From: Synergistaceae bacterium
GTDB lineage: Bacteria > Synergistota > Synergistia > Synergistales > Aminobacteriaceae
DNA length: 57,455 bases
Assembly: GCA_031267575.1 (NCBI GenBank)
Contig: JAIRYN010000009.1
Coordinates: 1 to 57,455 of the forward strand
Direction: 5' to 3'
The notes below the pieces were generated by a model. It ran no database searches, was not told where the DNA came from, and saw nothing but the letters and a program-made list of their open reading frames with translations. Shown piece by piece: positions 1-57,455 of the stretch. How positions within the stretch are numbered: position 1 is the stretch's first letter; every line of letters begins with the position of its first letter. The position numbers and the translations under genes are program-made.

Positions 1-993
1 ATAAATGTAATTGTCCCCATTTACAACGTGGAGCAATACCTGCGTAGGTGTCTGGACAGCATACTGGCGCAGACGCACAAGAACCTGCGGGTTATCCTCG
101 TGGACGATGGCGCGCTGGATGGTTGCCCCGCGATATGCGACGAGTACGCTCAAAAAGACAGTCGCGTTATGGCAATTCACCGTCCAAACGGTGGACTATC
201 CGCCGCAAGGAACAGCGGACTGTCCGCTCTCTTGGACGACGGACTGTCAGGTGGCAAAGGCGAGTACGTCGCCTTTGTGGACAGCGACGATTATATCGCG
301 CCGGATTATATAGAATTTCTGTATAAACTGCTTCGGGATAGCAACGCGGATATATCCCAGTGTGGGCATTACGTCGTATACTCCGAAAGTCGTATGTCAG
401 ATCAAGACCCCCACCACGCTACGGTGACACTTGACAAGTATCAGGCGATTGAGAGCCTGTGCTATAATGGTATATATGACGTGACGGCTTGGAACAAACT
501 GTATAAACTGAGTATATTTGACGCGATACGATACCCGGAGGGGCGAATTTATGAGGACACGGCGGTTTGTTATTTGGTTGCTGAAAAAGCGGAGCGTTTC
601 GTCGTCAATATGACACCGAAGTATTATTACATCCAGAGATACAATTCCATCGCCAACGGCGTGGTATTTAACGAGCGCAAATACCAGTTTATACAGGCTG
701 GCGATGAAATGGCGGATTATATAATGTATCATTACCCGGACTTGACCAAATCAGCCAATGTTAAGCGTGTGTTTGTAAGGCTTTCCACTCTATCCCAAAT
801 GGTTAATTGCGGGCATAATGACAAACGACGTGTTTCAGAGATGAAACGCGTAGTCGCTAAGTACAGATGGGATGCGCTGTTAGACAAAAAGGCTTCCAAA
901 CGGGACAAATTTGGGATTATGGCGCTTATGCTCGGATTTCAGTTTTATCGATTTGTGTGGAGGCTATACTATGCATTAAGGAGAAGAATATGA
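1..993 (+). CDS. Family 2 glycosyltransferase, 5' end outside window
   Basis: The frame is open from base 1 and begins with a typical GT2 start (INVIVPIYNVEQYL), so only the first few codons are missing; an apparent GTG start at 28 is internal. The nucleotide-binding and metal region is visible as VILVDDG near residue 37 and AFVDSDD near residue 98, followed by CYNGIYDVTAWNKLYK and GRIYEDTAV, as in capsule and teichoic-type GT2 enzymes. It should transfer a sugar from a nucleotide sugar to a lipid-linked glycan at the cytoplasmic face of the membrane. The stop TGA overlaps the next start (ATGA), so the two genes are translationally coupled in a surface polysaccharide operon. The sugar specificity cannot be read from sequence. 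Confidence 0.9.
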   Translation: MNVIVPIYNVEQYLRRCLDSILAQTHKNLRVILVDDGALDGCPAICDEYAQKDSRVMAIHRPNGGLSAARNSGLSALLDDGLSGGKGEYVAFVDSDDYIAPDYIEFLYKLLRDSNADISQCGHYVVYSESRMSDQDPHHATVTLDKYQAIESLCYNGIYDVTAWNKLYKLSIFDAIRYPEGRIYEDTAVCYLVAEKAERFVVNMTPKYYYIQRYNSIANGVVFNERKYQFIQAGDEMADYIMYHYPDLTKSANVKRVFVRLSTLSQMVNCGHNDKRRVSEMKRVVAKYRWDALLDKKASKRDKFGIMALMLGFQFYRFVWRLYYALRRRI

Positions 994-2054
994 GTGAAAT
1001 TATTACAAAGACCATAAAGGATTTTTTGCGAACGATTCAATCTAAGTTTGCCTACAGAGACACTCTTACAAGATTAAGGGATGACTCTTCTCAGCACAGG
1101 TTAATGTTATTTTGTTGTCCGGAACATAAAAACTTAGGCGATCATGCCATAACTGCCGCCGTAGTGGATTTTTTCGCCTCTGAGTTGCCTCAATATCCGT
1201 TGATAAAAATAAGTGAAATTCTTGGCAAATATAACCTTAGCGAGGTTAAAAAGTATATTCGAGACACGGATATTATTCTCATAAACGCCGGCGGTTTTCT
1301 TGGGACACTTTATATGTCGTGGTCGGAGGAACCCGTCCGGAATATAATTCAAGCGTTTCCTGAAAACAAAATTGTGGTATTGCCGCAGACGGTGTATTAT
1401 GAGGATACGCCTTGGGGAGAAGAACAATTAGAAAAAACCAAAATGATATGGCAGAGTCACCACAATTTATCGGTCTTTTTGCGTGAGGAACGCTCTTATG
1501 ACTTAGTGAAGAAGAGACTATACGGTGGCTATTTTAATGCTGCTTTTTGTGTACCTGACATTGTTTTAGAATTGAATAAAACAGAGCCGAAACGAGACAG
1601 ACACGGTGGACTCCTATGTTTTAGGGATGATAAAGAAAGTATTTTGAGCAAAATCGAAATACAAGCGATAGAGTCTGCCGTTTCGCAAAACTTTGGTCAA
1701 TATTTTTATGTCGATACAGTTATCGACAGGATATTTGTAAAAGATTTTGATAATGAACTAAAAAATATGTTTGATAAATTTAGGCGCGCGCAAATTGTTG
1801 TCACCGACAGATTGCACGGGCTTATATTTTCCGCGATAACAAGCACACCGTGTGTCGCGCTTAATAATGTAAGTCGGAAGGTAGAATATATTAGCAAATG
1901 GCTTGACGAATTCAACTACATAAAATTCGCTGATCGTGTTGATGACGCCGTTAAAGATATTGTTGCTTTGAAAACGTTACAAGATACAGACCGTTACGAT
2001 AATACAGGATTTATGCCATTCTTTAAAAAAATCGCTATAATTGTAGAGGATTAA
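990..2054 (+). CDS. Polysaccharide pyruvyl transferase family protein
   Basis: This 354-residue protein has the family pattern: CCPEHKNLGDHAI near the N terminus, ILINAGGFLGTLY, IVVLPQTVYY in the middle, and VVTDRLHGLIFSAI near residue 275, which is the DRLHG motif of the pyruvyltransferase/GT-B fold. Members add a ketal-linked pyruvate from PEP to a sugar, or act as related glycan-modifying enzymes. I chose the ATG at 990 over an upstream in-frame start at 867 because it overlaps the glycosyltransferase stop as ATGA and follows AAGGAGAAG. It belongs to the same operon as its neighbours. The acceptor glycan is unknown. Confidence 0.85.
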   Translation: MSEIITKTIKDFLRTIQSKFAYRDTLTRLRDDSSQHRLMLFCCPEHKNLGDHAITAAVVDFFASELPQYPLIKISEILGKYNLSEVKKYIRDTDIILINAGGFLGTLYMSWSEEPVRNIIQAFPENKIVVLPQTVYYEDTPWGEEQLEKTKMIWQSHHNLSVFLREERSYDLVKKRLYGGYFNAAFCVPDIVLELNKTEPKRDRHGGLLCFRDDKESILSKIEIQAIESAVSQNFGQYFYVDTVIDRIFVKDFDNELKNMFDKFRRAQIVVTDRLHGLIFSAITSTPCVALNNVSRKVEYISKWLDEFNYIKFADRVDDAVKDIVALKTLQDTDRYDNTGFMPFFKKIAIIVED

Positions 2055-2057
2055 ATT

Positions 2058-3173
2058 ATGGATCAAATGAAGAGGTTTATTGATATATTGGTCCCGATAT
2101 ACACATGCAACTTTAAATGTGATTATTGTTATATATCCCACAACGCGCCCCAACATTCCGACGGCAAACCATTTAAATATTCGCCGGAAACAATTGGGAG
2201 AGCGTTCAGCGCGGATAGGTTGGGTGGAGTATGCCTTGTTAATATGTGCGGGGTAGGAGAAACGCTTATTCCCAATGAGATTATCGAAATAACAAGGCAA
2301 ATCCTGATGCAGAGACATTACGTTTGGATTGTAACAAATGGTACGCTTACAAAAAGGTTTAATCAGTTCGCGAACTTTCCTGCCGAACTAAGAAAGCGTC
2401 TTGGCTTCAAGATGTCTTTCCATTATCTCGAACTCATTGAACATGGTTTGCTTGACTGCTTCTTTGACAATGTTAAAATCGTCAAAAACGCTCACATGTC
2501 CTTTTCGGTCGAGGTTACCGCAAACGACGAGGCGGAAAGCCATATCTCCGAAATTCTCGAACTTACAAAGAGTAAACTTGGCCATTATTGCCATATTTCG
2601 CTTCCGCGTGACGAAAAGGACCCTGATTACACGCTTATGTCAAAACATTCACTTGAAAAATTCCACAGAATTTGGGGTGTCTTTGATAGTCCTATGCTTG
2701 ATTTTAAAGTGTCTACATGGATGCAGAAACGTAAAGAATACTGCTACGCAGGCGCGTGGACGTATCTTCTTTCGCTTGAAACAGGCGTTCTGTCAACATG
2801 TTACGGTCAGATTTATGGACAAGATTTTTTCGATTTATCCAAACCAATTCGTGACATTCCCGTCGGGCATCATTGCAAACAGTCTCACTGCTTTAACGGT
2901 CACGCTTTTTTAGCGCTTGGGGATGTTCTTGAAGTTAAGGGGATTACTTATACTGATATTAGGAACCGCGTTGCCTCTGACGAGAGTAATTGGTTAACAC
3001 CGGAAATGAAAGCATTTTGCTCCCAACGACTACAAGAGGGAAATAAAATTTTTTCTAATCGGGAAAAGATGTGGTTAGAACTGAGAAAACCGTTTTTTAT
3101 CCGAAGCGATTTTAAAAACAAAGTTATTAAGAGGATAAAGAACATTTGCTTTAAGAGGAAAACGCGAAAATGA
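2058..3173 (+). CDS. Radical SAM protein in surface glycan cluster
   Basis: The protein has 371 residues. The radical SAM cluster motif CNFKCDYCY (CxxxCxxC) lies at about residues 16-24 after a short beta strand (DILVPIYT). NMCGVGETLIP then corresponds to the glycine-rich SAM-binding motif. Extra cysteines in the second half (CYAGAW, STCYGQ, HHCKQSHCFNG) suggest an auxiliary iron-sulfur cluster, as in SPASM or twitch enzymes. It lies 3 bp after the pyruvyltransferase gene and overlaps the next gene by ATGA. Its reaction is unknown. In this context a role in modifying a sugar, lipid or peptide of the surface polymer is an inference only. Confidence 0.85.
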   Translation: MDQMKRFIDILVPIYTCNFKCDYCYISHNAPQHSDGKPFKYSPETIGRAFSADRLGGVCLVNMCGVGETLIPNEIIEITRQILMQRHYVWIVTNGTLTKRFNQFANFPAELRKRLGFKMSFHYLELIEHGLLDCFFDNVKIVKNAHMSFSVEVTANDEAESHISEILELTKSKLGHYCHISLPRDEKDPDYTLMSKHSLEKFHRIWGVFDSPMLDFKVSTWMQKRKEYCYAGAWTYLLSLETGVLSTCYGQIYGQDFFDLSKPIRDIPVGHHCKQSHCFNGHAFLALGDVLEVKGITYTDIRNRVASDESNWLTPEMKAFCSQRLQEGNKIFSNREKMWLELRKPFFIRSDFKNKVIKRIKNICFKRKTRK

Positions 3174-3868
3174 AAACCGCTCATATTAGCTTTGACGATG
3201 TTTGGTTATGTCTTAACGACATCAATCGGAAAAAATATAAAAGCGTTTTTGAGAATTCGTTTCTTAGTACTTTATTAAAATTCAATAAAAAATATGGCGC
3301 AAAATTTACGCTCTATTGTTTTGATAGAGTTAAATCTTTCGATATCGAAAAAATGACCGACCGTTATTTTGAGGAATTAACTTCCGCAGATTTTATTAAA
3401 TTCGCTTATCATGGTTGCTTTGAGCAAGGCAACTTAATCGAGAGGTTTTCATTGTTCAATAAAAACATTGAGCGAATCGGCGGTAAAACAAGTTCAACCT
3501 TACGTCTCCATAGATTTCAAGCAAACGAGATTGATATCAGCATACTTACAGCCGGTGGCGTAAATACTTTGCTCTGTGCTGATGATGACAGAATAAATTA
3601 CTCTCTTTCACTTGACGAGAATGTCAGGTTGCAACAGCAACGGCAGATATTCAAAGATGGCGTTTTGTACAGAAAAAGTGACCTCAGACTTGAATTAGCC
3701 CGACGGCCAAAACAGTCTGTCTTGGATTTGGGGGATGCTGCCGTAGTTTTCACACATGAATGGGCGTTCCCGTATGTGCGCAGAGGTATTTTCATTGATA
3801 ATATATTAAAAAAGATGGAAATATATTTAGCTTATTTCCAACAACTGGAATATGAATTTATTTTTTAG
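3170..3868 (+). CDS. NodB-like polysaccharide deacetylase-fold protein
   Basis: This 232-residue protein starts with HISFDDVWLCL, resembling the TFDDG metal-site strand of NodB-fold deacetylases. AKFTLYCF follows, corresponding to the family strand with A.(F/T)FF, then FAYHGCFEQ with a His where the deacetylase metal ligands sit, and RLHRFQAN. Spacing and length fit a minimal NodB domain, but it is divergent and I would not assert activity. The start overlaps the radical SAM stop by 4 bp, so the two are probably made together. It could also be a carbohydrate-esterase-like protein of unknown chemistry. Confidence 0.6.
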   Translation: MKTAHISFDDVWLCLNDINRKKYKSVFENSFLSTLLKFNKKYGAKFTLYCFDRVKSFDIEKMTDRYFEELTSADFIKFAYHGCFEQGNLIERFSLFNKNIERIGGKTSSTLRLHRFQANEIDISILTAGGVNTLLCADDDRINYSLSLDENVRLQQQRQIFKDGVLYRKSDLRLELARRPKQSVLDLGDAAVVFTHEWAFPYVRRGIFIDNILKKMEIYLAYFQQLEYEFIF

Positions 3869-3892
3869 TTGAGTTAGATTAGGGGGTTGTCT

Positions 3893-5407
3893 GTGAACAA
3901 TAGCCGCGCTTTTGTTTTCAACACGATAGCCGGTATCGCGATGGTTATGGTATCGACCACGAATTCTTTTATTGTGCCGAAACTTACATTAGGTGTTTAT
4001 GGCATGGAGATTACGGGTCTTGTCGCGTCGATTACCCAGCTTATGGCGTTCTTTATGCTCATTGAGGCGGGGCTGTCCAAAGCGGTAACGGTCAACCTAT
4101 ACGCTCCTATGGCAAATAAAGACTATAAGGCAGCAAGTGGCATACTTGTCGCGTCTAAACGGCTCTACGATAAAATCAGCGTCTTTTTTGCCACGTTGGT
4201 GCTGGGCGTCGCGTTTATATACCCGCTCATCGTGCGAAACAGCAACGTAGGCTATTCCACCACTTTCCTGCTGTTTATTATATTGGGTGCCAACGGTCTT
4301 TTGGAATTTGTCGCAATCAAACGTTATAGCGTTGTTCTAACCGCAGACAACCGTGTCGGCGTAATCCAAATCGCGCATACGGTTCGGCTTGCCTTGCAGT
4401 GCGGGCTTGTCTCCGTTTTGATATATTTCAGGCTGCCCATCCTTATTGTCGAGGCGGCTTCCATCATTATTTATATTATCTGCCCAATAATACTGCATTT
4501 ATATTGCCGCAAAATGTATAGCCGAATCGACTATTCCGCCCCGCCGAATACGGAGGCGCTGGCAAACCACTACGACGCTATGGTACAACCCTTGACTCTT
4601 GTAACGCAAACAAGCGCGCCTATTGTCATAGCGACTATCCTGCTCCCTATATCCGAGGTCGGCATTCTTTCCATGTATTTAATTGTCGTCCGTGGTGTGG
4701 ATAATATTTTGGGCGTGCTAAGCTCAACGACAAGCGCCTTCGGCCAATTATACGCCCAAGGAGAATCGGAGCGGTTATATCGCGCGTACGGGCAATTCGA
4801 ATCCTTGGTCTGCTTTCTCAGCGCTATTGTATTTTCTGTTATGACGGTTAACTTTGAGCCGTTTATGCGCTTGTACAGCGGAAGCACCGTATCGGGATTG
4901 GCATTTCTGTGTTGTGTGCGCGGATTCACCCGCAATCTGCGTATGCCACAGGACAATATGTTAAATGCCATAGGTTGGTTTCGGGGTACAAGAAGATATA
5001 TGATTACCCAAACGCTCATACAGATTACGGCTTCGGTATTATTAGGGCTGAAGTTCGGTGTTTTGGGCATTTTCATCGGGGACATACTGTCGCAGGTTTA
5101 CCGCGACTTGGAGATTGTAATACACATCCCCAAAAAAGTCGGTTTTCGGATACTGCCAAGCATTAGCAGATGGTTAGTCAGCGTAACATGCTTCTCTCTT
5201 ATCGGTTTTTTGTTAGGCAGGACGAATTTTCTTTTCCCGCGTATAGGAAGTTTTGGGGCGTGGATAGAGTTCTCGGCTTTTTCACTTGTGTTATCTACTT
5301 TAATAGCGGGCGCCGCGTTTATGGCACTTGACAGAAGAATCTATGCTAAAATATTTAAGGTAAAAGTTATGCCGTTTGCGCGACGTTTAGCAGGCAAACT
5401 TAAATAA
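3893..5407 (+). CDS. Oligosaccharide flippase (MATE/Wzx-like)
   Basis: This is a polytopic membrane protein of about 504 residues with some 12-14 hydrophobic segments, beginning FNTIAGIAMVMVSTTNSFIVPKLTLGVYG. That pattern of an early helix followed by a leaving loop is typical of Wzx/MurJ-type polysaccharide exporters. It should flip lipid-linked repeat units made by the neighbouring transferases across the cytoplasmic membrane. I start it at GTG 3893, not the upstream TTG at 3887, because the AGGGGG Shine-Dalgarno at 3881-3886 abuts the TTG but is well spaced for GTG. It lies 24 bp after the NodB-like gene, in the same operon. Confidence 0.85.
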   Translation: MNNSRAFVFNTIAGIAMVMVSTTNSFIVPKLTLGVYGMEITGLVASITQLMAFFMLIEAGLSKAVTVNLYAPMANKDYKAASGILVASKRLYDKISVFFATLVLGVAFIYPLIVRNSNVGYSTTFLLFIILGANGLLEFVAIKRYSVVLTADNRVGVIQIAHTVRLALQCGLVSVLIYFRLPILIVEAASIIIYIICPIILHLYCRKMYSRIDYSAPPNTEALANHYDAMVQPLTLVTQTSAPIVIATILLPISEVGILSMYLIVVRGVDNILGVLSSTTSAFGQLYAQGESERLYRAYGQFESLVCFLSAIVFSVMTVNFEPFMRLYSGSTVSGLAFLCCVRGFTRNLRMPQDNMLNAIGWFRGTRRYMITQTLIQITASVLLGLKFGVLGIFIGDILSQVYRDLEIVIHIPKKVGFRILPSISRWLVSVTCFSLIGFLLGRTNFLFPRIGSFGAWIEFSAFSLVLSTLIAGAAFMALDRRIYAKIFKVKVMPFARRLAGKLK

Positions 5408-5435
5408 TTAATTATAATTTTAGAGGGTCTGTGCA

Positions 5436-6218
5436 ATGAATGGAAAAATTCTAATCTCTACGCATAAAGAAATCTCAAAATACCCAAAGACCGAACCTTA
5501 TATGCCGGTATACGCTGGCTCGGCGATAACAAATAAACCGTTCCAATACCAGCGGGACGATGAGAATCACGGGGGAGGGGAGATCAGCTCTTTAAATCCT
5601 ACATACCTTGAACTCACCGCTTTGTATTGGGGTTGGAAAAATCTTAAGAATTATGACTACTTGGGGCTATGCCACTACTCCAAATGGTTAACCGCCAAGC
5701 GCAAAAAGAGAAGTTGGCCTTTCTATCAGTGCTTTGCTTTTTCACAGGACAAAACTGTCAAATTGGCGCTCACCAAAGAGGAAATAGAGAAAATCTTGCA
5801 AACGCACGACGGTATAGTCAAAAAAGAGACTAAAATCCGCACAAGGTTTATGTCCGAGCCATTGGGCCGTATAGAAGCTGTTATTAAACAAAAGTATCCG
5901 GAGTATTTGAGTTCTTTTTATGGCGTAATAAAAAGCCAACGATACTCTACTCAAAATATCTTCGTAATGAGAAAAAGAATGCTTGACGACTATCTGACAT
6001 TTATGTACTCTTTTTGTGAAGAAGGTGAGAAAATATATGGAGACAAATTTCGACCGGCATTTGCCACGGAACATCTATTAAGCATATGGCTGGATTACCA
6101 TAAAGAATACTCTGTGAAAAAATTGTATACAATTGCCTCATTGGGTGAAAAACTGAACAGGGTTTGGAAACTGATAAAAATCAGAACCCGCAACTGGAAG
6201 AAATATTTTTTGAGATAA
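5436..6218 (+). CDS. DUF4422 domain glycosyltransferase-like protein
   Basis: The 260-residue protein begins ILISTHKEISKYPKTEPYMPVYAGSAI and contains ELTALYWGWKN and YLGLCHYSKWL. These match the DUF4422 family found in capsule and exopolysaccharide clusters (aThHK start, E.TalYw.WKN and G.cHYRRY-type motifs). The family is thought to be glycosyltransferases. It is preceded by GAGGG and is the last intact gene of the glycan operon. After it the reading frames collapse, so the cluster may be truncated on this side. Confidence 0.8.
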   Translation: MNGKILISTHKEISKYPKTEPYMPVYAGSAITNKPFQYQRDDENHGGGEISSLNPTYLELTALYWGWKNLKNYDYLGLCHYSKWLTAKRKKRSWPFYQCFAFSQDKTVKLALTKEEIEKILQTHDGIVKKETKIRTRFMSEPLGRIEAVIKQKYPEYLSSFYGVIKSQRYSTQNIFVMRKRMLDDYLTFMYSFCEEGEKIYGDKFRPAFATEHLLSIWLDYHKEYSVKKLYTIASLGEKLNRVWKLIKIRTRNWKKYFLR

Positions 6219-6267
6219 AAACCCGCGAGGGGCTTATTGGTTGGAGGGACGAGTTGGAGGGACGAGT

Positions 6268-6312
6268 TTGAAGCAATATGATTTTCTGATTGTCGGTGGT
6301 GCCCTCCTATAA
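6268..6312 (+). pseudogene. Possible remnant of a UDP-galactopyranose mutase start
   Basis: A TTG-initiated frame preceded by GGAGG reads MKQYDFLIVGGALL and then stops at TAA. This is very like the first residues of UDP-galactopyranose mutase (FAD-binding MKYDYLIVGSGL...). Nothing downstream continues the family, so I read it as a broken 5' stub left by deletion. The match is short and could be accidental. An 11-bp unit (GGAGGGACGAG) is duplicated just upstream at 6243-6265. Confidence 0.35.
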
Positions 6313-6676
6313 TTTTTCAATTTTCCTAAAGTGTTCGGCGAATGCCTCGGCAAAAGCGGCATCGTTGATGTGGCATGGTACGCGGATAACCTTCCCCCGA
6401 TCAGTCAATTAGTAGGCTATTACGCAATCGGTCAGAAAACTATACGACACAACCACATAAGCTTTAATCCCCAACTTATTTTCCTATTATCATATTCGCG
6501 AGCGGATAGATTTGCCAGAGAATCAGCGAAACCCAAAACCACAAAAAAATGTAAGTAACCCTAGATATAGTCCTTTAGGCCTATATCTAGTAGGTATTGT
6601 ATTTCTCTCTCTTGCCCAGAAATCCGCCTAGAAGCTCTAGAATACCTGGAGAACGACACGTATCCTGGAATGACGC
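6313..6676. other. Gene-poor stretch after glycan cluster
   Basis: A 75-codon plus frame (6331-6558) is present but has no ribosome site or recognisable similarity, so I do not call a gene. The stretch is probably decayed DNA between the glycan cluster and the recombinase-tail gene on the other strand. The only clear structure is the hairpin at 6561-6590. Confidence 0.5.
6561..6590. terminator. Hairpin, perfect 10-bp stem
   Basis: CTAGATATAG and CTATATCTAG form a perfect 10-bp inverted repeat around a 10-base loop. There is no strong T-run on either side, so this may be a weak terminator between the convergent genes or simply a palindrome. Confidence 0.4.
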
Positions 6677-7138
6677 CTACAATGCTGCCAAAAGCTGGGA
6701 GATAGTGCTAGGATACCATTTACCCACCCCGGAGATTGTTACGACACCTTCTTCGTTGAACTGAGCCGATATTTTCGAGAAGGTCATTCCCTCTTGCCTC
6801 ATGCTTTGGATTCTTTGCAAGATGAACTGGCGATAATCCAACTTCTTATCGTCCTTTGTAGATTCTTCCTGAGTTTCCAGATTTTCCTGGACCGGCGACG
6901 ATTTTTGTTGAGGCCGAGTTTGTAACCGTTGCGGCATCTCGTTCAATTGATCAACATAATGCCGCAAAACATGAAGATTGCTTTCTTCTTGAGTAATCCA
7001 TTTCTGAAAGAGTTCTAGATCGGAAAAGCCCGTTGCCTCCGAAATTTTTCGGAACTTGTCCAATAGAACGCTACCCACAGGAATCCGTATTTCAATATCG
7101 CTCACGCATGTTAGATCTTCTTTATTTTTCCTTAACAT
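6677..7138 (-). CDS. Hypothetical protein with recombinase-like C-terminal domain
   Basis: This 153-residue soluble protein has a conserved-looking C terminus (about residues 105-150): ILQRIQSMRQEGMTFSKISAQFNEEG, then GVGKWYPSTISQLL. This resembles the DNA-binding tail of large serine recombinases (AxxLNxxGxxTxxGxxWxxxTVxxIL). There is no catalytic domain. The first 60 residues look like a helical N-terminal domain, and the middle is a Gln/Glu-rich linker. It may be a small DNA-binding protein using a recombinase-type helix-turn-helix; no specific function can be named. Confidence 0.6.
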   Translation of the reverse strand: MLRKNKEDLTCVSDIEIRIPVGSVLLDKFRKISEATGFSDLELFQKWITQEESNLHVLRHYVDQLNEMPQRLQTRPQQKSSPVQENLETQEESTKDDKKLDYRQFILQRIQSMRQEGMTFSKISAQFNEEGVVTISGVGKWYPSTISQLLAAL

Positions 7139-7228
7139 ATCCAGCAGCGCCTCTCTTCTTATAATCTTTCGTCAAAAAACACAGGACACACGCGCGCTAA
7201 ACTTATGAACATCACAATGATACCCTCA

Positions 7229-7528
7229 CTATTTCTTCTTTTTGATTTTCGCCGCTCGGACTTTCTCTTTCAATTCTTTTCCGGGCCGGAAAGTAGGAAC
7301 TTTCTTAGCTGGAATCTTGACGATTATTGATGGGTCCTGGGGGTTTCTCCCCTCACGAGCCGCGCGATCTTTCACTTCAAAAACTCCGAAGCCGACAAAT
7401 GTGCATTTTTCTCCTTTACCTAGAGAATCTGCGATAGAAGCGAAAACCTCTTCAACGATAGGGGCGATATCTTTCTTCGTTTCATGACGTTTCTCAGCAA
7501 TAGTTCCAACAAGTTCCGCTTTTGTCAT
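7229..7528 (-). CDS. hup: HU family DNA-binding protein
   Basis: The 99-residue protein carries the whole HU/IHF domain: MTKAELVGTIAEKRHETKKDIAPIVEEVF, GEKCTFVGFGVFEVKDRAAREGRNPQ (the FGxFxVxxRxxRxGRNPQ signature) and VPTFRPGKELKEKV, followed by a lysine-rich tail (KIKKKK). HU coats and bends chromosomal DNA. A clear Shine-Dalgarno GGGAGG precedes the ATG, and a good promoter lies just upstream at 7560-7587. It appears to be a single-gene unit. Confidence 0.96.
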   Translation of the reverse strand: MTKAELVGTIAEKRHETKKDIAPIVEEVFASIADSLGKGEKCTFVGFGVFEVKDRAAREGRNPQDPSIIVKIPAKKVPTFRPGKELKEKVRAAKIKKKK

Positions 7529-7559
7529 GCTTTAAACCTCCCATTGGGTATTTTTCTAC

Positions 7560-7587
7560 ATTATAGCAGCCTAAATAAATTGCGCAA
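7560..7587 (-). promoter_or_regulatory. Sigma-70-type promoter for hup
   Basis: On the minus strand TTGCGC and TATAAT are separated by 16 bases, ending about 32 bp upstream of the HU start. The -10 is a consensus match. Confidence 0.65.
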
Positions 7588-7679
7588 GTTCTTTTTTATC
7601 TTTTTCTAGTTTTAGCAATACCTATTCAAATTTTTCTTCGCAAAATTGGTCTATATTCCTAATTGACCTGTTAGTTCGC

Positions 7680-9455
7680 TTAGTGGACATGAAACTGTTC
7701 TACCGATCGAGTAGTATTATTTTTAACTACACCTTCGGCTATGGCTTTCCGTTTGGCGCCGTATTGGTTCTGGATTATCACCTCCACCTTGAAGAACCAA
7801 GAACCGTCAACACGTTGTTCCTCGTATCGCAAACCGCTACCCCAGTGACATTTAAATCCATAAGATTTATGTTGGCCGTATTTTTCAAAGGCTTTTCTCG
7901 CGTCTCTTTTTGGGAGTTCGCCAGAATGATCACGGGCAACGACCTTGGCGGCGTTCCGGTCATCTTGTATGAGCGCGGGAGGAACAGAAGAGCATAGCGC
8001 AAAATAGCGCTCGTTCTCTAAGTTGCTAATATCAGGGTAAGACGGCCCTTTACCCGTCAAGTTTGAAACTTTATACCTGCTACCGTCATAACTTACGTTA
8101 AGCGAGGCATCGACAACGCTACCGACTTCGTAAATTTTGAGTTTCAAGTGGTCAACGTGCCAGGTGTTTTTACTCTTCGCAGTCCACGTTCCCTCCGATT
8201 CAACATTCATAAAAAATCCGGCTACATCCGCGTAACTATGAAATTTTGAAATATCATAGTCGTTTCCATCACTTGTCAAAACATCTGTAGCGTAGTAATT
8301 TGTAAAGGCTACTACTGCCGCGCGTAACGCGTATTTCACAGGGAAATTTACCGAGACCGCATGGATATCAGGCGCAGTAAGATTAGGAGTGTTGGACGCG
8401 GTAACACTTAAAGAATTTAACTGTGGCGCGGTTTCTTTCGCTCTGTCAGTCGTCTTTGCGGGGTATGTATGGTATGTAACCACAATCGGAACATTTGGAG
8501 TATATCTCGAACCTGCTCTAAACGTAGTCTTGCCGCCAACTTTTACCGATTCTACTTCTCCGTCCTTGGTGAGCCAACCCATGATCAGGTCGTCCAACAC
8601 CGCTGTTTGTACATTCGAAAACCCGGCTGCTTGCAATTCGGCTATGACTGTTGAATAGTCAGAACCAATGTAATTACTCGAACCTTTCGGTATTTTTAGT
8701 CTGTTGTCGGGTTCGCGCCTACTACTGGAAGTACTGAAAGCTGTCAGCGTTCCGAGAAGGAGAAGTATGCTTATTGTAAATAAGATTATACGTTTCCTAT
8801 CTATTCCTCCTCTAACTATGGATTTCTGACTAGAATTAGGGCGGAAGTCATTTTTCTTAGGCAAGGCAGACTTACGTCTACTAAATTCCTCTGCGGTAAT
8901 GCGACCATTTCTATAATCGTCAAAGATTTGTTGAAACGAGTCTTCACTATGAGCACCAGCTTGGGTTACTCCGTTCGACGAAAATGTTTGTGCTTCGCCT
9001 TCATCGGAAAGCCATAACCGGCGGTTTTCGGCATTTTCTTTGGGTGTCTTCATATGAGGTGTCTTCATATGAGGTGTCTCTATATTGGGTGTCTTCATAT
9101 GAGGCGTCTCTATATTGGGCGCTCCCATATCGGGTGTCTTTATATTAGGCGCTCCCATAGAGGTACCTTTTCTTGAATCATTAAACTTAGTGAGCCACTG
9201 GTCAAGTTCCCTAGTTTTCGAGTTTGCGAGATAGGATAATTGAGTCAAGACTCCCAAGGAAAAATCGCTTAATGAAGCAAAGCGGGAATTCAGGCTATTC
9301 AATACTTCATTAGATACTTCATTAGGTTGATGTTGTGAGTTGTTATACGCCACAGAAGGCTTTGCCGAAACCAATATCACAGCTCCGCATGAAGGACATG
9401 GTTCTGAAGGATTAACAATCAAATAATTACACTTAGGGCATGTCACAACAGGCAT
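7680..9455 (-). CDS. Zinc-ribbon, SHOCT and PASTA-like membrane protein
   Basis: The 591-residue protein has recognisable parts in order. A zinc ribbon lies at residues 6-23 (CPKC...CPSC). Eight pentapeptide repeats of the form (M/I)xxPx occupy residues 100-139. A SHOCT-like oligomerisation motif is at about 170-199 (FDDYRNGRITAEEFSRRKSALP). One transmembrane helix is at about 223-240. A PASTA-like repeat is at about 255-330 (STVIAELQAAGFSNVQ... IVVTYHTYP). The large C-terminal region (about 370-591) is unfamiliar. The predicted topology puts the ribbon and repeats in the cytoplasm and the PASTA-like and C-terminal parts outside, which suggests a cell-envelope sensor or scaffold. This is inference. 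It has its own promoter at 9528-9556 and no operon partners. Confidence 0.75.
   Translation of the reverse strand: MPVVTCPKCNYLIVNPSEPCPSCGAVILVSAKPSVAYNNSQHQPNEVSNEVLNSLNSRFASLSDFSLGVLTQLSYLANSKTRELDQWLTKFNDSRKGTSMGAPNIKTPDMGAPNIETPHMKTPNIETPHMKTPHMKTPKENAENRRLWLSDEGEAQTFSSNGVTQAGAHSEDSFQQIFDDYRNGRITAEEFSRRKSALPKKNDFRPNSSQKSIVRGGIDRKRIILFTISILLLLGTLTAFSTSSSRREPDNRLKIPKGSSNYIGSDYSTVIAELQAAGFSNVQTAVLDDLIMGWLTKDGEVESVKVGGKTTFRAGSRYTPNVPIVVTYHTYPAKTTDRAKETAPQLNSLSVTASNTPNLTAPDIHAVSVNFPVKYALRAAVVAFTNYYATDVLTSDGNDYDISKFHSYADVAGFFMNVESEGTWTAKSKNTWHVDHLKLKIYEVGSVVDASLNVSYDGSRYKVSNLTGKGPSYPDISNLENERYFALCSSVPPALIQDDRNAAKVVARDHSGELPKRDARKAFEKYGQHKSYGFKCHWGSGLRYEEQRVDGSWFFKVEVIIQNQYGAKRKAIAEGVVKNNTTRSVEQFHVH
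9039..9158 (-). repeat. 15-bp coding tandem repeat (8 units)
   Basis: Eight consecutive 15-bp units encode pentapeptides such as MGAPN, IKTPD, IETPH and MKTPH in the zinc-ribbon protein. The last two units differ by a single residue (His/Lys), showing recent duplication. The product is a proline-rich flexible linker. Confidence 0.85.
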
Positions 9456-9527
9456 AACTCTTCACTCTCCCAGTAAAAATCCTCTTGGCCTTTTTCATCG
9501 CCTTGGTGGTCATGCCACATAAAAAAA

Positions 9528-9556
9528 ATTATACAAGTTAAATATCTATTCTACAA
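9528..9556 (-). promoter_or_regulatory. Promoter for zinc-ribbon gene
   Basis: On the minus strand TTGTAG, a 17-base spacer and a consensus TATAAT lie about 75 bp upstream of the start codon at 9455. Confidence 0.6.
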
Positions 9557-9614
9557 TGCTCATTTGTATATCCCTGTTTCAATTCACCTTGAAAAAAGAA
9601 GCCTCCACGACTCC

Positions 9615-9643
9615 TTGACTTTCTTCAAAAGGTGTTTTAATAT
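9615..9643 (+). promoter_or_regulatory. Promoter of the SSS symporter leader
   Basis: TTGACT (9615-9620), 17 bases and TAATAT (9638-9643) form a near-consensus promoter on the plus strand. Transcription from about 9650 gives a leader of about 375 nt before the symporter, containing a short reading frame and a terminator. A 17-base segment containing ACTAGTACTATTGAA is repeated just downstream. Confidence 0.65.
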
Positions 9644-9743
9644 GGCAAGTTGTTTAAGAGGCTGAAGACTAGTACTATTGAATACTAGTACTATTGAAGA
9701 TTAGCAGGTTAAAGATGAGTACGCTGAAAGGATTGGATCGGCT

Positions 9744-9845
9744 ATGGTGGTGTCAAAGACTCTAGTGGCGTTCTTTTACTTTTATTACTGGACAACATAC
9801 GGGGATCCCAGTCGGAGGAGGATCGGCGCAACGTCCGTTTGTTGA
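9744..9845 (+). CDS. Putative aromatic-rich leader peptide (attenuator)
   Basis: The 33-codon frame starts at ATG 9744 behind a purine-rich site in the motif GTACGCTGAAAGGAT, the same motif that precedes cysS, pgsW and pduE in this window. Codons 10-16 read FFYFYYW, and a further Tyr sits at codon 19. Seven consecutive aromatic codons in so short a peptide are what classical attenuation leaders such as pheL and trpL show for their regulatory amino acid. It ends at TGA 9843-9845, 25 bases before a terminator hairpin, and the symporter starts 179 bases further on. I infer translation-dependent control by aromatic aminoacyl-tRNA. It could still be a chance frame. Confidence 0.55.
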   Translation: MVVSKTLVAFFYFYYWTTYGDPSRRRIGATSVC

Positions 9846-9870
9846 GCCGAATCAAATCGAAAGACTGAGG

Positions 9871-9908
9871 GTTTCCTCGCAAAATCACGCGAAGGAAACT
9901 CTTTTTTT
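9871..9908 (+). terminator. Leader terminator upstream of symporter
   Basis: GTTTCCTCGC pairs with GCGAAGGAAAC (one bulged base) around an 8-base loop and is followed by CTTTTTTT. It is an intrinsic terminator located between the leader peptide and the symporter, hence a candidate attenuator. If it is not an attenuator, it ends a short RNA of about 255 nt. Confidence 0.7.
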
Positions 9909-10024
9909 ATGTTCACGAGAAAGCGCGAGAAAATACGAGAAAGGAGGAGCTCTTTTAGAAGGAAGCGTTTTACCCTCGAAACTCGAAGGGTGGGTTTCGT
10001 ATTTCATTTTCGGGAGGAAAAAAA

Positions 10025-11482
10025 ATGCAATCGAATATTCCATTGGTGATTTTGATCGTCTACGTGATCGTGTTGACCCTGTTGTCCTGGAAAGCCACCC
10101 AGATCCAAAAACACGGCTCCGGCGGAAAAACGCTGAATTACCTGCTGGCGGGCCAAAGGCTTCCCACAGTGTTGGTTGCCGTCATGCTCACGGGTCTTGC
10201 CGTGGGCGGCGCTTCCACCGTGGGCGTGGCGGAACAAGCCTATACAAAAGGCATCTCCGCAGGTTGGTATAACGGAGCTTGGGGCACGGGCGGGATCGTC
10301 GTGGGATTGATCTTGGCCTCGAAGTATCGCGGAATGAGTCAGCGCACGGTCCCAGAGATGATGGGAACAGCCTTCGGCAATGGGGCCCGCTTGATCGGCG
10401 TCATCGCACAGCTCCTCATCATGATGACGATCACGTCTCTCCAGTATGTGGCGGGCGGGGCAATTTTGGCCTCCATGCTGCCGGAGGTCTTCACGCTCAC
10501 CACAGGAATGCTCGCCTCCGCCGTGGTCTTCATCGGTATCACCTTATGCGGCGGCTACTGGGCCAGCGGCTTGACCAATGTCGTCAACGTCATCTGCATC
10601 TACATCGGAATCATCGCCGCACTTTTTTCTGGTTTTAAAAATTTAGGGGGCTTTGAATCCGTCGCGCAGGCCCTCCCTGAGGGCACCTGGTTCGAGCCCA
10701 TCAGCGGAATCGGTACGGCGATCTTCGCGGGATGGATGGCCGTCATGATCACCATGGCCTGCACAACCCAGGCGGTGGTGCAGATCTCTCTGGCCGCAAA
10801 AGATGAAAAAACAGCGCGTAATGGCTTCATCATTGGTGGTATTTTGACCTTGCCGGCGGGTTTTCTCTGCGCTCTTTTCGGAATCATGGCCGCCGCGAAG
10901 TTCCCAGATCTTGCCAACCCCGCCCTCGCGCTGCCCACGATAGCCAAAAACACCATTTCGCCCCTGATTGGCGGCGTTTTCCTCGCAGGGCTTTGGGCAG
11001 CCGACGTTTCCACTGCCGTGGGGCTTTTGATGGGGTGTTCCTCGCTGCTCATCCAGGATATTTGGAAGCGGGCGGTGCCCAAAGAGTTCTCTCCCAATAC
11101 CGAACTCATGATCTCGCGTCTGATGGTTTTCCTGGTTAGTCTCTGCTCATTTTATCTGGCGTTGACCGCGGTGGGGATCTTGCAGACCATCACTTCGGCT
11201 TTGGCCATCACCACTTCTTTCACGCTCCTGATTTTGACCAATATCTATGCGCCGCGCCTGTGTAAAAAATCTGCTGGGTTCTGGACAATCTTGGTCTCCC
11301 TGATCGTGTGGGGTCTTTGGACCTATGTTCCCTCCACCCGCGTCGGCCCTCATCTGATCTATGCAGAATGGATCGTTTGTCTGGTCGTCTTCGGGATCAC
11401 CTACTTCCTCGACAGCCGCCCGGCCGTGAGCCTTATGCCTTCGCGGTCCCAAGCCCCGAAGAGCGCCGCCTCCGCAGATTGA
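10025..11482 (+). CDS. Sodium/solute symporter (SSS family)
   Basis: The 485-residue membrane protein has about 13 hydrophobic segments. Family features are the early loop KTLNYLLAGQRLP, the unwound first helix region LAVGGASTVGVAEQAYTKGISAGWYNGAWGTG, and YRGMSQRTVPEMMG. These match SSS transporters, which couple Na+ entry to uptake of amino acids, sugars, pantothenate or carboxylates. Substrate cannot be fixed from the sequence. The leader with an aromatic-rich peptide suggests an aromatic amino acid or a product of its metabolism. The start has a strong GGGAGG Shine-Dalgarno. It is monocistronic and ends in a hairpin shared with the convergent nikO. Confidence 0.9.
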   Translation: MQSNIPLVILIVYVIVLTLLSWKATQIQKHGSGGKTLNYLLAGQRLPTVLVAVMLTGLAVGGASTVGVAEQAYTKGISAGWYNGAWGTGGIVVGLILASKYRGMSQRTVPEMMGTAFGNGARLIGVIAQLLIMMTITSLQYVAGGAILASMLPEVFTLTTGMLASAVVFIGITLCGGYWASGLTNVVNVICIYIGIIAALFSGFKNLGGFESVAQALPEGTWFEPISGIGTAIFAGWMAVMITMACTTQAVVQISLAAKDEKTARNGFIIGGILTLPAGFLCALFGIMAAAKFPDLANPALALPTIAKNTISPLIGGVFLAGLWAADVSTAVGLLMGCSSLLIQDIWKRAVPKEFSPNTELMISRLMVFLVSLCSFYLALTAVGILQTITSALAITTSFTLLILTNIYAPRLCKKSAGFWTILVSLIVWGLWTYVPSTRVGPHLIYAEWIVCLVVFGITYFLDSRPAVSLMPSRSQAPKSAASAD

Positions 11483-11551
11483 TGTTACAGAGACAGGACG
11501 GTTAAGAGACAATTAAAGAACGCTTAAAAGAACGCTTAAAAGAATGGTTAA

Positions 11552-11577
11552 AAGAACGGTTATTGGTAACCGTTCTT
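11552..11577. terminator. Bidirectional terminator, SSS gene and nikO
   Basis: AAGAACGGTTA and TAACCGTTCTT form a perfect 11-bp stem with a 4-base loop between two convergent genes. The DNA just before it repeats a unit containing CTTAAAAGAA three times. Confidence 0.7.
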
Positions 11578-11580
11578 GAA

Positions 11581-12336
11581 TCATTCTAAGCCGTTTTCGG
11601 ACAGCAGCTTTTCATCCTTTAAAAGGTCAGGGAGAGGACCTTCGGCGGCAATGCGGCCTCCGTTCATGATCAAAACGCGGGAGCAGATCTCCAGCGCCAT
11701 GTTCAGGTCGTGAGTGGCCAGAATCATGGATTGGTCCAGGGTTTTCAGAATCTCGATCACCCGTCTCCGCGCCCGCGGATCCAGGGCGGAGGTCGGCTCG
11801 TCCAAAGCCAAGATCTCCGGCTGCGTCACCAAAATGCCGGCCAAGGCAATGACGCGCTTCTCTCCGCCCGATAGACGATGTGGAAGCCGGTCCGCTAGAT
11901 GCGCGGCAGAGAGCTTTTCGAGGATAGCCCGCGCCTGCTCCTGCGCTTCGGCCACGTCCAGTCCTTGGGAGACAAGACCGAAAGCAACATCCTCCAGCAC
12001 ACGGGGCATGAAGAGCTGGTCGTCCGGGTCCTGAAAAACCAGCCCCACAGCGCGTCTGAGACGTTCCAGATCAGAGCCCACCACTTGACCGGAGAACCGG
12101 ACCTCGCTTTGCTCCGCCAAAGGAAAGCACCCCGTCAAATGCGCCAGCAGCGTGGACTTTCCCGATCCGTTGGCTCCGACAACAGCCAGCTTCTCACCCC
12201 GCTTCAGAGAAAAATAAACTTCCCTCAAAGCCACAGGTCCGCTGGGATAAGCGTAATACAAGTTTTTGATTTCCAGAATGGGCTCAGGTGAAGGCGAAAG
12301 AGGCGAAGACAAAAGAAAGGAATTCTCGTCTTTCAT
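11581..12336 (-). CDS. nikO: ECF nickel/cobalt transporter ATPase (NikO/CbiO)
   Basis: The 251-residue ABC ATPase has Walker A GANGSGKST, Q-loop VFQDPDDQLFM, signature LSGGEKR and Walker B ILALDEPTSALD, the set shown by energy-coupling-factor ATPases. It powers metal uptake with the NikQ/CbiQ membrane protein encoded 16 bp upstream. The N-terminal extension has two copies of a Pro-Ser motif (SPLSPSPEP). Order and partners (nikK-nikL-nikM-nikQ-nikO) favour nickel, although cobalt is possible given the B12-dependent operon in this window. Confidence 0.9.
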   Translation of the reverse strand: MKDENSFLLSSPLSPSPEPILEIKNLYYAYPSGPVALREVYFSLKRGEKLAVVGANGSGKSTLLAHLTGCFPLAEQSEVRFSGQVVGSDLERLRRAVGLVFQDPDDQLFMPRVLEDVAFGLVSQGLDVAEAQEQARAILEKLSAAHLADRLPHRLSGGEKRVIALAGILVTQPEILALDEPTSALDPRARRRVIEILKTLDQSMILATHDLNMALEICSRVLIMNGGRIAAEGPLPDLLKDEKLLSENGLE

Positions 12337-12352
12337 TGGCTTTTATCCGCTT

Positions 12353-13120
12353 TTAGTGACGCCAGTAAAGACCGACGGTTACAAACAGAACGGTGTTTGC
12401 CGCGAAGAAAGCGCAGAGCAACGTATCACGCAGACGCCAACTTTCGGGGTGATATTGGGACAATCCGGTCATGCCACCCCGGCAGCGCATAGCCAACATT
12501 GAACGCTCCGCCCGGTCCGAGCTATGAATCAAGGTCGTGCCCAACATGCAGGCGAAAGCGTGCCAAAGGCGTTTCCCGCTCAGCGCGGGAGCTCGCAGGT
12601 GTATCGCGCGAGTCATGGTTGCCACTCGATCCATCATTAGAAGTGAGTAACGCAAAGTGAGCAACAAAAGCGCGCGCATCTTTTCAGGGAGGCGAAACTC
12701 GCTTAAGACGCCATCGACGCGTTCCATCCCTAGCTCTGCTACCATGCGGATCAACGTGACAGAGATCAAATTCAGCTTGCAGGTGAGCAAAAGAGCCAAA
12801 CGTATCCCAGGCTCAGAGAGATCGGAGAAAAGAGGCAAAACACCGCCGATTCTGGGGCCAGGCGTGGTCAATGGCAGTAAAATCCACGCGAAAAACATGA
12901 CGACGTTGATGTGAGCCAAAGACCTCCTTAGCCCCGCGAAGTCACTCGCAAATACCAGCAGGAGCGGAATGACCGAGCCTATCAACAGCTCCGGCAAAGA
13001 TCGCGCCGAGGCCAATAGAACCGTCAGTAATACCGCGCAAAGCACGCGGCACCGAGGATCGAAAATATCAAGACGCGACGGGTGTTCACCGTCGTAAATC
13101 CGGTCGATATGAAAGCGCAC
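12353..13120 (-). CDS. nikQ: ECF transporter transmembrane protein (NikQ/CbiQ)
   Basis: This 255-residue protein has several membrane helices and the coupling-helix motif of the T component: MTRAIHLRAPALSG (Ala-Arg-containing cytoplasmic helix) and AERSMLAMRCRGG. It links the ATPase to the substrate-binding NikM. It is separated from nikM by 442 bp that hold a tandem repeat array, which is unusual for this operon. Confidence 0.87.
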   Translation of the reverse strand: MRFHIDRIYDGEHPSRLDIFDPRCRVLCAVLLTVLLASARSLPELLIGSVIPLLLVFASDFAGLRRSLAHINVVMFFAWILLPLTTPGPRIGGVLPLFSDLSEPGIRLALLLTCKLNLISVTLIRMVAELGMERVDGVLSEFRLPEKMRALLLLTLRYSLLMMDRVATMTRAIHLRAPALSGKRLWHAFACMLGTTLIHSSDRAERSMLAMRCRGGMTGLSQYHPESWRLRDTLLCAFFAANTVLFVTVGLYWRH

Positions 13121-13128
13121 TCCATAAA

Positions 13129-13535
13129 TCTCCTTAGTGAATCAGATAAAAGGCCTAAAGTCAGATAAAAGGCCTAAAGTTAGAATAGCTCAAAGCAATC
13201 TTCCTCAGTGAATCAGATAAAAGGCCTGAAGTCAGATAAAAGGCCTAAAGTTAGAATAGCTTAAAGCAATCTTCCTTAGTGAATCAGATAAAAGGCCTGA
13301 AGTCAGGTAAAAGGCCTAAAGTTAGAATAGCTCAAAGCAATCTTCCTTAGTGAATCAGATAAAAGGCCTAAAGTTAGAATAGCTCAAAGCAATCTTCCTT
13401 AGTGAATCAGATAAAAGGCCTGAAGTCAGATAAAAGGCCTGAAGTTAGAATAGCTCAAAGCAATCTTCCTCAGTGAATCAGATAAAAGGCCTGAAGTCAG
13501 ATAAAAGGCCTAAAGTTAGAATAGCTCAAAGCAAT
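13129..13535. repeat. 71-bp tandem repeat array, 6 units
   Basis: Six head-to-tail copies of a unit of about 71 bp fill the gap between nikM and nikQ; the fourth copy is 19 bp shorter. Inside each unit a sub-repeat containing CAGATAAAAGGCC occurs twice, and the short copy has lost one of these. Units differ at only a few bases. The minus-strand text ACTTTAGGCCTTTTATCTGA resembles the second array at 51775-51925. There is no open frame and no CRISPR-like spacer. Confidence 0.93.
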
Positions 13536-13562
13536 TTGCTATGTTGAGTATTAATTAACCAT

Positions 13563-14183
13563 TCACGTGATTTCGCATTTATCGGCCCCGTACAAAATAT
13601 CAGGCGCGGCCTTTTTTAGAAATCCTACCATAAAAAGCGTAACCACGCCCTCGATGAAAGCGAGAGGCAGGTGCGCGGCGAAAACAACTTTCACGGCGCC
13701 CGTCATACCGGGATCGGAGAGTCTCAAGAAAATCCCCACTCCCACAGCTCCCAAGATCACCGCCAAAAATCCGGCCGCAAAAGACAAAGCCGAGGCGAAA
13801 AGAGCGTCGCTTCGTCGGATCGGACCGGAAAACAACAGATAAACAACCAAAGCGGGAAAAGCCATATCAGCCGTATTGGCCCCCAACACGAGAAGCCCTC
13901 CGAACTGGAACAGCACCGCCTGTAAAAGCAACGCCGCCAACATGGCGGGAAAGACACCCCACCCCAGCACTAGTCCCATCGGCGCCAGCAGGGATAAATG
14001 GGTGGCACTTGGCCCAATCCTGATGTTGACCAACGACGCTAGGAAAAACGTGGAGGAAAATACCGCCACGCGAACGATCTTGTCGGAATCCAATTTCTTC
14101 AACCCCACCGCCACGCCAACTCCCGTCACAGCCCATCCGACGGCCAACATCTGAGGCGTCAGAAAACCCTCGCTGATATGCAT
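13563..14183 (-). CDS. nikM: ECF transporter S component (NikM/CbiM)
   Basis: The 206-residue protein begins MHISEGFLTPQML, the family hallmark: the N-terminal amine and His2 bind the metal. Further matches are RIGPSATHLSLLAPMGLVLGW and LLFQAVLFQFGGLLVLGANTADM-type helices. It has about seven membrane helices and is the metal-specific subunit. The start overlaps the nikL stop (TAATG). No CbiN gene is present, and the accompanying NikK/NikL proteins point to nickel. Confidence 0.92.
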   Translation of the reverse strand: MHISEGFLTPQMLAVGWAVTGVGVAVGLKKLDSDKIVRVAVFSSTFFLASLVNIRIGPSATHLSLLAPMGLVLGWGVFPAMLAALLLQAVLFQFGGLLVLGANTADMAFPALVVYLLFSGPIRRSDALFASALSFAAGFLAVILGAVGVGIFLRLSDPGMTGAVKVVFAAHLPLAFIEGVVTLFMVGFLKKAAPDILYGADKCEIT

Positions 14184-14743
14184 TATCCCACTCCACCAAC
14201 CACTCCACCAACCGCTTTACCGCGTCGAATCCAGGACAGAAAAGCAGCGACGTTGAAAAGCAAACTAACCCCCAACCCCGCTTTGATGACCAGATCTATG
14301 CCCTCCGGCGCGGCCGTTTTCGCGACAACTTCCAGCGGCTCGTCGTATCGCGTATCGCCGTCGGTCGCTTCCTGTTCGGCCTCGGTTTTGGCTCCAGCCT
14401 CGGCGCCGGCGTTGACCTTGGCCTCGACTAGGTGCCCTTCTTCGTCCCGGACGACGACGCGCCATTGACCGGGCGCGTTGGGGGTAAAGGCAAAACGCCC
14501 AGCCTCGTCTGTGCGCCCCGATTGGAAGGCGAATTTTTCGTCTAAAGGCGAGAAGACTTTCGCTTCAAGATAGCTCATGGTCTCGCCTGTGGAATAGTAA
14601 AATTCCAGAGAAATCGGTTTTTTCTCCGACTGCCTGTATCCCGTCCCATGAGCGAAGGCAGGACTCCACGCGAGAAACGGGCCGGTCGCGAAAACCAGCC
14701 CGACCCCCGCCACCATAATTTTCAAGCGGCGTAAGATTTCCAT
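14183..14743 (-). CDS. nikL: NikL-like accessory protein of the metal transporter
   Basis: The protein has a signal peptide ending in AFAHGTGY, an Ig/carboxypeptidase-regulatory-like domain (about residues 35-105, with DEAGRFAFTPNAPGQWRVVV), an acidic linker, and a C-terminal membrane helix (VIKAGLGVSLLFNVAAF). The mature N-terminal His resembles metal ligands of NikL. I start at ATG 14743, not 14791, because AGGAGATGTTCA precedes it and the signal peptide begins there. Its last codons contain a 12-bp tandem duplication (TTGGTGGAGTGG). Confidence 0.75.
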   Translation of the reverse strand: MEILRRLKIMVAGVGLVFATGPFLAWSPAFAHGTGYRQSEKKPISLEFYYSTGETMSYLEAKVFSPLDEKFAFQSGRTDEAGRFAFTPNAPGQWRVVVRDEEGHLVEAKVNAGAEAGAKTEAEQEATDGDTRYDEPLEVVAKTAAPEGIDLVIKAGLGVSLLFNVAAFLSWIRRGKAVGGVVGGVG

Positions 14744-14795
14744 TGAACATCTCCTACTAAAACTTTCCCCGTTGTCTCTTTGCGCACCCAATAGG

Positions 14796-15605
14796 CTACT
14801 TTACGGAGAAACTCAGGATGGACCGCAGGTTACGGGCATCGTATTCACCCTCCACCCCTGGCTCTCCATCCTTGGCCGCGCGCACGAACCAGAACCCCGG
14901 CGCAGTGATCTTGATCTTGGCGATACCCTCGGCGTTGCTTTCCGTATAGTAAGCGTAGGTGTTGACAAGATCAGACGCGAAACCGTCGTAAGAAGCCCAC
15001 ACAGGTAACGCCACGGGTTGGCCTTTGTATTGGACCTTCACCTCGAAATACTCTCCAACCTTGGCGCTGACTGGGTTCGTAACCGGAATAACCTCCAGCT
15101 CCTGACCCACCACCGTCGCGAAGTTCGTGTCCTCTTTCGAGGCGTTGACGATGGCCTTGGCAAACTTGTCGGTTTTTGTGGCCCGAAGAACCTTCAGGTT
15201 TTTCGCTTCAAGTTCTTTGCGGGTTCCTGCCTGGCTACCTTCATTGGTGATGCTCCAAACCTCGCCATCTTTGTTCGCGAGAATCAGAACCGCGCCGTCG
15301 TCTACTACTTTGACGTTGTAATCTATGCGCAGCTCAGGCTCGTTCCCCTTCAGCTCCACTTTCTCCAGTTTTCCGTCGCGAAACACCCCCGCCTCGATGA
15401 GAGAAACGTTTTCGACTTCCTCTTTTACAATGAATTGATGAGTGGAGTGCAGTTCGATGGGCAAAACCTCTCCTTTGGCGATCTCCGTCTTCGTGGGTTT
15501 CACGATCAATTCGTGAGCAAAGACGGCGCTTGTCATTCCAACCAATAGCATAACAACCAAAACCATAACGACCAATACCGCGACAAACCGACGCATAAAT
15601 AACAC
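14796..15605 (-). CDS. nikK: DUF4198 periplasmic protein (NikK-like)
   Basis: The 269-residue protein has a long N-terminal signal peptide cleaved before AHELIVKPTK; a His-containing mature N terminus is typical of DUF4198 proteins associated with nickel ECF transporters. The C-terminal half is beta-rich (VKVQYKGQPVALPVWASYDG, AKIKITAPGFWFVRA). It is the first gene of the operon and probably captures or relays metal outside the membrane. The ribosome site is AAGGAGTG. An inverted repeat in the promoter region (15640-15665) may bind a regulator. Confidence 0.8.
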   Translation of the reverse strand: MLFMRRFVAVLVVMVLVVMLLVGMTSAVFAHELIVKPTKTEIAKGEVLPIELHSTHQFIVKEEVENVSLIEAGVFRDGKLEKVELKGNEPELRIDYNVKVVDDGAVLILANKDGEVWSITNEGSQAGTRKELEAKNLKVLRATKTDKFAKAIVNASKEDTNFATVVGQELEVIPVTNPVSAKVGEYFEVKVQYKGQPVALPVWASYDGFASDLVNTYAYYTESNAEGIAKIKITAPGFWFVRAAKDGEPGVEGEYDARNLRSILSFSVK

Positions 15606-15639
15606 ACTCCTTAAAGGGAATTGATTACGTCGGATATAA

Positions 15640-15665
15640 TAGCACCTTTTCTATAAAATGTGCTA
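15640..15665. promoter_or_regulatory. Inverted repeat upstream of nikK
   Basis: TAGCAC and GTGCTA are separated by 14 bases, about 35-60 bp before the nikK start. Position and dyad symmetry suggest an operator, perhaps metal-dependent. It does not match the classical NikR consensus. Confidence 0.4.
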
Positions 15666-15710
15666 CCGTTATTTGTAGATAACCACTGCAACACGCAAGC
15701 TGAAGACGCA

Positions 15711-15739
15711 AAAGGAGCCCCTAATTCCTGAGCTCCTTT
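15711..15739 (-). terminator. Terminator after yqeY
   Basis: AAAGGAGC and GCTCCTTT form an 8-bp stem. On the minus strand it is followed by TTTTGCG, so it can end the HIT-rpsU-yqeY unit before the nik promoter. Confidence 0.6.
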
Positions 15740-15774
15740 CATAAACTTTTTATAAACTTTTAAACTTTATAGGA

Positions 15775-16230
15775 CTATTTTAAACTCAGATACGCCGTCG
15801 CCTTTTCCTTGACTCGTTTTCCATCGGCGCGGCCCGCCACCATCGACATCAAGGTCCCCATGAGTTTTCCCATATCCTTGGGAGATACGGCCCCTGCTTG
15901 CTCGGCAGCCAGCTTCACCAAAGCATCCAGCTCATCTTCCTCCAATTGGGCAGGAAGGTAACGCTCCAAAACGGTGATCTCTGACAGCTCTTCTTGGGCT
16001 CTCTGGGGAGCACCGCCCGCTTCATACTGTTCGGCCGCTTCTTTGCGCTGTTTTACCAGCCGACGAACCAAGCCTAAAGTTTCTTCCTCGGTCAGCTCCG
16101 ACGCTTTACCCTTATTGGCCTGAGCTTTTTGAAACTCAGCCTTCAACATACGCAACACCGATAACGTCAGTTCATCACGCGACTTCATTGCCGCCATCAA
16201 ATCTGCAGCTACTGTCGCCACTAATCCCAT
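15775..16230 (-). CDS. yqeY: GatB/YqeY domain protein
   Basis: This 151-residue protein is a stand-alone YqeY: LMAAMKSRDELTLSVLRMLKAEFQKAQ, RRLVKQRKEAAEQYEAGG, ERYLPAQLEEDELDAL and AAGRADGKRVKEKAT-like C terminus. It shares the tail fold of the amidotransferase subunit GatB, which contacts tRNA. Cellular function is not settled. It commonly follows rpsU, as here (8 bp gap). Confidence 0.93.
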   Translation of the reverse strand: MGLVATVAADLMAAMKSRDELTLSVLRMLKAEFQKAQANKGKASELTEEETLGLVRRLVKQRKEAAEQYEAGGAPQRAQEELSEITVLERYLPAQLEEDELDALVKLAAEQAGAVSPKDMGKLMGTLMSMVAGRADGKRVKEKATAYLSLK

Positions 16231-16238
16231 CTCGCCAC

Positions 16239-16430
16239 CTACCCCCTGGTTCGGCTATTCTTGCGCTTTCTAGCCGCTTCCGCTCTCTTCAGCTTTTTGG
16301 CATCGCTGGGTTTCTCGTAATGCTCCCTTTTTCTTGCCTCGCGAAGGGTGCCGACTTTTGAAACCTCCCGCTTAAACCTACGGAGAGTGTCCTCAAGGCT
16401 CTCTCCCTCTCTACGAGTGACCGTCGTCAT
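16239..16430 (-). CDS. rpsU: 30S ribosomal protein S21
   Basis: The small basic protein (63 residues) has the S21 pattern [22 protein letters not shown] followed by [16 protein letters not shown] and an Arg/Lys-rich tail. It is a component of the small ribosomal subunit near the anti-Shine-Dalgarno region. It lies between the HIT gene and yqeY in one minus-strand unit. Confidence 0.97.
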
Positions 16431-16466
16431 CTCAGATCCCCCCCTTCCGGGTTTTAGGATCGCCGC

Positions 16467-16844
16467 CTAACCTGGAGGCCAACCGAAATCACGCCCCGAC
16501 AGCAGATGCAAATGAAGATGCGGCACCGTCTGCCCGCTCTGCTCCCCCGTGTTGACGACCATACGAAAACCTTTTTCGTTCAGTCCCAGATCATGAGCCA
16601 CCGCTACCGCGCGTCCCATAACCAAAGCCCAAACATTCGGGTCGTCCACCTCAACGGCGGACACAACGTGCTGCGTAGGGATAATCAACAAATGCGTGGG
16701 GGCTTGGGGGTTCACGTCACGCACAACAAAAACTTTATCGTCTTTGTAAACAAATTCCGCAGATATTTCCCCCCGCGCTATCTTGCAAAAAATACAATCA
16801 TCCATCATGCTGTTATCCATGCTGTTATCCATACTGTTATCCAT
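16467..16844 (-). CDS. HIT (histidine triad) family protein
   Basis: The core family is complete: CIFCKIARGEIS with a zinc CxxC, VRDVNPQAPTHLLIIPTQHV, and the triad HLHLHLLSGRD near the C terminus. The protein belongs to the HINT-type nucleotide hydrolases. The first 12 residues are three MDNS tetrapeptides from a 12-bp duplication, each supplying an in-frame ATG, so the true start could be any of these or the ATG pair at 16808. The ribosome site upstream (AGGGGTGAG) is displaced by about 40 bp, suggesting the repeat expanded at the start codon. Confidence 0.92.
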   Translation of the reverse strand: MDNSMDNSMDNSMMDDCIFCKIARGEISAEFVYKDDKVFVVRDVNPQAPTHLLIIPTQHVVSAVEVDDPNVWALVMGRAVAVAHDLGLNEKGFRMVVNTGEQSGQTVPHLHLHLLSGRDFGWPPG

Positions 16845-16986
16845 GCACTACTATCCATTGTGCTTGTGCTCATTCCGCGCTCACCCCTGGATTTTTTACT
16901 ATTATAACATTTTTCATCTTTCATTTTTCACCTTTCATCCACAATTCATACGTCCCTCATTTCGATGAGCGTCCCAGATGAGCGCC

Positions 16987-17343
16987 TCAACCGAGGCTTC
17001 CGGTTTTCCGCGCGTTCGGAGTATGAACGGTAAACGTCTTCTCCAATTGGGCGTCGATGGCGTTGGACAATTGATCCAAGTCGGGTATGCCTTCAAAAAC
17101 TTTTTTCCCTTCCAGAATCCAGGTAGGCACGTCGGAGCGAACCCGGTAACGGAACACGTCCCATAATGACAGCAAGTCACTGGGATCCTTAACGGACATA
17201 TCCAGCCGGTTTCCGTAACGGCGTTCCAGCTCGCGAATGCGCTCCGCGACACGAGAAACGTATTCTGCCGGTTTGGGAGGCTTTTCTCGCCATATATCGG
17301 GAGGGCCACCGCAACAACACCATCGAGCCACGCTGTGTTTCAT
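16987..17343 (-). CDS. Thioredoxin-fold-like small protein with CCCGG motif
   Basis: This protein of about 118 residues has a cysteine-rich N terminus (ARWCCCGGPPDIW) and a C-terminal segment VPTWILEGKKVFEGIPDLDQLSNAID, resembling the cis-Pro and final strand-helix of thioredoxin-like proteins. The usual CxxC is replaced by a Cys triplet. Function is unknown; a redox or metal role is a guess. I choose the ATG at 17343 because the eight codons before it lie in a direct-repeat tract. An overlapping frame (16935-17309) is a shadow. Confidence 0.6.
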   Translation of the reverse strand: MKHSVARWCCCGGPPDIWREKPPKPAEYVSRVAERIRELERRYGNRLDMSVKDPSDLLSLWDVFRYRVRSDVPTWILEGKKVFEGIPDLDQLSNAIDAQLEKTFTVHTPNARKTGSLG

Positions 17344-17415
17344 TATGATCTTCAAAACGATCTTCATATGATCTTCAAAATAATCTTCATACTGATCTTC
17401 AAAACAATCTTCAAA
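17344..17415. repeat. 12-bp-type direct repeats upstream of thioredoxin-like gene
   Basis: Six imperfect copies of a unit of 11-12 bp containing GATCTTCA or AATCTTCA follow each other. They place the coding start at the edge of a slippage-prone tract and may provide alternative upstream starts. Confidence 0.75.
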
Positions 17416-17502
17416 TGAACGGCCACGTTTTTTCTGCCTCCCTTAAAAGAGTCACGTTTATTATACCGTCTAGAAACAATCATGGAACTGGGTTACAATA
17501 AA

Positions 17503-17564
17503 GCGATTCTCATTCAATCTCATTCAACGGCTTCAGCCGTTGAATGAGATTGAATGAGAATCGC
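17503..17564. repeat. 62-bp perfect palindrome
   Basis: Two exactly complementary 30-base arms (17503-17532 and 17535-17564) flank a 2-base centre. Each arm contains the words ATTCTCATTCA and ATCTCATTCA. It sits at the edge of a TnpB remnant and could be a transposon end, a terminator or a hotspot for rearrangement. Confidence 0.95.
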
Positions 17565-17585
17565 AACGCCGCCAACGGCGGCGTT
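17565..17585 (+). terminator. GC-rich hairpin with T-rich tail
   Basis: AACGCCGCC, AAC, GGCGGCGTT gives a perfect 9-bp stem with a 3-base loop, followed by TTGTTTTG. It lies immediately after the long palindrome. It could be an intrinsic terminator or part of the IS end. Confidence 0.6.
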
Positions 17586-17639
17586 TGTTTTGTATTTGGT
17601 TTCTTGTCATATGTCTACTTTCATGTTAAACTTCTTTTT

Positions 17640-17812
17640 ATGGCTTATCAACGCGAGATGCGAGGCGGAACACGACCAGGATATCAATGTGGCTGTAAAT
17701 ATTTTCAGAGTGGGGGTATCCACTCTTCAAGGAGAAGACGTAAGACCAGTTTCAATCGGCTGTCTTTGTCGATCTTACAACCCTATGACTTTAGTCCCAT
17801 GACTTTAGTCGT
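17640..17812 (+). pseudogene. TnpB (IS605/IS607) C-terminal remnant and right end
   Basis: The frame through 17661-17750 reads HDQDINVAVNIFRVGVSTL then QGEDVRP. This matches the end of TnpB nucleases (DRDxNAAxNIlRxGxSTLxGExVRP). The rest of tnpB is gone. It is followed by two copies of a 14-base CATGACTTTAGTC-type word, the sort of hairpin sequence found at IS605/IS607 right ends. The remnant stops about 25 bp before uvrC, so it forms the current uvrC upstream region. Confidence 0.7.
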
Positions 17813-17835
17813 GGAAGTATGTCAAAATAAATGGT

Positions 17836-19452
17836 ATGAAGCCAAATATTGCGTCGATTTTGAAAAACCTTCCTGATAAACCCGGTGTGTATATCATGCG
17901 GGATGAAAAGGGAGAGGTTGTTTACGTGGGCAAAGCCAAGAGGCTGAAGCGTAGGGTTGCTTCTTATTTTAGGCACTCAGGTTTCGCGTCGCCCCGCTTG
18001 CGGAAATTGGTGGAACTGGTGGAGGACATCTCCACTCTGCGGACTGAGAGCGAGGCCGAGGCTTTGATCGTAGAGTCTAAGCTGATCCGCCGCTACTCTC
18101 CCTTCTTCAATATCGACCTCAAAATGAGCGACCGCTATCCTTTCATTCGCGTTACAGACGAGCCTTTCCCCCGCCTGGTGGTGACACGACGGAAGCAGGA
18201 CGACGGCTCCATCTGGTTCGGCCCCTACGTCAGCGTGGGATCCATCCGTACTTTGCTGCGCCTGGTGGAGCGCTATTTCCCCCTGCGGCACTGCAAATCC
18301 GAGATCGTCAGTGGCAAATTCGATAAACCTGATAAACGACCCTGCCTGGAATACTCTCTGGGTCGCTGCATGGGCGTCTGCGCAGGTCTCTGCTCGGAGG
18401 CCGAGTACCGAGATAGGGTGAACGATGTGGCGCTTCTGCTCCAGGGAAACACCGCGGAACTGGTGGAGCGGATTCGGCGCCGTATGGACGCCGCAGCCAA
18501 GAAGATGGCCTTCGAGGAAGCCGCCCGCTGCCGCGACACGATACGGGCGATCTGGAAAGTTTCCCGTCAGCGCGTTTCCGAGGCGTTGCGGGAGGATCTG
18601 GACTCCGAGACGTGGCAGGTCCTGACAAAGCTCCAGGAGACTTTCGGCCTGAAAATTCTCCCCTGGAGAATTGACGCCTTCGACATCTCTCACATGTCCG
18701 GGCGGGAGATGTACGGGTGTTGCGTGGTGTTCGAGCAAGGTAAGCCCAATCCCTCCCTTTACCGGCGCTTCAAGATTCGCTCTCTGGCTTCGCTGACTGA
18801 GAACCCTGATTTGACCGCGGCCGTGGAACCGACGGTGAGCAAAGATAGCAAGATGAGCAAGGTGAGCGAACCGCGGCCTTCCAACGTCAAAAATACTGAT
18901 TTTGATTCCTATCCTGTGGATGATTTTCGCGCGATTCAGGAGACGGTGTTGCGCCGCTATCGCCACGCCTTAGACAACGCGGAGCCCTTACCGCAGTTCA
19001 CCGTCATCGACGGCGGCCCCACGCAGCTGGAGTTCGCGATGAAGTCCTTTGAGGAGCTGAAGTTGGATATTCCCATCGTTGCCCTGGCCAAGCGAGAGGA
19101 GCTGGTCTACCGTCCCGGTCTCCCGGAACCTCTGCGCCTCTCCCTCGACGATCCCGTGCTGAAGCTGTTGCAACGTTTGCGCGACGAGGTTCACCGCTAT
19201 TCTATCACCACACACCGCAATGCGCGGGTCAGCCGTCTCCGCCGCTCCGTGCTGGAGGAGGTCCCCGGTATTGGCAAAGCCCGTGCCGCGCAACTCATCG
19301 TGAAATTCGGCAGCGTTCAGCGCATTGCGATGATGGACCCTGATGAGCTGTCAAGTGTCCCCGGTGTAGGGATTGGGAAAACTCTGGCGAAAAAAATCAT
19401 CGACTATTTGATCGGTGAGCTAGGCACGGACCCAAAGACGGACCCAAAGTAG
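17836..19452 (+). CDS. uvrC: Excinuclease ABC subunit C
   Basis: The 538-residue protein has the UvrC domains in order: GIY-YIG nuclease at the N terminus (PGVYIM... VVYVGKAK), a UVR motif near residues 210-240 (MAFEEAARCRDTI), the RNase H-like nuclease with DAFDISHMSG and VIDGGPTQL, and the helix-hairpin-helix tail (VPGIGKARAAQLIVKFGS). It makes the two incisions in nucleotide excision repair with UvrB. At 538 residues it is somewhat short. The last eight residues come from a 12-bp duplication (TDPKTDPK). No strong ribosome site is visible, possibly because the upstream DNA is an IS remnant. Confidence 0.95.
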   Translation: MKPNIASILKNLPDKPGVYIMRDEKGEVVYVGKAKRLKRRVASYFRHSGFASPRLRKLVELVEDISTLRTESEAEALIVESKLIRRYSPFFNIDLKMSDRYPFIRVTDEPFPRLVVTRRKQDDGSIWFGPYVSVGSIRTLLRLVERYFPLRHCKSEIVSGKFDKPDKRPCLEYSLGRCMGVCAGLCSEAEYRDRVNDVALLLQGNTAELVERIRRRMDAAAKKMAFEEAARCRDTIRAIWKVSRQRVSEALREDLDSETWQVLTKLQETFGLKILPWRIDAFDISHMSGREMYGCCVVFEQGKPNPSLYRRFKIRSLASLTENPDLTAAVEPTVSKDSKMSKVSEPRPSNVKNTDFDSYPVDDFRAIQETVLRRYRHALDNAEPLPQFTVIDGGPTQLEFAMKSFEELKLDIPIVALAKREELVYRPGLPEPLRLSLDDPVLKLLQRLRDEVHRYSITTHRNARVSRLRRSVLEEVPGIGKARAAQLIVKFGSVQRIAMMDPDELSSVPGVGIGKTLAKKIIDYLIGELGTDPKTDPK

Positions 19453-19663
19453 GTGTTGATTTAGGTATTGTAGGTGTTGATTTAGGTATTAAAGAAACAG
19501 CGACCGTTTCTAACCATCAGGTTTTTAGCAATATAAGCAATATAAACAAAGCATCTAATACAAACAAAGCATCTAATATAATAAAGAAATTAAAACGTAG
19601 GCTTAAACGAGAGCAATGTAAATTTTTTCGAAAAATTAATTATAGAAAGGAGGTTTCGTCTTG
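19453..19663 (+). pseudogene. Internal TnpB fragment between uvrC and uvrB
   Basis: Directly after the uvrC stop the frame reads VGVDLGI twice (a 21-bp exact duplication), then KETATVSNHQVFSNIS and KLKRRLKREQCKFFRK. This is the RuvC-I region of TnpB (GVDLGxKxxxxxS) and the basic stretch that follows. It has no stop until TGA at 19662-19664, overlapping the uvrB TTG start, but it has no start codon. Its end (AGAAAGGAGG) now serves as the uvrB Shine-Dalgarno. A homologous sequence lies at 31378-31530. Confidence 0.7.
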
Positions 19664-21757
19664 ATAAAGAAGGATTTCACGCTACGCTCCGAGTGGCCGC
19701 CGTCGGGAGACCAGCCGGAGGCCATAGAAGCGCTGACAAAAGGATTGATCCAGGGCGACCGTTATCAAACGCTCTTGGGCGTCACAGGCAGCGGCAAAAC
19801 CTTCACGATGGCCAACGTCATCGCTAACGTCAATCGTCCCACCTTGGTGTTGGCTCATAACAAAACCCTGGCGGCGCAGCTTTATAGCGAGTTCAAGCTC
19901 TTTTTCCCGGAGAACGCTGTGCACTACTTCGTGAGTTACTACGATTATTACCAGCCTGAAGCCTATATTCCGTCCAGTGACACCTACATTGAAAAAGACG
20001 CCTCCATCAACGAGCGCATCGAAAAGCTGCGTTTGGCCGCCACGAAAGCCCTCGTGGAGCGACACGACGTGCTTGTGGTAGCCAGCGTCTCCTGCGTCTA
20101 CGGCTTGGGGAAACGCGAAAACTACGAGGCGGCGATCTTTCCTTTCTCCGAAGGCGACCGCTGGGAGCACAGAACCTTTATGCGACACCTGATGGAAAAC
20201 TACTATGAGCGCAATGACCAAGTTCTGGCGGCGGGAAAGTTCCGCGTCCGGGGCGATACCATAGAGATTTTCCCCGCCTATGACGAAAACTGCGTTCGCG
20301 TGACGTTCTTCGACGATGAGATCGAGCGCGTCGATCTCATCCACCCGGTGACGGGCAAGATCGTGGAGCGTATCCGAGAAGCGTCCATCTTTCCTGCTCA
20401 ACACTACGTCACCCAGACCGACTCCATCGAGAGATCAAAGCCCCTGATCGAGGCCGAAATGGAGGATATGGTCGAGCGCTTCACTCAGGAGGGGAAACTC
20501 CTGGAGGCCCAGAGAATCCGTATGCGCACCCGCTACGACTTGGAGATGTTGACGGAGGTGGGGTATTGTTCCGGCATCGAAAACTACTCTCGCTACCTGG
20601 ACGGGCGCGAAAAAGACGATCCACCGGGGACGCTGGTGGATTTTTTTCCTGACGATTTTCTGCTGGTCGTGGACGAGTCCCATATCACCCTACCTCAGGT
20701 GCGGGGCATGTTCAACGGCGACCGAGCGCGGAAGTCGGTCCTGGTGGACAACGGATTTCGCCTGCCTTCCTGCTTGGATAACAGACCGCTGGAATGGAAG
20801 GAATTTGAGGGCAAAATGCGCTCGGCGATCTTCGTGTCGGCGACGCCGGGAGATTACGAGGTGGAGAACTCCTCCCGTCTCGTGGAGCAAGTGATACGCC
20901 CAACAGGGGTGGTAGATCCCGAAGTGGAGATTCTCCCTGCCACGGGACAGGTCGACGATCTTATCGAACGTTTGCGCGTCGTGACGGAGAAGGGCGAGCG
21001 GGCTCTGGTCCTCACCCTGACGAAAAAATCCTCGGAGGACCTGGCTGAGTACCTGCGAGAGCTGAAGTTCAAGGTGAAGTACATTCACTCGGAGCTGAAC
21101 ACCTTCGAGAGGGCTGAACTGATCCGGGATCTGCGTCGGGGTGATATTCAGGCGCTGGTGGGCATCAACTTGCTCCGAGAGGGCATGGACCTGCCGGAGG
21201 TGTCCCTGGTGGCTATTTTGGACGCCGACCGGGAGGGGTATCTGCGCTCCCATCGCTCGCTGATCCAAATCATAGGACGAGCGGCGCGTAACATCAGCAG
21301 CAAAGTCTACCTCTACGCGGACAACGAAACCGAAAGCATACGCAAATCCGTCGAGGAGACGCGGCGGCGCCGTCAGAAGCAACTGGACTTTAACGAGCGG
21401 AACGGGATCATCCCCCGCAACGTGGAAAAAGAGATCACGAGTCTCTTGCCCCAAGAGCTGCTGGAAGCCTATTCCTTGGATCCAACAGCCTCTACTGCCT
21501 CCAGCGCGGAGGGCAGGGCCAAATCCACTCTTTCCACTCTTTCTTCCACTCTTTCGGTGAAGGACCTGGAGCGCGTCATGTGGGAGGCCGTCGAAAAACT
21601 CGACTTCGAGCGAGCAGCCGCCATTCGAGATATCATCATAGGGGCTAAAAAAGGGGCTAAAAAAACCCCCGGCTATGCCGGGGGAAAATATAGAACTGGA
21701 ACTGAAACTAGAACTGGAACCAGAACTAGAAAACCGCTCAAAGGGCAAACGTCATGA
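19661..21757 (+). CDS. uvrB: Excinuclease ABC subunit B
   Basis: The 698-residue protein has Walker A GVTGSGKTFT, the beta-hairpin region VSYYDYYQPEAYIP, DESHITLPQ (helicase motif II), GINLLREGMDLPEVSL and SLIQIIGRAARN. The UVR tail WEAVEKLDFERAAAIRDII binds UvrC. It is the damage-verifying helicase of nucleotide excision repair. Past the UVR motif an atypical tail of about 40 residues is encoded by a GC-rich hairpin (21666-21684) and Thr/Arg-rich repeats. The stop shares the palindrome TCATGA with the convergent rpsA stop. The start is TTG with a strong AAGGAGG from an IS fragment. Confidence 0.97.
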   Translation: MIKKDFTLRSEWPPSGDQPEAIEALTKGLIQGDRYQTLLGVTGSGKTFTMANVIANVNRPTLVLAHNKTLAAQLYSEFKLFFPENAVHYFVSYYDYYQPEAYIPSSDTYIEKDASINERIEKLRLAATKALVERHDVLVVASVSCVYGLGKRENYEAAIFPFSEGDRWEHRTFMRHLMENYYERNDQVLAAGKFRVRGDTIEIFPAYDENCVRVTFFDDEIERVDLIHPVTGKIVERIREASIFPAQHYVTQTDSIERSKPLIEAEMEDMVERFTQEGKLLEAQRIRMRTRYDLEMLTEVGYCSGIENYSRYLDGREKDDPPGTLVDFFPDDFLLVVDESHITLPQVRGMFNGDRARKSVLVDNGFRLPSCLDNRPLEWKEFEGKMRSAIFVSATPGDYEVENSSRLVEQVIRPTGVVDPEVEILPATGQVDDLIERLRVVTEKGERALVLTLTKKSSEDLAEYLRELKFKVKYIHSELNTFERAELIRDLRRGDIQALVGINLLREGMDLPEVSLVAILDADREGYLRSHRSLIQIIGRAARNISSKVYLYADNETESIRKSVEETRRRRQKQLDFNERNGIIPRNVEKEITSLLPQELLEAYSLDPTASTASSAEGRAKSTLSTLSSTLSVKDLERVMWEAVEKLDFERAAAIRDIIIGAKKGAKKTPGYAGGKYRTGTETRTGTRTRKPLKGQTS
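21666..21684. terminator. GC-rich hairpin inside the uvrB 3' end
   Basis: CCCCCGGC, TAT, GCCGGGGG form an 8-bp stem within codons for the uvrB C-terminal tail. The same core palindrome occurs at 57055-57071. With A-rich flanks on both sides it could end either uvrB or rpsA transcripts, but in uvrB it lies before the stop codon. Confidence 0.6.
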
Positions 21758-23299
21758 ACGCGAGCTGATGTTCCGGTCTTTGAAAAGATCGCCCATGGTG
21801 TAATTGACGACCTCCTCTTGGGTGGCTCTCTGGTGTTTTTCCTGTTCCGCCCGGGCAGAGCTGCGCTTCTTGTGCTCCTCCTCGCGGGTGGCTTTTAGTT
21901 CCTGCTCCTCCAAAGCGCTGAGAGACAAACGCATCCGGCGCTGTTCTGGGTTGACCTCGATCACCCGGGCTATCACCTCTTGCTTCTCGCGGAGAACATC
22001 GCCGGGTTTGTCCACACGCTTCGTGCTCAATTGGGAAATGTGGATCAAGCCCTCCACACCGTCCTCTATCTCGACAAAAGCACCGAAATCCGCCAAGCGC
22101 ACAACTTTAACCTTGATGTCCTGGCCTTTCTTGTAGTGTTCGGTAATATCCTTCCAAGGATCGTGAAGTTGCTTGAAGCCCAAGCTGATGCGGCGCTTGT
22201 CGGTGTCGATCTCCAACACCTGAACCTGCACCTCCTGCCCCTTGCGGAATGCCTCTTTCGGGTGGCGGATTCTGGCCCAACTGATGTCTCCGATGTGGAC
22301 AAGTCCCTCCACGCCCGGCTCTATTTCCACAAAGGCGCCGAAATCCGTGACGTTGGTTACGGGCCCTGTGAGCGTCGCGCCCTTTTGGATACGCTCCAAC
22401 ACGGAATTCCAGGGATCGCCGTCCACCTGCTTGATGCTCAAGGAAATCCTGTTGTTCTCGTGGTCGATGCCGATCACCTTGACCGTGACCTTGTCGCCCT
22501 TCTTGAAAGCGTCCTTGATGCGCACGTTGCGCTTCCAGGAAATCTCGCTCATATGGACCAGGCCGTCTACGGCCCCGATGTTCACGAAAACACCGAAATC
22601 AGTCAGGCTGCTGACCTCACCCTCGATGATGCTGCCCTCTTTGACCTCTTCGTAAAACTTGGCTCGCTGTTCCGCGGCTTCCTTTTCCACCAAAGACTTT
22701 CTGGAAAAGACAATTCTGTGTTTGCGGCGATCTTTTTCAAGCAATTTAGCGTCAAAAACCTCGTCCACGAACTTGTTGAGGTTGACCCCTCTGCCGTCTG
22801 CGGCAAGGTGGGAGATGGGAATAAACCCCTCCAGCCCGCAACAATCGACCATCAACCCCCCCTTGACTTTGCGGAGAGCTTTGACCTGGACGATGTCGTT
22901 CTGAGCGAGTTTGATGTCAAATTCGGCCCACCGGCGATCGAACTCGTGGCGCCAGCGGTTCAACAAAAGTTGAGCCTCTTCTCCCTCTCGGATGTTGACG
23001 ACCTGCACCTCTACGCTGTCTCCTATGTGGGGTTTTTCCGCGTCTCCAACCAAGATGCGGTGCGTCCATTCTTTAGAGGGAAGATACCCTTCGCACTTGT
23101 AACTGACGTCCACCAACCACCCATTTTCCGTTTCCCCGATGACGGTGCCCGTCCTGATTTCACCCTTACGAAGGTCGGAAAGAGCGATCTGTTCCATCAT
23201 GCTTTCCATTGTTTCTTGTGTTTCTTGTATTTCTTGTGTTTCCTGAGCCTCGACTTCTTGGGTTCCTGTTTCGTTCTCCATAACCTGTTCCATTGCCAC
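21752..23299 (-). CDS. rpsA: 30S ribosomal protein S1
   Basis: This 515-residue protein contains repeated S1 RNA-binding domains: VIGETENGWLVDVSYKCEGYLP, ALRKVKGGLMVDCCGLEGFIP, GEVSSLTDFGVFVNIGAVDGLVH, GPVTNVTDFGAFVEIEPGVEGLVH and VVRLADFGAFVEIEDGVEGLIH. The N terminus is a Glu/Thr/Gln-rich stretch (QETQEIQETQET) from short duplications. It helps bind mRNA to the ribosome. It follows ispH on the minus strand, an arrangement known from other bacteria in which ispH and S1 are linked. It overlaps uvrB by 6 bp at the 3' end. Confidence 0.95.
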   Translation of the reverse strand: MAMEQVMENETGTQEVEAQETQEIQETQETMESMMEQIALSDLRKGEIRTGTVIGETENGWLVDVSYKCEGYLPSKEWTHRILVGDAEKPHIGDSVEVQVVNIREGEEAQLLLNRWRHEFDRRWAEFDIKLAQNDIVQVKALRKVKGGLMVDCCGLEGFIPISHLAADGRGVNLNKFVDEVFDAKLLEKDRRKHRIVFSRKSLVEKEAAEQRAKFYEEVKEGSIIEGEVSSLTDFGVFVNIGAVDGLVHMSEISWKRNVRIKDAFKKGDKVTVKVIGIDHENNRISLSIKQVDGDPWNSVLERIQKGATLTGPVTNVTDFGAFVEIEPGVEGLVHIGDISWARIRHPKEAFRKGQEVQVQVLEIDTDKRRISLGFKQLHDPWKDITEHYKKGQDIKVKVVRLADFGAFVEIEDGVEGLIHISQLSTKRVDKPGDVLREKQEVIARVIEVNPEQRRMRLSLSALEEQELKATREEEHKKRSSARAEQEKHQRATQEEVVNYTMGDLFKDRNISSRS

Positions 23300-23317
23300 C
23301 TTAGCCCCCTTGACTGC

Positions 23318-24235
23318 CTACATTCTCGCAATTTTATTACAAACTTCCGTAATAAGCCACTCAGGCGTGCTTGCCCCAGCAGCTATGCCAATTCGTTGCC
23401 GTCCCTCGAACCACCTCCTCGCCATCTCGCCCATATTATCAAACTTGTCAAGCTCGCCCGCGCTCTCTATCCAAAGAACGGCCATCCCATTTATTCCCGC
23501 TATATCCCGCAACTTCGTGGTGTTGGCGCTTTCTTTGCTCCCCACCAATATCATCCCGTCCACGCGGCCCGCTAAGCGGCGCACCGCGTCTTGACGTTCC
23601 ACCGTCGCTTTGCAGATCGTATTGCACACACAAAGCTCTTCCGTCTTCAAGACCAGAGTCTCGGCTATCATCGCCAAAAGGTCCTCCCGCTGGGTGGTCT
23701 GAGAAACCAGGGCGACTCGCTGGAGCCGCGGCAATTTTTCCACCTCCGCTACGCTCGCCACAACGTCAACCGCGCCGTTCACATGGCCCATAATTGACCG
23801 AATTTCCGGGTGCGACACATCTCCCAGCAACACAATATGATAGCCCTGAGAAGATAGCTCACCAGCGCGTTTTTGTGCTCTTCGCACAAAAGGACACGTC
23901 GTGTCAATCACCTGGGTTCCCCTGGCGCGGAGGGTCTCCAACACACTTCTTGCCTCACCGTGGGCGCGGATCAGAACATTCGCCCCGTCGGGGATCTCCG
24001 ACGCGTCCCGCGCCACCCTCAATCCCATTGCCTGGAGGCGGGCTACTTCCTGAGAGTTGTGGATCGGCATCCCAATAGACCAGACCCCCTTGGAGCAGAT
24101 CCTATCCTTATCTTTCGAGCCTTCCACATTTTTTGAGCCCTCTATGTTTTTTGAGGCCTCTACGTTTTTCAAGGCTTTTACAATATCGTCAACTGCTTGT
24201 TTCACACCGAAGCAGAAGCCCAACCGATCAGCCAT
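23318..24235 (-). CDS. ispH: 4-hydroxy-3-methylbut-2-enyl diphosphate reductase
   Basis: The three cluster cysteines of IspH are visible: GFCFGVKQAV (residue 8), DTTCPFV (middle) and CNTICKAT. Other family motifs are HNSQEVARL (IpsH His) and SKESANTTKL. It performs the last step of the non-mevalonate isoprenoid pathway. After residue 20 there is an insertion of SKN(I/V)EG-type repeats. The frame upstream of ATG 24235 still reads EIIM, resembling the normal EIIxAxxxGFCFGV start, but has no start codon, so the native N terminus may have been lost or a rare start is used. Confidence 0.95.
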   Translation of the reverse strand: MADRLGFCFGVKQAVDDIVKALKNVEASKNIEGSKNVEGSKDKDRICSKGVWSIGMPIHNSQEVARLQAMGLRVARDASEIPDGANVLIRAHGEARSVLETLRARGTQVIDTTCPFVRRAQKRAGELSSQGYHIVLLGDVSHPEIRSIMGHVNGAVDVVASVAEVEKLPRLQRVALVSQTTQREDLLAMIAETLVLKTEELCVCNTICKATVERQDAVRRLAGRVDGMILVGSKESANTTKLRDIAGINGMAVLWIESAGELDKFDNMGEMARRWFEGRQRIGIAAGASTPEWLITEVCNKIARM

Positions 24236-24379
24236 GATAATTTCCGTCGCGCGACACCCGATTCTTTTAGTTGATTGAATTATCTACTTACAGTTTATTA
24301 AATATCTACTTATTAAATATTTATGTGCTAATATAGTTTATCAGGTATGAATATCAATGTATCATAGCTTATTCAGATA

Positions 24380-25360
24380 TTATGCGCAACCTTCCAGATG
24401 TTTTTTCGCCGCCTCGAAGGCGCTTGTAAGCAATTCGCGAATACTCGATACAGACGTATCATACCACAGGGGCGACATAAATTTTCCGAACCATGTCATT
24501 TGCCGGCGACAAAATGCCTTCGTTCTCCGAATGTCCCCTTCCAGAGCCTCCTCCAGCGTCATGGTTCCCCGATGCCGGGCGGTCAGTTCTCTGTAACCGA
24601 ACCCCTGCATGGAGGGAAATCGCTCGTCGAAGCCATGCTCCAGCAGCCATTCGACCTCCTCGGGGTAACCCGACGCGAATTGCCGTCGAACCCTGGACGC
24701 GATGTTCTCGTACAGATCCGCCCGCGGACGGATGAGCCCAATGTAAAGGGCGTCCATATTCGAGCGAGCCTTTTCTCCTTGGGCATAGAGCTGCGAAGGA
24801 GCTATTCCGGTGAGCGCGTGAATCTCCAACGCGCGGGATACGCGCCTCACGTCGTTGGGGTGCAACCTAGCGGCCGTGAGCGCGTCGATCTTTTCCAACA
24901 TTCGGTGAAGCGCCTCCGGTCCCTCGGCCGTCGCCACGTCCTCGAAGCGAAGTCGGGTTTGGTGATCGCTGGGCAGGCCGTCGTTTAAGGTGCCGTTGAA
25001 GAGGGCATGGTAGTAAAAGGGCGTGCCTCCCACGAAAAGAGGCGTTCGACCCCGGCTCCGTATCCGCAAAACGGCGTCCTGAGCCAGAACCACGAAAGAG
25101 GCCACGGTAAAAACCTGATCCGGGTCTACCACGTCAATAGCGTGGTGGAGAATGGCTCGGCGTTCCGACAAAGACACCTTGTCCGTTCCAACGTCCATGT
25201 AACGGTAGACCTGGCGAGAGTCCACCGAGATGATCTCGGCGTTCAGAAGCGCCGCCAATTCTAGGCTCAAGGCCGTCTTGCCAACGGCTGTAGGACCGAT
25301 GATCGCGACCACAGGATAACGTTCCACTGTAAATTCAAGACCTCCGTCTGTCAAAGTCAC
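24380..25360 (-). CDS. miaA: tRNA dimethylallyltransferase
   Basis: The 326-residue enzyme has P-loop GPTAVGKTALS, DSRQVYRYMDVGTDK, the lid region RAILHHAIDVVDP and LFVGGTPFYYHALFNG, then the C-terminal RxLEIHALTGxxPS and FCRRQMTWF. It adds the isopentenyl group to A37 of UNN-reading tRNAs. It is single and separated from ispH by 144 bp of AT-rich DNA, and it diverges from cysS. Confidence 0.96.
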   Translation of the reverse strand: MTLTDGGLEFTVERYPVVAIIGPTAVGKTALSLELAALLNAEIISVDSRQVYRYMDVGTDKVSLSERRAILHHAIDVVDPDQVFTVASFVVLAQDAVLRIRSRGRTPLFVGGTPFYYHALFNGTLNDGLPSDHQTRLRFEDVATAEGPEALHRMLEKIDALTAARLHPNDVRRVSRALEIHALTGIAPSQLYAQGEKARSNMDALYIGLIRPRADLYENIASRVRRQFASGYPEEVEWLLEHGFDERFPSMQGFGYRELTARHRGTMTLEEALEGDIRRTKAFCRRQMTWFGKFMSPLWYDTSVSSIRELLTSAFEAAKKHLEGCA

Positions 25361-25520
25361 GCGCGTTTACAATGAGCAAGTCAATGAACAAGTCTTAGAC
25401 TAATACAAGCCGCCGCGCAATTCAAGTGTTTTATAAACGAAGACTCAGCAGAGAAATACCTAAAGAAAATACTGAATAGAAAGTGTTAAGATTGTTTGAC
25501 AAAAGCTTGCGCGGTTATTG

Positions 25521-25615
25521 TTTTTTGGTTTTATAGTCAAAGAAAGACTAAAAGAAAGACTATACGAAATGTATCTACTCGTTATAAGTAGGTATTAGTA
25601 CGCTGAAAGGATCGG
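25521..25615 (+). promoter_or_regulatory. Repeated 5' leader element, copy A (before cysS)
   Basis: This element of about 90 bp occurs three times in the window (also 28755-28842 and, inverted, 48349-48437), always ending a few bases before a gene start. Conserved parts are TTTATAGTC, a hairpin GTATCTACT-CGTTATA-AGTAGGTAT (25571-25595), and GTACGCTGAAAGGATCGG with the Shine-Dalgarno AAAGGA. Copy A has an insertion of about 8 bp in the AAAGAAAGACTA tract. A TTGACA box (about 25498) lies upstream. It may be a mobile promoter or RNA leader. Confidence 0.85.
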
Positions 25616-25624
25616 TGCATTATT

Positions 25625-27085
25625 TTGAGTCTGACTCTATACAACGATTTGACGAGAGAAAAAGAAAAATTCCTTCCTGTTCGGGAGGGGCACGTGTCCT
25701 TCTACAGTTGCGGTCCGACGGTATACGATTATTTTCACATCGGCAATGCGCGACCCTTTATCGTGTTCGACGTCTTGCGGCGCTATCTGGAGCATGTGGG
25801 ATACGAGGTGACGTTCGTCCAAAATTTTACGGACATTGACGACAAGATGATCAAACGCGCTAACGAGGAAAACATCACGGTGGCGCAATTGGCGCAGCGA
25901 TTCATCGCGGAGTACTACCAAGACGCTGACGTCCTGGGGATCCACAGGGCAACCGTGGCTCCCCGAGCCACGGATCATATGTCGGAGATCGTTCAGGTCA
26001 TCGGAAAGATCATCGACAAGGGACATGCCTACGAGGTTAAAACCTCTACAGGGGACGGTGACGTTTATTTCGACGTGAAGAGCTACGCTCCCTATGGCAA
26101 ACTTTCCAAGCAGAGCCTGGATGAACTGGAAGCGGGCGCTCGGGTGGAGGTGGGGGAATCCAAGCGCGATCCTCTGGACTTTGCCCTGTGGAAGGCCGCG
26201 AAGCCCGGAGAGCCCTCTTGGGAAAGCCCCTGGGGCAAAGGGCGCCCTGGCTGGCACATCGAGTGCAGCGTCATGTCCACCAAGTATTTGGGCGAAACCA
26301 TTGACATCCACTCAGGCGGCGTGGACCTGACCTTTCCCCACCACGAAAACGAGGTGGCTCAAGCGGAAGCCGCCACGGGCAAGCCCTTCGTGAATTACTG
26401 GCTGCACAACGGCTTTCTTCTGATCGACAAGGAGAAGATGTCGAAATCCCTGGGCAACTTCATGACCGCGCGAGCCGCGAGGGAGAAATACCCTCCTCTG
26501 GCGATCCGCCTTTTCATGTTAAGCGCCCACTATCGCTCACCGATCAACTTCGCTCCTGACGGGCTAGAACAGGCGGCAGGAGGCGTCGCCCGTCTGCGCA
26601 ACTGCTGGGCCGATCTGCTACACACTAAAGAGGATCGTGAAAAAGAGGTTTGTAAAGAGGTTTGTAAAGAGGGAGAGCTGGATGTGACGGCTTTTTTCAA
26701 AGAATTAAAGGCTTTGGACGGGCGTTTTTACGAAGCCATGAACGACGACTTCAACACCGCTGCGGCGGTGGGGGTCTTTTTCGAGATCGTGAAGCTGGTG
26801 AATACCTGGCTCAAGCGGGATAATCTTCCCATTGCCTTTTTTGATGCGGCGGAAGAAGAACTGCGCAAGTTGGACGGCATTCTGGGCGTGATGGGAATCG
26901 ACGAAGAGAACGGCTCCGACGACGAGGTTCAGGAGATCGAAGTCCTGATAGAAGAGCGTAACATCGCCCGTAAAACCAAAAATTTCGCTCGCTCCGACGA
27001 AATTCGGGACGCGTTGTTGGTTCGTGGCATTGCTCTGGAGGACACGCCTCACGGCACAAAATGGAAACGCCTGTTGGGAGCGTAG
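25625..27085 (+). CDS. cysS: Cysteinyl-tRNA synthetase
   Basis: The 486-residue class I synthetase has the HIGH-type motif [17 protein letters not shown] with zinc Cys, the catalytic [32 protein letters not shown] and KMSKSLGN. It charges tRNA-Cys. The start is TTG at 25625 behind AAAGGATCGG of the repeated leader. A 12-bp duplication near 26645 adds EVCKEVCK in the connective region before the C-terminal helical domain, in frame. It is followed by a strong terminator. Confidence 0.96.
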
Positions 27086-27118
27086 ATTCTACGCGGGATA
27101 ACGAAGAATAGGCTGAGG

Positions 27119-27136
27119 GGGGCTCATGTGAGCCCC
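27119..27136 (+). terminator. cysS terminator
   Basis: GGGGCTCA, TG, TGAGCCCC is a perfect 8-bp hairpin followed by TTCTTTG, 33 bp after the cysS stop. Confidence 0.8.
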
Positions 27137-27216
27137 TTCTTTGATTACGTCTTTGATTACGGGGGCGTGAAGAGTACGATAGAAATATAATTAAATCTAT
27201 GTTAATATATGTAATT

Positions 27217-27870
27217 ATGAATAGATTATTAAGCATAGGTGAAGCATCTGAAATATTAGGGGTTTCGATCACAACGCTACGGCGTTGGGAAAAAATCGGG
27301 CGAATCGAGGCAGAACACACAGTAGGCGGCCATCGGCGCTATGATCTCGCCAAGATTGTTCCTTCGTTGGTACGGGTGCAGTCTCATGAGTATCGTAAGA
27401 CGATTGCTTATGCTCGTGTTTCCAGCCATGATCAGAAAGATGATTTGGAACGGCAAAAGCAGGTACTGGAACTGTACTGCGCTCGTCAGGGGTGGACGTT
27501 TGAAGTCATATCCGACATCGGTTTAGGTATGAATTACCACAAAAAAGGCTTAAAGCGCTTGCTGGAATCCATTCTTGAAGGTCAGATCGGTCGAATAGTC
27601 ATTACGCACAAAGATCGGCTCTTGCGTTTTGGTGTTGAATTAGTATTCGCCATCTGCGAGGCCAAAGAGGTGGAAGTCGTAATCTTGAATCAAGGTGAAG
27701 ATACGAGCTTCGAAGAAGATCTTGCTAAAGATGTACTGGAGATTATCACCGTGTTCTCGGCGAGGCTTTATGGCTCACGCTCACGAAAGAACCAGAAGCT
27801 TATTGAGAACGTGAAAGCGGCTGTGGAATCCTCATACAGCGGTTCAATGTCATCGGAATCGAGAACTTGA
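27217..27870 (+). CDS. tnpA: IS607-family serine recombinase TnpA
   Basis: This protein has an N-terminal MerR-type helix-turn-helix (LLSIGEASEILGVSITTLRRWEKIG, GGHRRYD) followed by a serine resolvase domain (IAYARVSSHDQKDDLERQ with the catalytic Ser, then ITHKDRLLRFG). Size (217 residues from ATG 27217) and architecture are those of IS607 TnpA. It appears complete. The element also has a tnpB remnant downstream. Mobilisation seems possible in principle since only TnpA is needed. Confidence 0.92.
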   Translation: MNRLLSIGEASEILGVSITTLRRWEKIGRIEAEHTVGGHRRYDLAKIVPSLVRVQSHEYRKTIAYARVSSHDQKDDLERQKQVLELYCARQGWTFEVISDIGLGMNYHKKGLKRLLESILEGQIGRIVITHKDRLLRFGVELVFAICEAKEVEVVILNQGEDTSFEEDLAKDVLEIITVFSARLYGSRSRKNQKLIENVKAAVESSYSGSMSSESRT

Positions 27871-27912
27871 ATGTGAAAGGAATATGAAAGGAATGAAAAG
27901 GAATGAAAAGGA

Positions 27913-28396
27913 ATGATGCGTAATCGCCGACTTTCGCGTTCCATCGCTGACATGAGTTTTTCCGAATTTCGGCGTCAAGTGGAATACAAAGTGAATATGT
28001 ATGGAGATCAGTGTATGGAGATCAGTGTATGGAGGTCAGTGCATGGAGGTCAGTGCATGGAGGTCAGTGCATGGAGGTCAGATCGTGGTGGCGGATCGTT
28101 TCTTTCCAATCTTTCCAACCAATCTTTCCAAGTAGCAAGATATGCTCGTGCTACGGACAAAAACTAGGAGAGTTGCCGCTATCGGTTCGGGAATGGACGT
28201 GTCCGCAATGTGGCGCACGTCATGATGCTGACGTAAACGCCGCAGTCAAATTAAGAAATTACGCCGTGAGTTCCATGGTGTCAGCCTGGTGTCAGCCTGT
28301 GGAGAGGAAAGCTCTGGCTGTCGTCGCGAGATGATGGTGAAACTGGCCTTGGTGAAGCAGGAAGCCAACAGTAAACTTGCTCCTGATCATATTTGA
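27913..28396 (+). pseudogene. tnpB: IS607 tnpB remnant (C-terminal part)
   Basis: Recognisable TnpB text begins RNRRLSRSIADMSFSEFRRQ, then VVVADRFFPSSK, the zinc finger CSCYGQKLGELPLSVREWTCPQCG, and HDADVNAAVKLRNYAVS. About two thirds of the N terminus, including the first RuvC motifs, is missing, and the frame is broken by six 14-bp tandem copies (28000-28083) and a further duplication near 28280 (TGGTGTCAGCC). The element keeps tnpA but not a working TnpB nuclease. Confidence 0.85.
28000..28083 (+). repeat. 14-bp tandem repeat, 6 copies, in dead tnpB
   Basis: Six adjacent copies of TATGGAGATCAGTG and its variants (the later ones begin CATGGAGG) replace a single ancestral copy. 70 extra bases shift the frame. 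Confidence 0.95.
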
Positions 28397-28754
28397 TCAG
28401 ATTTATTCATGTTCGCATAGGTTTGGCAGAACGGTAACGGGATGACAGTGGCTTTATCGAGAATAAAAGAAATGTGTGAAAGTGCTGGGTTATCTCAGAG
28501 ACGTTTTGCCCAGTGCCAGGCAATGTCATGTGAAGTCATTCAGCCCGGCCATAAGCCGAAAAAGCGAAGCGGCCGGGCCGAAGGCCGGATCGCAGGAAGT
28601 GATCGAGAAGAACAAGGTCATCTGAGCAATGGCTTCATGGTCAGCATCGCCAAGCCAGAAGCGCTAAAAACCCGAAGGGCATCGCTCGAAAATTTGTTCG
28701 CGCAATTAGAGATTTGAGAATACACGCTTACTCCCGTGAGTTTTGCGAGATTCA
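28397..28754 (+). other. IS607 3' flank without a clear gene
   Basis: A 91-codon frame (28442-28717) has no family similarity that I recognise. The DNA includes a GC-rich inverted repeat around GGCCGGGCCGAAGGCCGG, which could be the right end of the IS607-type element. Confidence 0.4.
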
Positions 28755-28842
28755 GCTTTTTCTTTGGCTTTATAGTCAAAAAGATACTATGCGAAATGTA
28801 TCTATTCGTTATAAGTAGGTATTAGTACGCTGAAAGGATCGG
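28755..28842 (+). promoter_or_regulatory. Repeated 5' leader element, copy B (before pgsW)
   Basis: This is the same element as at 25521-25615: TTTGGCTTTATAGTC, the nearly identical stem (GTATCTATT-CGTTATA-AGTAGGTAT) and GTACGCTGAAAGGATCGG. The ATG of the HicB/PgsW frame follows nine bases after the element, with AAAGGA well spaced. Confidence 0.85.
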
Positions 28843-28850
28843 ATTGGCGC

Positions 28851-30032
28851 ATGGATTTGGGACACTCAGCCATCGTATACAGAGAAAACGAATGGCATGT
28901 TGCGGATTACCCAAAAGTCGGCACAGTAAGCCAAGAGCATACATTCGATGAAACCGTTGTCAACCTGAAAGAGGCAAAAGCCGCGCGCAAGATCGTGTTC
29001 GATAGGTCTTCTCCCTTAAGGCTGGTGCTTTTGACTCTGGCAATGGTGGCGCTGTCGCGGGTGTATTCGCCTCTGTCGTCCGAGGAGTCGCGCCTTTATG
29101 CCAGAGTACGAGAGGCCCAAAATATCCTCTGGTCCGAAATGGAAAAACGTGGCTGGACGGACCCCGTCAACGACCTCGACAAGACGGGGTTTATAGGGCT
29201 AGACTGGAGCGAGACCACCACCACCTTGGGTTTCCTGGAGGCGAAACGGAACGCCTGCGATCCCCTTTGGGCCGTCCAATTCCTTCGCTGGTTCGACCGA
29301 CTTGGGCTGAAAGCGGGAGACCGCGTCGTGGTGACCTCATCCGCCTCCTTCCCAGGGATGCTTTACTCCATGCTGGCGGCGGCCGAATTCCGAGGGCTCG
29401 CCATCGACCTGACGGTATCCCTAGGAGCCTCCGCCTGGGGCGCTAACCGCTCCGAAGCTCCCTGGCCTTTGCTGGCGCGTGTTTTACGCGCTCACGACCT
29501 GCTGAGGACAAGACCTCTCTTTTACACCTTGGGTGGGAACGGCGAAAACGGGGACGGCATGTTTCCAGAGGGCATCGAGGCCCTAAAACGCGCGGCAAGG
29601 GAAGATGGCGTAGAACTTTTTCGCTCCGGGCAAATCTCCGATATTATTGACCGCAAGATGGCCCTGATTGCTCCAGAAATCGCTCCAAATTCTTCGCGCG
29701 TGATCGGAGAATCAGCGGCGCGACTAGTGGTCAGCGTAGGAGGCAACCTGTCCAGTTTGGGACTCGACGAAATCGTTGTCACCCTTCGTAACGGGCTGCT
29801 CTTTCAAGAAGACGCCGCGGCCGCAGGGGATGGCGTGATTGCCCTGAGCCTGAGACTGGGGATCCCTGTATTGCATTTGCTGAACCTGCGCTCCCTTTCC
29901 CAGAAGGTGGGAATTGATTTTGAAACCCGGCGGCCTTTTTTCACGGGCAACACCTTTCTCGCGGCCCTGGCAGGACTGACGCTCTTCGTTCTCGTCTTGG
30001 CCAGCCACAAACGCTGGACATGGGAAAGCTGA
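28851..30032 (+). CDS. pgsW: Poly-gamma-glutamate system protein PgsW, with HicB-like N-terminal fusion
   Basis: From about residue 49 the protein matches PgsW-type proteins of poly-gamma-glutamate loci: a membrane helix (LRLVLLTLAMVALSRVY), a large external domain, and a second helix near the C terminus (FLAALAGLTLFVLVLA). Residues 5-43 (AIVYRENEWHVADYPKVG then TVSQEHTFDETVVNLKEAK) instead match the N-terminal half of HicB antitoxins. The two parts are in one frame with a good ribosome site at ATG 28851. An internal GTG at 28995 could give an unfused PgsW. The stop overlaps pgsB by 13 bp. Confidence 0.8.
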   Translation: MDLGHSAIVYRENEWHVADYPKVGTVSQEHTFDETVVNLKEAKAARKIVFDRSSPLRLVLLTLAMVALSRVYSPLSSEESRLYARVREAQNILWSEMEKRGWTDPVNDLDKTGFIGLDWSETTTTLGFLEAKRNACDPLWAVQFLRWFDRLGLKAGDRVVVTSSASFPGMLYSMLAAAEFRGLAIDLTVSLGASAWGANRSEAPWPLLARVLRAHDLLRTRPLFYTLGGNGENGDGMFPEGIEALKRAAREDGVELFRSGQISDIIDRKMALIAPEIAPNSSRVIGESAARLVVSVGGNLSSLGLDEIVVTLRNGLLFQEDAAAAGDGVIALSLRLGIPVLHLLNLRSLSQKVGIDFETRRPFFTGNTFLAALAGLTLFVLVLASHKRWTWES

Positions 30033-31240
30033 ATCTGGGAAAAAAATTAAGTGCGGCGCGAGAACTTTGCCACCTAGAAAAAATTCCCATTCGTGTGGTT
30101 GTGACGGGATCGAGGGGAAAAAGCGCTTTGACCCGCCTTTTGCGTCAAGGATTCTCGGCCTGCGGGTTGTCCGTCTATGCCCGCATCACCGGTGTCGTGC
30201 CTAGGGAGCTTTCGCCTTTGGGAGAGCGCGTCATTCGGCGCAGATCCCCTGCCCATATCCGGGAAACGCGTTGGTGGCTATCTCAGGTTCCGGCGGACGC
30301 GAACGCCCTCGTTGTCGAGAACAGCGCCGTCGCTCCGGAACTCCAGTCTTTTGCCTCGGACCTGATACACCCGACTCTGGTGGTCTGGACAACTCTGCGA
30401 GCCGACCACGTGGAGGCGTGGGGACCCGGACGAGAGGGCGCGGCGCGGACCCTCTTCCGAGGAGTTCCTCCCGGCGTTCCGGTGGCGGGAGGAGCAGAAC
30501 TGGCGCGTTCTCCCCTGCCGCGGCTTTTCGAGGAAAACGGTAATCCCCTCTATCTTGTCCCCGACATTGTCCCCGACATTGTCACTCGACCGGGCAAAGC
30601 CGAGGAAACCGGCCATAAGAAGGAAAATTTAGCTCTCGCTGAACTGGCCTATTCTCTCTGCGGCGTGGATGCCCCGCAGATATCAACTTTACGCTCCGAG
30701 GCTATGGCGGCTATGGCGTCGCTGCCGCCCGATCTGGCGGATTTCCGTATTCTGCGAGAGGGACAGAGACAGAGACAGAGAGAAAGACAGGACGTGGGAC
30801 AGGACGACGAGCTGGCTGTGGCCTTCTCCGCCAACGACTTAGAAAGTACTCGAAACCTTTTTGCCGAGACCGGCTGGAGTTTCGAGGAAACCACGCTTCT
30901 CTACCACCACCGGCCCGACCGGGGCGCCCGTCTCGGAGAGTTTCTGTCGTGGATCCGGGAATGTCCGTGGCGAGATGTGGTTTTTACGCGGGCGCGGCAA
31001 CCTCGGATATTTTCCCCTTTATTTTCCCCTTTATTTTCCCTTTTGCGCCGCGACTCGATGTTCCGTGGCTCGATGTTCTGTAACCCAACGCTCCGCAATC
31101 CAATCTGGAACGACGCCATCGATGACCCCGCATCTTTCAGGGCGTGGCGCGGGGGGCGGGGCCGTGTTTTCGCCTGCGGCAACGTGGCCGGGTGGCCCTT
31201 GGAGTTTTTAAAGGAAATCGCTTCTAGTTTTACTAATTAG
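30020..31240 (+). CDS. pgsB: Poly-gamma-glutamate synthase PgsB/CapB
   Basis: The 406-residue protein has the Mur-ligase-like P-loop VVTGSRGKSALTRLLRQGF, ALVVENSAVAPELQSF and DHVEAWGPG, all typical of PgsB/CapB, the ATP-dependent ligase that polymerises glutamate. In-frame 12-bp duplications add VPDIVPDIV near residue 180 and FSPLFSPLFS near residue 336. It overlaps pgsW and normally would be followed directly by pgsC, but a decayed IS intervenes. Confidence 0.88.
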   Translation: MGKLNLGKKLSAARELCHLEKIPIRVVVTGSRGKSALTRLLRQGFSACGLSVYARITGVVPRELSPLGERVIRRRSPAHIRETRWWLSQVPADANALVVENSAVAPELQSFASDLIHPTLVVWTTLRADHVEAWGPGREGAARTLFRGVPPGVPVAGGAELARSPLPRLFEENGNPLYLVPDIVPDIVTRPGKAEETGHKKENLALAELAYSLCGVDAPQISTLRSEAMAAMASLPPDLADFRILREGQRQRQRERQDVGQDDELAVAFSANDLESTRNLFAETGWSFEETTLLYHHRPDRGARLGEFLSWIRECPWRDVVFTRARQPRIFSPLFSPLFSLLRRDSMFRGSMFCNPTLRNPIWNDAIDDPASFRAWRGGRGRVFACGNVAGWPLEFLKEIASSFTN

Positions 31241-31377
31241 GATATAAGATGTAATATAACGTTATGGATAAGATATATAGTTCATGGATAAGATATATAG
31301 TTCGAGGTAAGCGACAGAATTTCTTAGCGTCAAAGTAAAAACTCTACAGAAGTGGGACATGGAATAGGTGGTAATTA
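31241..31377 (+). other. Short intergenic stretch with 20-bp tandem duplication
   Basis: The 20-bp word ATGGATAAGATATATAGTTC is present twice in a row at about 31264. No gene is visible. Confidence 0.7.
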
Positions 31378-32146
31378 GGTATTAAAGAAACAGCTGCCAT
31401 TTCTAACCATCAGGTTTTTAGCAATATAAACAAAGCGTCCAGAGTTAAGAAATTAAAACGCAGGCTTAAACGAGAGTAACGTAAATTTTTTTGAAAAATT
31501 AATTATAGAAAGAAGGTGAAACCTGCTACTGTAAAATTTGCGAACCTAGACAAACAGCGTATCAAAGTCCAGAAAGCCTACTACAGACTTGATTGTGTAA
31601 GAAAAGACTATATCAACAAAATAGTCTGTGCGCTGGTTATGACCAAGCCAGCTTATATCACAATATTCTTGGAATGATGAAAAATAAGCATCTCCCAAAG
31701 GCTATAGCGGAACAGAATTTTTACTGTTTTCAAACAAAGCTGTCTGAGAAATGCAAGAGGCACAACATAGAGCTTCGAGCTGCTAACCAATTTTTTCCCT
31801 TATCTTTTTTCCCTTATCTTTTTTCCCTCATCGAAGATGTGCTCGAATTGTGGGGCTATAAAGTGGGGTTTAAAGAAGGATTTGAAGCAAGGATTTGAAG
31901 CTCGGCAATCGTGTCTATATCTGCCAAGAATGCAGGTTAAAAATAGACCGTGATTTGAACGCAGCTATGAACCTAAAGCATTGTAAACACTATAAAGTAG
32001 TGTAAAGCTATGTACCGTGGGCTACACGGGAATTTAAGCCTTTGGACTTCCGAACAAACTTGAGTAGCTTTGGCGAAAGAGGGAAGAATAAAGAAGGAAA
32101 AATCTGGACGATTACACTTTTGTGTAGGTTTTCAGTAGTAGGTTTT
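31378..32146 (+). mobile_element. tnpB: Decayed TnpB element (IS605/IS607 type) between pgsB and pgsC
   Basis: TnpB sequence can be followed across several frames and stops: GIKETAAISNHQVFSN, KLKRRLKRE, KINYRKKVKPATVKFANLDKQ, RIKVQKAYYRLDCVRKDYINK, KIVCALVMTKPAYI, EQNFYCFQTKL, then the zinc-finger region (SSKMCSNCGAIK, CQECxLKIDRDLNAAMNLK). The first part, with the catalytic Asp of RuvC-I, lies in GI-KE. It ends with an IS-like tail containing TTACACTTTTGTGTAGG, which recurs at 37688-37864. It is clearly dead. Confidence 0.8.
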
Positions 32147-32155
32147 TTCATAAGC

Positions 32156-32590
32156 ATGAATCCCATAAGCATGAACCCCATAACGGTGGGGTTGGGGATC
32201 TTGGCTGGGCTTTTCTGGAGCCGGCGAACGGGCTGGAGTTGCGGTGGCGTGATTACTCCGGGGTTGTTGGCTTTGTATGCCTCGAACCCTGGCAGGGCGG
32301 CTTTCATCCTCGTTTTGAGTGTCATTCTAGTCGCCCCTCTGTCGTTTGTGTCGCATGGGCTGGGCCTGTACGGAAAGGAACGCATGGGAGTTGCTATGCT
32401 CCTTGCCTTGATCGCGAAAACGGGGGTAACGTTTTTCATGCCCGATCCTTCACTCTGGATCGGTTGGGTCATCCCCGGTCTGATCGCGGCGGACGGAGAA
32501 CGGCAGGGCATCGCCATGACCCTTTGCGGCGTGGTATCCTGCGCTCTTGCGGCCTCGTTTGCCACAACGCTTTTGTTAGTAGTGAATTAA
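32156..32590 (+). CDS. pgsC: Poly-gamma-glutamate synthesis protein PgsC/CapC
   Basis: The membrane protein (about 144 residues) reads LGILAGLFWSRRTGWSCGGVITPGLLALYASNPGRAA, the PgsC start pattern (GLxFxxxTGxxxGGxIxPGYLAL), with four or five helices. It partners PgsB in polymer synthesis and export. The native start may have been altered by the adjacent IS tail: the ATGs at 32156 and 32171 come from a 15-bp duplication (CATAAGCATGAA-type) and neither has a clear ribosome site. The longer frame from 32042 includes IS sequence. Confidence 0.85.
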   Translation: MNPISMNPITVGLGILAGLFWSRRTGWSCGGVITPGLLALYASNPGRAAFILVLSVILVAPLSFVSHGLGLYGKERMGVAMLLALIAKTGVTFFMPDPSLWIGWVIPGLIAADGERQGIAMTLCGVVSCALAASFATTLLLVVN

Positions 32591-32706
32591 AGTAAAAGGT
32601 TTAAAGTAAAAGACGTGACGTGGGAACGCGCATAGTAGATATTAATAGATATTAATAGATTTATTATAATATATTTTTATAATATATTTGAAAGGATCGG
32701 ATTCGC

Positions 32707-33366
32707 GTGAAATATGAAGCGACAGTTTTACGCTCCGATGGACGGGCGGAGCGTGTCTATTTGACCTGGGATTTGTGCGTCGCCATCGGTTACGCTAACG
32801 CCGTGCCGACCATGTACTGGATCGAGCCTGAAAGGGTGTTCTCACTGAGACACCTCTCTGTCGTCGGAGAAGCGACATCGGGCGGGGTCGAGTTTTTCAT
32901 GGCCCGTGACGAGGGAGGAGACCTCTTCGTCACACTAGCTAGCGACCACACGGATCGTGCCTTAGAAACCGTCTCCGTCTCGAAGGCCAAACAGGTGTGT
33001 GGCAAGATCGTGGCTCCCGTCTTCTGGAAGGTCTCGGATATCCGTGAACACTGGGACAAAATCGAAATATCTTCGGAAATCCCCGGAAAAATCCCCGATG
33101 GACAAGGCTACCGCGTCTACCAGAAGGGAACTCTGGGAGACCTGCCGCTCCCTGAACGCTTGGAAGAACTGGCGCGTGAAGACGCTCCTTTTACGGGCAA
33201 AATTTCGCTTTTCAGCGGAACGCTGGAGGCTATCGGCGGTAGCGTCACGGAGATTGTTCACACCATTGCCCACGCCGGGGAATTTCGGATGAGCCTTTTC
33301 GACCCGGCGCTGAACCGCGCCATCAAATTCGGCTACACGGTCACCGTTCTGCCGGATCGAAGCTAG
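32707..33366 (+). CDS. DUF2848 domain protein
   Basis: The 219-residue protein matches DUF2848: SGGVEFFMARDEGGDLFVTLASDHTDRALETVSVSKAKQVC, the family SDHTDR signature with conserved His and Asp, and fold features of the fumarylacetoacetase-like hydrolase group. The specific reaction is unknown. The leader includes GAAAGGATCGGATTCGC, like the ribosome site of the repeated leader element, before a GTG start. It is next to a nitrilase-family amidase and may act with it on the same metabolite. Confidence 0.75.
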   Translation: MKYEATVLRSDGRAERVYLTWDLCVAIGYANAVPTMYWIEPERVFSLRHLSVVGEATSGGVEFFMARDEGGDLFVTLASDHTDRALETVSVSKAKQVCGKIVAPVFWKVSDIREHWDKIEISSEIPGKIPDGQGYRVYQKGTLGDLPLPERLEELAREDAPFTGKISLFSGTLEAIGGSVTEIVHTIAHAGEFRMSLFDPALNRAIKFGYTVTVLPDRS

Positions 33367-33498
33367 GGATTTAAATAGAGATTAAATAGAGATAATTAAA
33401 TAGAGATAGATTGAATAGAGATTTAAGTAGAGATTCAAATATAGAGATTTAAATTTAGAATAGAGATTTTAATTCAGACCAGAAAGGACCGGTTCAGC

Positions 33499-34338
33499 AT
33501 GAAACTTCGTGTGGGAATTTTTCAAATCGACGTCACAATCGGTGATGTGGCGGCCAACAGACACAAGGTCGAACACTGGATGGAGACGCGTTATGTCCCC
33601 TCAGATCTGCCAACGGCCATCGTCGTCCCTGAACTGTGGACGACCGGATACCGCCTTGACAAGGCGGCTGAACTAGCTGACGCGGAAGGCTGTGAGACGG
33701 CGGAGTTTTTAGGGAGCCTTGCCAAGCGTTACGGTGTGTGGTTCACAGGAGGCAGCGTTCTAGCGTCGGTCAAAACGCCGTCAGGCACGAGCGGTTACGC
33801 TAACCGTGGACAAGTTATCTCACCCGACGGAAAGCTGGCGCGAAACTATGACAAGGCCCACCTTATCCGACTGATGGAAGAGGACAAATATTTTATCGCG
33901 GGGCGCGAGCCGTCACTATTTGAACTCCACACGTCCGACGGGATAGGCGGAACAGGGGTGAAAGCCGGCAACGTGACCTGTTACGACATCCGCTTCTGTG
34001 AGTGGCTGAGAGGATACGCGCTGAAGGGCGTAGAGGTTCTCTTCGTCGCGTCGCAGTGGCCGGCTGCCCGCGCGTCGCATTGGAACGCGCTTCTAAGGGC
34101 TCGCGCCATCGAGAATCAAATGTTCGTCGTCGCCTGCAACCGCGCAGGAACCTCCGACGGAACCGCTTTCGGTGGGGAATCCGCCGTCATTGACCCCTAC
34201 GGAGAGCTTCTCTTCAAGGCCGGCAAAGAAGAAGAGGCTGCCTTCACCGTTATCGAAACCTCCAGAGCGTCTGAGTTCCGCAAGTTCTTGACCGTCTTCG
34301 ACGACCGAGTGCCCGAAATCTACAAGGGACTTCTATAG
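33499..34338 (+). CDS. Nitrilase-family carbon-nitrogen hydrolase
   Basis: The 279-residue protein has the Glu-Lys-Cys triad in context: VVPELWTTGYRL (Glu), NYDKAHLIRLMEED (Lys), NVTCYDIRFCEW (Cys). Sequence style fits the omega-amidase/YafV-like branch, which hydrolyses amides such as ketoglutaramate. A substrate cannot be assigned. The spacer after the DUF2848 gene is an A/T-rich run of AGATT-type repeats, and AAAGGACC precedes the ATG. Confidence 0.9.
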   Translation: MKLRVGIFQIDVTIGDVAANRHKVEHWMETRYVPSDLPTAIVVPELWTTGYRLDKAAELADAEGCETAEFLGSLAKRYGVWFTGGSVLASVKTPSGTSGYANRGQVISPDGKLARNYDKAHLIRLMEEDKYFIAGREPSLFELHTSDGIGGTGVKAGNVTCYDIRFCEWLRGYALKGVEVLFVASQWPAARASHWNALLRARAIENQMFVVACNRAGTSDGTAFGGESAVIDPYGELLFKAGKEEEAAFTVIETSRASEFRKFLTVFDDRVPEIYKGLL

Positions 34339-34359
34339 ACTAGACTGTAGAAGTCCCTT
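34324..34359 (+). terminator. Terminator after the amidase
   Basis: AAGGGACTTCTA and TAGAAGTCCCTT form a 12-bp stem overlapping the last codons, followed by TATC. Confidence 0.8.
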
Positions 34360-34513
34360 TATCATAGAAATTTTTATTGCTGATTCTCCAGTCTACGCTC
34401 TCTTACGCTTTCTTATTATCCCTTATGTTTCCTCACGTTTCCTTATGCTCTTTGATGCTTTCTCATTATTACTTATTATTCCTTAGGAATTTATTATGCT
34501 TTCTTAGGATTTA

Positions 34514-35614
34514 TTACGCTTTCGGCTTGAATTTTTTGCCCAGGGCGTCAGCCGCTAACAGACCGTAATAAACCTCTTCGGGCGTCACCGTGACGGTGAG
34601 ATTGCCCATGGTGTCACTGGGAGCGCAGGCGAGTTTTGCCGCTTCCTTCAGTTTCTCGTGATCGATGGTCTGGATGCCCAGATCCGCCAGGGTCACGGGG
34701 AGTCCCACCGAAACGCAGAAGCGGACGACGGCCTCGATCTCGCTTTCGGGATAGTCTTCCAGAACAAGCTGAGTGAGTGTGCCGAACGCGACTTTCTCAC
34801 CGTGATAATAGGCATGGGTCTCGTGAATGGCGGTTAGGCCGTTGTGAATGGCGTGGGCTCCAGCCAACCCGCCGCTCTCGAAGCCGAGTCCCGAAAGAAG
34901 CGTATTGGCCTCGATGATGTTCTCCAGCGCTGTAGTTCTCGCGCCTGCCTCGACGGCGAGCTTCGCCTTCAAGCCCTGTTTGAAGAGCGTGTCGAGGCAC
35001 AGCTTGGCAAGAGCCAGAGCCGCCATGGACGCTTTACCCCCCACGCAGTTGTCCGCTTCTTTTTGCGCGGCGGACTTGGCCTCGAAATATGTGGCCAGCG
35101 CGTCGCCCATGCCGGACACCAACAGCCGCGCCGGAGCCTTGGCAATGATATCCGAGTCCACCAAAATCACGTTAGGGTTCGCGGGCAGGAACAAGTAGGA
35201 CTCGAAAACCCCCTCCGGAGTATACAGAACAGACAGGGCGCTACACGGGGCGTCCGTCGCGGCTATCGTGGGAACGATCACCACGGGCAGCTTCGAGTAA
35301 AAACCAGTCGCTTTCGCCGTGTCAAGCAGTTTTCCTCCTCCAACACCCACGATGACGTCGGCTTTATTCTCGGTGGCGGCCGCCTTGACGCGGTCAACTT
35401 CATTCCGGCTGCACTCTCCATTGAACTCGATGAACGCGTATTCAAGGGATTTCGCCTTCAATCCCTTTTCGATATCTCCACCCACCCGCCCGATGCCTGA
35501 TTTGGTGATGAGAATGAGCGCTTTCTTTCCGAGCTTTTCAAAATAATCCCCCAGTTGCTCGATAGCTCCAGGTCCCTGAATATAGCGGCTAGGACTCGCT
35601 AAAACCTTAATCAT
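34514..35614 (-). CDS. gldA: Glycerol dehydrogenase
   Basis: The 366-residue iron/zinc-containing dehydrogenase has the NAD motif GVGGGKLLDTAKA, VPTIAATDAPCSALSV, GMGDALATYFEAK with metal ligands, GAHAIHNGLTAI and HGEKVAFGTL. These are GldA signatures. It interconverts glycerol and dihydroxyacetone, and some members also reduce methylglyoxal or hydroxyacetone toward 1,2-propanediol. It is the last gene of the minus-strand microcompartment run, separated from fucO by an AT-rich repeat tract. Confidence 0.93.
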   Translation of the reverse strand: MIKVLASPSRYIQGPGAIEQLGDYFEKLGKKALILITKSGIGRVGGDIEKGLKAKSLEYAFIEFNGECSRNEVDRVKAAATENKADVIVGVGGGKLLDTAKATGFYSKLPVVIVPTIAATDAPCSALSVLYTPEGVFESYLFLPANPNVILVDSDIIAKAPARLLVSGMGDALATYFEAKSAAQKEADNCVGGKASMAALALAKLCLDTLFKQGLKAKLAVEAGARTTALENIIEANTLLSGLGFESGGLAGAHAIHNGLTAIHETHAYYHGEKVAFGTLTQLVLEDYPESEIEAVVRFCVSVGLPVTLADLGIQTIDHEKLKEAAKLACAPSDTMGNLTVTVTPEEVYYGLLAADALGKKFKPKA

Positions 35615-35624
35615 AATTTCCCCT

Positions 35625-35825
35625 CCTTATAATAATTAATAGTGATTGATCATAATTAATAAGAATTGATGGTGATTGATAACAATTAATCATAATTAAT
35701 AATAATCGATCACGATTGATAGCGATTAATTATGACTAATAATAATTTAATCATGATTAGTATCGATTTATCATTATTAATAGTCATTTATCATGATTAA
35801 TCATAATTGATTATGATTAATGATC
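35625..35825. repeat. Degenerate AT-rich repeat tract
   Basis: The gap between gldA and fucO consists of irregular copies of words such as ATTAATCATAATTGAT, about 10-12 bp apart, many mutually complementary. No gene. It could act as bent DNA or form long imperfect hairpins, and it marks slippage. Confidence 0.75.
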
Positions 35826-35829
35826 GAAA

Positions 35830-36987
35830 TTAAAACGCTTCTTTATAGAGAGCGAGCAAGTCAGCCTCCGTGACGCTCCGTGGGTTGCCAGGGGTGCAGA
35901 CGTCCTGGAACGCGGCGGCGGCCAGCGCGGGAAGGTCTTCCTCCTTCACTCCCAGCTCACGCAGCTTCTCCGGCACACCCACATCGAGTGAGAGCTGACG
36001 CACGGCCGCGACGGTAGCCTCCCGCGCCTCCTCCAGGGACATCTCGTCGATTCCGAGCACGTTTATAGCGCGTCCGATCTCCCGGAACTTTTCACCGCAG
36101 GCGGGCGCGTTGAAAGCCATCACATAGGGAAGCAGGAGCGCGTTGGCAACGCCGTGGGGAATGTCGTAAAATCCCCCCAGTGGGTGTCCCATGCCGTGAA
36201 CCGCGCCAAGTCCCACGTTTGAATACCCCATCCCGGCGACATACTGCCCTAGGGCCATTTGTTCGGCCGCCTTGGGATTGTTGTCGAGGACGGAAGCTCG
36301 GAGATTGGCCGCAATGAGCTGAATCGCCTTGAGTTCCACCATGTCGGAAAGTTCCCAGGCTCCTTGGGTGATGTATCCCTCTATAGCGTGAGTGAGGGCG
36401 TCCATTCCGGTGGCCGCCTTCAAGCCTTTGGGCATGGAAGCCATCAGCTCCGAGTCCACGATGGAGAGAATCGGGATGTCGTGAGGATCGACGCAAACGA
36501 ACTTTCGACGCTTGGCCACGTCGGTGATGACGTAGTTGATCGTGACCTCGGACGCCGTGCCTGCTGTCGTCGGAATCGCGATGATCGGTACGCTTTTCTT
36601 CTTTGTGGGGGCGACGCCCTCCAGGGAAAGCACGTCACCATACTCTGGATTGTTGATGATGATCCCGATGGCTTTGGCCGTGTCCATGGGTGAACCACCA
36701 CCCACCGCCACCAGGCAATCCGCCGCGGCTTCTTTGTACGCCTTCACTCCGGCCTGGACATTCTCGACCGTGGGGTTTTGTTTGATATCGTCGAAAATTT
36801 CATAGGCAATACCCGCGCCCTTCAAGATATCCTCGACTTTCGTCGCGACCTTGGCCTTGATCAGATCCTTATCGGTCACGAAAAGAACTTTTTTGAATCC
36901 TCTGGCTTTGATCTCGTCTGGAAGAACGGAAACAGCCCCTCCGCCAAAATACGACATTTCATTCAATACCATACGTTGAGTCACCAT
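35830..36987 (-). CDS. fucO: Lactaldehyde reductase (1,2-propanediol oxidoreductase)
   Basis: The 385-residue iron-dependent alcohol dehydrogenase follows the FucO sequence closely: RMVLNEMSYFGGGAV, AVGGGSPMDTAKAIGII, TTAGTASEVTINYVITD, RRKFVCVDPHDIP, GMDALTHAIEGYIT, LGQYVAGMGYSNVGLG and HGMGHPLGGFYDIPHGVANA. FucO reduces lactaldehyde to 1,2-propanediol with NADH. Its place between pduL and gldA is where PduQ normally sits, so it may double as propanal reductase. The metal ligands (His and Asp) are intact. Confidence 0.93.
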   Translation of the reverse strand: MVTQRMVLNEMSYFGGGAVSVLPDEIKARGFKKVLFVTDKDLIKAKVATKVEDILKGAGIAYEIFDDIKQNPTVENVQAGVKAYKEAAADCLVAVGGGSPMDTAKAIGIIINNPEYGDVLSLEGVAPTKKKSVPIIAIPTTAGTASEVTINYVITDVAKRRKFVCVDPHDIPILSIVDSELMASMPKGLKAATGMDALTHAIEGYITQGAWELSDMVELKAIQLIAANLRASVLDNNPKAAEQMALGQYVAGMGYSNVGLGAVHGMGHPLGGFYDIPHGVANALLLPYVMAFNAPACGEKFREIGRAINVLGIDEMSLEEAREATVAAVRQLSLDVGVPEKLRELGVKEEDLPALAAAAFQDVCTPGNPRSVTEADLLALYKEAF

Positions 36988-37053
36988 CGAGTACCCCCCC
37001 TATGTTTGAAGTCTCGGGCTCCGCGAGCCCCGACTCCATATTTCTTCACACGA

Positions 37054-37686
37054 TCACACGATGATTTTACCCCAATCTCCGTTGACGATTCCTCCAGCGT
37101 TCGCTTCGTCCGTGTCGATGTGAATTTCGTCTGTGAACTCGCTCGATACCCGCAGCAACACTCCCCCAAACCTCAAAGGCCGCCGTCCTTCAAAGATCAA
37201 CGACACGGTTTGTTTATCCCGTAGCCCGTATTTTGCCGCGAATCCCAAAGAAAGGTGCACGTGGCGGAGCGCCGCGATGGCGCAAGCCCGCTCTATCCAC
37301 ACGCCGTTTTCTGGGTTCTCGATCACGACGGAGGCTGCCCCGGTCAGGTTGCCGGATTCGTTGACGGGGACAATCTCCCCAAGGGTAAAAGAGTCCGTCA
37401 ACGATATTTCCACCTGCGTCTCCTTCCTGACCGGTCCCAGAATACGCGCGCGCTCCAAGCGGCCCTTGCAGCCCCTTATCGTCACCGTCTCGTCGCAGGC
37501 GTATTGACCGGGCAAGAGGTTTTTTATCGGCGTGAGCGCGTGGCCCTTTCCAAAGAGCGTGTCCAAATCCTCCTGCGAAACGTGTACGTGCCTGTTCGAC
37601 ACCCCTACTTTCACGTAAGGACTGCCCATGTATTTATCGACGGCTCTTTTTACGGCCTCGCGCAACCTAGCGGAGTCTAGCGGCAT
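37054..37686 (-). CDS. pduL: Phosphate propanoyltransferase PduL
   Basis: The 210-residue protein shows the PduL pattern: VKVGVSNRHVHVSQEDLDTLFG (first zinc His pair), ARILGPVRKETQVEIS, and AALRHVHLSLGFAAKYGL (second His pair). It converts propionyl-CoA and phosphate to propionyl-phosphate inside the microcompartment, recycling CoA. The N-terminal helix (LREAVKRAVDKYMG) resembles an encapsulation peptide. Upstream is a decayed TnpB-element derivative, so the gene is separated from pduT by 178 bp. Confidence 0.95.
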   Translation of the reverse strand: MPLDSARLREAVKRAVDKYMGSPYVKVGVSNRHVHVSQEDLDTLFGKGHALTPIKNLLPGQYACDETVTIRGCKGRLERARILGPVRKETQVEISLTDSFTLGEIVPVNESGNLTGAASVVIENPENGVWIERACAIAALRHVHLSLGFAAKYGLRDKQTVSLIFEGRRPLRFGGVLLRVSSEFTDEIHIDTDEANAGGIVNGDWGKIIV

Positions 37687-37687
37687 G

Positions 37688-37864
37688 AAATCCGCCTGCT
37701 ACTGAAAACCTACACAAAAGTGTAATAGTCCAGATTTTTCTTTTAAGTCTGTAGTAGGCTTTCTGGACTTTGATACGCTGTTTGTATAGGTTCGCGAATT
37801 TTACAGCAGCAGGTTTCACCTTCTTTCTATAATTGATTTTTCGAAAGAAATTACGTTAATTATT
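37688..37864 (-). mobile_element. Internally deleted derivative of the TnpB element
   Basis: On the minus strand this reads like the element at 31.5-32.1 kb but with its middle deleted: the AGAAAGAAGGTGAAACCTGC word, CAAACAGCGTATCAAAGTCC, then AAAATCTGGACTATTACAC and TTTTGTGTAGGTTTTCAGTAG. It is therefore MITE-like. It lies between pduT and pduL in the operon. Confidence 0.75.
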
Positions 37865-38410
37865 CTAAAATAGGCTGGACAGGAGTTTCTTGTCCGGCCT
37901 GGCGATAACCGTCTTATTGACCAGCATCCCCTCGTCCGCGCGAATCGCCGCCGCCGCGTCCACCGCGCTTCGCACCGACGAGACGTCGCCGGAAAGAACA
38001 ACAAAACTTTTGCCGCCTATGCCTGTGCCGAGCCGGATATCGACGAGCTCCACCGGAGCGGCTTTCACCGCCGCGTCCGCCGCAATCAACGACGATGTTA
38101 CGGAAAAAAACTCCATTACGCCGATGGCCTCTATTTTATCTGGAATGCCCGCCATATTGACGGCCAAGATCACCTTAGGGTGAATTTTGGGGAGCACCAA
38201 GGATGACACAACAAATCCAGCGCCTTGGGCAACCCCGGTCTGGATCGATTTCTCGACGTTGGCGATCTGCCCATTAATAAGGATGTAGTATTTCCCAGGA
38301 CACGAGGCCTTCGCGGACATGAGATTGACGCTGGCGGCTTTCAGCATGGAATCCGCTACTTCTATGCCGCGGGCGATGCTGGAAAGCTCCATGAATCCGA
38401 TAGTGTTCAT
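37865..38410 (-). CDS. pduT: Tandem BMC-domain shell protein PduT
   Basis: The 181-residue protein has two BMC domains: IGFMELSSIARGIEVADSMLKAA... and IGVMEFFSVTSSLIAADAAVKAA. The loop SCPGKY carries the Cys that in PduT trimers ligates an Fe-S cluster at the pore. It would form a trimeric facet protein that moves electrons across the shell, probably with PduS, whose gene overlaps its start (TAATG). Confidence 0.93.
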   Translation of the reverse strand: MNTIGFMELSSIARGIEVADSMLKAASVNLMSAKASCPGKYYILINGQIANVEKSIQTGVAQGAGFVVSSLVLPKIHPKVILAVNMAGIPDKIEAIGVMEFFSVTSSLIAADAAVKAAPVELVDIRLGTGIGGKSFVVLSGDVSSVRSAVDAAAAIRADEGMLVNKTVIARPDKKLLSSLF

Positions 38411-39864
38411 TACGCGCCTCGTTTCGTTATTTCAATAACACTTCCGACCTCCACGACGACGCCGTCGATGGAGGCATGGACATTAGCGCTGACGCGCCCA
38501 TCCGCCTCCGCTATAAGCTGGCCCAGCGACACCCGGTCACCGACGTTCACGAGGGGGCGAGCCGGAGCGCCGATATGTTGTTTCACGGGTATCCGCACGC
38601 GATCAGGCGAAAGCTCAACGAAACCCTCCGCTTTTTTTTCATAAAGGCTCTGAAGTCCCATTCTCGCCATGATCTTGGGTGGCGCTATTTTTCTGTGCTT
38701 TCTCATCTCGTCAGGAACGAGCGGCGCTTCATGTTTTTTTTCATTCGCGTTTTTCGCGTGGCGAACGCCTGCCAGCAACTTTTTCACGTACTTATTGACC
38801 TGTCTCGGAGAAAGCCCCATTGGGCAGGCGAACGTCTCGCATACCCCGCACTCGCTGCATATCAGAGCTTCTTTAAGCGTTTCCAGCGCCGGGCTCTCCA
38901 ACACCGGGTTTTCGGCGGCGAAGTCCATCGCGGCCATGCAACGCATGATTCTATGCGGCCTCAGAGGGTGCCCTATGAGGTGTCGCGGGCATAGTTCTGT
39001 GCAGAACGAGCACTGAACGCAGGCTGACTTGGCCCTGTTCAACATCTTTCGCGTTGCCGTATCGTGTGTGCAGGCGTCAAAGTTACCCGAGGCGGGGATC
39101 ACGATAATGCCCGACGTGGTCTTCGTCACACACTTTGAGTTTATTGCTGAATTTCTTTCTGAATTTCTTCCCGGGTTTATTTCTGAGTTTATTTCTGAGT
39201 CGTTTAGGACGGTTCCCATCATGGGGCCGCCGTCGATGATCTTAAAACGCGCGAGCCCGCTGCCTCCACAGGCGTTCAGACATTCGGAAAACGACGTGCC
39301 CACCGGTACTTTCAACACCGTCGGACGCGCGACCTCTCCCGCTACCGTCAAGAATTTGTGCGTAACCGGACGACCGCTCAGGGCGTGATAGATATTCCAC
39401 ATCGTGGAGGAATTGGAGACGACGACCCCTACATCCAGAGGAATGCCCGACGGAGGAACCACGCGGCCCGTAACGTCGTACACGATCATCTGCTCGTCTC
39501 CCGCCGGGTAGTAATTGTCCAAAGGGAAAATTTCGACACTGGAGCCCAGATGAGCAATGGCGCCTCGGACACTGGCAATCTCCTTCTCGTTCACGGCCTT
39601 GATCGCGATGTGGATTTTGTTTGCCGAGACATGCTTCGCCACGGCGGACGCGGCCTCGACGATCTCGTCGGGATGGGTGTTTAGCAGGTATTTATCCGTC
39701 GCCAGCAGGGGCTCGCACTCTGCGGCGTTGACGAGCAGGACCTCCACCTTGCAGTCAAGTTTGATGTGCGTCGGAAACCCCGCGCCTCCCGCGCCGACGA
39801 CTCCGGCGTCTCTTACTCTATCGAGCAGGCTGGTCACGAGCGTATCTGCAGACGCGCTATACAA
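38410..39864 (-). CDS. pduS: PduS/RnfC-like cobalamin reductase
   Basis: The 484-residue flavoprotein begins with VRDAGVVGAGGAGFPTHIK (RnfC-type NADH-binding loop), then VNAAECEPLLATD, DNYYPAGDEQ, and two ferredoxin motifs (CVQCSFCTELCP and CSECGVCETFACP), then a C-terminal lipoyl-like domain. It reduces cobalamin for PduO. The region at about residues 210-240 has NSEINSEIN and NSERN repeats. The start is TTG 39864 overlapping the pduP stop; a GTG 10 codons later is an alternative. Confidence 0.92.
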   Translation of the reverse strand: MYSASADTLVTSLLDRVRDAGVVGAGGAGFPTHIKLDCKVEVLLVNAAECEPLLATDKYLLNTHPDEIVEAASAVAKHVSANKIHIAIKAVNEKEIASVRGAIAHLGSSVEIFPLDNYYPAGDEQMIVYDVTGRVVPPSGIPLDVGVVVSNSSTMWNIYHALSGRPVTHKFLTVAGEVARPTVLKVPVGTSFSECLNACGGSGLARFKIIDGGPMMGTVLNDSEINSEINPGRNSERNSAINSKCVTKTTSGIIVIPASGNFDACTHDTATRKMLNRAKSACVQCSFCTELCPRHLIGHPLRPHRIMRCMAAMDFAAENPVLESPALETLKEALICSECGVCETFACPMGLSPRQVNKYVKKLLAGVRHAKNANEKKHEAPLVPDEMRKHRKIAPPKIMARMGLQSLYEKKAEGFVELSPDRVRIPVKQHIGAPARPLVNVGDRVSLGQLIAEADGRVSANVHASIDGVVVEVGSVIEITKRGA

Positions 39865-41284
39865 TTCGGAACGAACCAGCCAGTACGCAGCGCCTCACCC
39901 GGCAGAAGGACAAAGGGGTCGTGGGTCCCTGACCGGTCGTGGTCGCGATTGTGAACGCGGTGGGACAATCCCCTCCATAGCCGATCGAGGCGAAAGACGG
40001 CGCGTTTTTCGTGAAAATCGTCGTTTCCATCATGCGAGCCATAACGCTCATGTGATGGATATTCGTGCTGTGAATAACGGCCGAGTGTCTGAAACCGTGC
40101 TCGGCTCGCAGAGAAGCGGCCAAGCCCTCCTCGAAGTCGGCGACACGCGTCATAGGCAGTATCGGCATCAACAATTCCTCCTGGACGAACGGGTGTTTCT
40201 CCGGTGTTTCCACAAGAATGATCCGCGCGTTCGCCGGTATCTTCATACCTATTTGCGAGAGGATATACTGGGGGCTTTTTCCCACCATCGCTCTTGAGGG
40301 GTTGCCGTTTTTGATGACCAGGGACAGCAGTTTATCGATATCCCGCGGGTTCTTCAGCTCGAAGGCCAGACCGCTTTCGAGCATGTGTTTTTTCAGTTCA
40401 TCGGCCACGCAGTTGACTACAAAAAGCTCCTTCTCCGCGATGCAGGTGAGGTTGTTGTCGAAGGAACAGCCCATGATGACGTCCAGGGCGGCTTTTCTCA
40501 GATCGGCGGTCTCGTCCACCAAAACGGGAGGATTGCCGGGTCCCGCGCCGACGGCGGGTTTTCCCGACGCCAGCGCCGCGTTTACGACGCCTGGTCCGCC
40601 TGTGGCCACGACCATTCTGATTTTGGGATGGCGTATTAATTTTTCGAGATTATTCATGCTGGGCTCCGTCAGGGTGACGACCAAGCCTCGCGGCGCTCCG
40701 AGTCTTTCGAGGGAACGGGCCACGAGGTTCACCGTGTGGAGGGTCGAACGCGCTGCGGTTGGGTGAGGCGCGAAAACGACGCCGTTGCCACCGGCGATCA
40801 TACAGATCGTGTTGTTGAAGACGGACGCGACGGGGTTGGTGGAGGGAGTGATGGCGGCTATGACGCCGAAGGGCGACAGCTCTTCCAGGGCCAGCCCATG
40901 ATCGCCGGTGATGGCGTTTACGCGGAAAAACTCCGGCCCCGGCGTCTTTTCCAGAGCGAGGCGTTTTTTGAGGATCTTGTCATCCACGCGCCCCATGCCT
41001 GTTTCTTCGAGAGCCATGATAGAAAGTTCCTTGATCGTCTTTGCGTCCAACAATTCTTTGCGCATTTCATTAATGATTCGGATGCGCTCCTCTAGTAAAA
41101 AATCCCACTGCCACGCGCGTTGAGCCTCGGTAGCGGCCTCCAGCGCGTCATCTACGGACTCGTAACCGTTTGTTCCAAGCTCTTTCGATTCGCCCGGTTC
41201 TAGTTGATTCAAGAGAGCCATTACTTTTTGCGTCACATCTCTGACGAGCGTTTCTCGTGTGCTCCCATCGACCAACGCGCTCAC
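39857..41284 (-). CDS. pduP: CoA-acylating propionaldehyde dehydrogenase
   Basis: The 475-residue enzyme has the acylating aldehyde dehydrogenase pattern: ITPSTNPVASVFNN, ATGGPGVVNAALASGKPAVGAGPGN, catalytic Cys in NNLTCIAEKE, and the C-terminal RRCVLAGSFRIV. An N-terminal helix (RETLVRDVTQKVMALLNQ) resembles an encapsulation peptide. It converts propanal to propionyl-CoA inside the shell. Its stop overlaps pduS. Two hairpins lie upstream at 41317-41362. Confidence 0.95.
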   Translation of the reverse strand: MSALVDGSTRETLVRDVTQKVMALLNQLEPGESKELGTNGYESVDDALEAATEAQRAWQWDFLLEERIRIINEMRKELLDAKTIKELSIMALEETGMGRVDDKILKKRLALEKTPGPEFFRVNAITGDHGLALEELSPFGVIAAITPSTNPVASVFNNTICMIAGGNGVVFAPHPTAARSTLHTVNLVARSLERLGAPRGLVVTLTEPSMNNLEKLIRHPKIRMVVATGGPGVVNAALASGKPAVGAGPGNPPVLVDETADLRKAALDVIMGCSFDNNLTCIAEKELFVVNCVADELKKHMLESGLAFELKNPRDIDKLLSLVIKNGNPSRAMVGKSPQYILSQIGMKIPANARIILVETPEKHPFVQEELLMPILPMTRVADFEEGLAASLRAEHGFRHSAVIHSTNIHHMSVMARMMETTIFTKNAPSFASIGYGGDCPTAFTIATTTGQGPTTPLSFCRVRRCVLAGSFRIV

Positions 41285-41316
41285 CTCGCAATATATATAT
41301 GTAAGATCAAACTGTC

Positions 41317-41362
41317 TTGGGGCTCTGCCCCAAACCTCGCATAAGGGCCTTGGGCCCTTATG
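41317..41362. terminator. Two adjacent GC-rich hairpins between pduO and pduP
   Basis: TTGGGGC, TCT, GCCCCAA (41317-41333) and CATAAGGGCC, TTG, GGCCCTTATG (41340-41362) are perfect stems of 7 and 10 bp. No T-run follows on the minus strand, so read-through is expected; they may set processing or dampen downstream expression. Confidence 0.65.
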
Positions 41363-41372
41363 AATCCCTTTT

Positions 41373-42380
41373 TTACCGATTTACCCAAGCGGTTAGGGCG
41401 GCTTCCGCTACGGTCACGTCCTCGTCCACGGTTCCGCCGCTCACGCCCACCGCGCCCACCACACGTCTGCCTGAGTCAGATCCAGAGAAAAGAGGGATTC
41501 CTCCACCGAAGACCACCAGGTTTGGATCCGACTGAAGGCCCCAGAGCATCGCCCCCGGTCGCGTTACCTCTGCGAGTTCTGCCGTCGGCAGCCTAAGTTG
41601 AGTCGCTGTGAAGGCTTTCTTTTGAGCCAGCCCAACGCTGACGGGCAAAACACCCTCCTGACGCGCGAAGAGCACCAGTTCTCCTCGCGAATCGCAAACA
41701 GCCATCGCCATGGGCACTCCCCCCTGCTCCGCCTTTTCCCGCATCGCGCGTAGAAGACGCTCCGCCACTTCAAGTCTCATGTCCATGTCTATCGTTGCCT
41801 CCTTTATTGTTCCCTCTTTTATTATTGCCTCTTTTATCGCTTTTTTTTCCAGCGCTTCGGACACGAGGTGGGTGATTCGCTCGATCTTTTCCTCGTAATC
41901 CGCCCATTCCGCCAGAGCAAAAACATAGTCCGACAATCGATTGATGACTTTGAGTTCTTCCGCATCCAGTTTTTCTTCGCGTCGGAGCGCAACGGCTTCT
42001 CGCTCTGCTCTTCTCAGGGTGGCGCGAGCCAAATGTAGGGCGCCCCCTGCTCGGCTTTCGCCCGGCGTGACGAAAGTATCAGGCATCGGCACGATTTGGC
42101 GCGTCGTCTCGATGCGCTTTTCGATGTCCGAGGCGGTGAGGAGCGGCCCTTTCAGGTTGTACAGGGAGATTCTGCCCATCAGACGCGTCATATCAGCCTG
42201 AAGCTCATGAATGGCCGGAGCCACAGCGACGGGGGCGAGGGCGCGCGCCAAACCCAGAGCGCTGTTTGCTTCGTCTATCGTGCCGTAAAGAGCGACCCGC
42301 CGCGCGTCTTTGGGAACTTTCGTGTTGTTTCCCAGGCGTGTCTCGCCTCCGTCGCCAGTTCTGGTGTAGACCCTACCCAC
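41373..42380 (-). CDS. pduO: PduO: ATP:cob(I)alamin adenosyltransferase with GlcG/HbpS domain
   Basis: The 335-residue fusion has a PduO-type adenosyltransferase at about residues 1-185 (YTRTGDGGETRLGNNTKVPKDA, RVALYGTIDEANSALG, INRLSDYVFALAEWAD) and a heme-binding-like GlcG/HbpS domain at about 210-335 (MAMAVCDSRGELVLFARQEG, GGGIPLF). It makes adenosylcobalamin, the cofactor of PduCDE. Between the domains, short duplications give IKEAIIKEGTIKEAT. The start is 1 bp after pduN. Confidence 0.95.
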   Translation of the reverse strand: MGRVYTRTGDGGETRLGNNTKVPKDARRVALYGTIDEANSALGLARALAPVAVAPAIHELQADMTRLMGRISLYNLKGPLLTASDIEKRIETTRQIVPMPDTFVTPGESRAGGALHLARATLRRAEREAVALRREEKLDAEELKVINRLSDYVFALAEWADYEEKIERITHLVSEALEKKAIKEAIIKEGTIKEATIDMDMRLEVAERLLRAMREKAEQGGVPMAMAVCDSRGELVLFARQEGVLPVSVGLAQKKAFTATQLRLPTAELAEVTRPGAMLWGLQSDPNLVVFGGGIPLFSGSDSGRRVVGAVGVSGGTVDEDVTVAEAALTAWVNR

Positions 42381-42381
42381 G

Positions 42382-42741
42382 TTAGAGGACCTCTTTTCTG
42401 TTCACGAGGATCTCTTTTCTGTTCACGTCTCTGTTCACCAGGATCTCTTTTCCATTCACGTCGGTTTGATCAATGATACCGATGATCGCCTCGTCCACCG
42501 GAGAATCGCGATCCTCCGAGGACGCGTTACGCGCGGACGAACCGGACGAATACAAGACGAACTCTCCCACGCCGACCCCCACGAGATCCACAGCGATAGT
42601 GAACTCTCCGCTTCCCGCGAACGGGATCAGCGAACCGTCTGGGCTTGGTTTGAGCTGTTGGACGATGAGGAGCTTATGCCCCGTCAGTCGCTCATGTTTT
42701 GGTACGGCGACGACCGAGCCTACGACTTTGCCCAGCTTCAC
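42382..42741 (-). CDS. pduN: BMC pentameric vertex protein PduN/EutN
   Basis: The family core is LGKVVGSVVAVPKHERLTGHKLLIV, then AVDLVGVGVGEFVLYSSGSSAR and DEAIIGIID, matching EutN/CcmL vertex proteins that close shell corners. I start at GTG 42741 (overlapping the upstream BMC stop as GTGA); the longer frame adds a meaningless leader. The C terminus is extended by a repeated VNRKEILV-type sequence from 12-24 bp duplications. Confidence 0.93.
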   Translation of the reverse strand: MKLGKVVGSVVAVPKHERLTGHKLLIVQQLKPSPDGSLIPFAGSGEFTIAVDLVGVGVGEFVLYSSGSSARNASSEDRDSPVDEAIIGIIDQTDVNGKEILVNRDVNRKEILVNRKEVL

Positions 42742-43055
42742 GCGACCACCCCCTCGTTTAACAGCGCCGTCAAGACCTGTTTCACGTCCGCGACGGCGCC
42801 GATGAACGCCATCGTGACGATGTGCTGCGGGCAATTACCGACGACCTCCATCACCGTCACAGGGCTGGTTTTCGCTCCCACGTCGGCGGCGTAGCACATT
42901 TCAGCGAGCGTCCCTTGGACGAGCAACACCGCGCCCCAGCTCGCGGACTTCAGCGTTTCTTCCTCCGCCGCGGCGCGTCCCACGAGAATCCGCCGTGTCA
43001 GGAGCCTTCTCGTCGAAGCCGACGGAGAATAAATACACTTGTGCAAAAGCGCCAT
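42738..43055 (-). CDS. BMC-domain-like shell protein, divergent
   Basis: The 105-residue protein contains WGAVLLVQGTLAEMCYAADVGAKTSPVTV and ITMAFIGAVADVKQVLTAL-type text, which fits the BMC fold (alanine-rich helix AxxAADxxxK and final GxxxxVKxxLxA). It lacks the usual GxIExxG start and has an unusual basic N terminus (STRRLLTRRIL), so it may be a permuted or variant hexameric shell protein. It sits between the PduM-like gene and pduN with 2 bp and 4-bp-overlap spacing. Confidence 0.7.
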   Translation of the reverse strand: MALLHKCIYSPSASTRRLLTRRILVGRAAAEEETLKSASWGAVLLVQGTLAEMCYAADVGAKTSPVTVMEVVGNCPQHIVTMAFIGAVADVKQVLTALLNEGVVA

Positions 43056-43057
43056 GA

Positions 43058-43780
43058 TTAAAAGACTTCCTCGACGCGAATTTTCAGTTGAGTAAGTCTA
43101 TCGAATGCCTCAGGCGTTAGTCTCGCTCCTTTGGCAAGGCGAATCACGGAGCCACGTCTCATGGACTCCCGCGCGAAAGGCGCTATCTCCACCCAAGAGA
43201 ACCAGCCGCCGGACACCGTAACCGCCGGGACCTCCGGTATTTTTGATATTTGTGATATTATTGATATTTCTGATGTTGATATTTCTGATGTTGATGTTGT
43301 TGTTGTTATTTTTGATAGACCCATAAACTTCATTCCTCGCTGGGAGAGGGATTCTAGAACGCGATCACACGCCCGCGCCCGTTTGGACGACGAGAAGCGA
43401 AGCCAGGCGTTGAATGGAGAGGCATCGAAGAGGACGGGGATGGAAGCCTCCAATGCTCCCTCGATCAGGAACGACTCCAAAGAGACGGTCATTCCAGAGG
43501 CTACCTCGCACAGTATCCCCGCGTTTCCAGAGGGAACGACGAGCATGTTCAACGTTCGTCCCTCCCCCTCCGATTCTCCCAGTTCTTCGAGAAGTGACAC
43601 GGTCTGTCCCCAAGGCGTGGGGAGCGTGGGCACGAAAGCCTCATGGCAGTAATGGACCCACCTGAAGCCCTGTTGGCGTTCTAAAAAAACAGGGGCGGCG
43701 GGCCACAGAAAGCCGACTCTTTTCTCGTTCAGTCTTTCTATGACCAGTGACGCCAGAGCCTTAATTTTCTCCGGTTCCAT
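43058..43780 (-). CDS. PduM-like/ethanolamine-utilisation accessory protein
   Basis: The 240-residue protein ends in GSVIRLAKGARLTPEAFDRLTQLKIRVEE, the typical tail of the microcompartment-associated PduM/TIGR02536-like group, and begins with an encapsulation-like helix (KIKALASLVIERLNEK). The middle (ASIPVLFDASPFNAWL) recalls flavoprotein-like folds. Function is unsettled; PduM is needed for proper shell assembly in Salmonella. A low-complexity Thr/Ser/Ile run (TSEISTSEISIIS) comes from repeats. It overlaps eutJ by 20 bp. Confidence 0.6.
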   Translation of the reverse strand: MEPEKIKALASLVIERLNEKRVGFLWPAAPVFLERQQGFRWVHYCHEAFVPTLPTPWGQTVSLLEELGESEGEGRTLNMLVVPSGNAGILCEVASGMTVSLESFLIEGALEASIPVLFDASPFNAWLRFSSSKRARACDRVLESLSQRGMKFMGLSKITTTTSTSEISTSEISIISQISKIPEVPAVTVSGGWFSWVEIAPFARESMRRGSVIRLAKGARLTPEAFDRLTQLKIRVEEVF

Positions 43781-44708
43781 TTTTTTCGTTTCCTTTTCTT
43801 TCGTTTCCCTTTTCGTTCCAGAGGCGAGTGGCGATGCCCGCGGGAGTCACCATCAATGGATGAGGGCACAACTTCACCTCTGAGCCCACCGCCGCGGACA
43901 AAACCTCTTCGGCTCCCGGCAACGCCGCTCCGCCACCCACGGTAATGATGGAGACCTTCCCATAAAAGCCGCTTATTTCAAGATGTTTTCGCGCGATGGT
44001 ACCCATCTTTTCGAGGGTAGGTCGAAGCAAGGGGACAAGGTTGGGGTTGCGCGCGATATTCCGTTTCAGTTTTTCGGCCTCATCGAAAGGAATTTTCAGC
44101 GCGCCGGCAAGAACGAGCGTCATGTGAGTTCCCCCCGTCGGCTCGTCGGCGGAGTAAACGACCTTGCCACCTTGAAGAATTGAGATACCCGTTGTGCCGC
44201 CTCCTATATCGACAATGGCCCCGTCGGTGAAACCCAGAGCGTCTGCCGCTGCCGTCGGCTCCTCGTAAAGGCCCTCACAGGGAAATCCCAGAGTCTCCAC
44301 GACGTTAGCGCAAACTTTGGCCGTTCTTTCGGAAATGCCGGGCGGGTACGCCGCGGCGCCTATGCTGCCTTGCGGGCCATTGCCGTTCAACGAGCGTCCG
44401 AACCGACGTTCCAGGCGCTCCAGGCAACGTTGCATCGTAGCCACCGCGGAAAGGTAATCGACGACAACCCCATCCGCGACGGATTCCCCCGACTCTTCCA
44501 TAGCGGCTCCCACGGGCTCACCCTTTTCGTTCAGGGCGACCAGGACCGTGTTGGTTGTGCCGAGGTCGAAGCCCAAATATAAGCTCTTCCACTCCGTAAG
44601 GGCAGAAGTCGCCCCCAGCGACGCTTCGAGTGGCTCCAACAAACCAGGACCATAGGCCCTGGACCCGTTAGCCTTCGGCGGGTTATTCACATTCTGTTCT
44701 CCGCTCAC
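43761..44708 (-). CDS. eutJ: EutJ-type actin/Hsp70-fold protein
   Basis: The 315-residue protein has the ATPase-fold motifs LYLGFDLGTTNTVLVAL (phosphate 1), AIVDIGGGTTGISIL (phosphate 2) and ISIITVGGGAALPGAEE (adenosine). This is EutJ, a chaperone-like protein of ethanolamine operons; its presence within a Pdu-type operon, in place of PduJ-like order, is unusual but occurs in mixed loci. The first 40 residues before LYLGF are unstructured, and the tail is a GNE/KGN repeat. Confidence 0.9.
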   Translation of the reverse strand: MSGEQNVNNPPKANGSRAYGPGLLEPLEASLGATSALTEWKSLYLGFDLGTTNTVLVALNEKGEPVGAAMEESGESVADGVVVDYLSAVATMQRCLERLERRFGRSLNGNGPQGSIGAAAYPPGISERTAKVCANVVETLGFPCEGLYEEPTAAADALGFTDGAIVDIGGGTTGISILQGGKVVYSADEPTGGTHMTLVLAGALKIPFDEAEKLKRNIARNPNLVPLLRPTLEKMGTIARKHLEISGFYGKVSIITVGGGAALPGAEEVLSAAVGSEVKLCPHPLMVTPAGIATRLWNEKGNERKGNEKNGTGEN

Positions 44709-44751
44709 GTTGCTCGCTCACCTCCCTGGGGGCCAGGGGACATCCCCCTGG

Positions 44752-45531
44752 TTATCCGTGTTTTTTTGTATTCTTTCCACGTTTGCCCGGCTTGGGCTTA
44801 TTCTCCGTCTGCTGTGTTTCATGTTCGGTTGGATCAGTTGGTTCACTTAGATTATTTGAATCACTTGCTTCGCTTGCTTCACTTGAATCACTTAGTTCAC
44901 TTGAACTACTTGCTTCACCTAGATCATTTGAACTATTTGGTTCACTTGAATATCTTGACGTAAGCTGATCATTTGAATCACTTGATTCACTTAGAGCATT
45001 TGGATCACTTGGAGCATTTGAATCACTTGAATCACTTGATTCACTTAGAACATTTGATTCACTTGATTCACTTAGAACATTTGATTCACTTGATTCACTT
45101 AGAGCATTTGAATCATTTGGATCACTTGGAGCATTTGAATCACTTGGAGCATTTGAATCACTTGATTCACTTAGAACATTTGATTCACTTGGAGCAACTG
45201 GCTCCACATCTTCGTTTTCTTCAGTTTTTAGATAGGCGAGAATCGTTTCTTTGTTCCAGGCCATAATGTTGCCCATACCCTCTGCCGGGCGCGGGATGAT
45301 GTCCGTCGCCCAGATCCTTGATACGCCACCCGCTGCCGCTTTGGCCGCGTCTATCGCGGCCTTGACCGCGCCCACTTCTCCGCGTATCTTTACGGTGATA
45401 CAGCCTCGACCTTTCGAGTTCTCCCGCCCTATGAGCTTTACGTTCGCGGCCTTGAGAGCCGCGTCCGCGGCGGCAATGGCGGCCGCGAGCCCAACGGTCT
45501 CTATAAAGCCAAGAGCTTTGCCGTCACTCAT
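44752..45531 (-). CDS. pduK: BMC-H shell protein with long Ser-rich repeat tail (PduK-like)
   Basis: Residues 1-90 form a canonical hexameric BMC domain (ALGFIETVGLAAAIAAADAALKAANVKL, KIRGEVGAVKAAIDAAKAAAGG). It then continues for about 170 residues of Ser/Asp/Asn/Glu triplets (SES, SDS, NAP, SDP, NAL) ending in a basic cluster (GKRGKNTKKHG). The DNA repeats with a 9-bp period. PduK in Salmonella is also a BMC-H with a C-terminal extension, but the extension here is unrelated and highly acidic. I start at ATG 45531, 8 bp inside pduH, not at 45672. Confidence 0.85.
   Translation of the reverse strand: MSDGKALGFIETVGLAAAIAAADAALKAANVKLIGRENSKGRGCITVKIRGEVGAVKAAIDAAKAAAGGVSRIWATDIIPRPAEGMGNIMAWNKETILAYLKTEENEDVEPVAPSESNVLSESSDSNAPSDSNAPSDPNDSNALSESSESNVLSESSESNVLSESSDSSDSNAPSDPNALSESSDSNDQLTSRYSSEPNSSNDLGEASSSSELSDSSEASEASDSNNLSEPTDPTEHETQQTENKPKPGKRGKNTKKHG
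44845..45200 (-). repeat. 9-bp-period coding repeat array in the BMC tail
   Basis: About 40 imperfect 9-bp units such as GAATCACTT, GATTCACTT, GGATCACTT and AGAGCATTT (plus-strand text) encode Ser-x-Ser-type tripeptides. Larger blocks of 27-45 bp are duplicated again, showing growth by unequal duplication while keeping the frame. Confidence 0.95.
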
Positions 45532-45943
45532 GTCCGTCCACCCCTTCCGTTTCGTACATAATCGGCTCCCCTTTGGATATTCTGGCGGCCGTCTGACCGA
45601 GCCAGCGAAGCCGCGAGGGCGTGTTGACGTCCCGTTCCAGATAAGGCGCATCAGCCACGGAAAACAGAGCAATCGCTCCCTTGCGCTCCGGGCATATCCC
45701 TATGCCGGTCTCTAAGCGTGATCGAAGACACGCCACGCGGGCCAGCTCCGAGGACGATCCGGAGCCCACGTTTTTAGCGTTTTGGGTAAACCAAGCAAGA
45801 GGCACACCTTCCTCCTCGCACCCGGCGCCTACGGCTTTCGCGTCGCTCTCCTTGAAGGAGGCGTCCGTCACCAACCAGACGGAGGGTTTGTTGTCCGGAA
45901 GCGCGTCTTTGCCCGCGCCAACACGCCCAAACCAGGCGCTCAT
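45524..45943 (-). CDS. pduH: Diol dehydratase reactivase small subunit PduH
   Basis: The 139-residue protein has the family segments PSVWLVTDASFKESDAKAVGAGCEEEGVPLAWF, SELARVACLRSRLETGIGI and SRLRWLGQTAARISKGEPI. It matches the beta subunit of diol/glycerol dehydratase reactivase, which exchanges damaged cobalamin from PduCDE. The ATG overlaps the pduG stop (ATGA); the stop overlaps the BMC start by 8 bp. Confidence 0.92.
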   Translation of the reverse strand: MSAWFGRVGAGKDALPDNKPSVWLVTDASFKESDAKAVGAGCEEEGVPLAWFTQNAKNVGSGSSSELARVACLRSRLETGIGICPERKGAIALFSVADAPYLERDVNTPSRLRWLGQTAARISKGEPIMYETEGVDGHE

Positions 45944-47772
45944 AGCTCCTCCATCGACGAGAGCACAAGCCCCGTGGCAACGGCGTTTCTTGGTCCCTCC
46001 GTCGAGCGAATGTTGCCGCGTCCCGCCACGATCCCATAACGGGAAAGCGTGTCTGTTATCATGGTCGGTACCTCGAAATCCTTCGCCGAGCCTCCGACTA
46101 GAACGACGTAATCAACAAGGCGTATGTTGTTGCCGGGGGCCACCTGCGATAACGCTCGCAGAGCGTTTTTGACGAAGACCTCGCGCTTTGCCTTGCGCCG
46201 AGCCGCGCGGACCCCTTCGACGCTGACGCGAGGTAAGTTCAGAGGTTGGAGCATGTCGTTCTCATGCAACAGAGCGACGCGCCCAAAGACGTTTGGGTCA
46301 AGGGGCTTGTCGAAAAAGCGGACCGTACCATCCTCTTGCCGGATGTGAAAAGCGCTTTCGGCTTTGCAAAGTGGATAGCGTTTGATCGCCTCCGCCAGGT
46401 CCATGTCCTCTATGCCGAGTTCGCTGGCAATGATCGTGTTGACCATGTTCCCCGCGCCCGCAAGGTGCGTCAAAGTCACGGAACCGTCGGTTTTCATGAA
46501 CGAGGCGTCGGAGCTGCCGGCGCCCAGGTCCAAAATCGCCACAGGAGGCTTTGTGCCCGGTGTCGTCAACGCACCCCGGATAGCCATGTCGGCTTCGATG
46601 CCTCCCACCTCGACCGTCACCCCAAATTCCTCGGAGACGGCCAAGGCGAGCCGCCGCATGGGCAGCTCCTCGGTCTTCACCATCACTGCCAGAGCCACCC
46701 CAGATTCCAGGGAAAACTCCCCAGCGACACCGCCGACCACCTTCTGCGGAACCAGAGTGTCCACTGCCAAAAGATCCTGAATGTAGATTTCGCCTATGGG
46801 AATGTTCGTCAAATCCGACATCGTGCGGCGCACACGTTCCATCATACCGCCAACGTTTGTTCCGGGCTGCCCAAAGATGTTTTCGACGGGGCGGCAGTCC
46901 GTGACCGTATTTTGAACCGCGTCGGCCCCGTCCTCGGCGTTTACCGTGCGTTTCCCCTGGGGACCAATGATGTATAGCTCTCCAGCCGGTATGCGGCGCT
47001 CACGAACCTCGCCCAGGGGAGTGCGAATGACAACGGCGGAACGATTACCCACCAGGGCCCGCGCCACCGGTACAATCTGCTTTGTCTCCTCGGGCGAAAG
47101 CGCGAAAAGCGAGGCGATATCATAAGGATTCGAGAGCAGCGACACGACACGCCCCGGAGGCGCCACCTCGACGCAGCATCTCATACCGAGGGGCACCCGC
47201 TCGATGGCGCTGACTTCATCCACGACCGGGATGACGCGAGGCAGGCGATTCACGATGAGGACTCCGTCGTCGGACTGGCAAATAGCGGCCGCGACGTTCA
47301 CACCTCGCTTCATCGCCTCGGCTATGCCGGCGGCGGCAATTTCATAGTCAAACTTAGCCGCGATGACGGGAATGACGGACTCGCCCTCCGCCGTTTGCCA
47401 CAGATCCTCGAAGGGCGTGGACACGCCTATGCCGAGCCCGATTCCGCCGGGCGTTGACGGATTATGTCCAATCATAGTGGATTCCGTAACGATGGTTTCC
47501 GTAACGGTCTCCATCGCCACGTCGCCGATAACCGGAGCCGCGCGGTTGAGGCGAATGAGGTCGACAGCCTTGTATTCGTCACGTCTGAAGCCGGCGCGTT
47601 CCAGAGCCATGCCCAAAGAGGAACGGAGGCCCGCGACGTTTTGAAGCGTGCCTTTTATGCCCGTGGTATCGCTGATGCCGGTAGCCAGGAACGTGATATT
47701 CCGTCCCTCTACGCGCGCGAGCGCCGTTTCGGTCGTCGCGTTGCCGATATCGATTCCAGCCACTATACCCAT
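45940..47772 (-). CDS. pduG: Diol dehydratase reactivase large subunit PduG
   Basis: The 610-residue ATPase begins IVAGIDIGNATTETALARV, includes ERVPLGMRCCVEVAPPGRVV, EIYIQDLLAVDTLVPQKVVGG, AILDLGAGSSDASFM and VLVGGSAKDFEVPTMITDTLS. These fit DdrA/PduG. It reactivates the B12-dependent dehydratase by ATP-driven release of inactive cobalamin. It lies 1 bp after pduE and is directly coupled to pduH. Confidence 0.96.
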   Translation of the reverse strand: MGIVAGIDIGNATTETALARVEGRNITFLATGISDTTGIKGTLQNVAGLRSSLGMALERAGFRRDEYKAVDLIRLNRAAPVIGDVAMETVTETIVTESTMIGHNPSTPGGIGLGIGVSTPFEDLWQTAEGESVIPVIAAKFDYEIAAAGIAEAMKRGVNVAAAICQSDDGVLIVNRLPRVIPVVDEVSAIERVPLGMRCCVEVAPPGRVVSLLSNPYDIASLFALSPEETKQIVPVARALVGNRSAVVIRTPLGEVRERRIPAGELYIIGPQGKRTVNAEDGADAVQNTVTDCRPVENIFGQPGTNVGGMMERVRRTMSDLTNIPIGEIYIQDLLAVDTLVPQKVVGGVAGEFSLESGVALAVMVKTEELPMRRLALAVSEEFGVTVEVGGIEADMAIRGALTTPGTKPPVAILDLGAGSSDASFMKTDGSVTLTHLAGAGNMVNTIIASELGIEDMDLAEAIKRYPLCKAESAFHIRQEDGTVRFFDKPLDPNVFGRVALLHENDMLQPLNLPRVSVEGVRAARRKAKREVFVKNALRALSQVAPGNNIRLVDYVVLVGGSAKDFEVPTMITDTLSRYGIVAGRGNIRSTEGPRNAVATGLVLSSMEEL

Positions 47773-47773
47773 T

Positions 47774-48337
47774 TTAATCCGTGGGCAGATCGCCTTTCAA
47801 CAACCCCCGACGCTGATAGACATCAGCGGCCTCCCGGACAAAGGTCGAGCAGACACTGGCGTCATATTGACTCTGCAGTTCCTCGGCCATCGCCAATAGT
47901 TCTTCCTTCGTCGAGCGGTGAGGCCGAAGGCTGTTGTACATTTCCAAAATTCTGGCGTCGGGGATTTTCGTCATTTCGCGGGCTCTCCCGAAGTTGAGAG
48001 CGATCTGGGAGCGACCGGCCGACGCAGCAATGTCCCCCTGCATTCGGAGAACGTCAGGCGATATGCTGAAGTCCTCGAAGGTGACTTTCCCGCTCTCGAC
48101 GTTTTCGAGGGTCAGCTCGTCGAAGGGGATTCCCCGCGGGCTTTTCAGGATATCTCTGCGCTTCATGCCCAGCGGATAGTCTTGGGCGGTGATTTCGGGG
48201 CCGGCCGCCGCGCTTGCGGGGGCTTTGCTTGCGGGGGCCGCGCTTATAGGAGCCGCGTTTATAGGAGCCACGCCACTCAGCTCCCGCAAAACTTGTCGGA
48301 CAACGCTCGCGATGAGTTCTTCATTTGTTTGTGCCAT
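47774..48337 (-). CDS. pduE: Propanediol dehydratase small subunit
   Basis: The 187-residue protein has PLGMKRRDILKSPRGIPFDELTLENVESGKV, DFSISPDVLRMQGDIA and LRPHRSTKEELLAMAEEL, the PduE/gamma-subunit pattern. The N-terminal extension is Ala/Pro-rich (APINAAPISAAPASKAPAS), produced by small duplications. Uniquely in this operon its start is preceded by the repeated leader element (48349-48437) instead of following pduD directly, so it may have an extra promoter or a private ribosome site. Confidence 0.95.
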   Translation of the reverse strand: MAQTNEELIASVVRQVLRELSGVAPINAAPISAAPASKAPASAAAGPEITAQDYPLGMKRRDILKSPRGIPFDELTLENVESGKVTFEDFSISPDVLRMQGDIAASAGRSQIALNFGRAREMTKIPDARILEMYNSLRPHRSTKEELLAMAEELQSQYDASVCSTFVREAADVYQRRGLLKGDLPTD

Positions 48338-48348
48338 CTTCGTCCGAT

Positions 48349-48437
48349 CCGATCCTTTCAGCGTACTAATACCTACTTATAACGAGTAGATATATTTCGC
48401 ATAGTATTTTTTTGACTATAAAGCCAAAGAAAAAGCT
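48349..48437 (-). promoter_or_regulatory. Repeated 5' leader element, copy C (between pduD and pduE)
   Basis: Inverted relative to copies A and B in the window but in the same orientation relative to its gene. It begins 4 bp after the pduD stop and ends near the pduE start: AGCTTTTTCTTTGGC, TTTATAGTC, the GTAGG-type stem and GTACGCTGAAAGGATCGG. The sequence is very close to copy B (28755-28842). Confidence 0.85.
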
Positions 48438-48440
48438 CCC

Positions 48441-49142
48441 CTATTCAAAGGAAACCGACAGTTCCTGCGGAGCTTTCGAGCGCTCCTGGAAAGCGGCCTC
48501 TTTGTTGTGCAGTAGCGCCGCGAGCCCCTGATAACGAGGGCGAGCCATGGGGTCGTTCTTCGTGGGCACAGGCGTGGGAGTCTCACCCTTCGCGTACTTC
48601 GCGGCGTTCTTACCGATGGCGCGGAACGTCGGAAGGTCGATGACGGGAGACTGAGGGAACAGCTCCAGGTTTGAGAGGGGGTTCAGGTCGCGTTGGTGAA
48701 TGACGGCGGTTCCACGCGACAAAATGCCGATCCCTATACCGGAGCCGGATATACGGGCCGCGTGATGGGCCATAAACGCCACATCGGCCGTGTGATAGAC
48801 GCGAATAGCACGCACGTGGAGCCCTTCCTCCTCCGCCCCGGCAAAAACCTGACGCAACACCGCGGAGTGGGGGATTTTCACGATCGTTGTCTTGAACGTT
48901 GTGCCGAAAGCGGGAGTTACAGCAAGTACGATCTCTTTCGGGTCGGATCCGCGCGAGGCCGCTCCTTTTTCTTGGAGCAGGAGTCCAGCAGGCTCCTCAG
49001 CAACCGTGGAAGTGGCAACCGAAGAAGTGGCAACTGTAGAAGCGGAAACCGTGGACGATACTTCTCCCGCTCTGGCTCCCGCCTCCATTTCGGCCAGAAC
49101 CTCTGTCACGATTTTTTCGAGCAGTTCAGGATTGATCTGCAT
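48441..49142 (-). CDS. pduD: Propanediol dehydratase medium subunit
   Basis: The protein begins MQINPELLEKIVTEVLAEM, an N-terminal amphipathic encapsulation helix like that of PduD, then a repeat-expanded linker with VSASTVATSSVATSTV, then the core EIVLAVTPAFGTTFKTTIVKIPHSAVLRQVFAGAEEEGL, LSRGTAVIHQRDLNPLSNLELFPQ. It targets the dehydratase into the microcompartment. I prefer ATG 49142 over GTG 49151 because AGGAAGG is well spaced for it. Confidence 0.95.
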   Translation of the reverse strand: MQINPELLEKIVTEVLAEMEAGARAGEVSSTVSASTVATSSVATSTVAEEPAGLLLQEKGAASRGSDPKEIVLAVTPAFGTTFKTTIVKIPHSAVLRQVFAGAEEEGLHVRAIRVYHTADVAFMAHHAARISGSGIGIGILSRGTAVIHQRDLNPLSNLELFPQSPVIDLPTFRAIGKNAAKYAKGETPTPVPTKNDPMARPRYQGLAALLHNKEAAFQERSKAPQELSVSFE

Positions 49143-49166
49143 AATTTCCACCCTTCCTAATACTTC

Positions 49167-50840
49167 CTATACGTCTTCGGCGCGAATGGCCCAGGGAATA
49201 GCCTTGATTTCCTCCCAGCGCTCGCTGGATATTTCGTAGCCAGTGCCGGGGCCCATGTAAGTGTTCGGATCGTTGACGGCGCTATAGACCGTGCCATCAG
49301 TCCCGACCCACGCGGATGTCTGGAGATAATCCCCGGCGACGCGCTGCCTCATCATGAGGATAATGGACTCGGCCACGTCGCGGAAACCGCGTTTCGCCAG
49401 AGCTTTCGCCACGTCCACGCCGGTAACGCCGTCGCTCATCAGACGTTCCGCCGCTTTGAGGTCCTCAGGAATGTTGCGATTGCCGATGTCATTGGAACCG
49501 TAAGCATAGGTGCACGCCTCGACTTCATCGTCAGTAATGGGGGGAAAGCCGAGTTCCGCGAACACGGCCTGCATGGCGCGCGCGGCCTTATTGCGGACCG
49601 CTATGACGTCCTCTTCTTTCACGGGCCGGAGGCCACCGTCTACCTTGAAGTCGCGCTGGAGCGCCAGGTAGTCGTCCATATCGGAAATGTCCCAGTTGGA
49701 GCCCGCGAACATGTTGTCGTAGTTCGGTACCGAGGAGTACCCGGAGAATATCCAATCCGTGCCAGGGAGGAACTGCGGCATTGTCCGCGCGGTTCTGCGC
49801 TGGTCGGAGTGGGAGAAAGTTTGGTCGTTGCCGCTGGCCACCTCCAGGTCGAGACACATGGTGATGAGGTTCTCCGCCGTCACGGCGCGAAGCCCGGAGG
49901 GAACCGCTGCGGGCACGCCGATGCAGGAGATGGAGCCGTTTTGAAGCCCTTGCACCCCAGCGCCCTTCGTGACCATGACGCAGAGGGCTTCCAGGTAGAG
50001 CATCGACTTGCCCTCGGCCGCGCCCATCTGAACCTCGGAGCCCGTGCCGGACGTGAAGCGCATCTTGAGGCCGCGGCTCGCGTAGGCGGAGGCCAGGAAC
50101 GCCTTCGACCAGGGCGTGTCGTCTCCGTCCACGAAGACGCGCTCGGTGCCGTAGACCGAGACGGTTTCGGCGTAACTGGTCAGGCCGCGCATACCGACCT
50201 GTAGCTCGAACGCCTCTTCGAGGGCATCTTGCGACAGGGTACCGCGGCGTCCCACCTGCCCGCCCACCAGAAGGGCCAGCGCGTTGAAGGGCGCGTAACG
50301 AACAACACCCACCGTCGTCTCTATTTCTTTGAAGCCCCGATATGTGGCCTCGGCCGCGTCCGCCGCCAGCATGACCGGATGGTCTTTCGCACTGGTAACG
50401 TGGGCCTGGTTGGCGGGCGTCTGGCGGCAGCGCATTTTCTGCATCGCCATCATCATTTCGACCACGTTCATGCGGTCCATGACGCGGGCTATCTTAGCCG
50501 GGGTGAGAGCCGTGAACATGCGGATGCACTCTGGACGCGGGACGTTGATGTCCACGAGCATACGGGCGAGTTCTATCTCGCTCTTCGCCATAGCCTCTTT
50601 CGCGTTTTCGACGTTGATCGCGTAATCCGCCACGAATTGCTCTATCGTGGTAAATTCGACTCTGGACTTACCGTCCATTTCAACGATCTTGCCATTTTCT
50701 ATTTTAAGAGAGGGTTGCGGGTCTTGGGGGCTACCCATCGCGTAAAGTCCCACCTCAATCCATTCCCCGATGAAGCCGTCGAGGTGGACCGGACGTTTTT
50801 CGAGCGCTTCGAATCTTTTGCTGCGTTTTGTGCCAGCCAT
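49167..50840 (-). CDS. pduC: Propanediol dehydratase large subunit
   Basis: From ATG 50840 (557 residues, family about 554) it follows the PduC sequence closely: SKRFEALEKRPVHLDGFIGEW, MNVVEMMMAMQKMR, ADAAEATYRGF, TVSVYGTERVFVDGDDTPWSKAFLASAYASRGLKMRFTSGTGSEVQMG, GADGTVYSA-type tail. The adenosylcobalamin-dependent enzyme dehydrates 1,2-propanediol (and glycerol) to propanal (or 3-hydroxypropanal). The frame upstream to 51035 has no family match. GAGGAAGG lies upstream as ribosome site. Confidence 0.98.
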   Translation of the reverse strand: MAGTKRSKRFEALEKRPVHLDGFIGEWIEVGLYAMGSPQDPQPSLKIENGKIVEMDGKSRVEFTTIEQFVADYAINVENAKEAMAKSEIELARMLVDINVPRPECIRMFTALTPAKIARVMDRMNVVEMMMAMQKMRCRQTPANQAHVTSAKDHPVMLAADAAEATYRGFKEIETTVGVVRYAPFNALALLVGGQVGRRGTLSQDALEEAFELQVGMRGLTSYAETVSVYGTERVFVDGDDTPWSKAFLASAYASRGLKMRFTSGTGSEVQMGAAEGKSMLYLEALCVMVTKGAGVQGLQNGSISCIGVPAAVPSGLRAVTAENLITMCLDLEVASGNDQTFSHSDQRRTARTMPQFLPGTDWIFSGYSSVPNYDNMFAGSNWDISDMDDYLALQRDFKVDGGLRPVKEEDVIAVRNKAARAMQAVFAELGFPPITDDEVEACTYAYGSNDIGNRNIPEDLKAAERLMSDGVTGVDVAKALAKRGFRDVAESIILMMRQRVAGDYLQTSAWVGTDGTVYSAVNDPNTYMGPGTGYEISSERWEEIKAIPWAIRAEDV

Positions 50841-50890
50841 TCTCAAGCCACCTTCCTCATTCTTCCTCGTTTTCAGAGGAACTTTGCCGG

Positions 50891-51697
50891 TCAAATGTAG
50901 GGAACTGTAGAGGGCTTCGGCTTGCCACCCAGGGAGTGGAGCAACTTCACGCCCACGTCGCGGGCCGTAAGAATAGCCTGCCGCACGGCTCCGGAATCCC
51001 CGCTCACCATGATGAAGGATTCGTTGGTATAGCAAGTGCCTTTCTGCGGCGAGCAGTAGCTGAACGCCTCAACCTCGGCCGCCTTAAGCGCCGTATCGCT
51101 GATGACAACGCCAATGCCGGCGGGCGCGCCCAGAATGAGCCCAAACGCGCGTCCCACGGGAGCGCCCAGGGCTTTATTGAGGCAGTAGCTCGCGCGGGCC
51201 GTGTACTGAAGCTCCAGATACCCAACTTCGTTGCCCCACACGTCGCCGAAGTACTTCGGGGTTTCTTTGAGGGCGACCTCGATGGCGCGTTTAGCGTCAG
51301 ATACGTCCTCCGCGCCGAAGATAATGAGGGCTCCATGTCCGGCGCCGCCCTCGGTATCGCGGCACATTTCGGCGGAAATGATCTCGGTGTTCGTCGCTTT
51401 GATAGCTTCGTCGCAGGCCATGAGCTGGGGGCCAGCGCCGACGCGGTCGGAAATGATCCCTATTGAGCGATATTTATTGTCTATGCCCATCAATTCATGC
51501 AGACGCCCTTCGACATTCGCAATGACGAGTCCGATGGTATGTCCCATAGCCGTCCCGATGAACTCAGTGCAACTCGCGGGGACGCAACTTGGCTCAACAC
51601 GACACTCTTCCACGACCGGCTTGCTCGTCTCGGCGGGAGTCTCCGCGAACCGCTTCATAACTTCATCCATTACTTTTTTGACTGTTTCTTGCTCCAT
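50891..51697 (-). CDS. pduB: Tandem BMC shell protein PduB
   Basis: The 268-residue trimeric shell protein matches PduB: FIGTAMGHTIGLVIANVEGRLHELMG, YRSIGIISDRVGAGPQLMACDEAIKATNTEI, RDTEGGAGHGALIIFGAEDVSDAKRAIEVALKE, VGYLELQYTARASYCLNKA, GDSGAVRQAILTARDVG. The N-terminal helix (ETVKKVMDEVMKRFAE) is the kind that links PduB to the encapsulated core. It precedes pduC. Confidence 0.97.
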   Translation of the reverse strand: MEQETVKKVMDEVMKRFAETPAETSKPVVEECRVEPSCVPASCTEFIGTAMGHTIGLVIANVEGRLHELMGIDNKYRSIGIISDRVGAGPQLMACDEAIKATNTEIISAEMCRDTEGGAGHGALIIFGAEDVSDAKRAIEVALKETPKYFGDVWGNEVGYLELQYTARASYCLNKALGAPVGRAFGLILGAPAGIGVVISDTALKAAEVEAFSYCSPQKGTCYTNESFIMVSGDSGAVRQAILTARDVGVKLLHSLGGKPKPSTVPYI

Positions 51698-51774
51698 CTC
51701 GACGCCTCCTCTGTTATAGCGCTTTGATAAAATAACAGTTGAACCATTAAGCCATTAAGCACTCTAAGCTCATA
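51698..51774 (-). promoter_or_regulatory. pduB upstream region
   Basis: GGAGGCG provides the ribosome site 6 bases before the ATG. The remaining bases are AT-rich with no clear promoter before the repeat array. Confidence 0.4.
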
Positions 51775-51925
51775 AAAGGACTGCTTTTCACTATCCTATA
51801 CTTTAGGCGTTTTACTTTGATTCACAAAGAACTGCTTTGCACTATCCTAACTTTAGGCGTTTTACTTTGATTCACAAAGGACTGCTTTTCACTATCCTAA
51901 CTTTAGGCGTTTTACTTTAATTCAC
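51775..51925. repeat. 50-bp tandem repeat array, 3 units, between pduA and pduB
   Basis: Three copies (51, 50 and 50 bp) run head to tail; each contains AAAG(G/A)ACTGCTTT, CACTATCCTA and ACTTTAGGCGTTTTACTTTG. The last part is related to the 71-bp units at 13129-13535 (minus-strand ACTTTAGGCCTTTTATCTGA). No open frame or hairpin explains it. Confidence 0.93.
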
Positions 51926-51930
51926 TGTAG

Positions 51931-52209
51931 CTATCCGATTTTGGGAAGGATTTTTTCCGTGTCCGAATGTGGACGCGGAATAACGTGTACGGACACGATT
52001 TCCCCCACCTTTTTCGCGGCCGCCGCTCCGGCGTCTGTCGCGGCTTTCACCGCTCCCACGTCTCCACGCACCATGACCGTCACATAGCCGGACCCTATTT
52101 TCTCGTAACCGATTAGACCCACATTGGCGGCTTTGACCATCGCGTCCGCCGCTTCGATCGCGCCGACAAGCCCTTTTGTCTCTATTAAACCCAGAGCTTC
52201 ACCGTTCAT
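51931..52209 (-). CDS. pduA: Hexameric BMC shell protein PduA/EutM type
   Basis: The 92-residue protein is a canonical [56 protein letters not shown] and [16 protein letters not shown]. It tiles shell facets and lines the metabolite pore. I start at ATG 52209, behind AGGAGGTGCG, not at 52221. It overlaps the end of pduV by 11 bp. Confidence 0.97.
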
Positions 52210-52816
52210 TTCCAAACGCACCTCCTAGAATATGATCAATTTTTTCACGCAACTCCGGTATCCCTTCTTCCGTTAGCGACGAGCAGAACATCACCTCCTT
52301 TGCTCCCGCCACTTCCAGGGCTCTTTTTGAACGCGCTTTCATGTCTTCCGTAGCCAGATCTATCTTCGTCACGACCCCCAGTACTTTGCCACGAATGGCG
52401 GTGTTAAATTTCGGCGGATAGCGGGGTGTCTGCGTCGGGTCGGCTAAAAAAAGCACGAGCCCGGCCTTGTTCGCGTTTTGCAAGAGCGACCTGTAAAGGT
52501 ACAAGTGGTTCAGCAGTTCTCCTGGTGTGTCGATGAAATAGCTTCCGTGTACGACCATCTGCGTTTTCCGCACGTCGTCAATGTAACCAAGGGCTTTAAG
52601 AAGCGTGGATTTTCCGGCCCGTGTGGGTCCCGCTACCATGAGCTTACGATTAGCGGAAAGGTAGCCATAATGTAAACATTCAAGCTCAGGAGGGCGGAGC
52701 TCGTTTGGCTGCTTCGCGGTCTCCACTGGTTCCACCGAAACCCCTTCTTGAGGAAGATGAACGTGTAACCTCTCTTCTTCTAACCTCTCTTCTTCTTTTA
52801 ACCTCTCTTCTTCCAT
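52199..52816 (-). CDS. pduV: PduV/EutP-type GTPase
   Basis: Walker A is [16 protein letters not shown], then [22 protein letters not shown] (switch II DTPG), [10 protein letters not shown] for the NKxD-like guanine motif, and CSSLTEEGI (SxL). This is the Ras-like family in ethanolamine and propanediol operons, implicated in microcompartment positioning. The N terminus is a repeated [11 protein letters not shown] helix from 12-15 bp duplications. It follows pduU by 8 bp. Confidence 0.93.
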
Positions 52817-52824
52817 GTCTCTTG

Positions 52825-53190
52825 TTAGCTCCTCGTAATGTTCGATGGAGCGAAGCCCAAAGTCTCTGTCAAGGCGTGCATGGCGTTAACGAGAGCGGAT
52901 TCGACAGCGGAGACCTCGCCACTGAAGACAAGTCCTCCCGTGAAGCGGTCGACAAATTCTATTCTGATGTTGGATGATTTCGAGGCCGTATCCGCCGCGA
53001 TGATAGCACCCTCGCCTGGTGTTATTGTCATGATTCCCACCGCGCCCTTGTTATCGACGCCGATCCGTTCGCAGATGTCCCTATTGGGATTTGCGATAAT
53101 ATGGGCGATTGTCACTTGTTTACCGGGGACAAATTCCTGAATGATTCTAGTTTTTTCGGCTCGTGAAGAACGAGAAAAATCTTCCGCCAC
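52825..53190 (-). CDS. pduU: Permuted BMC shell protein PduU/EutS
   Basis: The 121-residue protein matches PduU/EutS: RIIQEFVPGKQVTIAHIIANPN (the beta-barrel-forming N terminus), VGIMTITPGEGAIIAADTASKSS, FVDRFTGGLVFSGEVSAVESALVNAM and GFAPSNITRS. It is a circularly permuted hexamer with a capped pore. It begins with GTG behind GAGGAGG and is the first gene of the operon. Confidence 0.96.
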   Translation of the reverse strand: MAEDFSRSSRAEKTRIIQEFVPGKQVTIAHIIANPNRDICERIGVDNKGAVGIMTITPGEGAIIAADTASKSSNIRIEFVDRFTGGLVFSGEVSAVESALVNAMHALTETLGFAPSNITRS

Positions 53191-53515
53191 GCGCTTTCCC
53201 TCCTCGTAAAAATGCAGAGGCGCCGCAAGTCAGACGCAGAGCTAACTTTAAATAAATGTGAAAATGTGATGTGATTTACTATTTTCATTTCTATGTTTTC
53301 ATTTCTATCATGTCATAAAAACGCGTTTTTCGTGTGACAGTTTCTTGCTGATTTCATGTCATAAAGATTTGCTAAATTAAAACACGTATCGGTATTAATT
53401 CGGAGCAAAAAAAACTTAGATTGAATATATGGGAATTTTTAAGGCTAAAATTACGGTTAAATAGAACGCAAAAAAATATCCAATATAATTTTATTGTCTT
53501 AAATGTGTCTTAAAT
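53191..53515 (-). promoter_or_regulatory. Upstream control region of the Pdu operon
   Basis: On the plus text, the 12-bp word TCATGTCATAAA occurs at 53308-53319 and 53354-53365, 46 bp apart, and the palindrome AAAAACGCGTTTTT lies at 53317-53330. ATAGAAATGAAAA-type words are repeated near 53290. This looks like operator DNA in front of the first gene. No regulator gene of the PocR type is present in the window. Confidence 0.5.
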
Positions 53516-54133
53516 GAAGTTTTTCGCTCGGCAATCCAAAAGAACCCCTAGGAGTAAAATCTCCCAGAGGTTTTTCGCGTGTAAGAACCTATTGCCGCCG
53601 GAACTTGTAATGCGGCAACGCGCGTTCACCTATGCCGCTAAACTCAATACGATCTGCGCAATGCCTCAATCTCCGCTATGGATAAGCCGTAAATTGGGCA
53701 ATCAAGGCGGGGTTCATTCCATCGGCTAGTCTCGAACGCGCTGTTTCTCGCAGGCACCGTCACGGGCTATGGCACACCGGTGTTATTTTGGAAAGAACAC
53801 GTGAACCTCAGCCCAACTTTGCAGAGGTCCTCCGATATTTTGCAAAGCCGCGCGTTACCCCTCAAAGCCCCCTAAATTTTAAGATGGCGCGCGAAGAGCG
53901 CTTATCATGACGTAGCGCGCATATTGGTCGCTGCGGAATTAGAGCGTTTAAATTCTACTCATGATGACAGGTCCTTCCCCAAAATTTCCTTGAGCAGTGC
54001 AGGATGACATGGATTTTTAGAGAGCATCTTGCGGATTTTAACCTTTATGATGCTGTTGACGTGTTGAAGAAAATAAAGTAAAATCTTCTAAGTTGTAATA
54101 AGTGGAGTTTTAAAAATAAAAAATCACGAGTTT
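53516..54133. other. Degenerate stretch before tRNA-Leu
   Basis: No gene is supported. A 71-codon frame (53514-53729) lacks similarity and a ribosome site. The plus frame around 53730-53900 is open for about 60 codons but without a family match, so this is likely a decayed gene. Confidence 0.4.
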
Positions 54134-54220
54134 GCGGGGATGGCGGAATTGGTAGACGCGCAAGACTAAGGATCTTGTGGCTTAAAAGCTGTGGGAGTTC
54201 GATTCTCCCTCTCCGCACCA
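54134..54220 (+). tRNA. tRNA-Leu (anticodon AAG)
   Basis: The cloverleaf closes: acceptor GCGGGGA pairs with TCTCCGC (one G-T), D arm GGCGGAATTGGTAGACG, anticodon stem CAAGA/TCTTG with loop CTAAGGA (anticodon AAG), a long variable arm as in class II tRNAs, T loop GTTCGATTC and encoded CCA. Anticodon AAG reads CTT codons. It flanks an integrase remnant, a common attachment site position. Confidence 0.95.
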
Positions 54221-54366
54221 AGAACAAAAATAACAGGAAACAATCTTGCACAAAAAGGCAGTCAGTAAGCGGATTTTTAGGCTATTTCCTTGCACAATAA
54301 AACACAGCACAATAAAACATAACAAAATATAATACTATCCGGGACATAACCGGACAGAAAAACGGG

Positions 54367-54875
54367 TTGGTGCTTGTGGAGGAGGGGTATGCTGTAGCGC
54401 TGACGGAGATGGAAGTGCGAAAGGCCAAGGGGCGAGAAAAGCCGTACCAACTTGGGGATGGTAACGGGCTTCATTTGGAAGTTCTCCCGTGGAAGTTCTC
54501 CCGACTGGCGGCAAGTATTAGCACTTGCGGTATTGGATATAAGGTCGGGAACACAAAACAAGCCTCGGCGTGTATCCCGAAGTTGGGCTGAAAGAGGTCC
54601 GGGAGAAGCGCGACGCTTTCAAGGAAAACCTGGCGGGGGGAATCGATCCAAAGGCCAAGAAACCCGATCTTCCCACCTTCGGGGCAGTAGCTTGGGAATG
54701 GCACAGTCGAAACATAGCGCCGTCAAAGTCTCCCCAATATGCTTGTAAAACTCTCTCGCGGCTTGAAAAATTCTTATTCCTGCACATTGGAGACAGACCG
54801 ATACAGGAGATCGTAGCGGTAGTCAATCTCAGAAAAAATCTCGAAGAGCGGCGAATCATCCTTTCCCATCATTAG
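54367..54875 (+). pseudogene. P4-type tyrosine integrase, N-terminal remnant
   Basis: Segments of the integrase arm-binding domain (DUF4102) follow each other: ALTEMEVRKAKGREKPYQLGD, GNGLHLEVLP, then in another frame LGVYPEVGLKEVREKRDAF, GGIDPKAKK and TFGAVAWEWHSRNIAP. An exact 14-bp duplication (54476-54503) shifts the frame; even without it, TAG and TAA occur in the stretch that should read GGKYWxLRYRx. The catalytic domain is absent. It lies 146 bp after tRNA-Leu, so it probably belongs to a dead genomic island. Confidence 0.85.
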
Positions 54876-55037
54876 CTCATTAGCGGCATCATTAGCGGCA
54901 TCATTAGCGGATGGATTATCTTATATCTTATATCGCTTTTTCTTCCTGCCAGCGTCCATATTAAAATTGCTGGGGTAGTCAGCCTTTTCATTTTAGCCTC
55001 CAGCGCTCCTCAAGGATTGTAACCTTCTCTAGCAATC
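54876..55037. other. Short gene-free stretch with small duplications
   Basis: The 12-bp word TTAGCGGCATCA occurs twice in tandem (about 54890). I see no gene or structured RNA. Confidence 0.6.
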
Positions 55038-55239
55038 CTAAAAACGGTGATCAACACCGGCTCTTTTCATGATTGCGTTAGCCGTGTGCCTCGATTTGAT
55101 TACCCCATCCACCATCCACCGTTATCGAGAGTCCCGTGATAGGGCTGTACCAAATGTCATGATCCCCTCTGCCGTGCCGCTGGAAATAACACCCGTTTTC
55201 GGCCAGTTTCTCACGGACTCTCGTCTCATACTCTGCCAT
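55038..55239 (-). pseudogene. hicA: HicA-family toxin, frameshifted by a 7-bp duplication
   Basis: From ATG 55239 the frame reads ENGCYFQRHGRGDHDIWYSP, a HicA-type motif with the GxH-equivalent region, through TVDGG and then a premature TAA. In the next frame DGVIKSRHTANAIMKRAGV gives the proper C terminus. The two are joined by an exact 7-bp tandem duplication (CCATCCA twice, 55105-55118). Removing one copy restores a 64-residue protein. It overlaps the antitoxin stop (TGATG). Confidence 0.85.
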
Positions 55240-55476
55240 CAGGCAACCACCACCTGACGAGCCATGCTGAAGTCCAAGGAAACGCCTTCGTGCCGCTTCT
55301 CCTCAATCTCCAGCAGCAATCTCCAGCAGCTCAGCCGCCGCCACTCTGACGCGCTCGATCAACGCATCCACAGAGCCGGACTCCAAGACAAGGCCCGGCA
55401 AATCATCGCTTGTGGCAATCCATACCAGCGCTTTTTCGTCCCATGCGACTTGAATCTTGTACCCTATTCTGTCCAT
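55239..55476 (-). pseudogene. hicB: DUF1902/HicB-like antitoxin, frameshifted by a 13-bp duplication
   Basis: ATG 55476 begins IGYKIQVAWDEKALVWIATS, then DDLPGLVLESGSVDALIERV, the DUF1902 antitoxin pattern. It is cut at residue 57 by a stop because AATCTCCAGCAGC is duplicated (55305-55330). Without the extra copy the frame continues ELLEIEEKRHEGVSLDFSMA and ends as a 74-residue protein whose stop overlaps hicA. Confidence 0.85.
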
Positions 55477-55540
55477 TTTGGGTTAGCTCTTTTGGGTTAG
55501 CTCCTTTTTGCCTTGGCCAGGATTGCGGCATTCTCGGCGG

Positions 55541-55741
55541 CTAGACTTTTGTTTTTTCTAATTCTGCTGCTGCTGACATTAAAACGCCCTTCCGCTCCTC
55601 AATGTACTGTCTGACGTAAGCTCTTATTACGTCAATCGCGTTTTTCCTTTCCAGGGCGATGATGGAAGTAAATAAGGCCCATTCTTTCTCATCAATCCGA
55701 AACGTAAATCGAACGTCACTCGCTTTTTCGCTTTTTGCCAT
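55541..55741 (-). CDS. Ribbon-helix-helix (CopG-like) DNA-binding protein
   Basis: The 66-residue protein contains VRFTFRIDEKEWALFTSIIALERKNAIDVIRAYVRQYIEE, matching the strand-helix-helix layout of Arc/CopG proteins. Such small proteins are antitoxins or plasmid/island regulators that bind operators as dimers. A large inverted repeat directly upstream (55769-55849) fits self-regulation. No partner toxin gene is visible beside it. AGGAGGTGAT is the ribosome site. Confidence 0.75.
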   Translation of the reverse strand: MAKSEKASDVRFTFRIDEKEWALFTSIIALERKNAIDVIRAYVRQYIEERKGVLMSAAAELEKTKV

Positions 55742-55768
55742 TTAAATATCACCTCCTTTTACATTATG

Positions 55769-55849
55769 CACCTTGACGTATAACGCGTCAAAGTAAAGAT
55801 AGGATTTATGGCCTATATACTACACTTTGACGCTTTACGCGCCAAGGTG
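55769..55849. promoter_or_regulatory. Large imperfect inverted repeat upstream of RHH gene
   Basis: The 26-base arms CACCTTGACG... (55769) and its inverted partner ending GCCAAGGTG (55849) agree at 22 of 26 positions. Each arm contains GCGTCAAAGT. It is a likely operator for the RHH protein. Confidence 0.7.
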
Positions 55850-56101
55850 TAACTATGTCCATCAAGTCAGGAATCAAGCACCAAGCACCTTGACAACCAG
55901 AGGGTAGGCACGAACCAGGGAATCGGGCCAGCGGGAGAAGGGGTCGAACGGTGAACACAAGAAACCCATAGGAAACGGCCAGCCAGAACAGCGGCGATGA
56001 AACTCAAGGACTCGCTAACCAGAAACCCTCTCAACGATGGGATTGGAAAACGCAGAGTGACGGGCGGAGAACATCCCGCCCGGTAATGCAGGAGCAGCGA
56101 G
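55850..56101. other. Gene-free stretch with a GC-rich hairpin
   Basis: No reading frame is convincing. CGGGCG...CGCCCG near 56059-56083 could form a hairpin, and AAGGAGGTAACG at 56124 resembles a ribosome site facing the plus strand without a gene. Confidence 0.4.
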
Positions 56102-56711
56102 TCACAACTCCCTAAAAAAATTTAAGGAGGTAACGAAATGCACATTGAAATAGAGCGAAATAGAGTACAATAACGTGACTGTCGGAGAGTTTTTTCGTAC
56201 ATAAGAGCACAATGCAAGACGAAGGGAATAGAAAACAGTCTCTCTGACCGGGACGAATTTGAAAACCCGTCGTGCCCAGTAAACATCAGCTACGACTCGA
56301 AGGGCGGTATTTTTCTTGTCGATCCGCTCTTGCCGTCCGGTCTCCCACCCCACATACTCGCGTTGCCCGCGCTTGTACATCGCTTTTTCCAGCGTTAGGG
56401 TCGGGTTCGTTTCAGAAGCCGCGGTCTTTTCGGTCTCTTTTCCTTTGATCTTTTCGCCTGATCTTTTCGCCGGTTTTTCGCCCTTTCTCGTCAAACTCGC
56501 TGATTTTCAGGGTTTCGTCCAGAGCTTTAGCGCTTTCGGCAATTTCCTTCTGTTCGATATAGACGCGTTCCAGGTCTTTGCACACCTGGCCTGAGCGATG
56601 CTCGATTCGTATTCTTCTCTTAGAGCTCGTCACAAAATAACTTCTAGAGCTCGTCACAAAATAACTTCCGCTTTCAACGCTAAATATTACTCTTCTAAAA
56701 ATGTCTCGCAC
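56102..56711 (-). pseudogene. Unknown gene broken by a 13-bp duplication
   Basis: Two minus frames are parts of one gene: LERVYIEQKEIAESAKALDE and ISEFDEKGRKTGEKI in the first, KETEKTAASETNPTLTLEKA and GWETGRQERIDKKNTALRVV in the second. They are offset by an exact duplication of TGATCTTTTCGCC (56446-56471); removing it gives a single 198-residue frame. A 24-bp in-frame duplication lies near the start (SYFVTSSR SYFVTSSK). The family is not recognised; charge-rich composition and the island setting suggest a phage or conjugative gene. Confidence 0.7.
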
Positions 56712-57054
56712 TCAAATGAGCTATTCCTAATCAATTATTCTTGCGTACAGTAGGTTTTGCTAAGTTGATTGGTGATAGCCAAAATAAGGTCAAAATAAGG
56801 TTAATAAGATCAGAAAGATCAGAATATTATCGTAAAACATAGCCACCAGCCACCGCTTCAAGCGCTGGCTTGAAATTGCGCTCCTATAAGGGGCTTAAAA
56901 CATCAAATCATTAGAAAAGCCTCTCGCCCTCGAATAAGCGAAACATAGGACTCAACTTATTCCGCTTTTTCTGTTTTGCCTAGCATATCTGAGGACTTAA
57001 TCTGGAGTCTGGGAATTTTGTTACTTCACGGATCGCTTCCGCTCTATTTAGTTT
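56712..57054. other. Gene-free stretch
   Basis: I see no supported gene. It holds small direct repeats (CAAAATAAGG twice near 56785) and CCTCTATAA-type fragments typical of decayed IS ends. Confidence 0.4.
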
Positions 57055-57071
57055 CCCCGGCATAGCCGGGG
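57055..57071. terminator. CCCCGGC hairpin, same as in uvrB tail
   Basis: CCCCGGC, ATA, GCCGGGG form a 7-bp stem. It would lie downstream of the partial minus-strand gene at 57272. The same core is inside uvrB at 21666-21684. Confidence 0.6.
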
Positions 57072-57271
57072 GATTTAATATATACTATTTAATATACTAT
57101 CGAGTTAAAATCTATGGCGTCTTCGAAACAGTGAAACCCTCCCCAAAGCTGAGCTTCGCCCTTGAGCTTGAACGTAGTATATACCTTTTCCCTGCACTTT
57201 CCATGTCCATTCTATTTGACGCTTACGGGACTTTAGGTTATAAGGCTCTAAAGACTACGACGCCATCATCG

Positions 57272-57455
57272 CTATTGCGTAAGCAAGCTAAGCCCCTTAA
57301 CATAGACGACTTTAACTTCTTTTTTAACTTCTTTTAACGTAACGGTGGTTGTTAAGGTTAAGGATTCTTCACTCAGCTTCAGAACAGAATCCCCATATAT
57401 CCTCTCCTCGTCATTGTCGTCCCACTTATTCATCCCATAATCCGCGGCATTGTTT
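57272..57455 (-). CDS. C-terminal part of an unknown gene entering from the right edge
   Basis: The minus frame is open from the window edge to TAG at 57272-57274 and reads NAADYGMNKWDDNDEERIYG, then KLSEESLTLTTTVTLKEVKK. It has no recognisable family. A 15-bp in-frame duplication gives KEVKKEVK. It is annotated only because the frame runs off the window. Confidence 0.4.
   Translation of the reverse strand, partial: NNAADYGMNKWDDNDEERIYGDSVLKLSEESLTLTTTVTLKEVKKEVKVVYVKGLSLLTQ

Follow-up and report, generated by a model that had tools for sequence, protein, structure and literature searches.

A predicted phenylalanine- and tyrosine-responsive leader-peptide attenuator upstream of a sodium:solute symporter gene in Synergistota

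A gene for a sodium:solute symporter (SSS) within a 57,455 nt stretch of DNA from a Synergistaceae bacterium (contig JAIRYN010000009.1), which will be referred to as the window, is preceded by a short open reading frame (ORF) with a run of aromatic codons and by an intrinsic terminator. We are highly confident that this leader is a ribosome-mediated transcription attenuator answering to the charging of tRNA-Phe and tRNA-Tyr and, in approximately half of the leaders detected, of tRNA-Trp. Judged from its sequence, the attenuator is conserved and probably functional and has an unusual target. The anatomy of the leader, its conservation, its mutually exclusive pairings and the position of its switch were all determined by computation as described below.

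Results

Organization of the symporter locus

All elements of the locus are located on the forward strand. A consensus scan identified a sigma-70-type promoter at positions 9615–9643, consisting of a −35 hexamer TTGACT (9615–9620), a spacer of 17 nt and a −10 hexamer TAATAT (9638–9643). The original prediction had called this promoter near-consensus. The spacer length was confirmed, but the score is 9 out of 12, and with four comparable matches in the window versus 3.2 expected in shuffled sequences such matches are not rare. Significance derived from the consensus scan alone was consequently rejected. Similar hexamers (TTGACT or TTGACA) with similar spacing are nevertheless present at the same place 5′ of the leaders of related strains, demonstrating that position and spacing of the promoter are kept. 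Between promoter and leader ORF, in the region 9668–9698, the sequence ACTAGTACTATTGAA occurs twice with a spacing of 16 nt. Upstream of the locus the window encodes on the reverse strand (7680–9455) a protein of 591 aa that contains a YPYG domain and a series of repeats resembling HMKTPNIETP.

The leader peptide ORF (MVVSKTLVAFFYFYYWTTYGDPSRRRIGATSVC) comprises 33 codons from the ATG at 9744 to the TGA ending at 9845, and contains the predicted ribosome stall site, the regulatory codons F-F-Y-F-Y-Y-W, at 9771–9791, exactly as originally described. The ribosome-site motif claimed for it is present as well, but with AAAGGA (9727–9732) positioned 11 nt 5′ of the ATG it is a mediocre candidate here; in close relatives GGAGGTGA is found only a few nucleotides 5′ of the start. 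Two further observations concern this region. A 16-codon ORF with tandem Trp codons (MSTLKGLDRLWWCQRL, 9715–9765) overlaps the leader ORF in another frame and is probably a chance ORF. In addition, the region around the leader start (9715–9741) shares 25 of 27 bases with positions 48344–48370 of the reverse strand, located just 5′ of the gene that follows an apparent diol dehydratase large-subunit gene.

Directly 3′ of the aromatic run and still within the ORF lies the 5′ arm of an antiterminator (9801–9819), which is kept in close relatives. Its core GGGGATCCCAGTC (9801–9813) was computed to pair within 9862–9876, thereby enclosing an inner hairpin (9821–9853) that spans the leader stop codon. 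The 3′ arm of the antiterminator (9857–9876) overlaps the 5′ half of the intrinsic terminator (9867–9908; −19.2 kcal/mol), which is formed by GAGGGTTTCCTCGC (9867–9880) and GCGAAGGAAACTC (9889–9901) followed by seven T residues (9902–9908). The predicted order of leader ORF, terminator and symporter was thus verified, with the correction that the terminator starts 21 nt and not 25 nt 3′ of the leader stop. The regulated gene itself (10025–11482, ATG at 10025) is preceded by the ribosome binding site GGAGGA (10013–10018) and encodes a protein of 485 aa, which matches PF00474 with 91.7 bits (gathering score 22.8) and thus belongs to the SSS family. The NCBIfam superfamily model TIGR00813 scored 119.6, below its cut-off of 184, and TIGR02121 gave a weak match.

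Scanning the window against Rfam revealed no known riboswitch or attenuator family at the leader and no match to the T-box family RF00230 anywhere in the window; the scan otherwise yielded only one tRNA and a RAGATH-18 RNA (32039–32099, forward strand; 53.4 bits, gathering score 44.9).

Recurrence of the leader in related transporter loci

To evaluate chance, sequences were scanned for ORFs that contain six or more aromatic residues in a stretch of eight and that precede a hairpin with a T-run. No such combination was found in 1.15 Mb of shuffled window sequence, and with the threshold lowered to at least five the leader was the sole match in the 57-kb window. In 510 kb of homologous transporter loci, the matches of the same scan were mostly ORFs directly upstream of the transporter gene. 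The arrangement of leader, terminator and symporter is therefore real and well beyond chance.

Homologues of the symporter were gathered by whole-genome search and from named genomes. The order of peptide, terminator and symporter was found at 20 loci with 21 leader peptides, in several families of Synergistota as well as in Desulfovibrio, Adiutrix and "Deltaproteobacterium Smac51". Examples from Synergistota are YFYFYYWFTTCGDPSR, SFYFYYYFTGGGEPG, SFYFYFWFTDGDSPE, RFYFYYVVAGS, AFRYYWYWTE and RLFWYGYYFRC, and those from Smac51, Adiutrix and Desulfovibrio include RYYYFSFWFRTAR, NYYYFWFSNAR, IFFYYSWFSSAR and QFSFSFFFRTR. Phe is present in the aromatic runs of all 21 peptides, Tyr in all but one and Trp in about half. 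What is kept is the aromatic content, whereas lineages differ in the arrangement of F, Y and W, in the length of the run and in the flanking residues. Likewise, the ORF, its aromatic run and the distance to the terminator are kept across phyla, but the RNA sequence is not, and it is this conservation from which we infer that the leader ORF is translated. Of the 21 peptides, 20 have a terminator behind them, with stems starting 17–33 nt 3′ of the stop codon; one of these leaders (L056) combines a strong hairpin with only a weak T-run. In Candidatus Adiutrix (L043, 342–700) two complete aromatic attenuators are arranged in tandem 5′ of the symporter gene.

Mapped onto a tree comprising 81 transporters, presence of the leader requires 5 changes, compared to 19.6 in shuffles, so the leader is clustered on the tree and yet was gained or lost several times. 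One locus counted here as leader-bearing (L008) shows the terminator only, as its contig ends. In more distant homologues the whole element is absent and not just parts of it, indicating that leader control is not universal in this transporter family. A comparison of leaders in related genomes had been proposed as a check, and the aromatic runs, terminators and alternative pairings indeed recur at the 20 loci; homologous leaders lacking peptide or terminator had been named as counter-evidence, and within the leader-bearing clades the outcome was favourable to attenuation.

Position of the antiterminator switch

Each leader carries an RNA arm directly after the aromatic run, within the ORF, that is complementary to the 5′ half of the terminator. 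Between lineages these arms are unrelated in sequence, each being complementary to its own terminator. For the folding analyses, a ribosome was set on each codon in turn, the RNA was masked as far as 12 nt downstream of the A-site codon, a footprint fixed beforehand, and the remaining RNA was folded up to the 5′ arm of the terminator. The antiterminator formed in silico when the aromatic codons were occupied by the ribosome, but not when the ribosome was at the stop codon, where the terminator was left free. For 12 of the 20 leaders, the last codon permitting the antiterminator was identical to the final aromatic one. A boundary calculated without reference to the run agreed to within one codon in 8 of 13 representatives, compared to 1.8 expected (p ~1e-4). 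A poor fit of the geometry was obtained for L066 (offset +11) and, by a stricter rule, for L027 (offset +5). In 15 of 20 leaders the fold of the stalled state was in the lowest 1% of synonymous recodings; this applies to the folding energy only, as the probability of the terminator arm pairing upstream was not unusual compared to recoded sequences.

Among nine close leaders, whose sequences are similar, the antiterminator is 94% paired with no pair changed on both sides; its arm is under a triple constraint, being part of the coding sequence, the antiterminator and the terminator. The terminator stem is 92% paired in the relatives, with two pairs changed on both sides. The antiterminator also forms in silico without a ribosome. 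A classical scheme of three hairpins, one of them a separate protector, was considered and rejected, as folding without a ribosome revealed no stable structure competing for the antiterminator arm, and for this reason the switch is described as two-state.

Phe and Tyr T-boxes and further aromatic leaders

Two homologues of the transporter in Bacillota (54% and 47% identity) are located directly behind T-boxes matching RF00230. The first (L075) is preceded by two tandem T-boxes with the specifiers UUC (Phe) and UAC (Tyr), the second (L081) by one T-box with the specifier UUC (Phe). Specifiers were read by the rule GAA-N-codon, which was validated with further T-boxes from these genomes and returned CTC for leuA, ATC for ileS, GGC for glyQ, GTA for valS and TTT for pheS, though some others were unreadable by this simple rule. 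These T-boxes provide independent support for sensing of Phe and Tyr, and they also support the originally predicted aromatic amino acid or related substrate. The genome containing the tandem T-boxes has a further Phe-specifier (UUC) T-box before a phenylacetate-CoA-ligase-like gene (L187).

In the genome of the window itself, the operon aroB-aroA-aroC-aroK-DAHP synthase-pheA is preceded by a leader containing ..YSYVAWFYF.. with the same geometry, and the folding simulation placed its switch point at the last aromatic codon. On contig C40, a gene for a GmrSD-type restriction endonuclease (L132, 4765–7112) lies between this leader with its terminator and aroB, and due to this location the defence gene may be under Phe/Tyr/Trp attenuation. 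The trp genes of the same genome are preceded by a leader ending in ..SWWWWL, for which the simple simulation gave no clear switch. A search of this genome for further copies using the pattern TWY x5 revealed no other terminator-linked leader among the 30 of 117 places examined.

Genomic context and candidate cargo of the symporter

Regarding the physiological role of the symporter, chorismate synthase is absent from 5 of 11 leader-bearing genomes compared to 1 of 8 genomes without leader (genomes at least 90% complete; Fisher p 0.18), and three of those five also lack prephenate dehydratase. The link between auxotrophy and the leader is suggestive only; genomes lacking both enzymes would need to import aromatic amino acids or close precursors. 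This agrees with the reading that the attenuator controls a symporter importing Phe and Tyr themselves, any neighbouring Ldh_2 and LarA genes being incidental, a plausible reading to which we give slightly less than an even chance. Consistent with it, neither Ldh_2 nor LarA is encoded directly beside the gene in the lineage of the window and in the two T-box Bacillota, and amino acids, proline for example, are among the substrates of SSS transporters, a point to which the weak TIGR02121 match relates. The orthologues of Ldh_2 and LarA in the genome of the window lie elsewhere, with no convincing aromatic leader in the flanks examined.

Other loci argue against it. A gene for Ldh_2 directly follows the symporter in G033, G037, G041, G046, G047, G049, G050, G055, G057, G058 and G063, with or without leader, and a LarA-type racemase gene follows in Smac51 and Adiutrix (L042, L043) and in the G055/G047 pair, both pointing to a 2-hydroxyacid. 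LarA homologues are known to racemise 3-phenyllactate and 4-hydroxyphenyllactate, and LarAH10 is the family of the 3-phenyllactate racemase (PMC7583248, PMC11770544). The LarA protein of G055 has LarAH10 (NF052525) as its best family with 449.6 bits, below the cut-off of 540, while those of L042 and L043 are above the cut-off of lactate racemase NF033504. Since Ldh_2 often and LarA sometimes follow the symporter, its cargo may be aryl-2-hydroxyacids rather than amino acids, and an aryllactate would make sense of an operon induced by Phe/Tyr shortage that also encodes a 2-hydroxyacid dehydrogenase and a racemase. We tentatively suggest that anaerobes could import D- and L-aryllactates (phenyllactate, 4-hydroxyphenyllactate) via the SSS symporter, racemise them by LarA and oxidise them by Ldh_2 to arylpyruvates, which transamination would convert to Phe and Tyr. 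This starvation-induced route would have recruited leader peptides (Synergistota, Desulfovibrio, Adiutrix) and T-boxes (Bacillota) independently. Overall, import of aryllactate and direct import of Phe/Tyr appear about equally likely.

Discussion

The proposed attenuation mechanism would operate as follows. Transcription would start near 9650, with immediate translation of the leader peptide. Given an ample supply of aromatic aminoacyl-tRNAs, the ribosome is predicted to pass FFYFYYW and to cover or unwind the arm 9801–9819, so that the terminator (9867–9908) would form and transcription would stop. When they are scarce, the ribosome would stall on the aromatic codons with its front edge just short of the arm; the free arm would then pair with 9857–9876 and destroy the terminator, allowing RNA polymerase to read into the symporter gene. 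The physiological logic of such a stall and change in read-through would presumably be to import either an aromatic amino acid or its precursor, for which the Ldh_2 and LarA genes 3′ of the symporter in several relatives suggest an aryl-2-hydroxyacid. Two findings support the original proposal of ribosome-mediated attenuation: many relatives share the peptide, the terminator and the alternative pairing, and the codon at which the antiterminator disappears agrees with the end of the aromatic run.

Besides stalling by uncharged tRNA, a nascent aromatic peptide sensing free ligand in a TnaC-like arrest was considered, by which the symporter would be induced by abundance and not by scarcity of an aromatic compound. 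TnaC precedes the tryptophan permease operon, so that an inducible leader before a transporter has a precedent, and the RNA switch would work alike whatever stops the ribosome. However, only the composition of the leaders is conserved, unlike in arrest peptides, with the order of F, Y and W, run length and flanks varying. The T-boxes of the homologues sense uncharged tRNA-Phe and tRNA-Tyr and thus scarcity, and the genome of the window carries the aromatic and WWWW leaders before its aro and trp biosynthesis genes, making this reading very unlikely (for TnaC stalling see PMC8429421). The least probable explanation, which we regard as extremely unlikely, is a chance ORF in a riboswitch-like or otherwise structured leader with translation playing no part: the leader is indeed long and structured and its antiterminator folds without a ribosome, but no Rfam family matched it, ORF, run and terminator distance are kept across phyla despite divergence of the RNA sequence, the location of the switch tracks the aromatic codons, and the shuffled sequence contained no such ORF with terminator.

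The kind of mechanism proposed here is known; its novelty appears to lie in the target, in the lineage and in the convergence with T-boxes. In the open-access literature searched, we encountered neither an SSS symporter controlled by leader-peptide attenuation nor an aromatic attenuator from Synergistota. The regulation alone yields a clue to the substrate of an uncharacterised transporter family, and it points to a testable route of aromatic amino acid salvage in gut anaerobes. Moreover, leader-peptide attenuation and T-boxes, two unrelated RNA mechanisms, represent a rare side-by-side case of convergence on the same tRNAs and the same transporter family.

Among known systems, tnaC-tnaAB of Escherichia coli likewise has a leader peptide before an operon including an aromatic amino acid permease. 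There, free tryptophan induces via nascent-chain arrest and Rho, in contrast to the intrinsic terminator and the conservation of composition only in the leaders described here. Phe/Tyr T-box riboswitches (RF00230) respond to the same tRNAs and precede homologues of the same transporter, but sense uncharged tRNA directly and without translation. In Bacillus subtilis, BmrB-BmrCD (PMC4191407) is also a case of transporter genes under ribosome-mediated transcriptional attenuation by a leader peptide; it differs in responding to ribosome-targeting antibiotics and growth phase, in controlling a multidrug ABC transporter and in having no codon run for a cargo amino acid. The attenuators of amino acid operons (enterobacterial trp, pheA, his and ilv; trp of Actinobacteria, PMC1262725) share with the symporter leader the codon-run leader ORF, the intrinsic terminator, the mutually exclusive antiterminator and the decision by ribosome position. 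It differs from them in its target, which is an SSS symporter instead of a gene for biosynthesis or for a tRNA synthetase. Moreover, a single run combines codons for Phe and Tyr, sometimes also for Trp, the arm of the antiterminator is located in the ORF directly after this run, and folding without a ribosome results in the antiterminator instead of the terminator.
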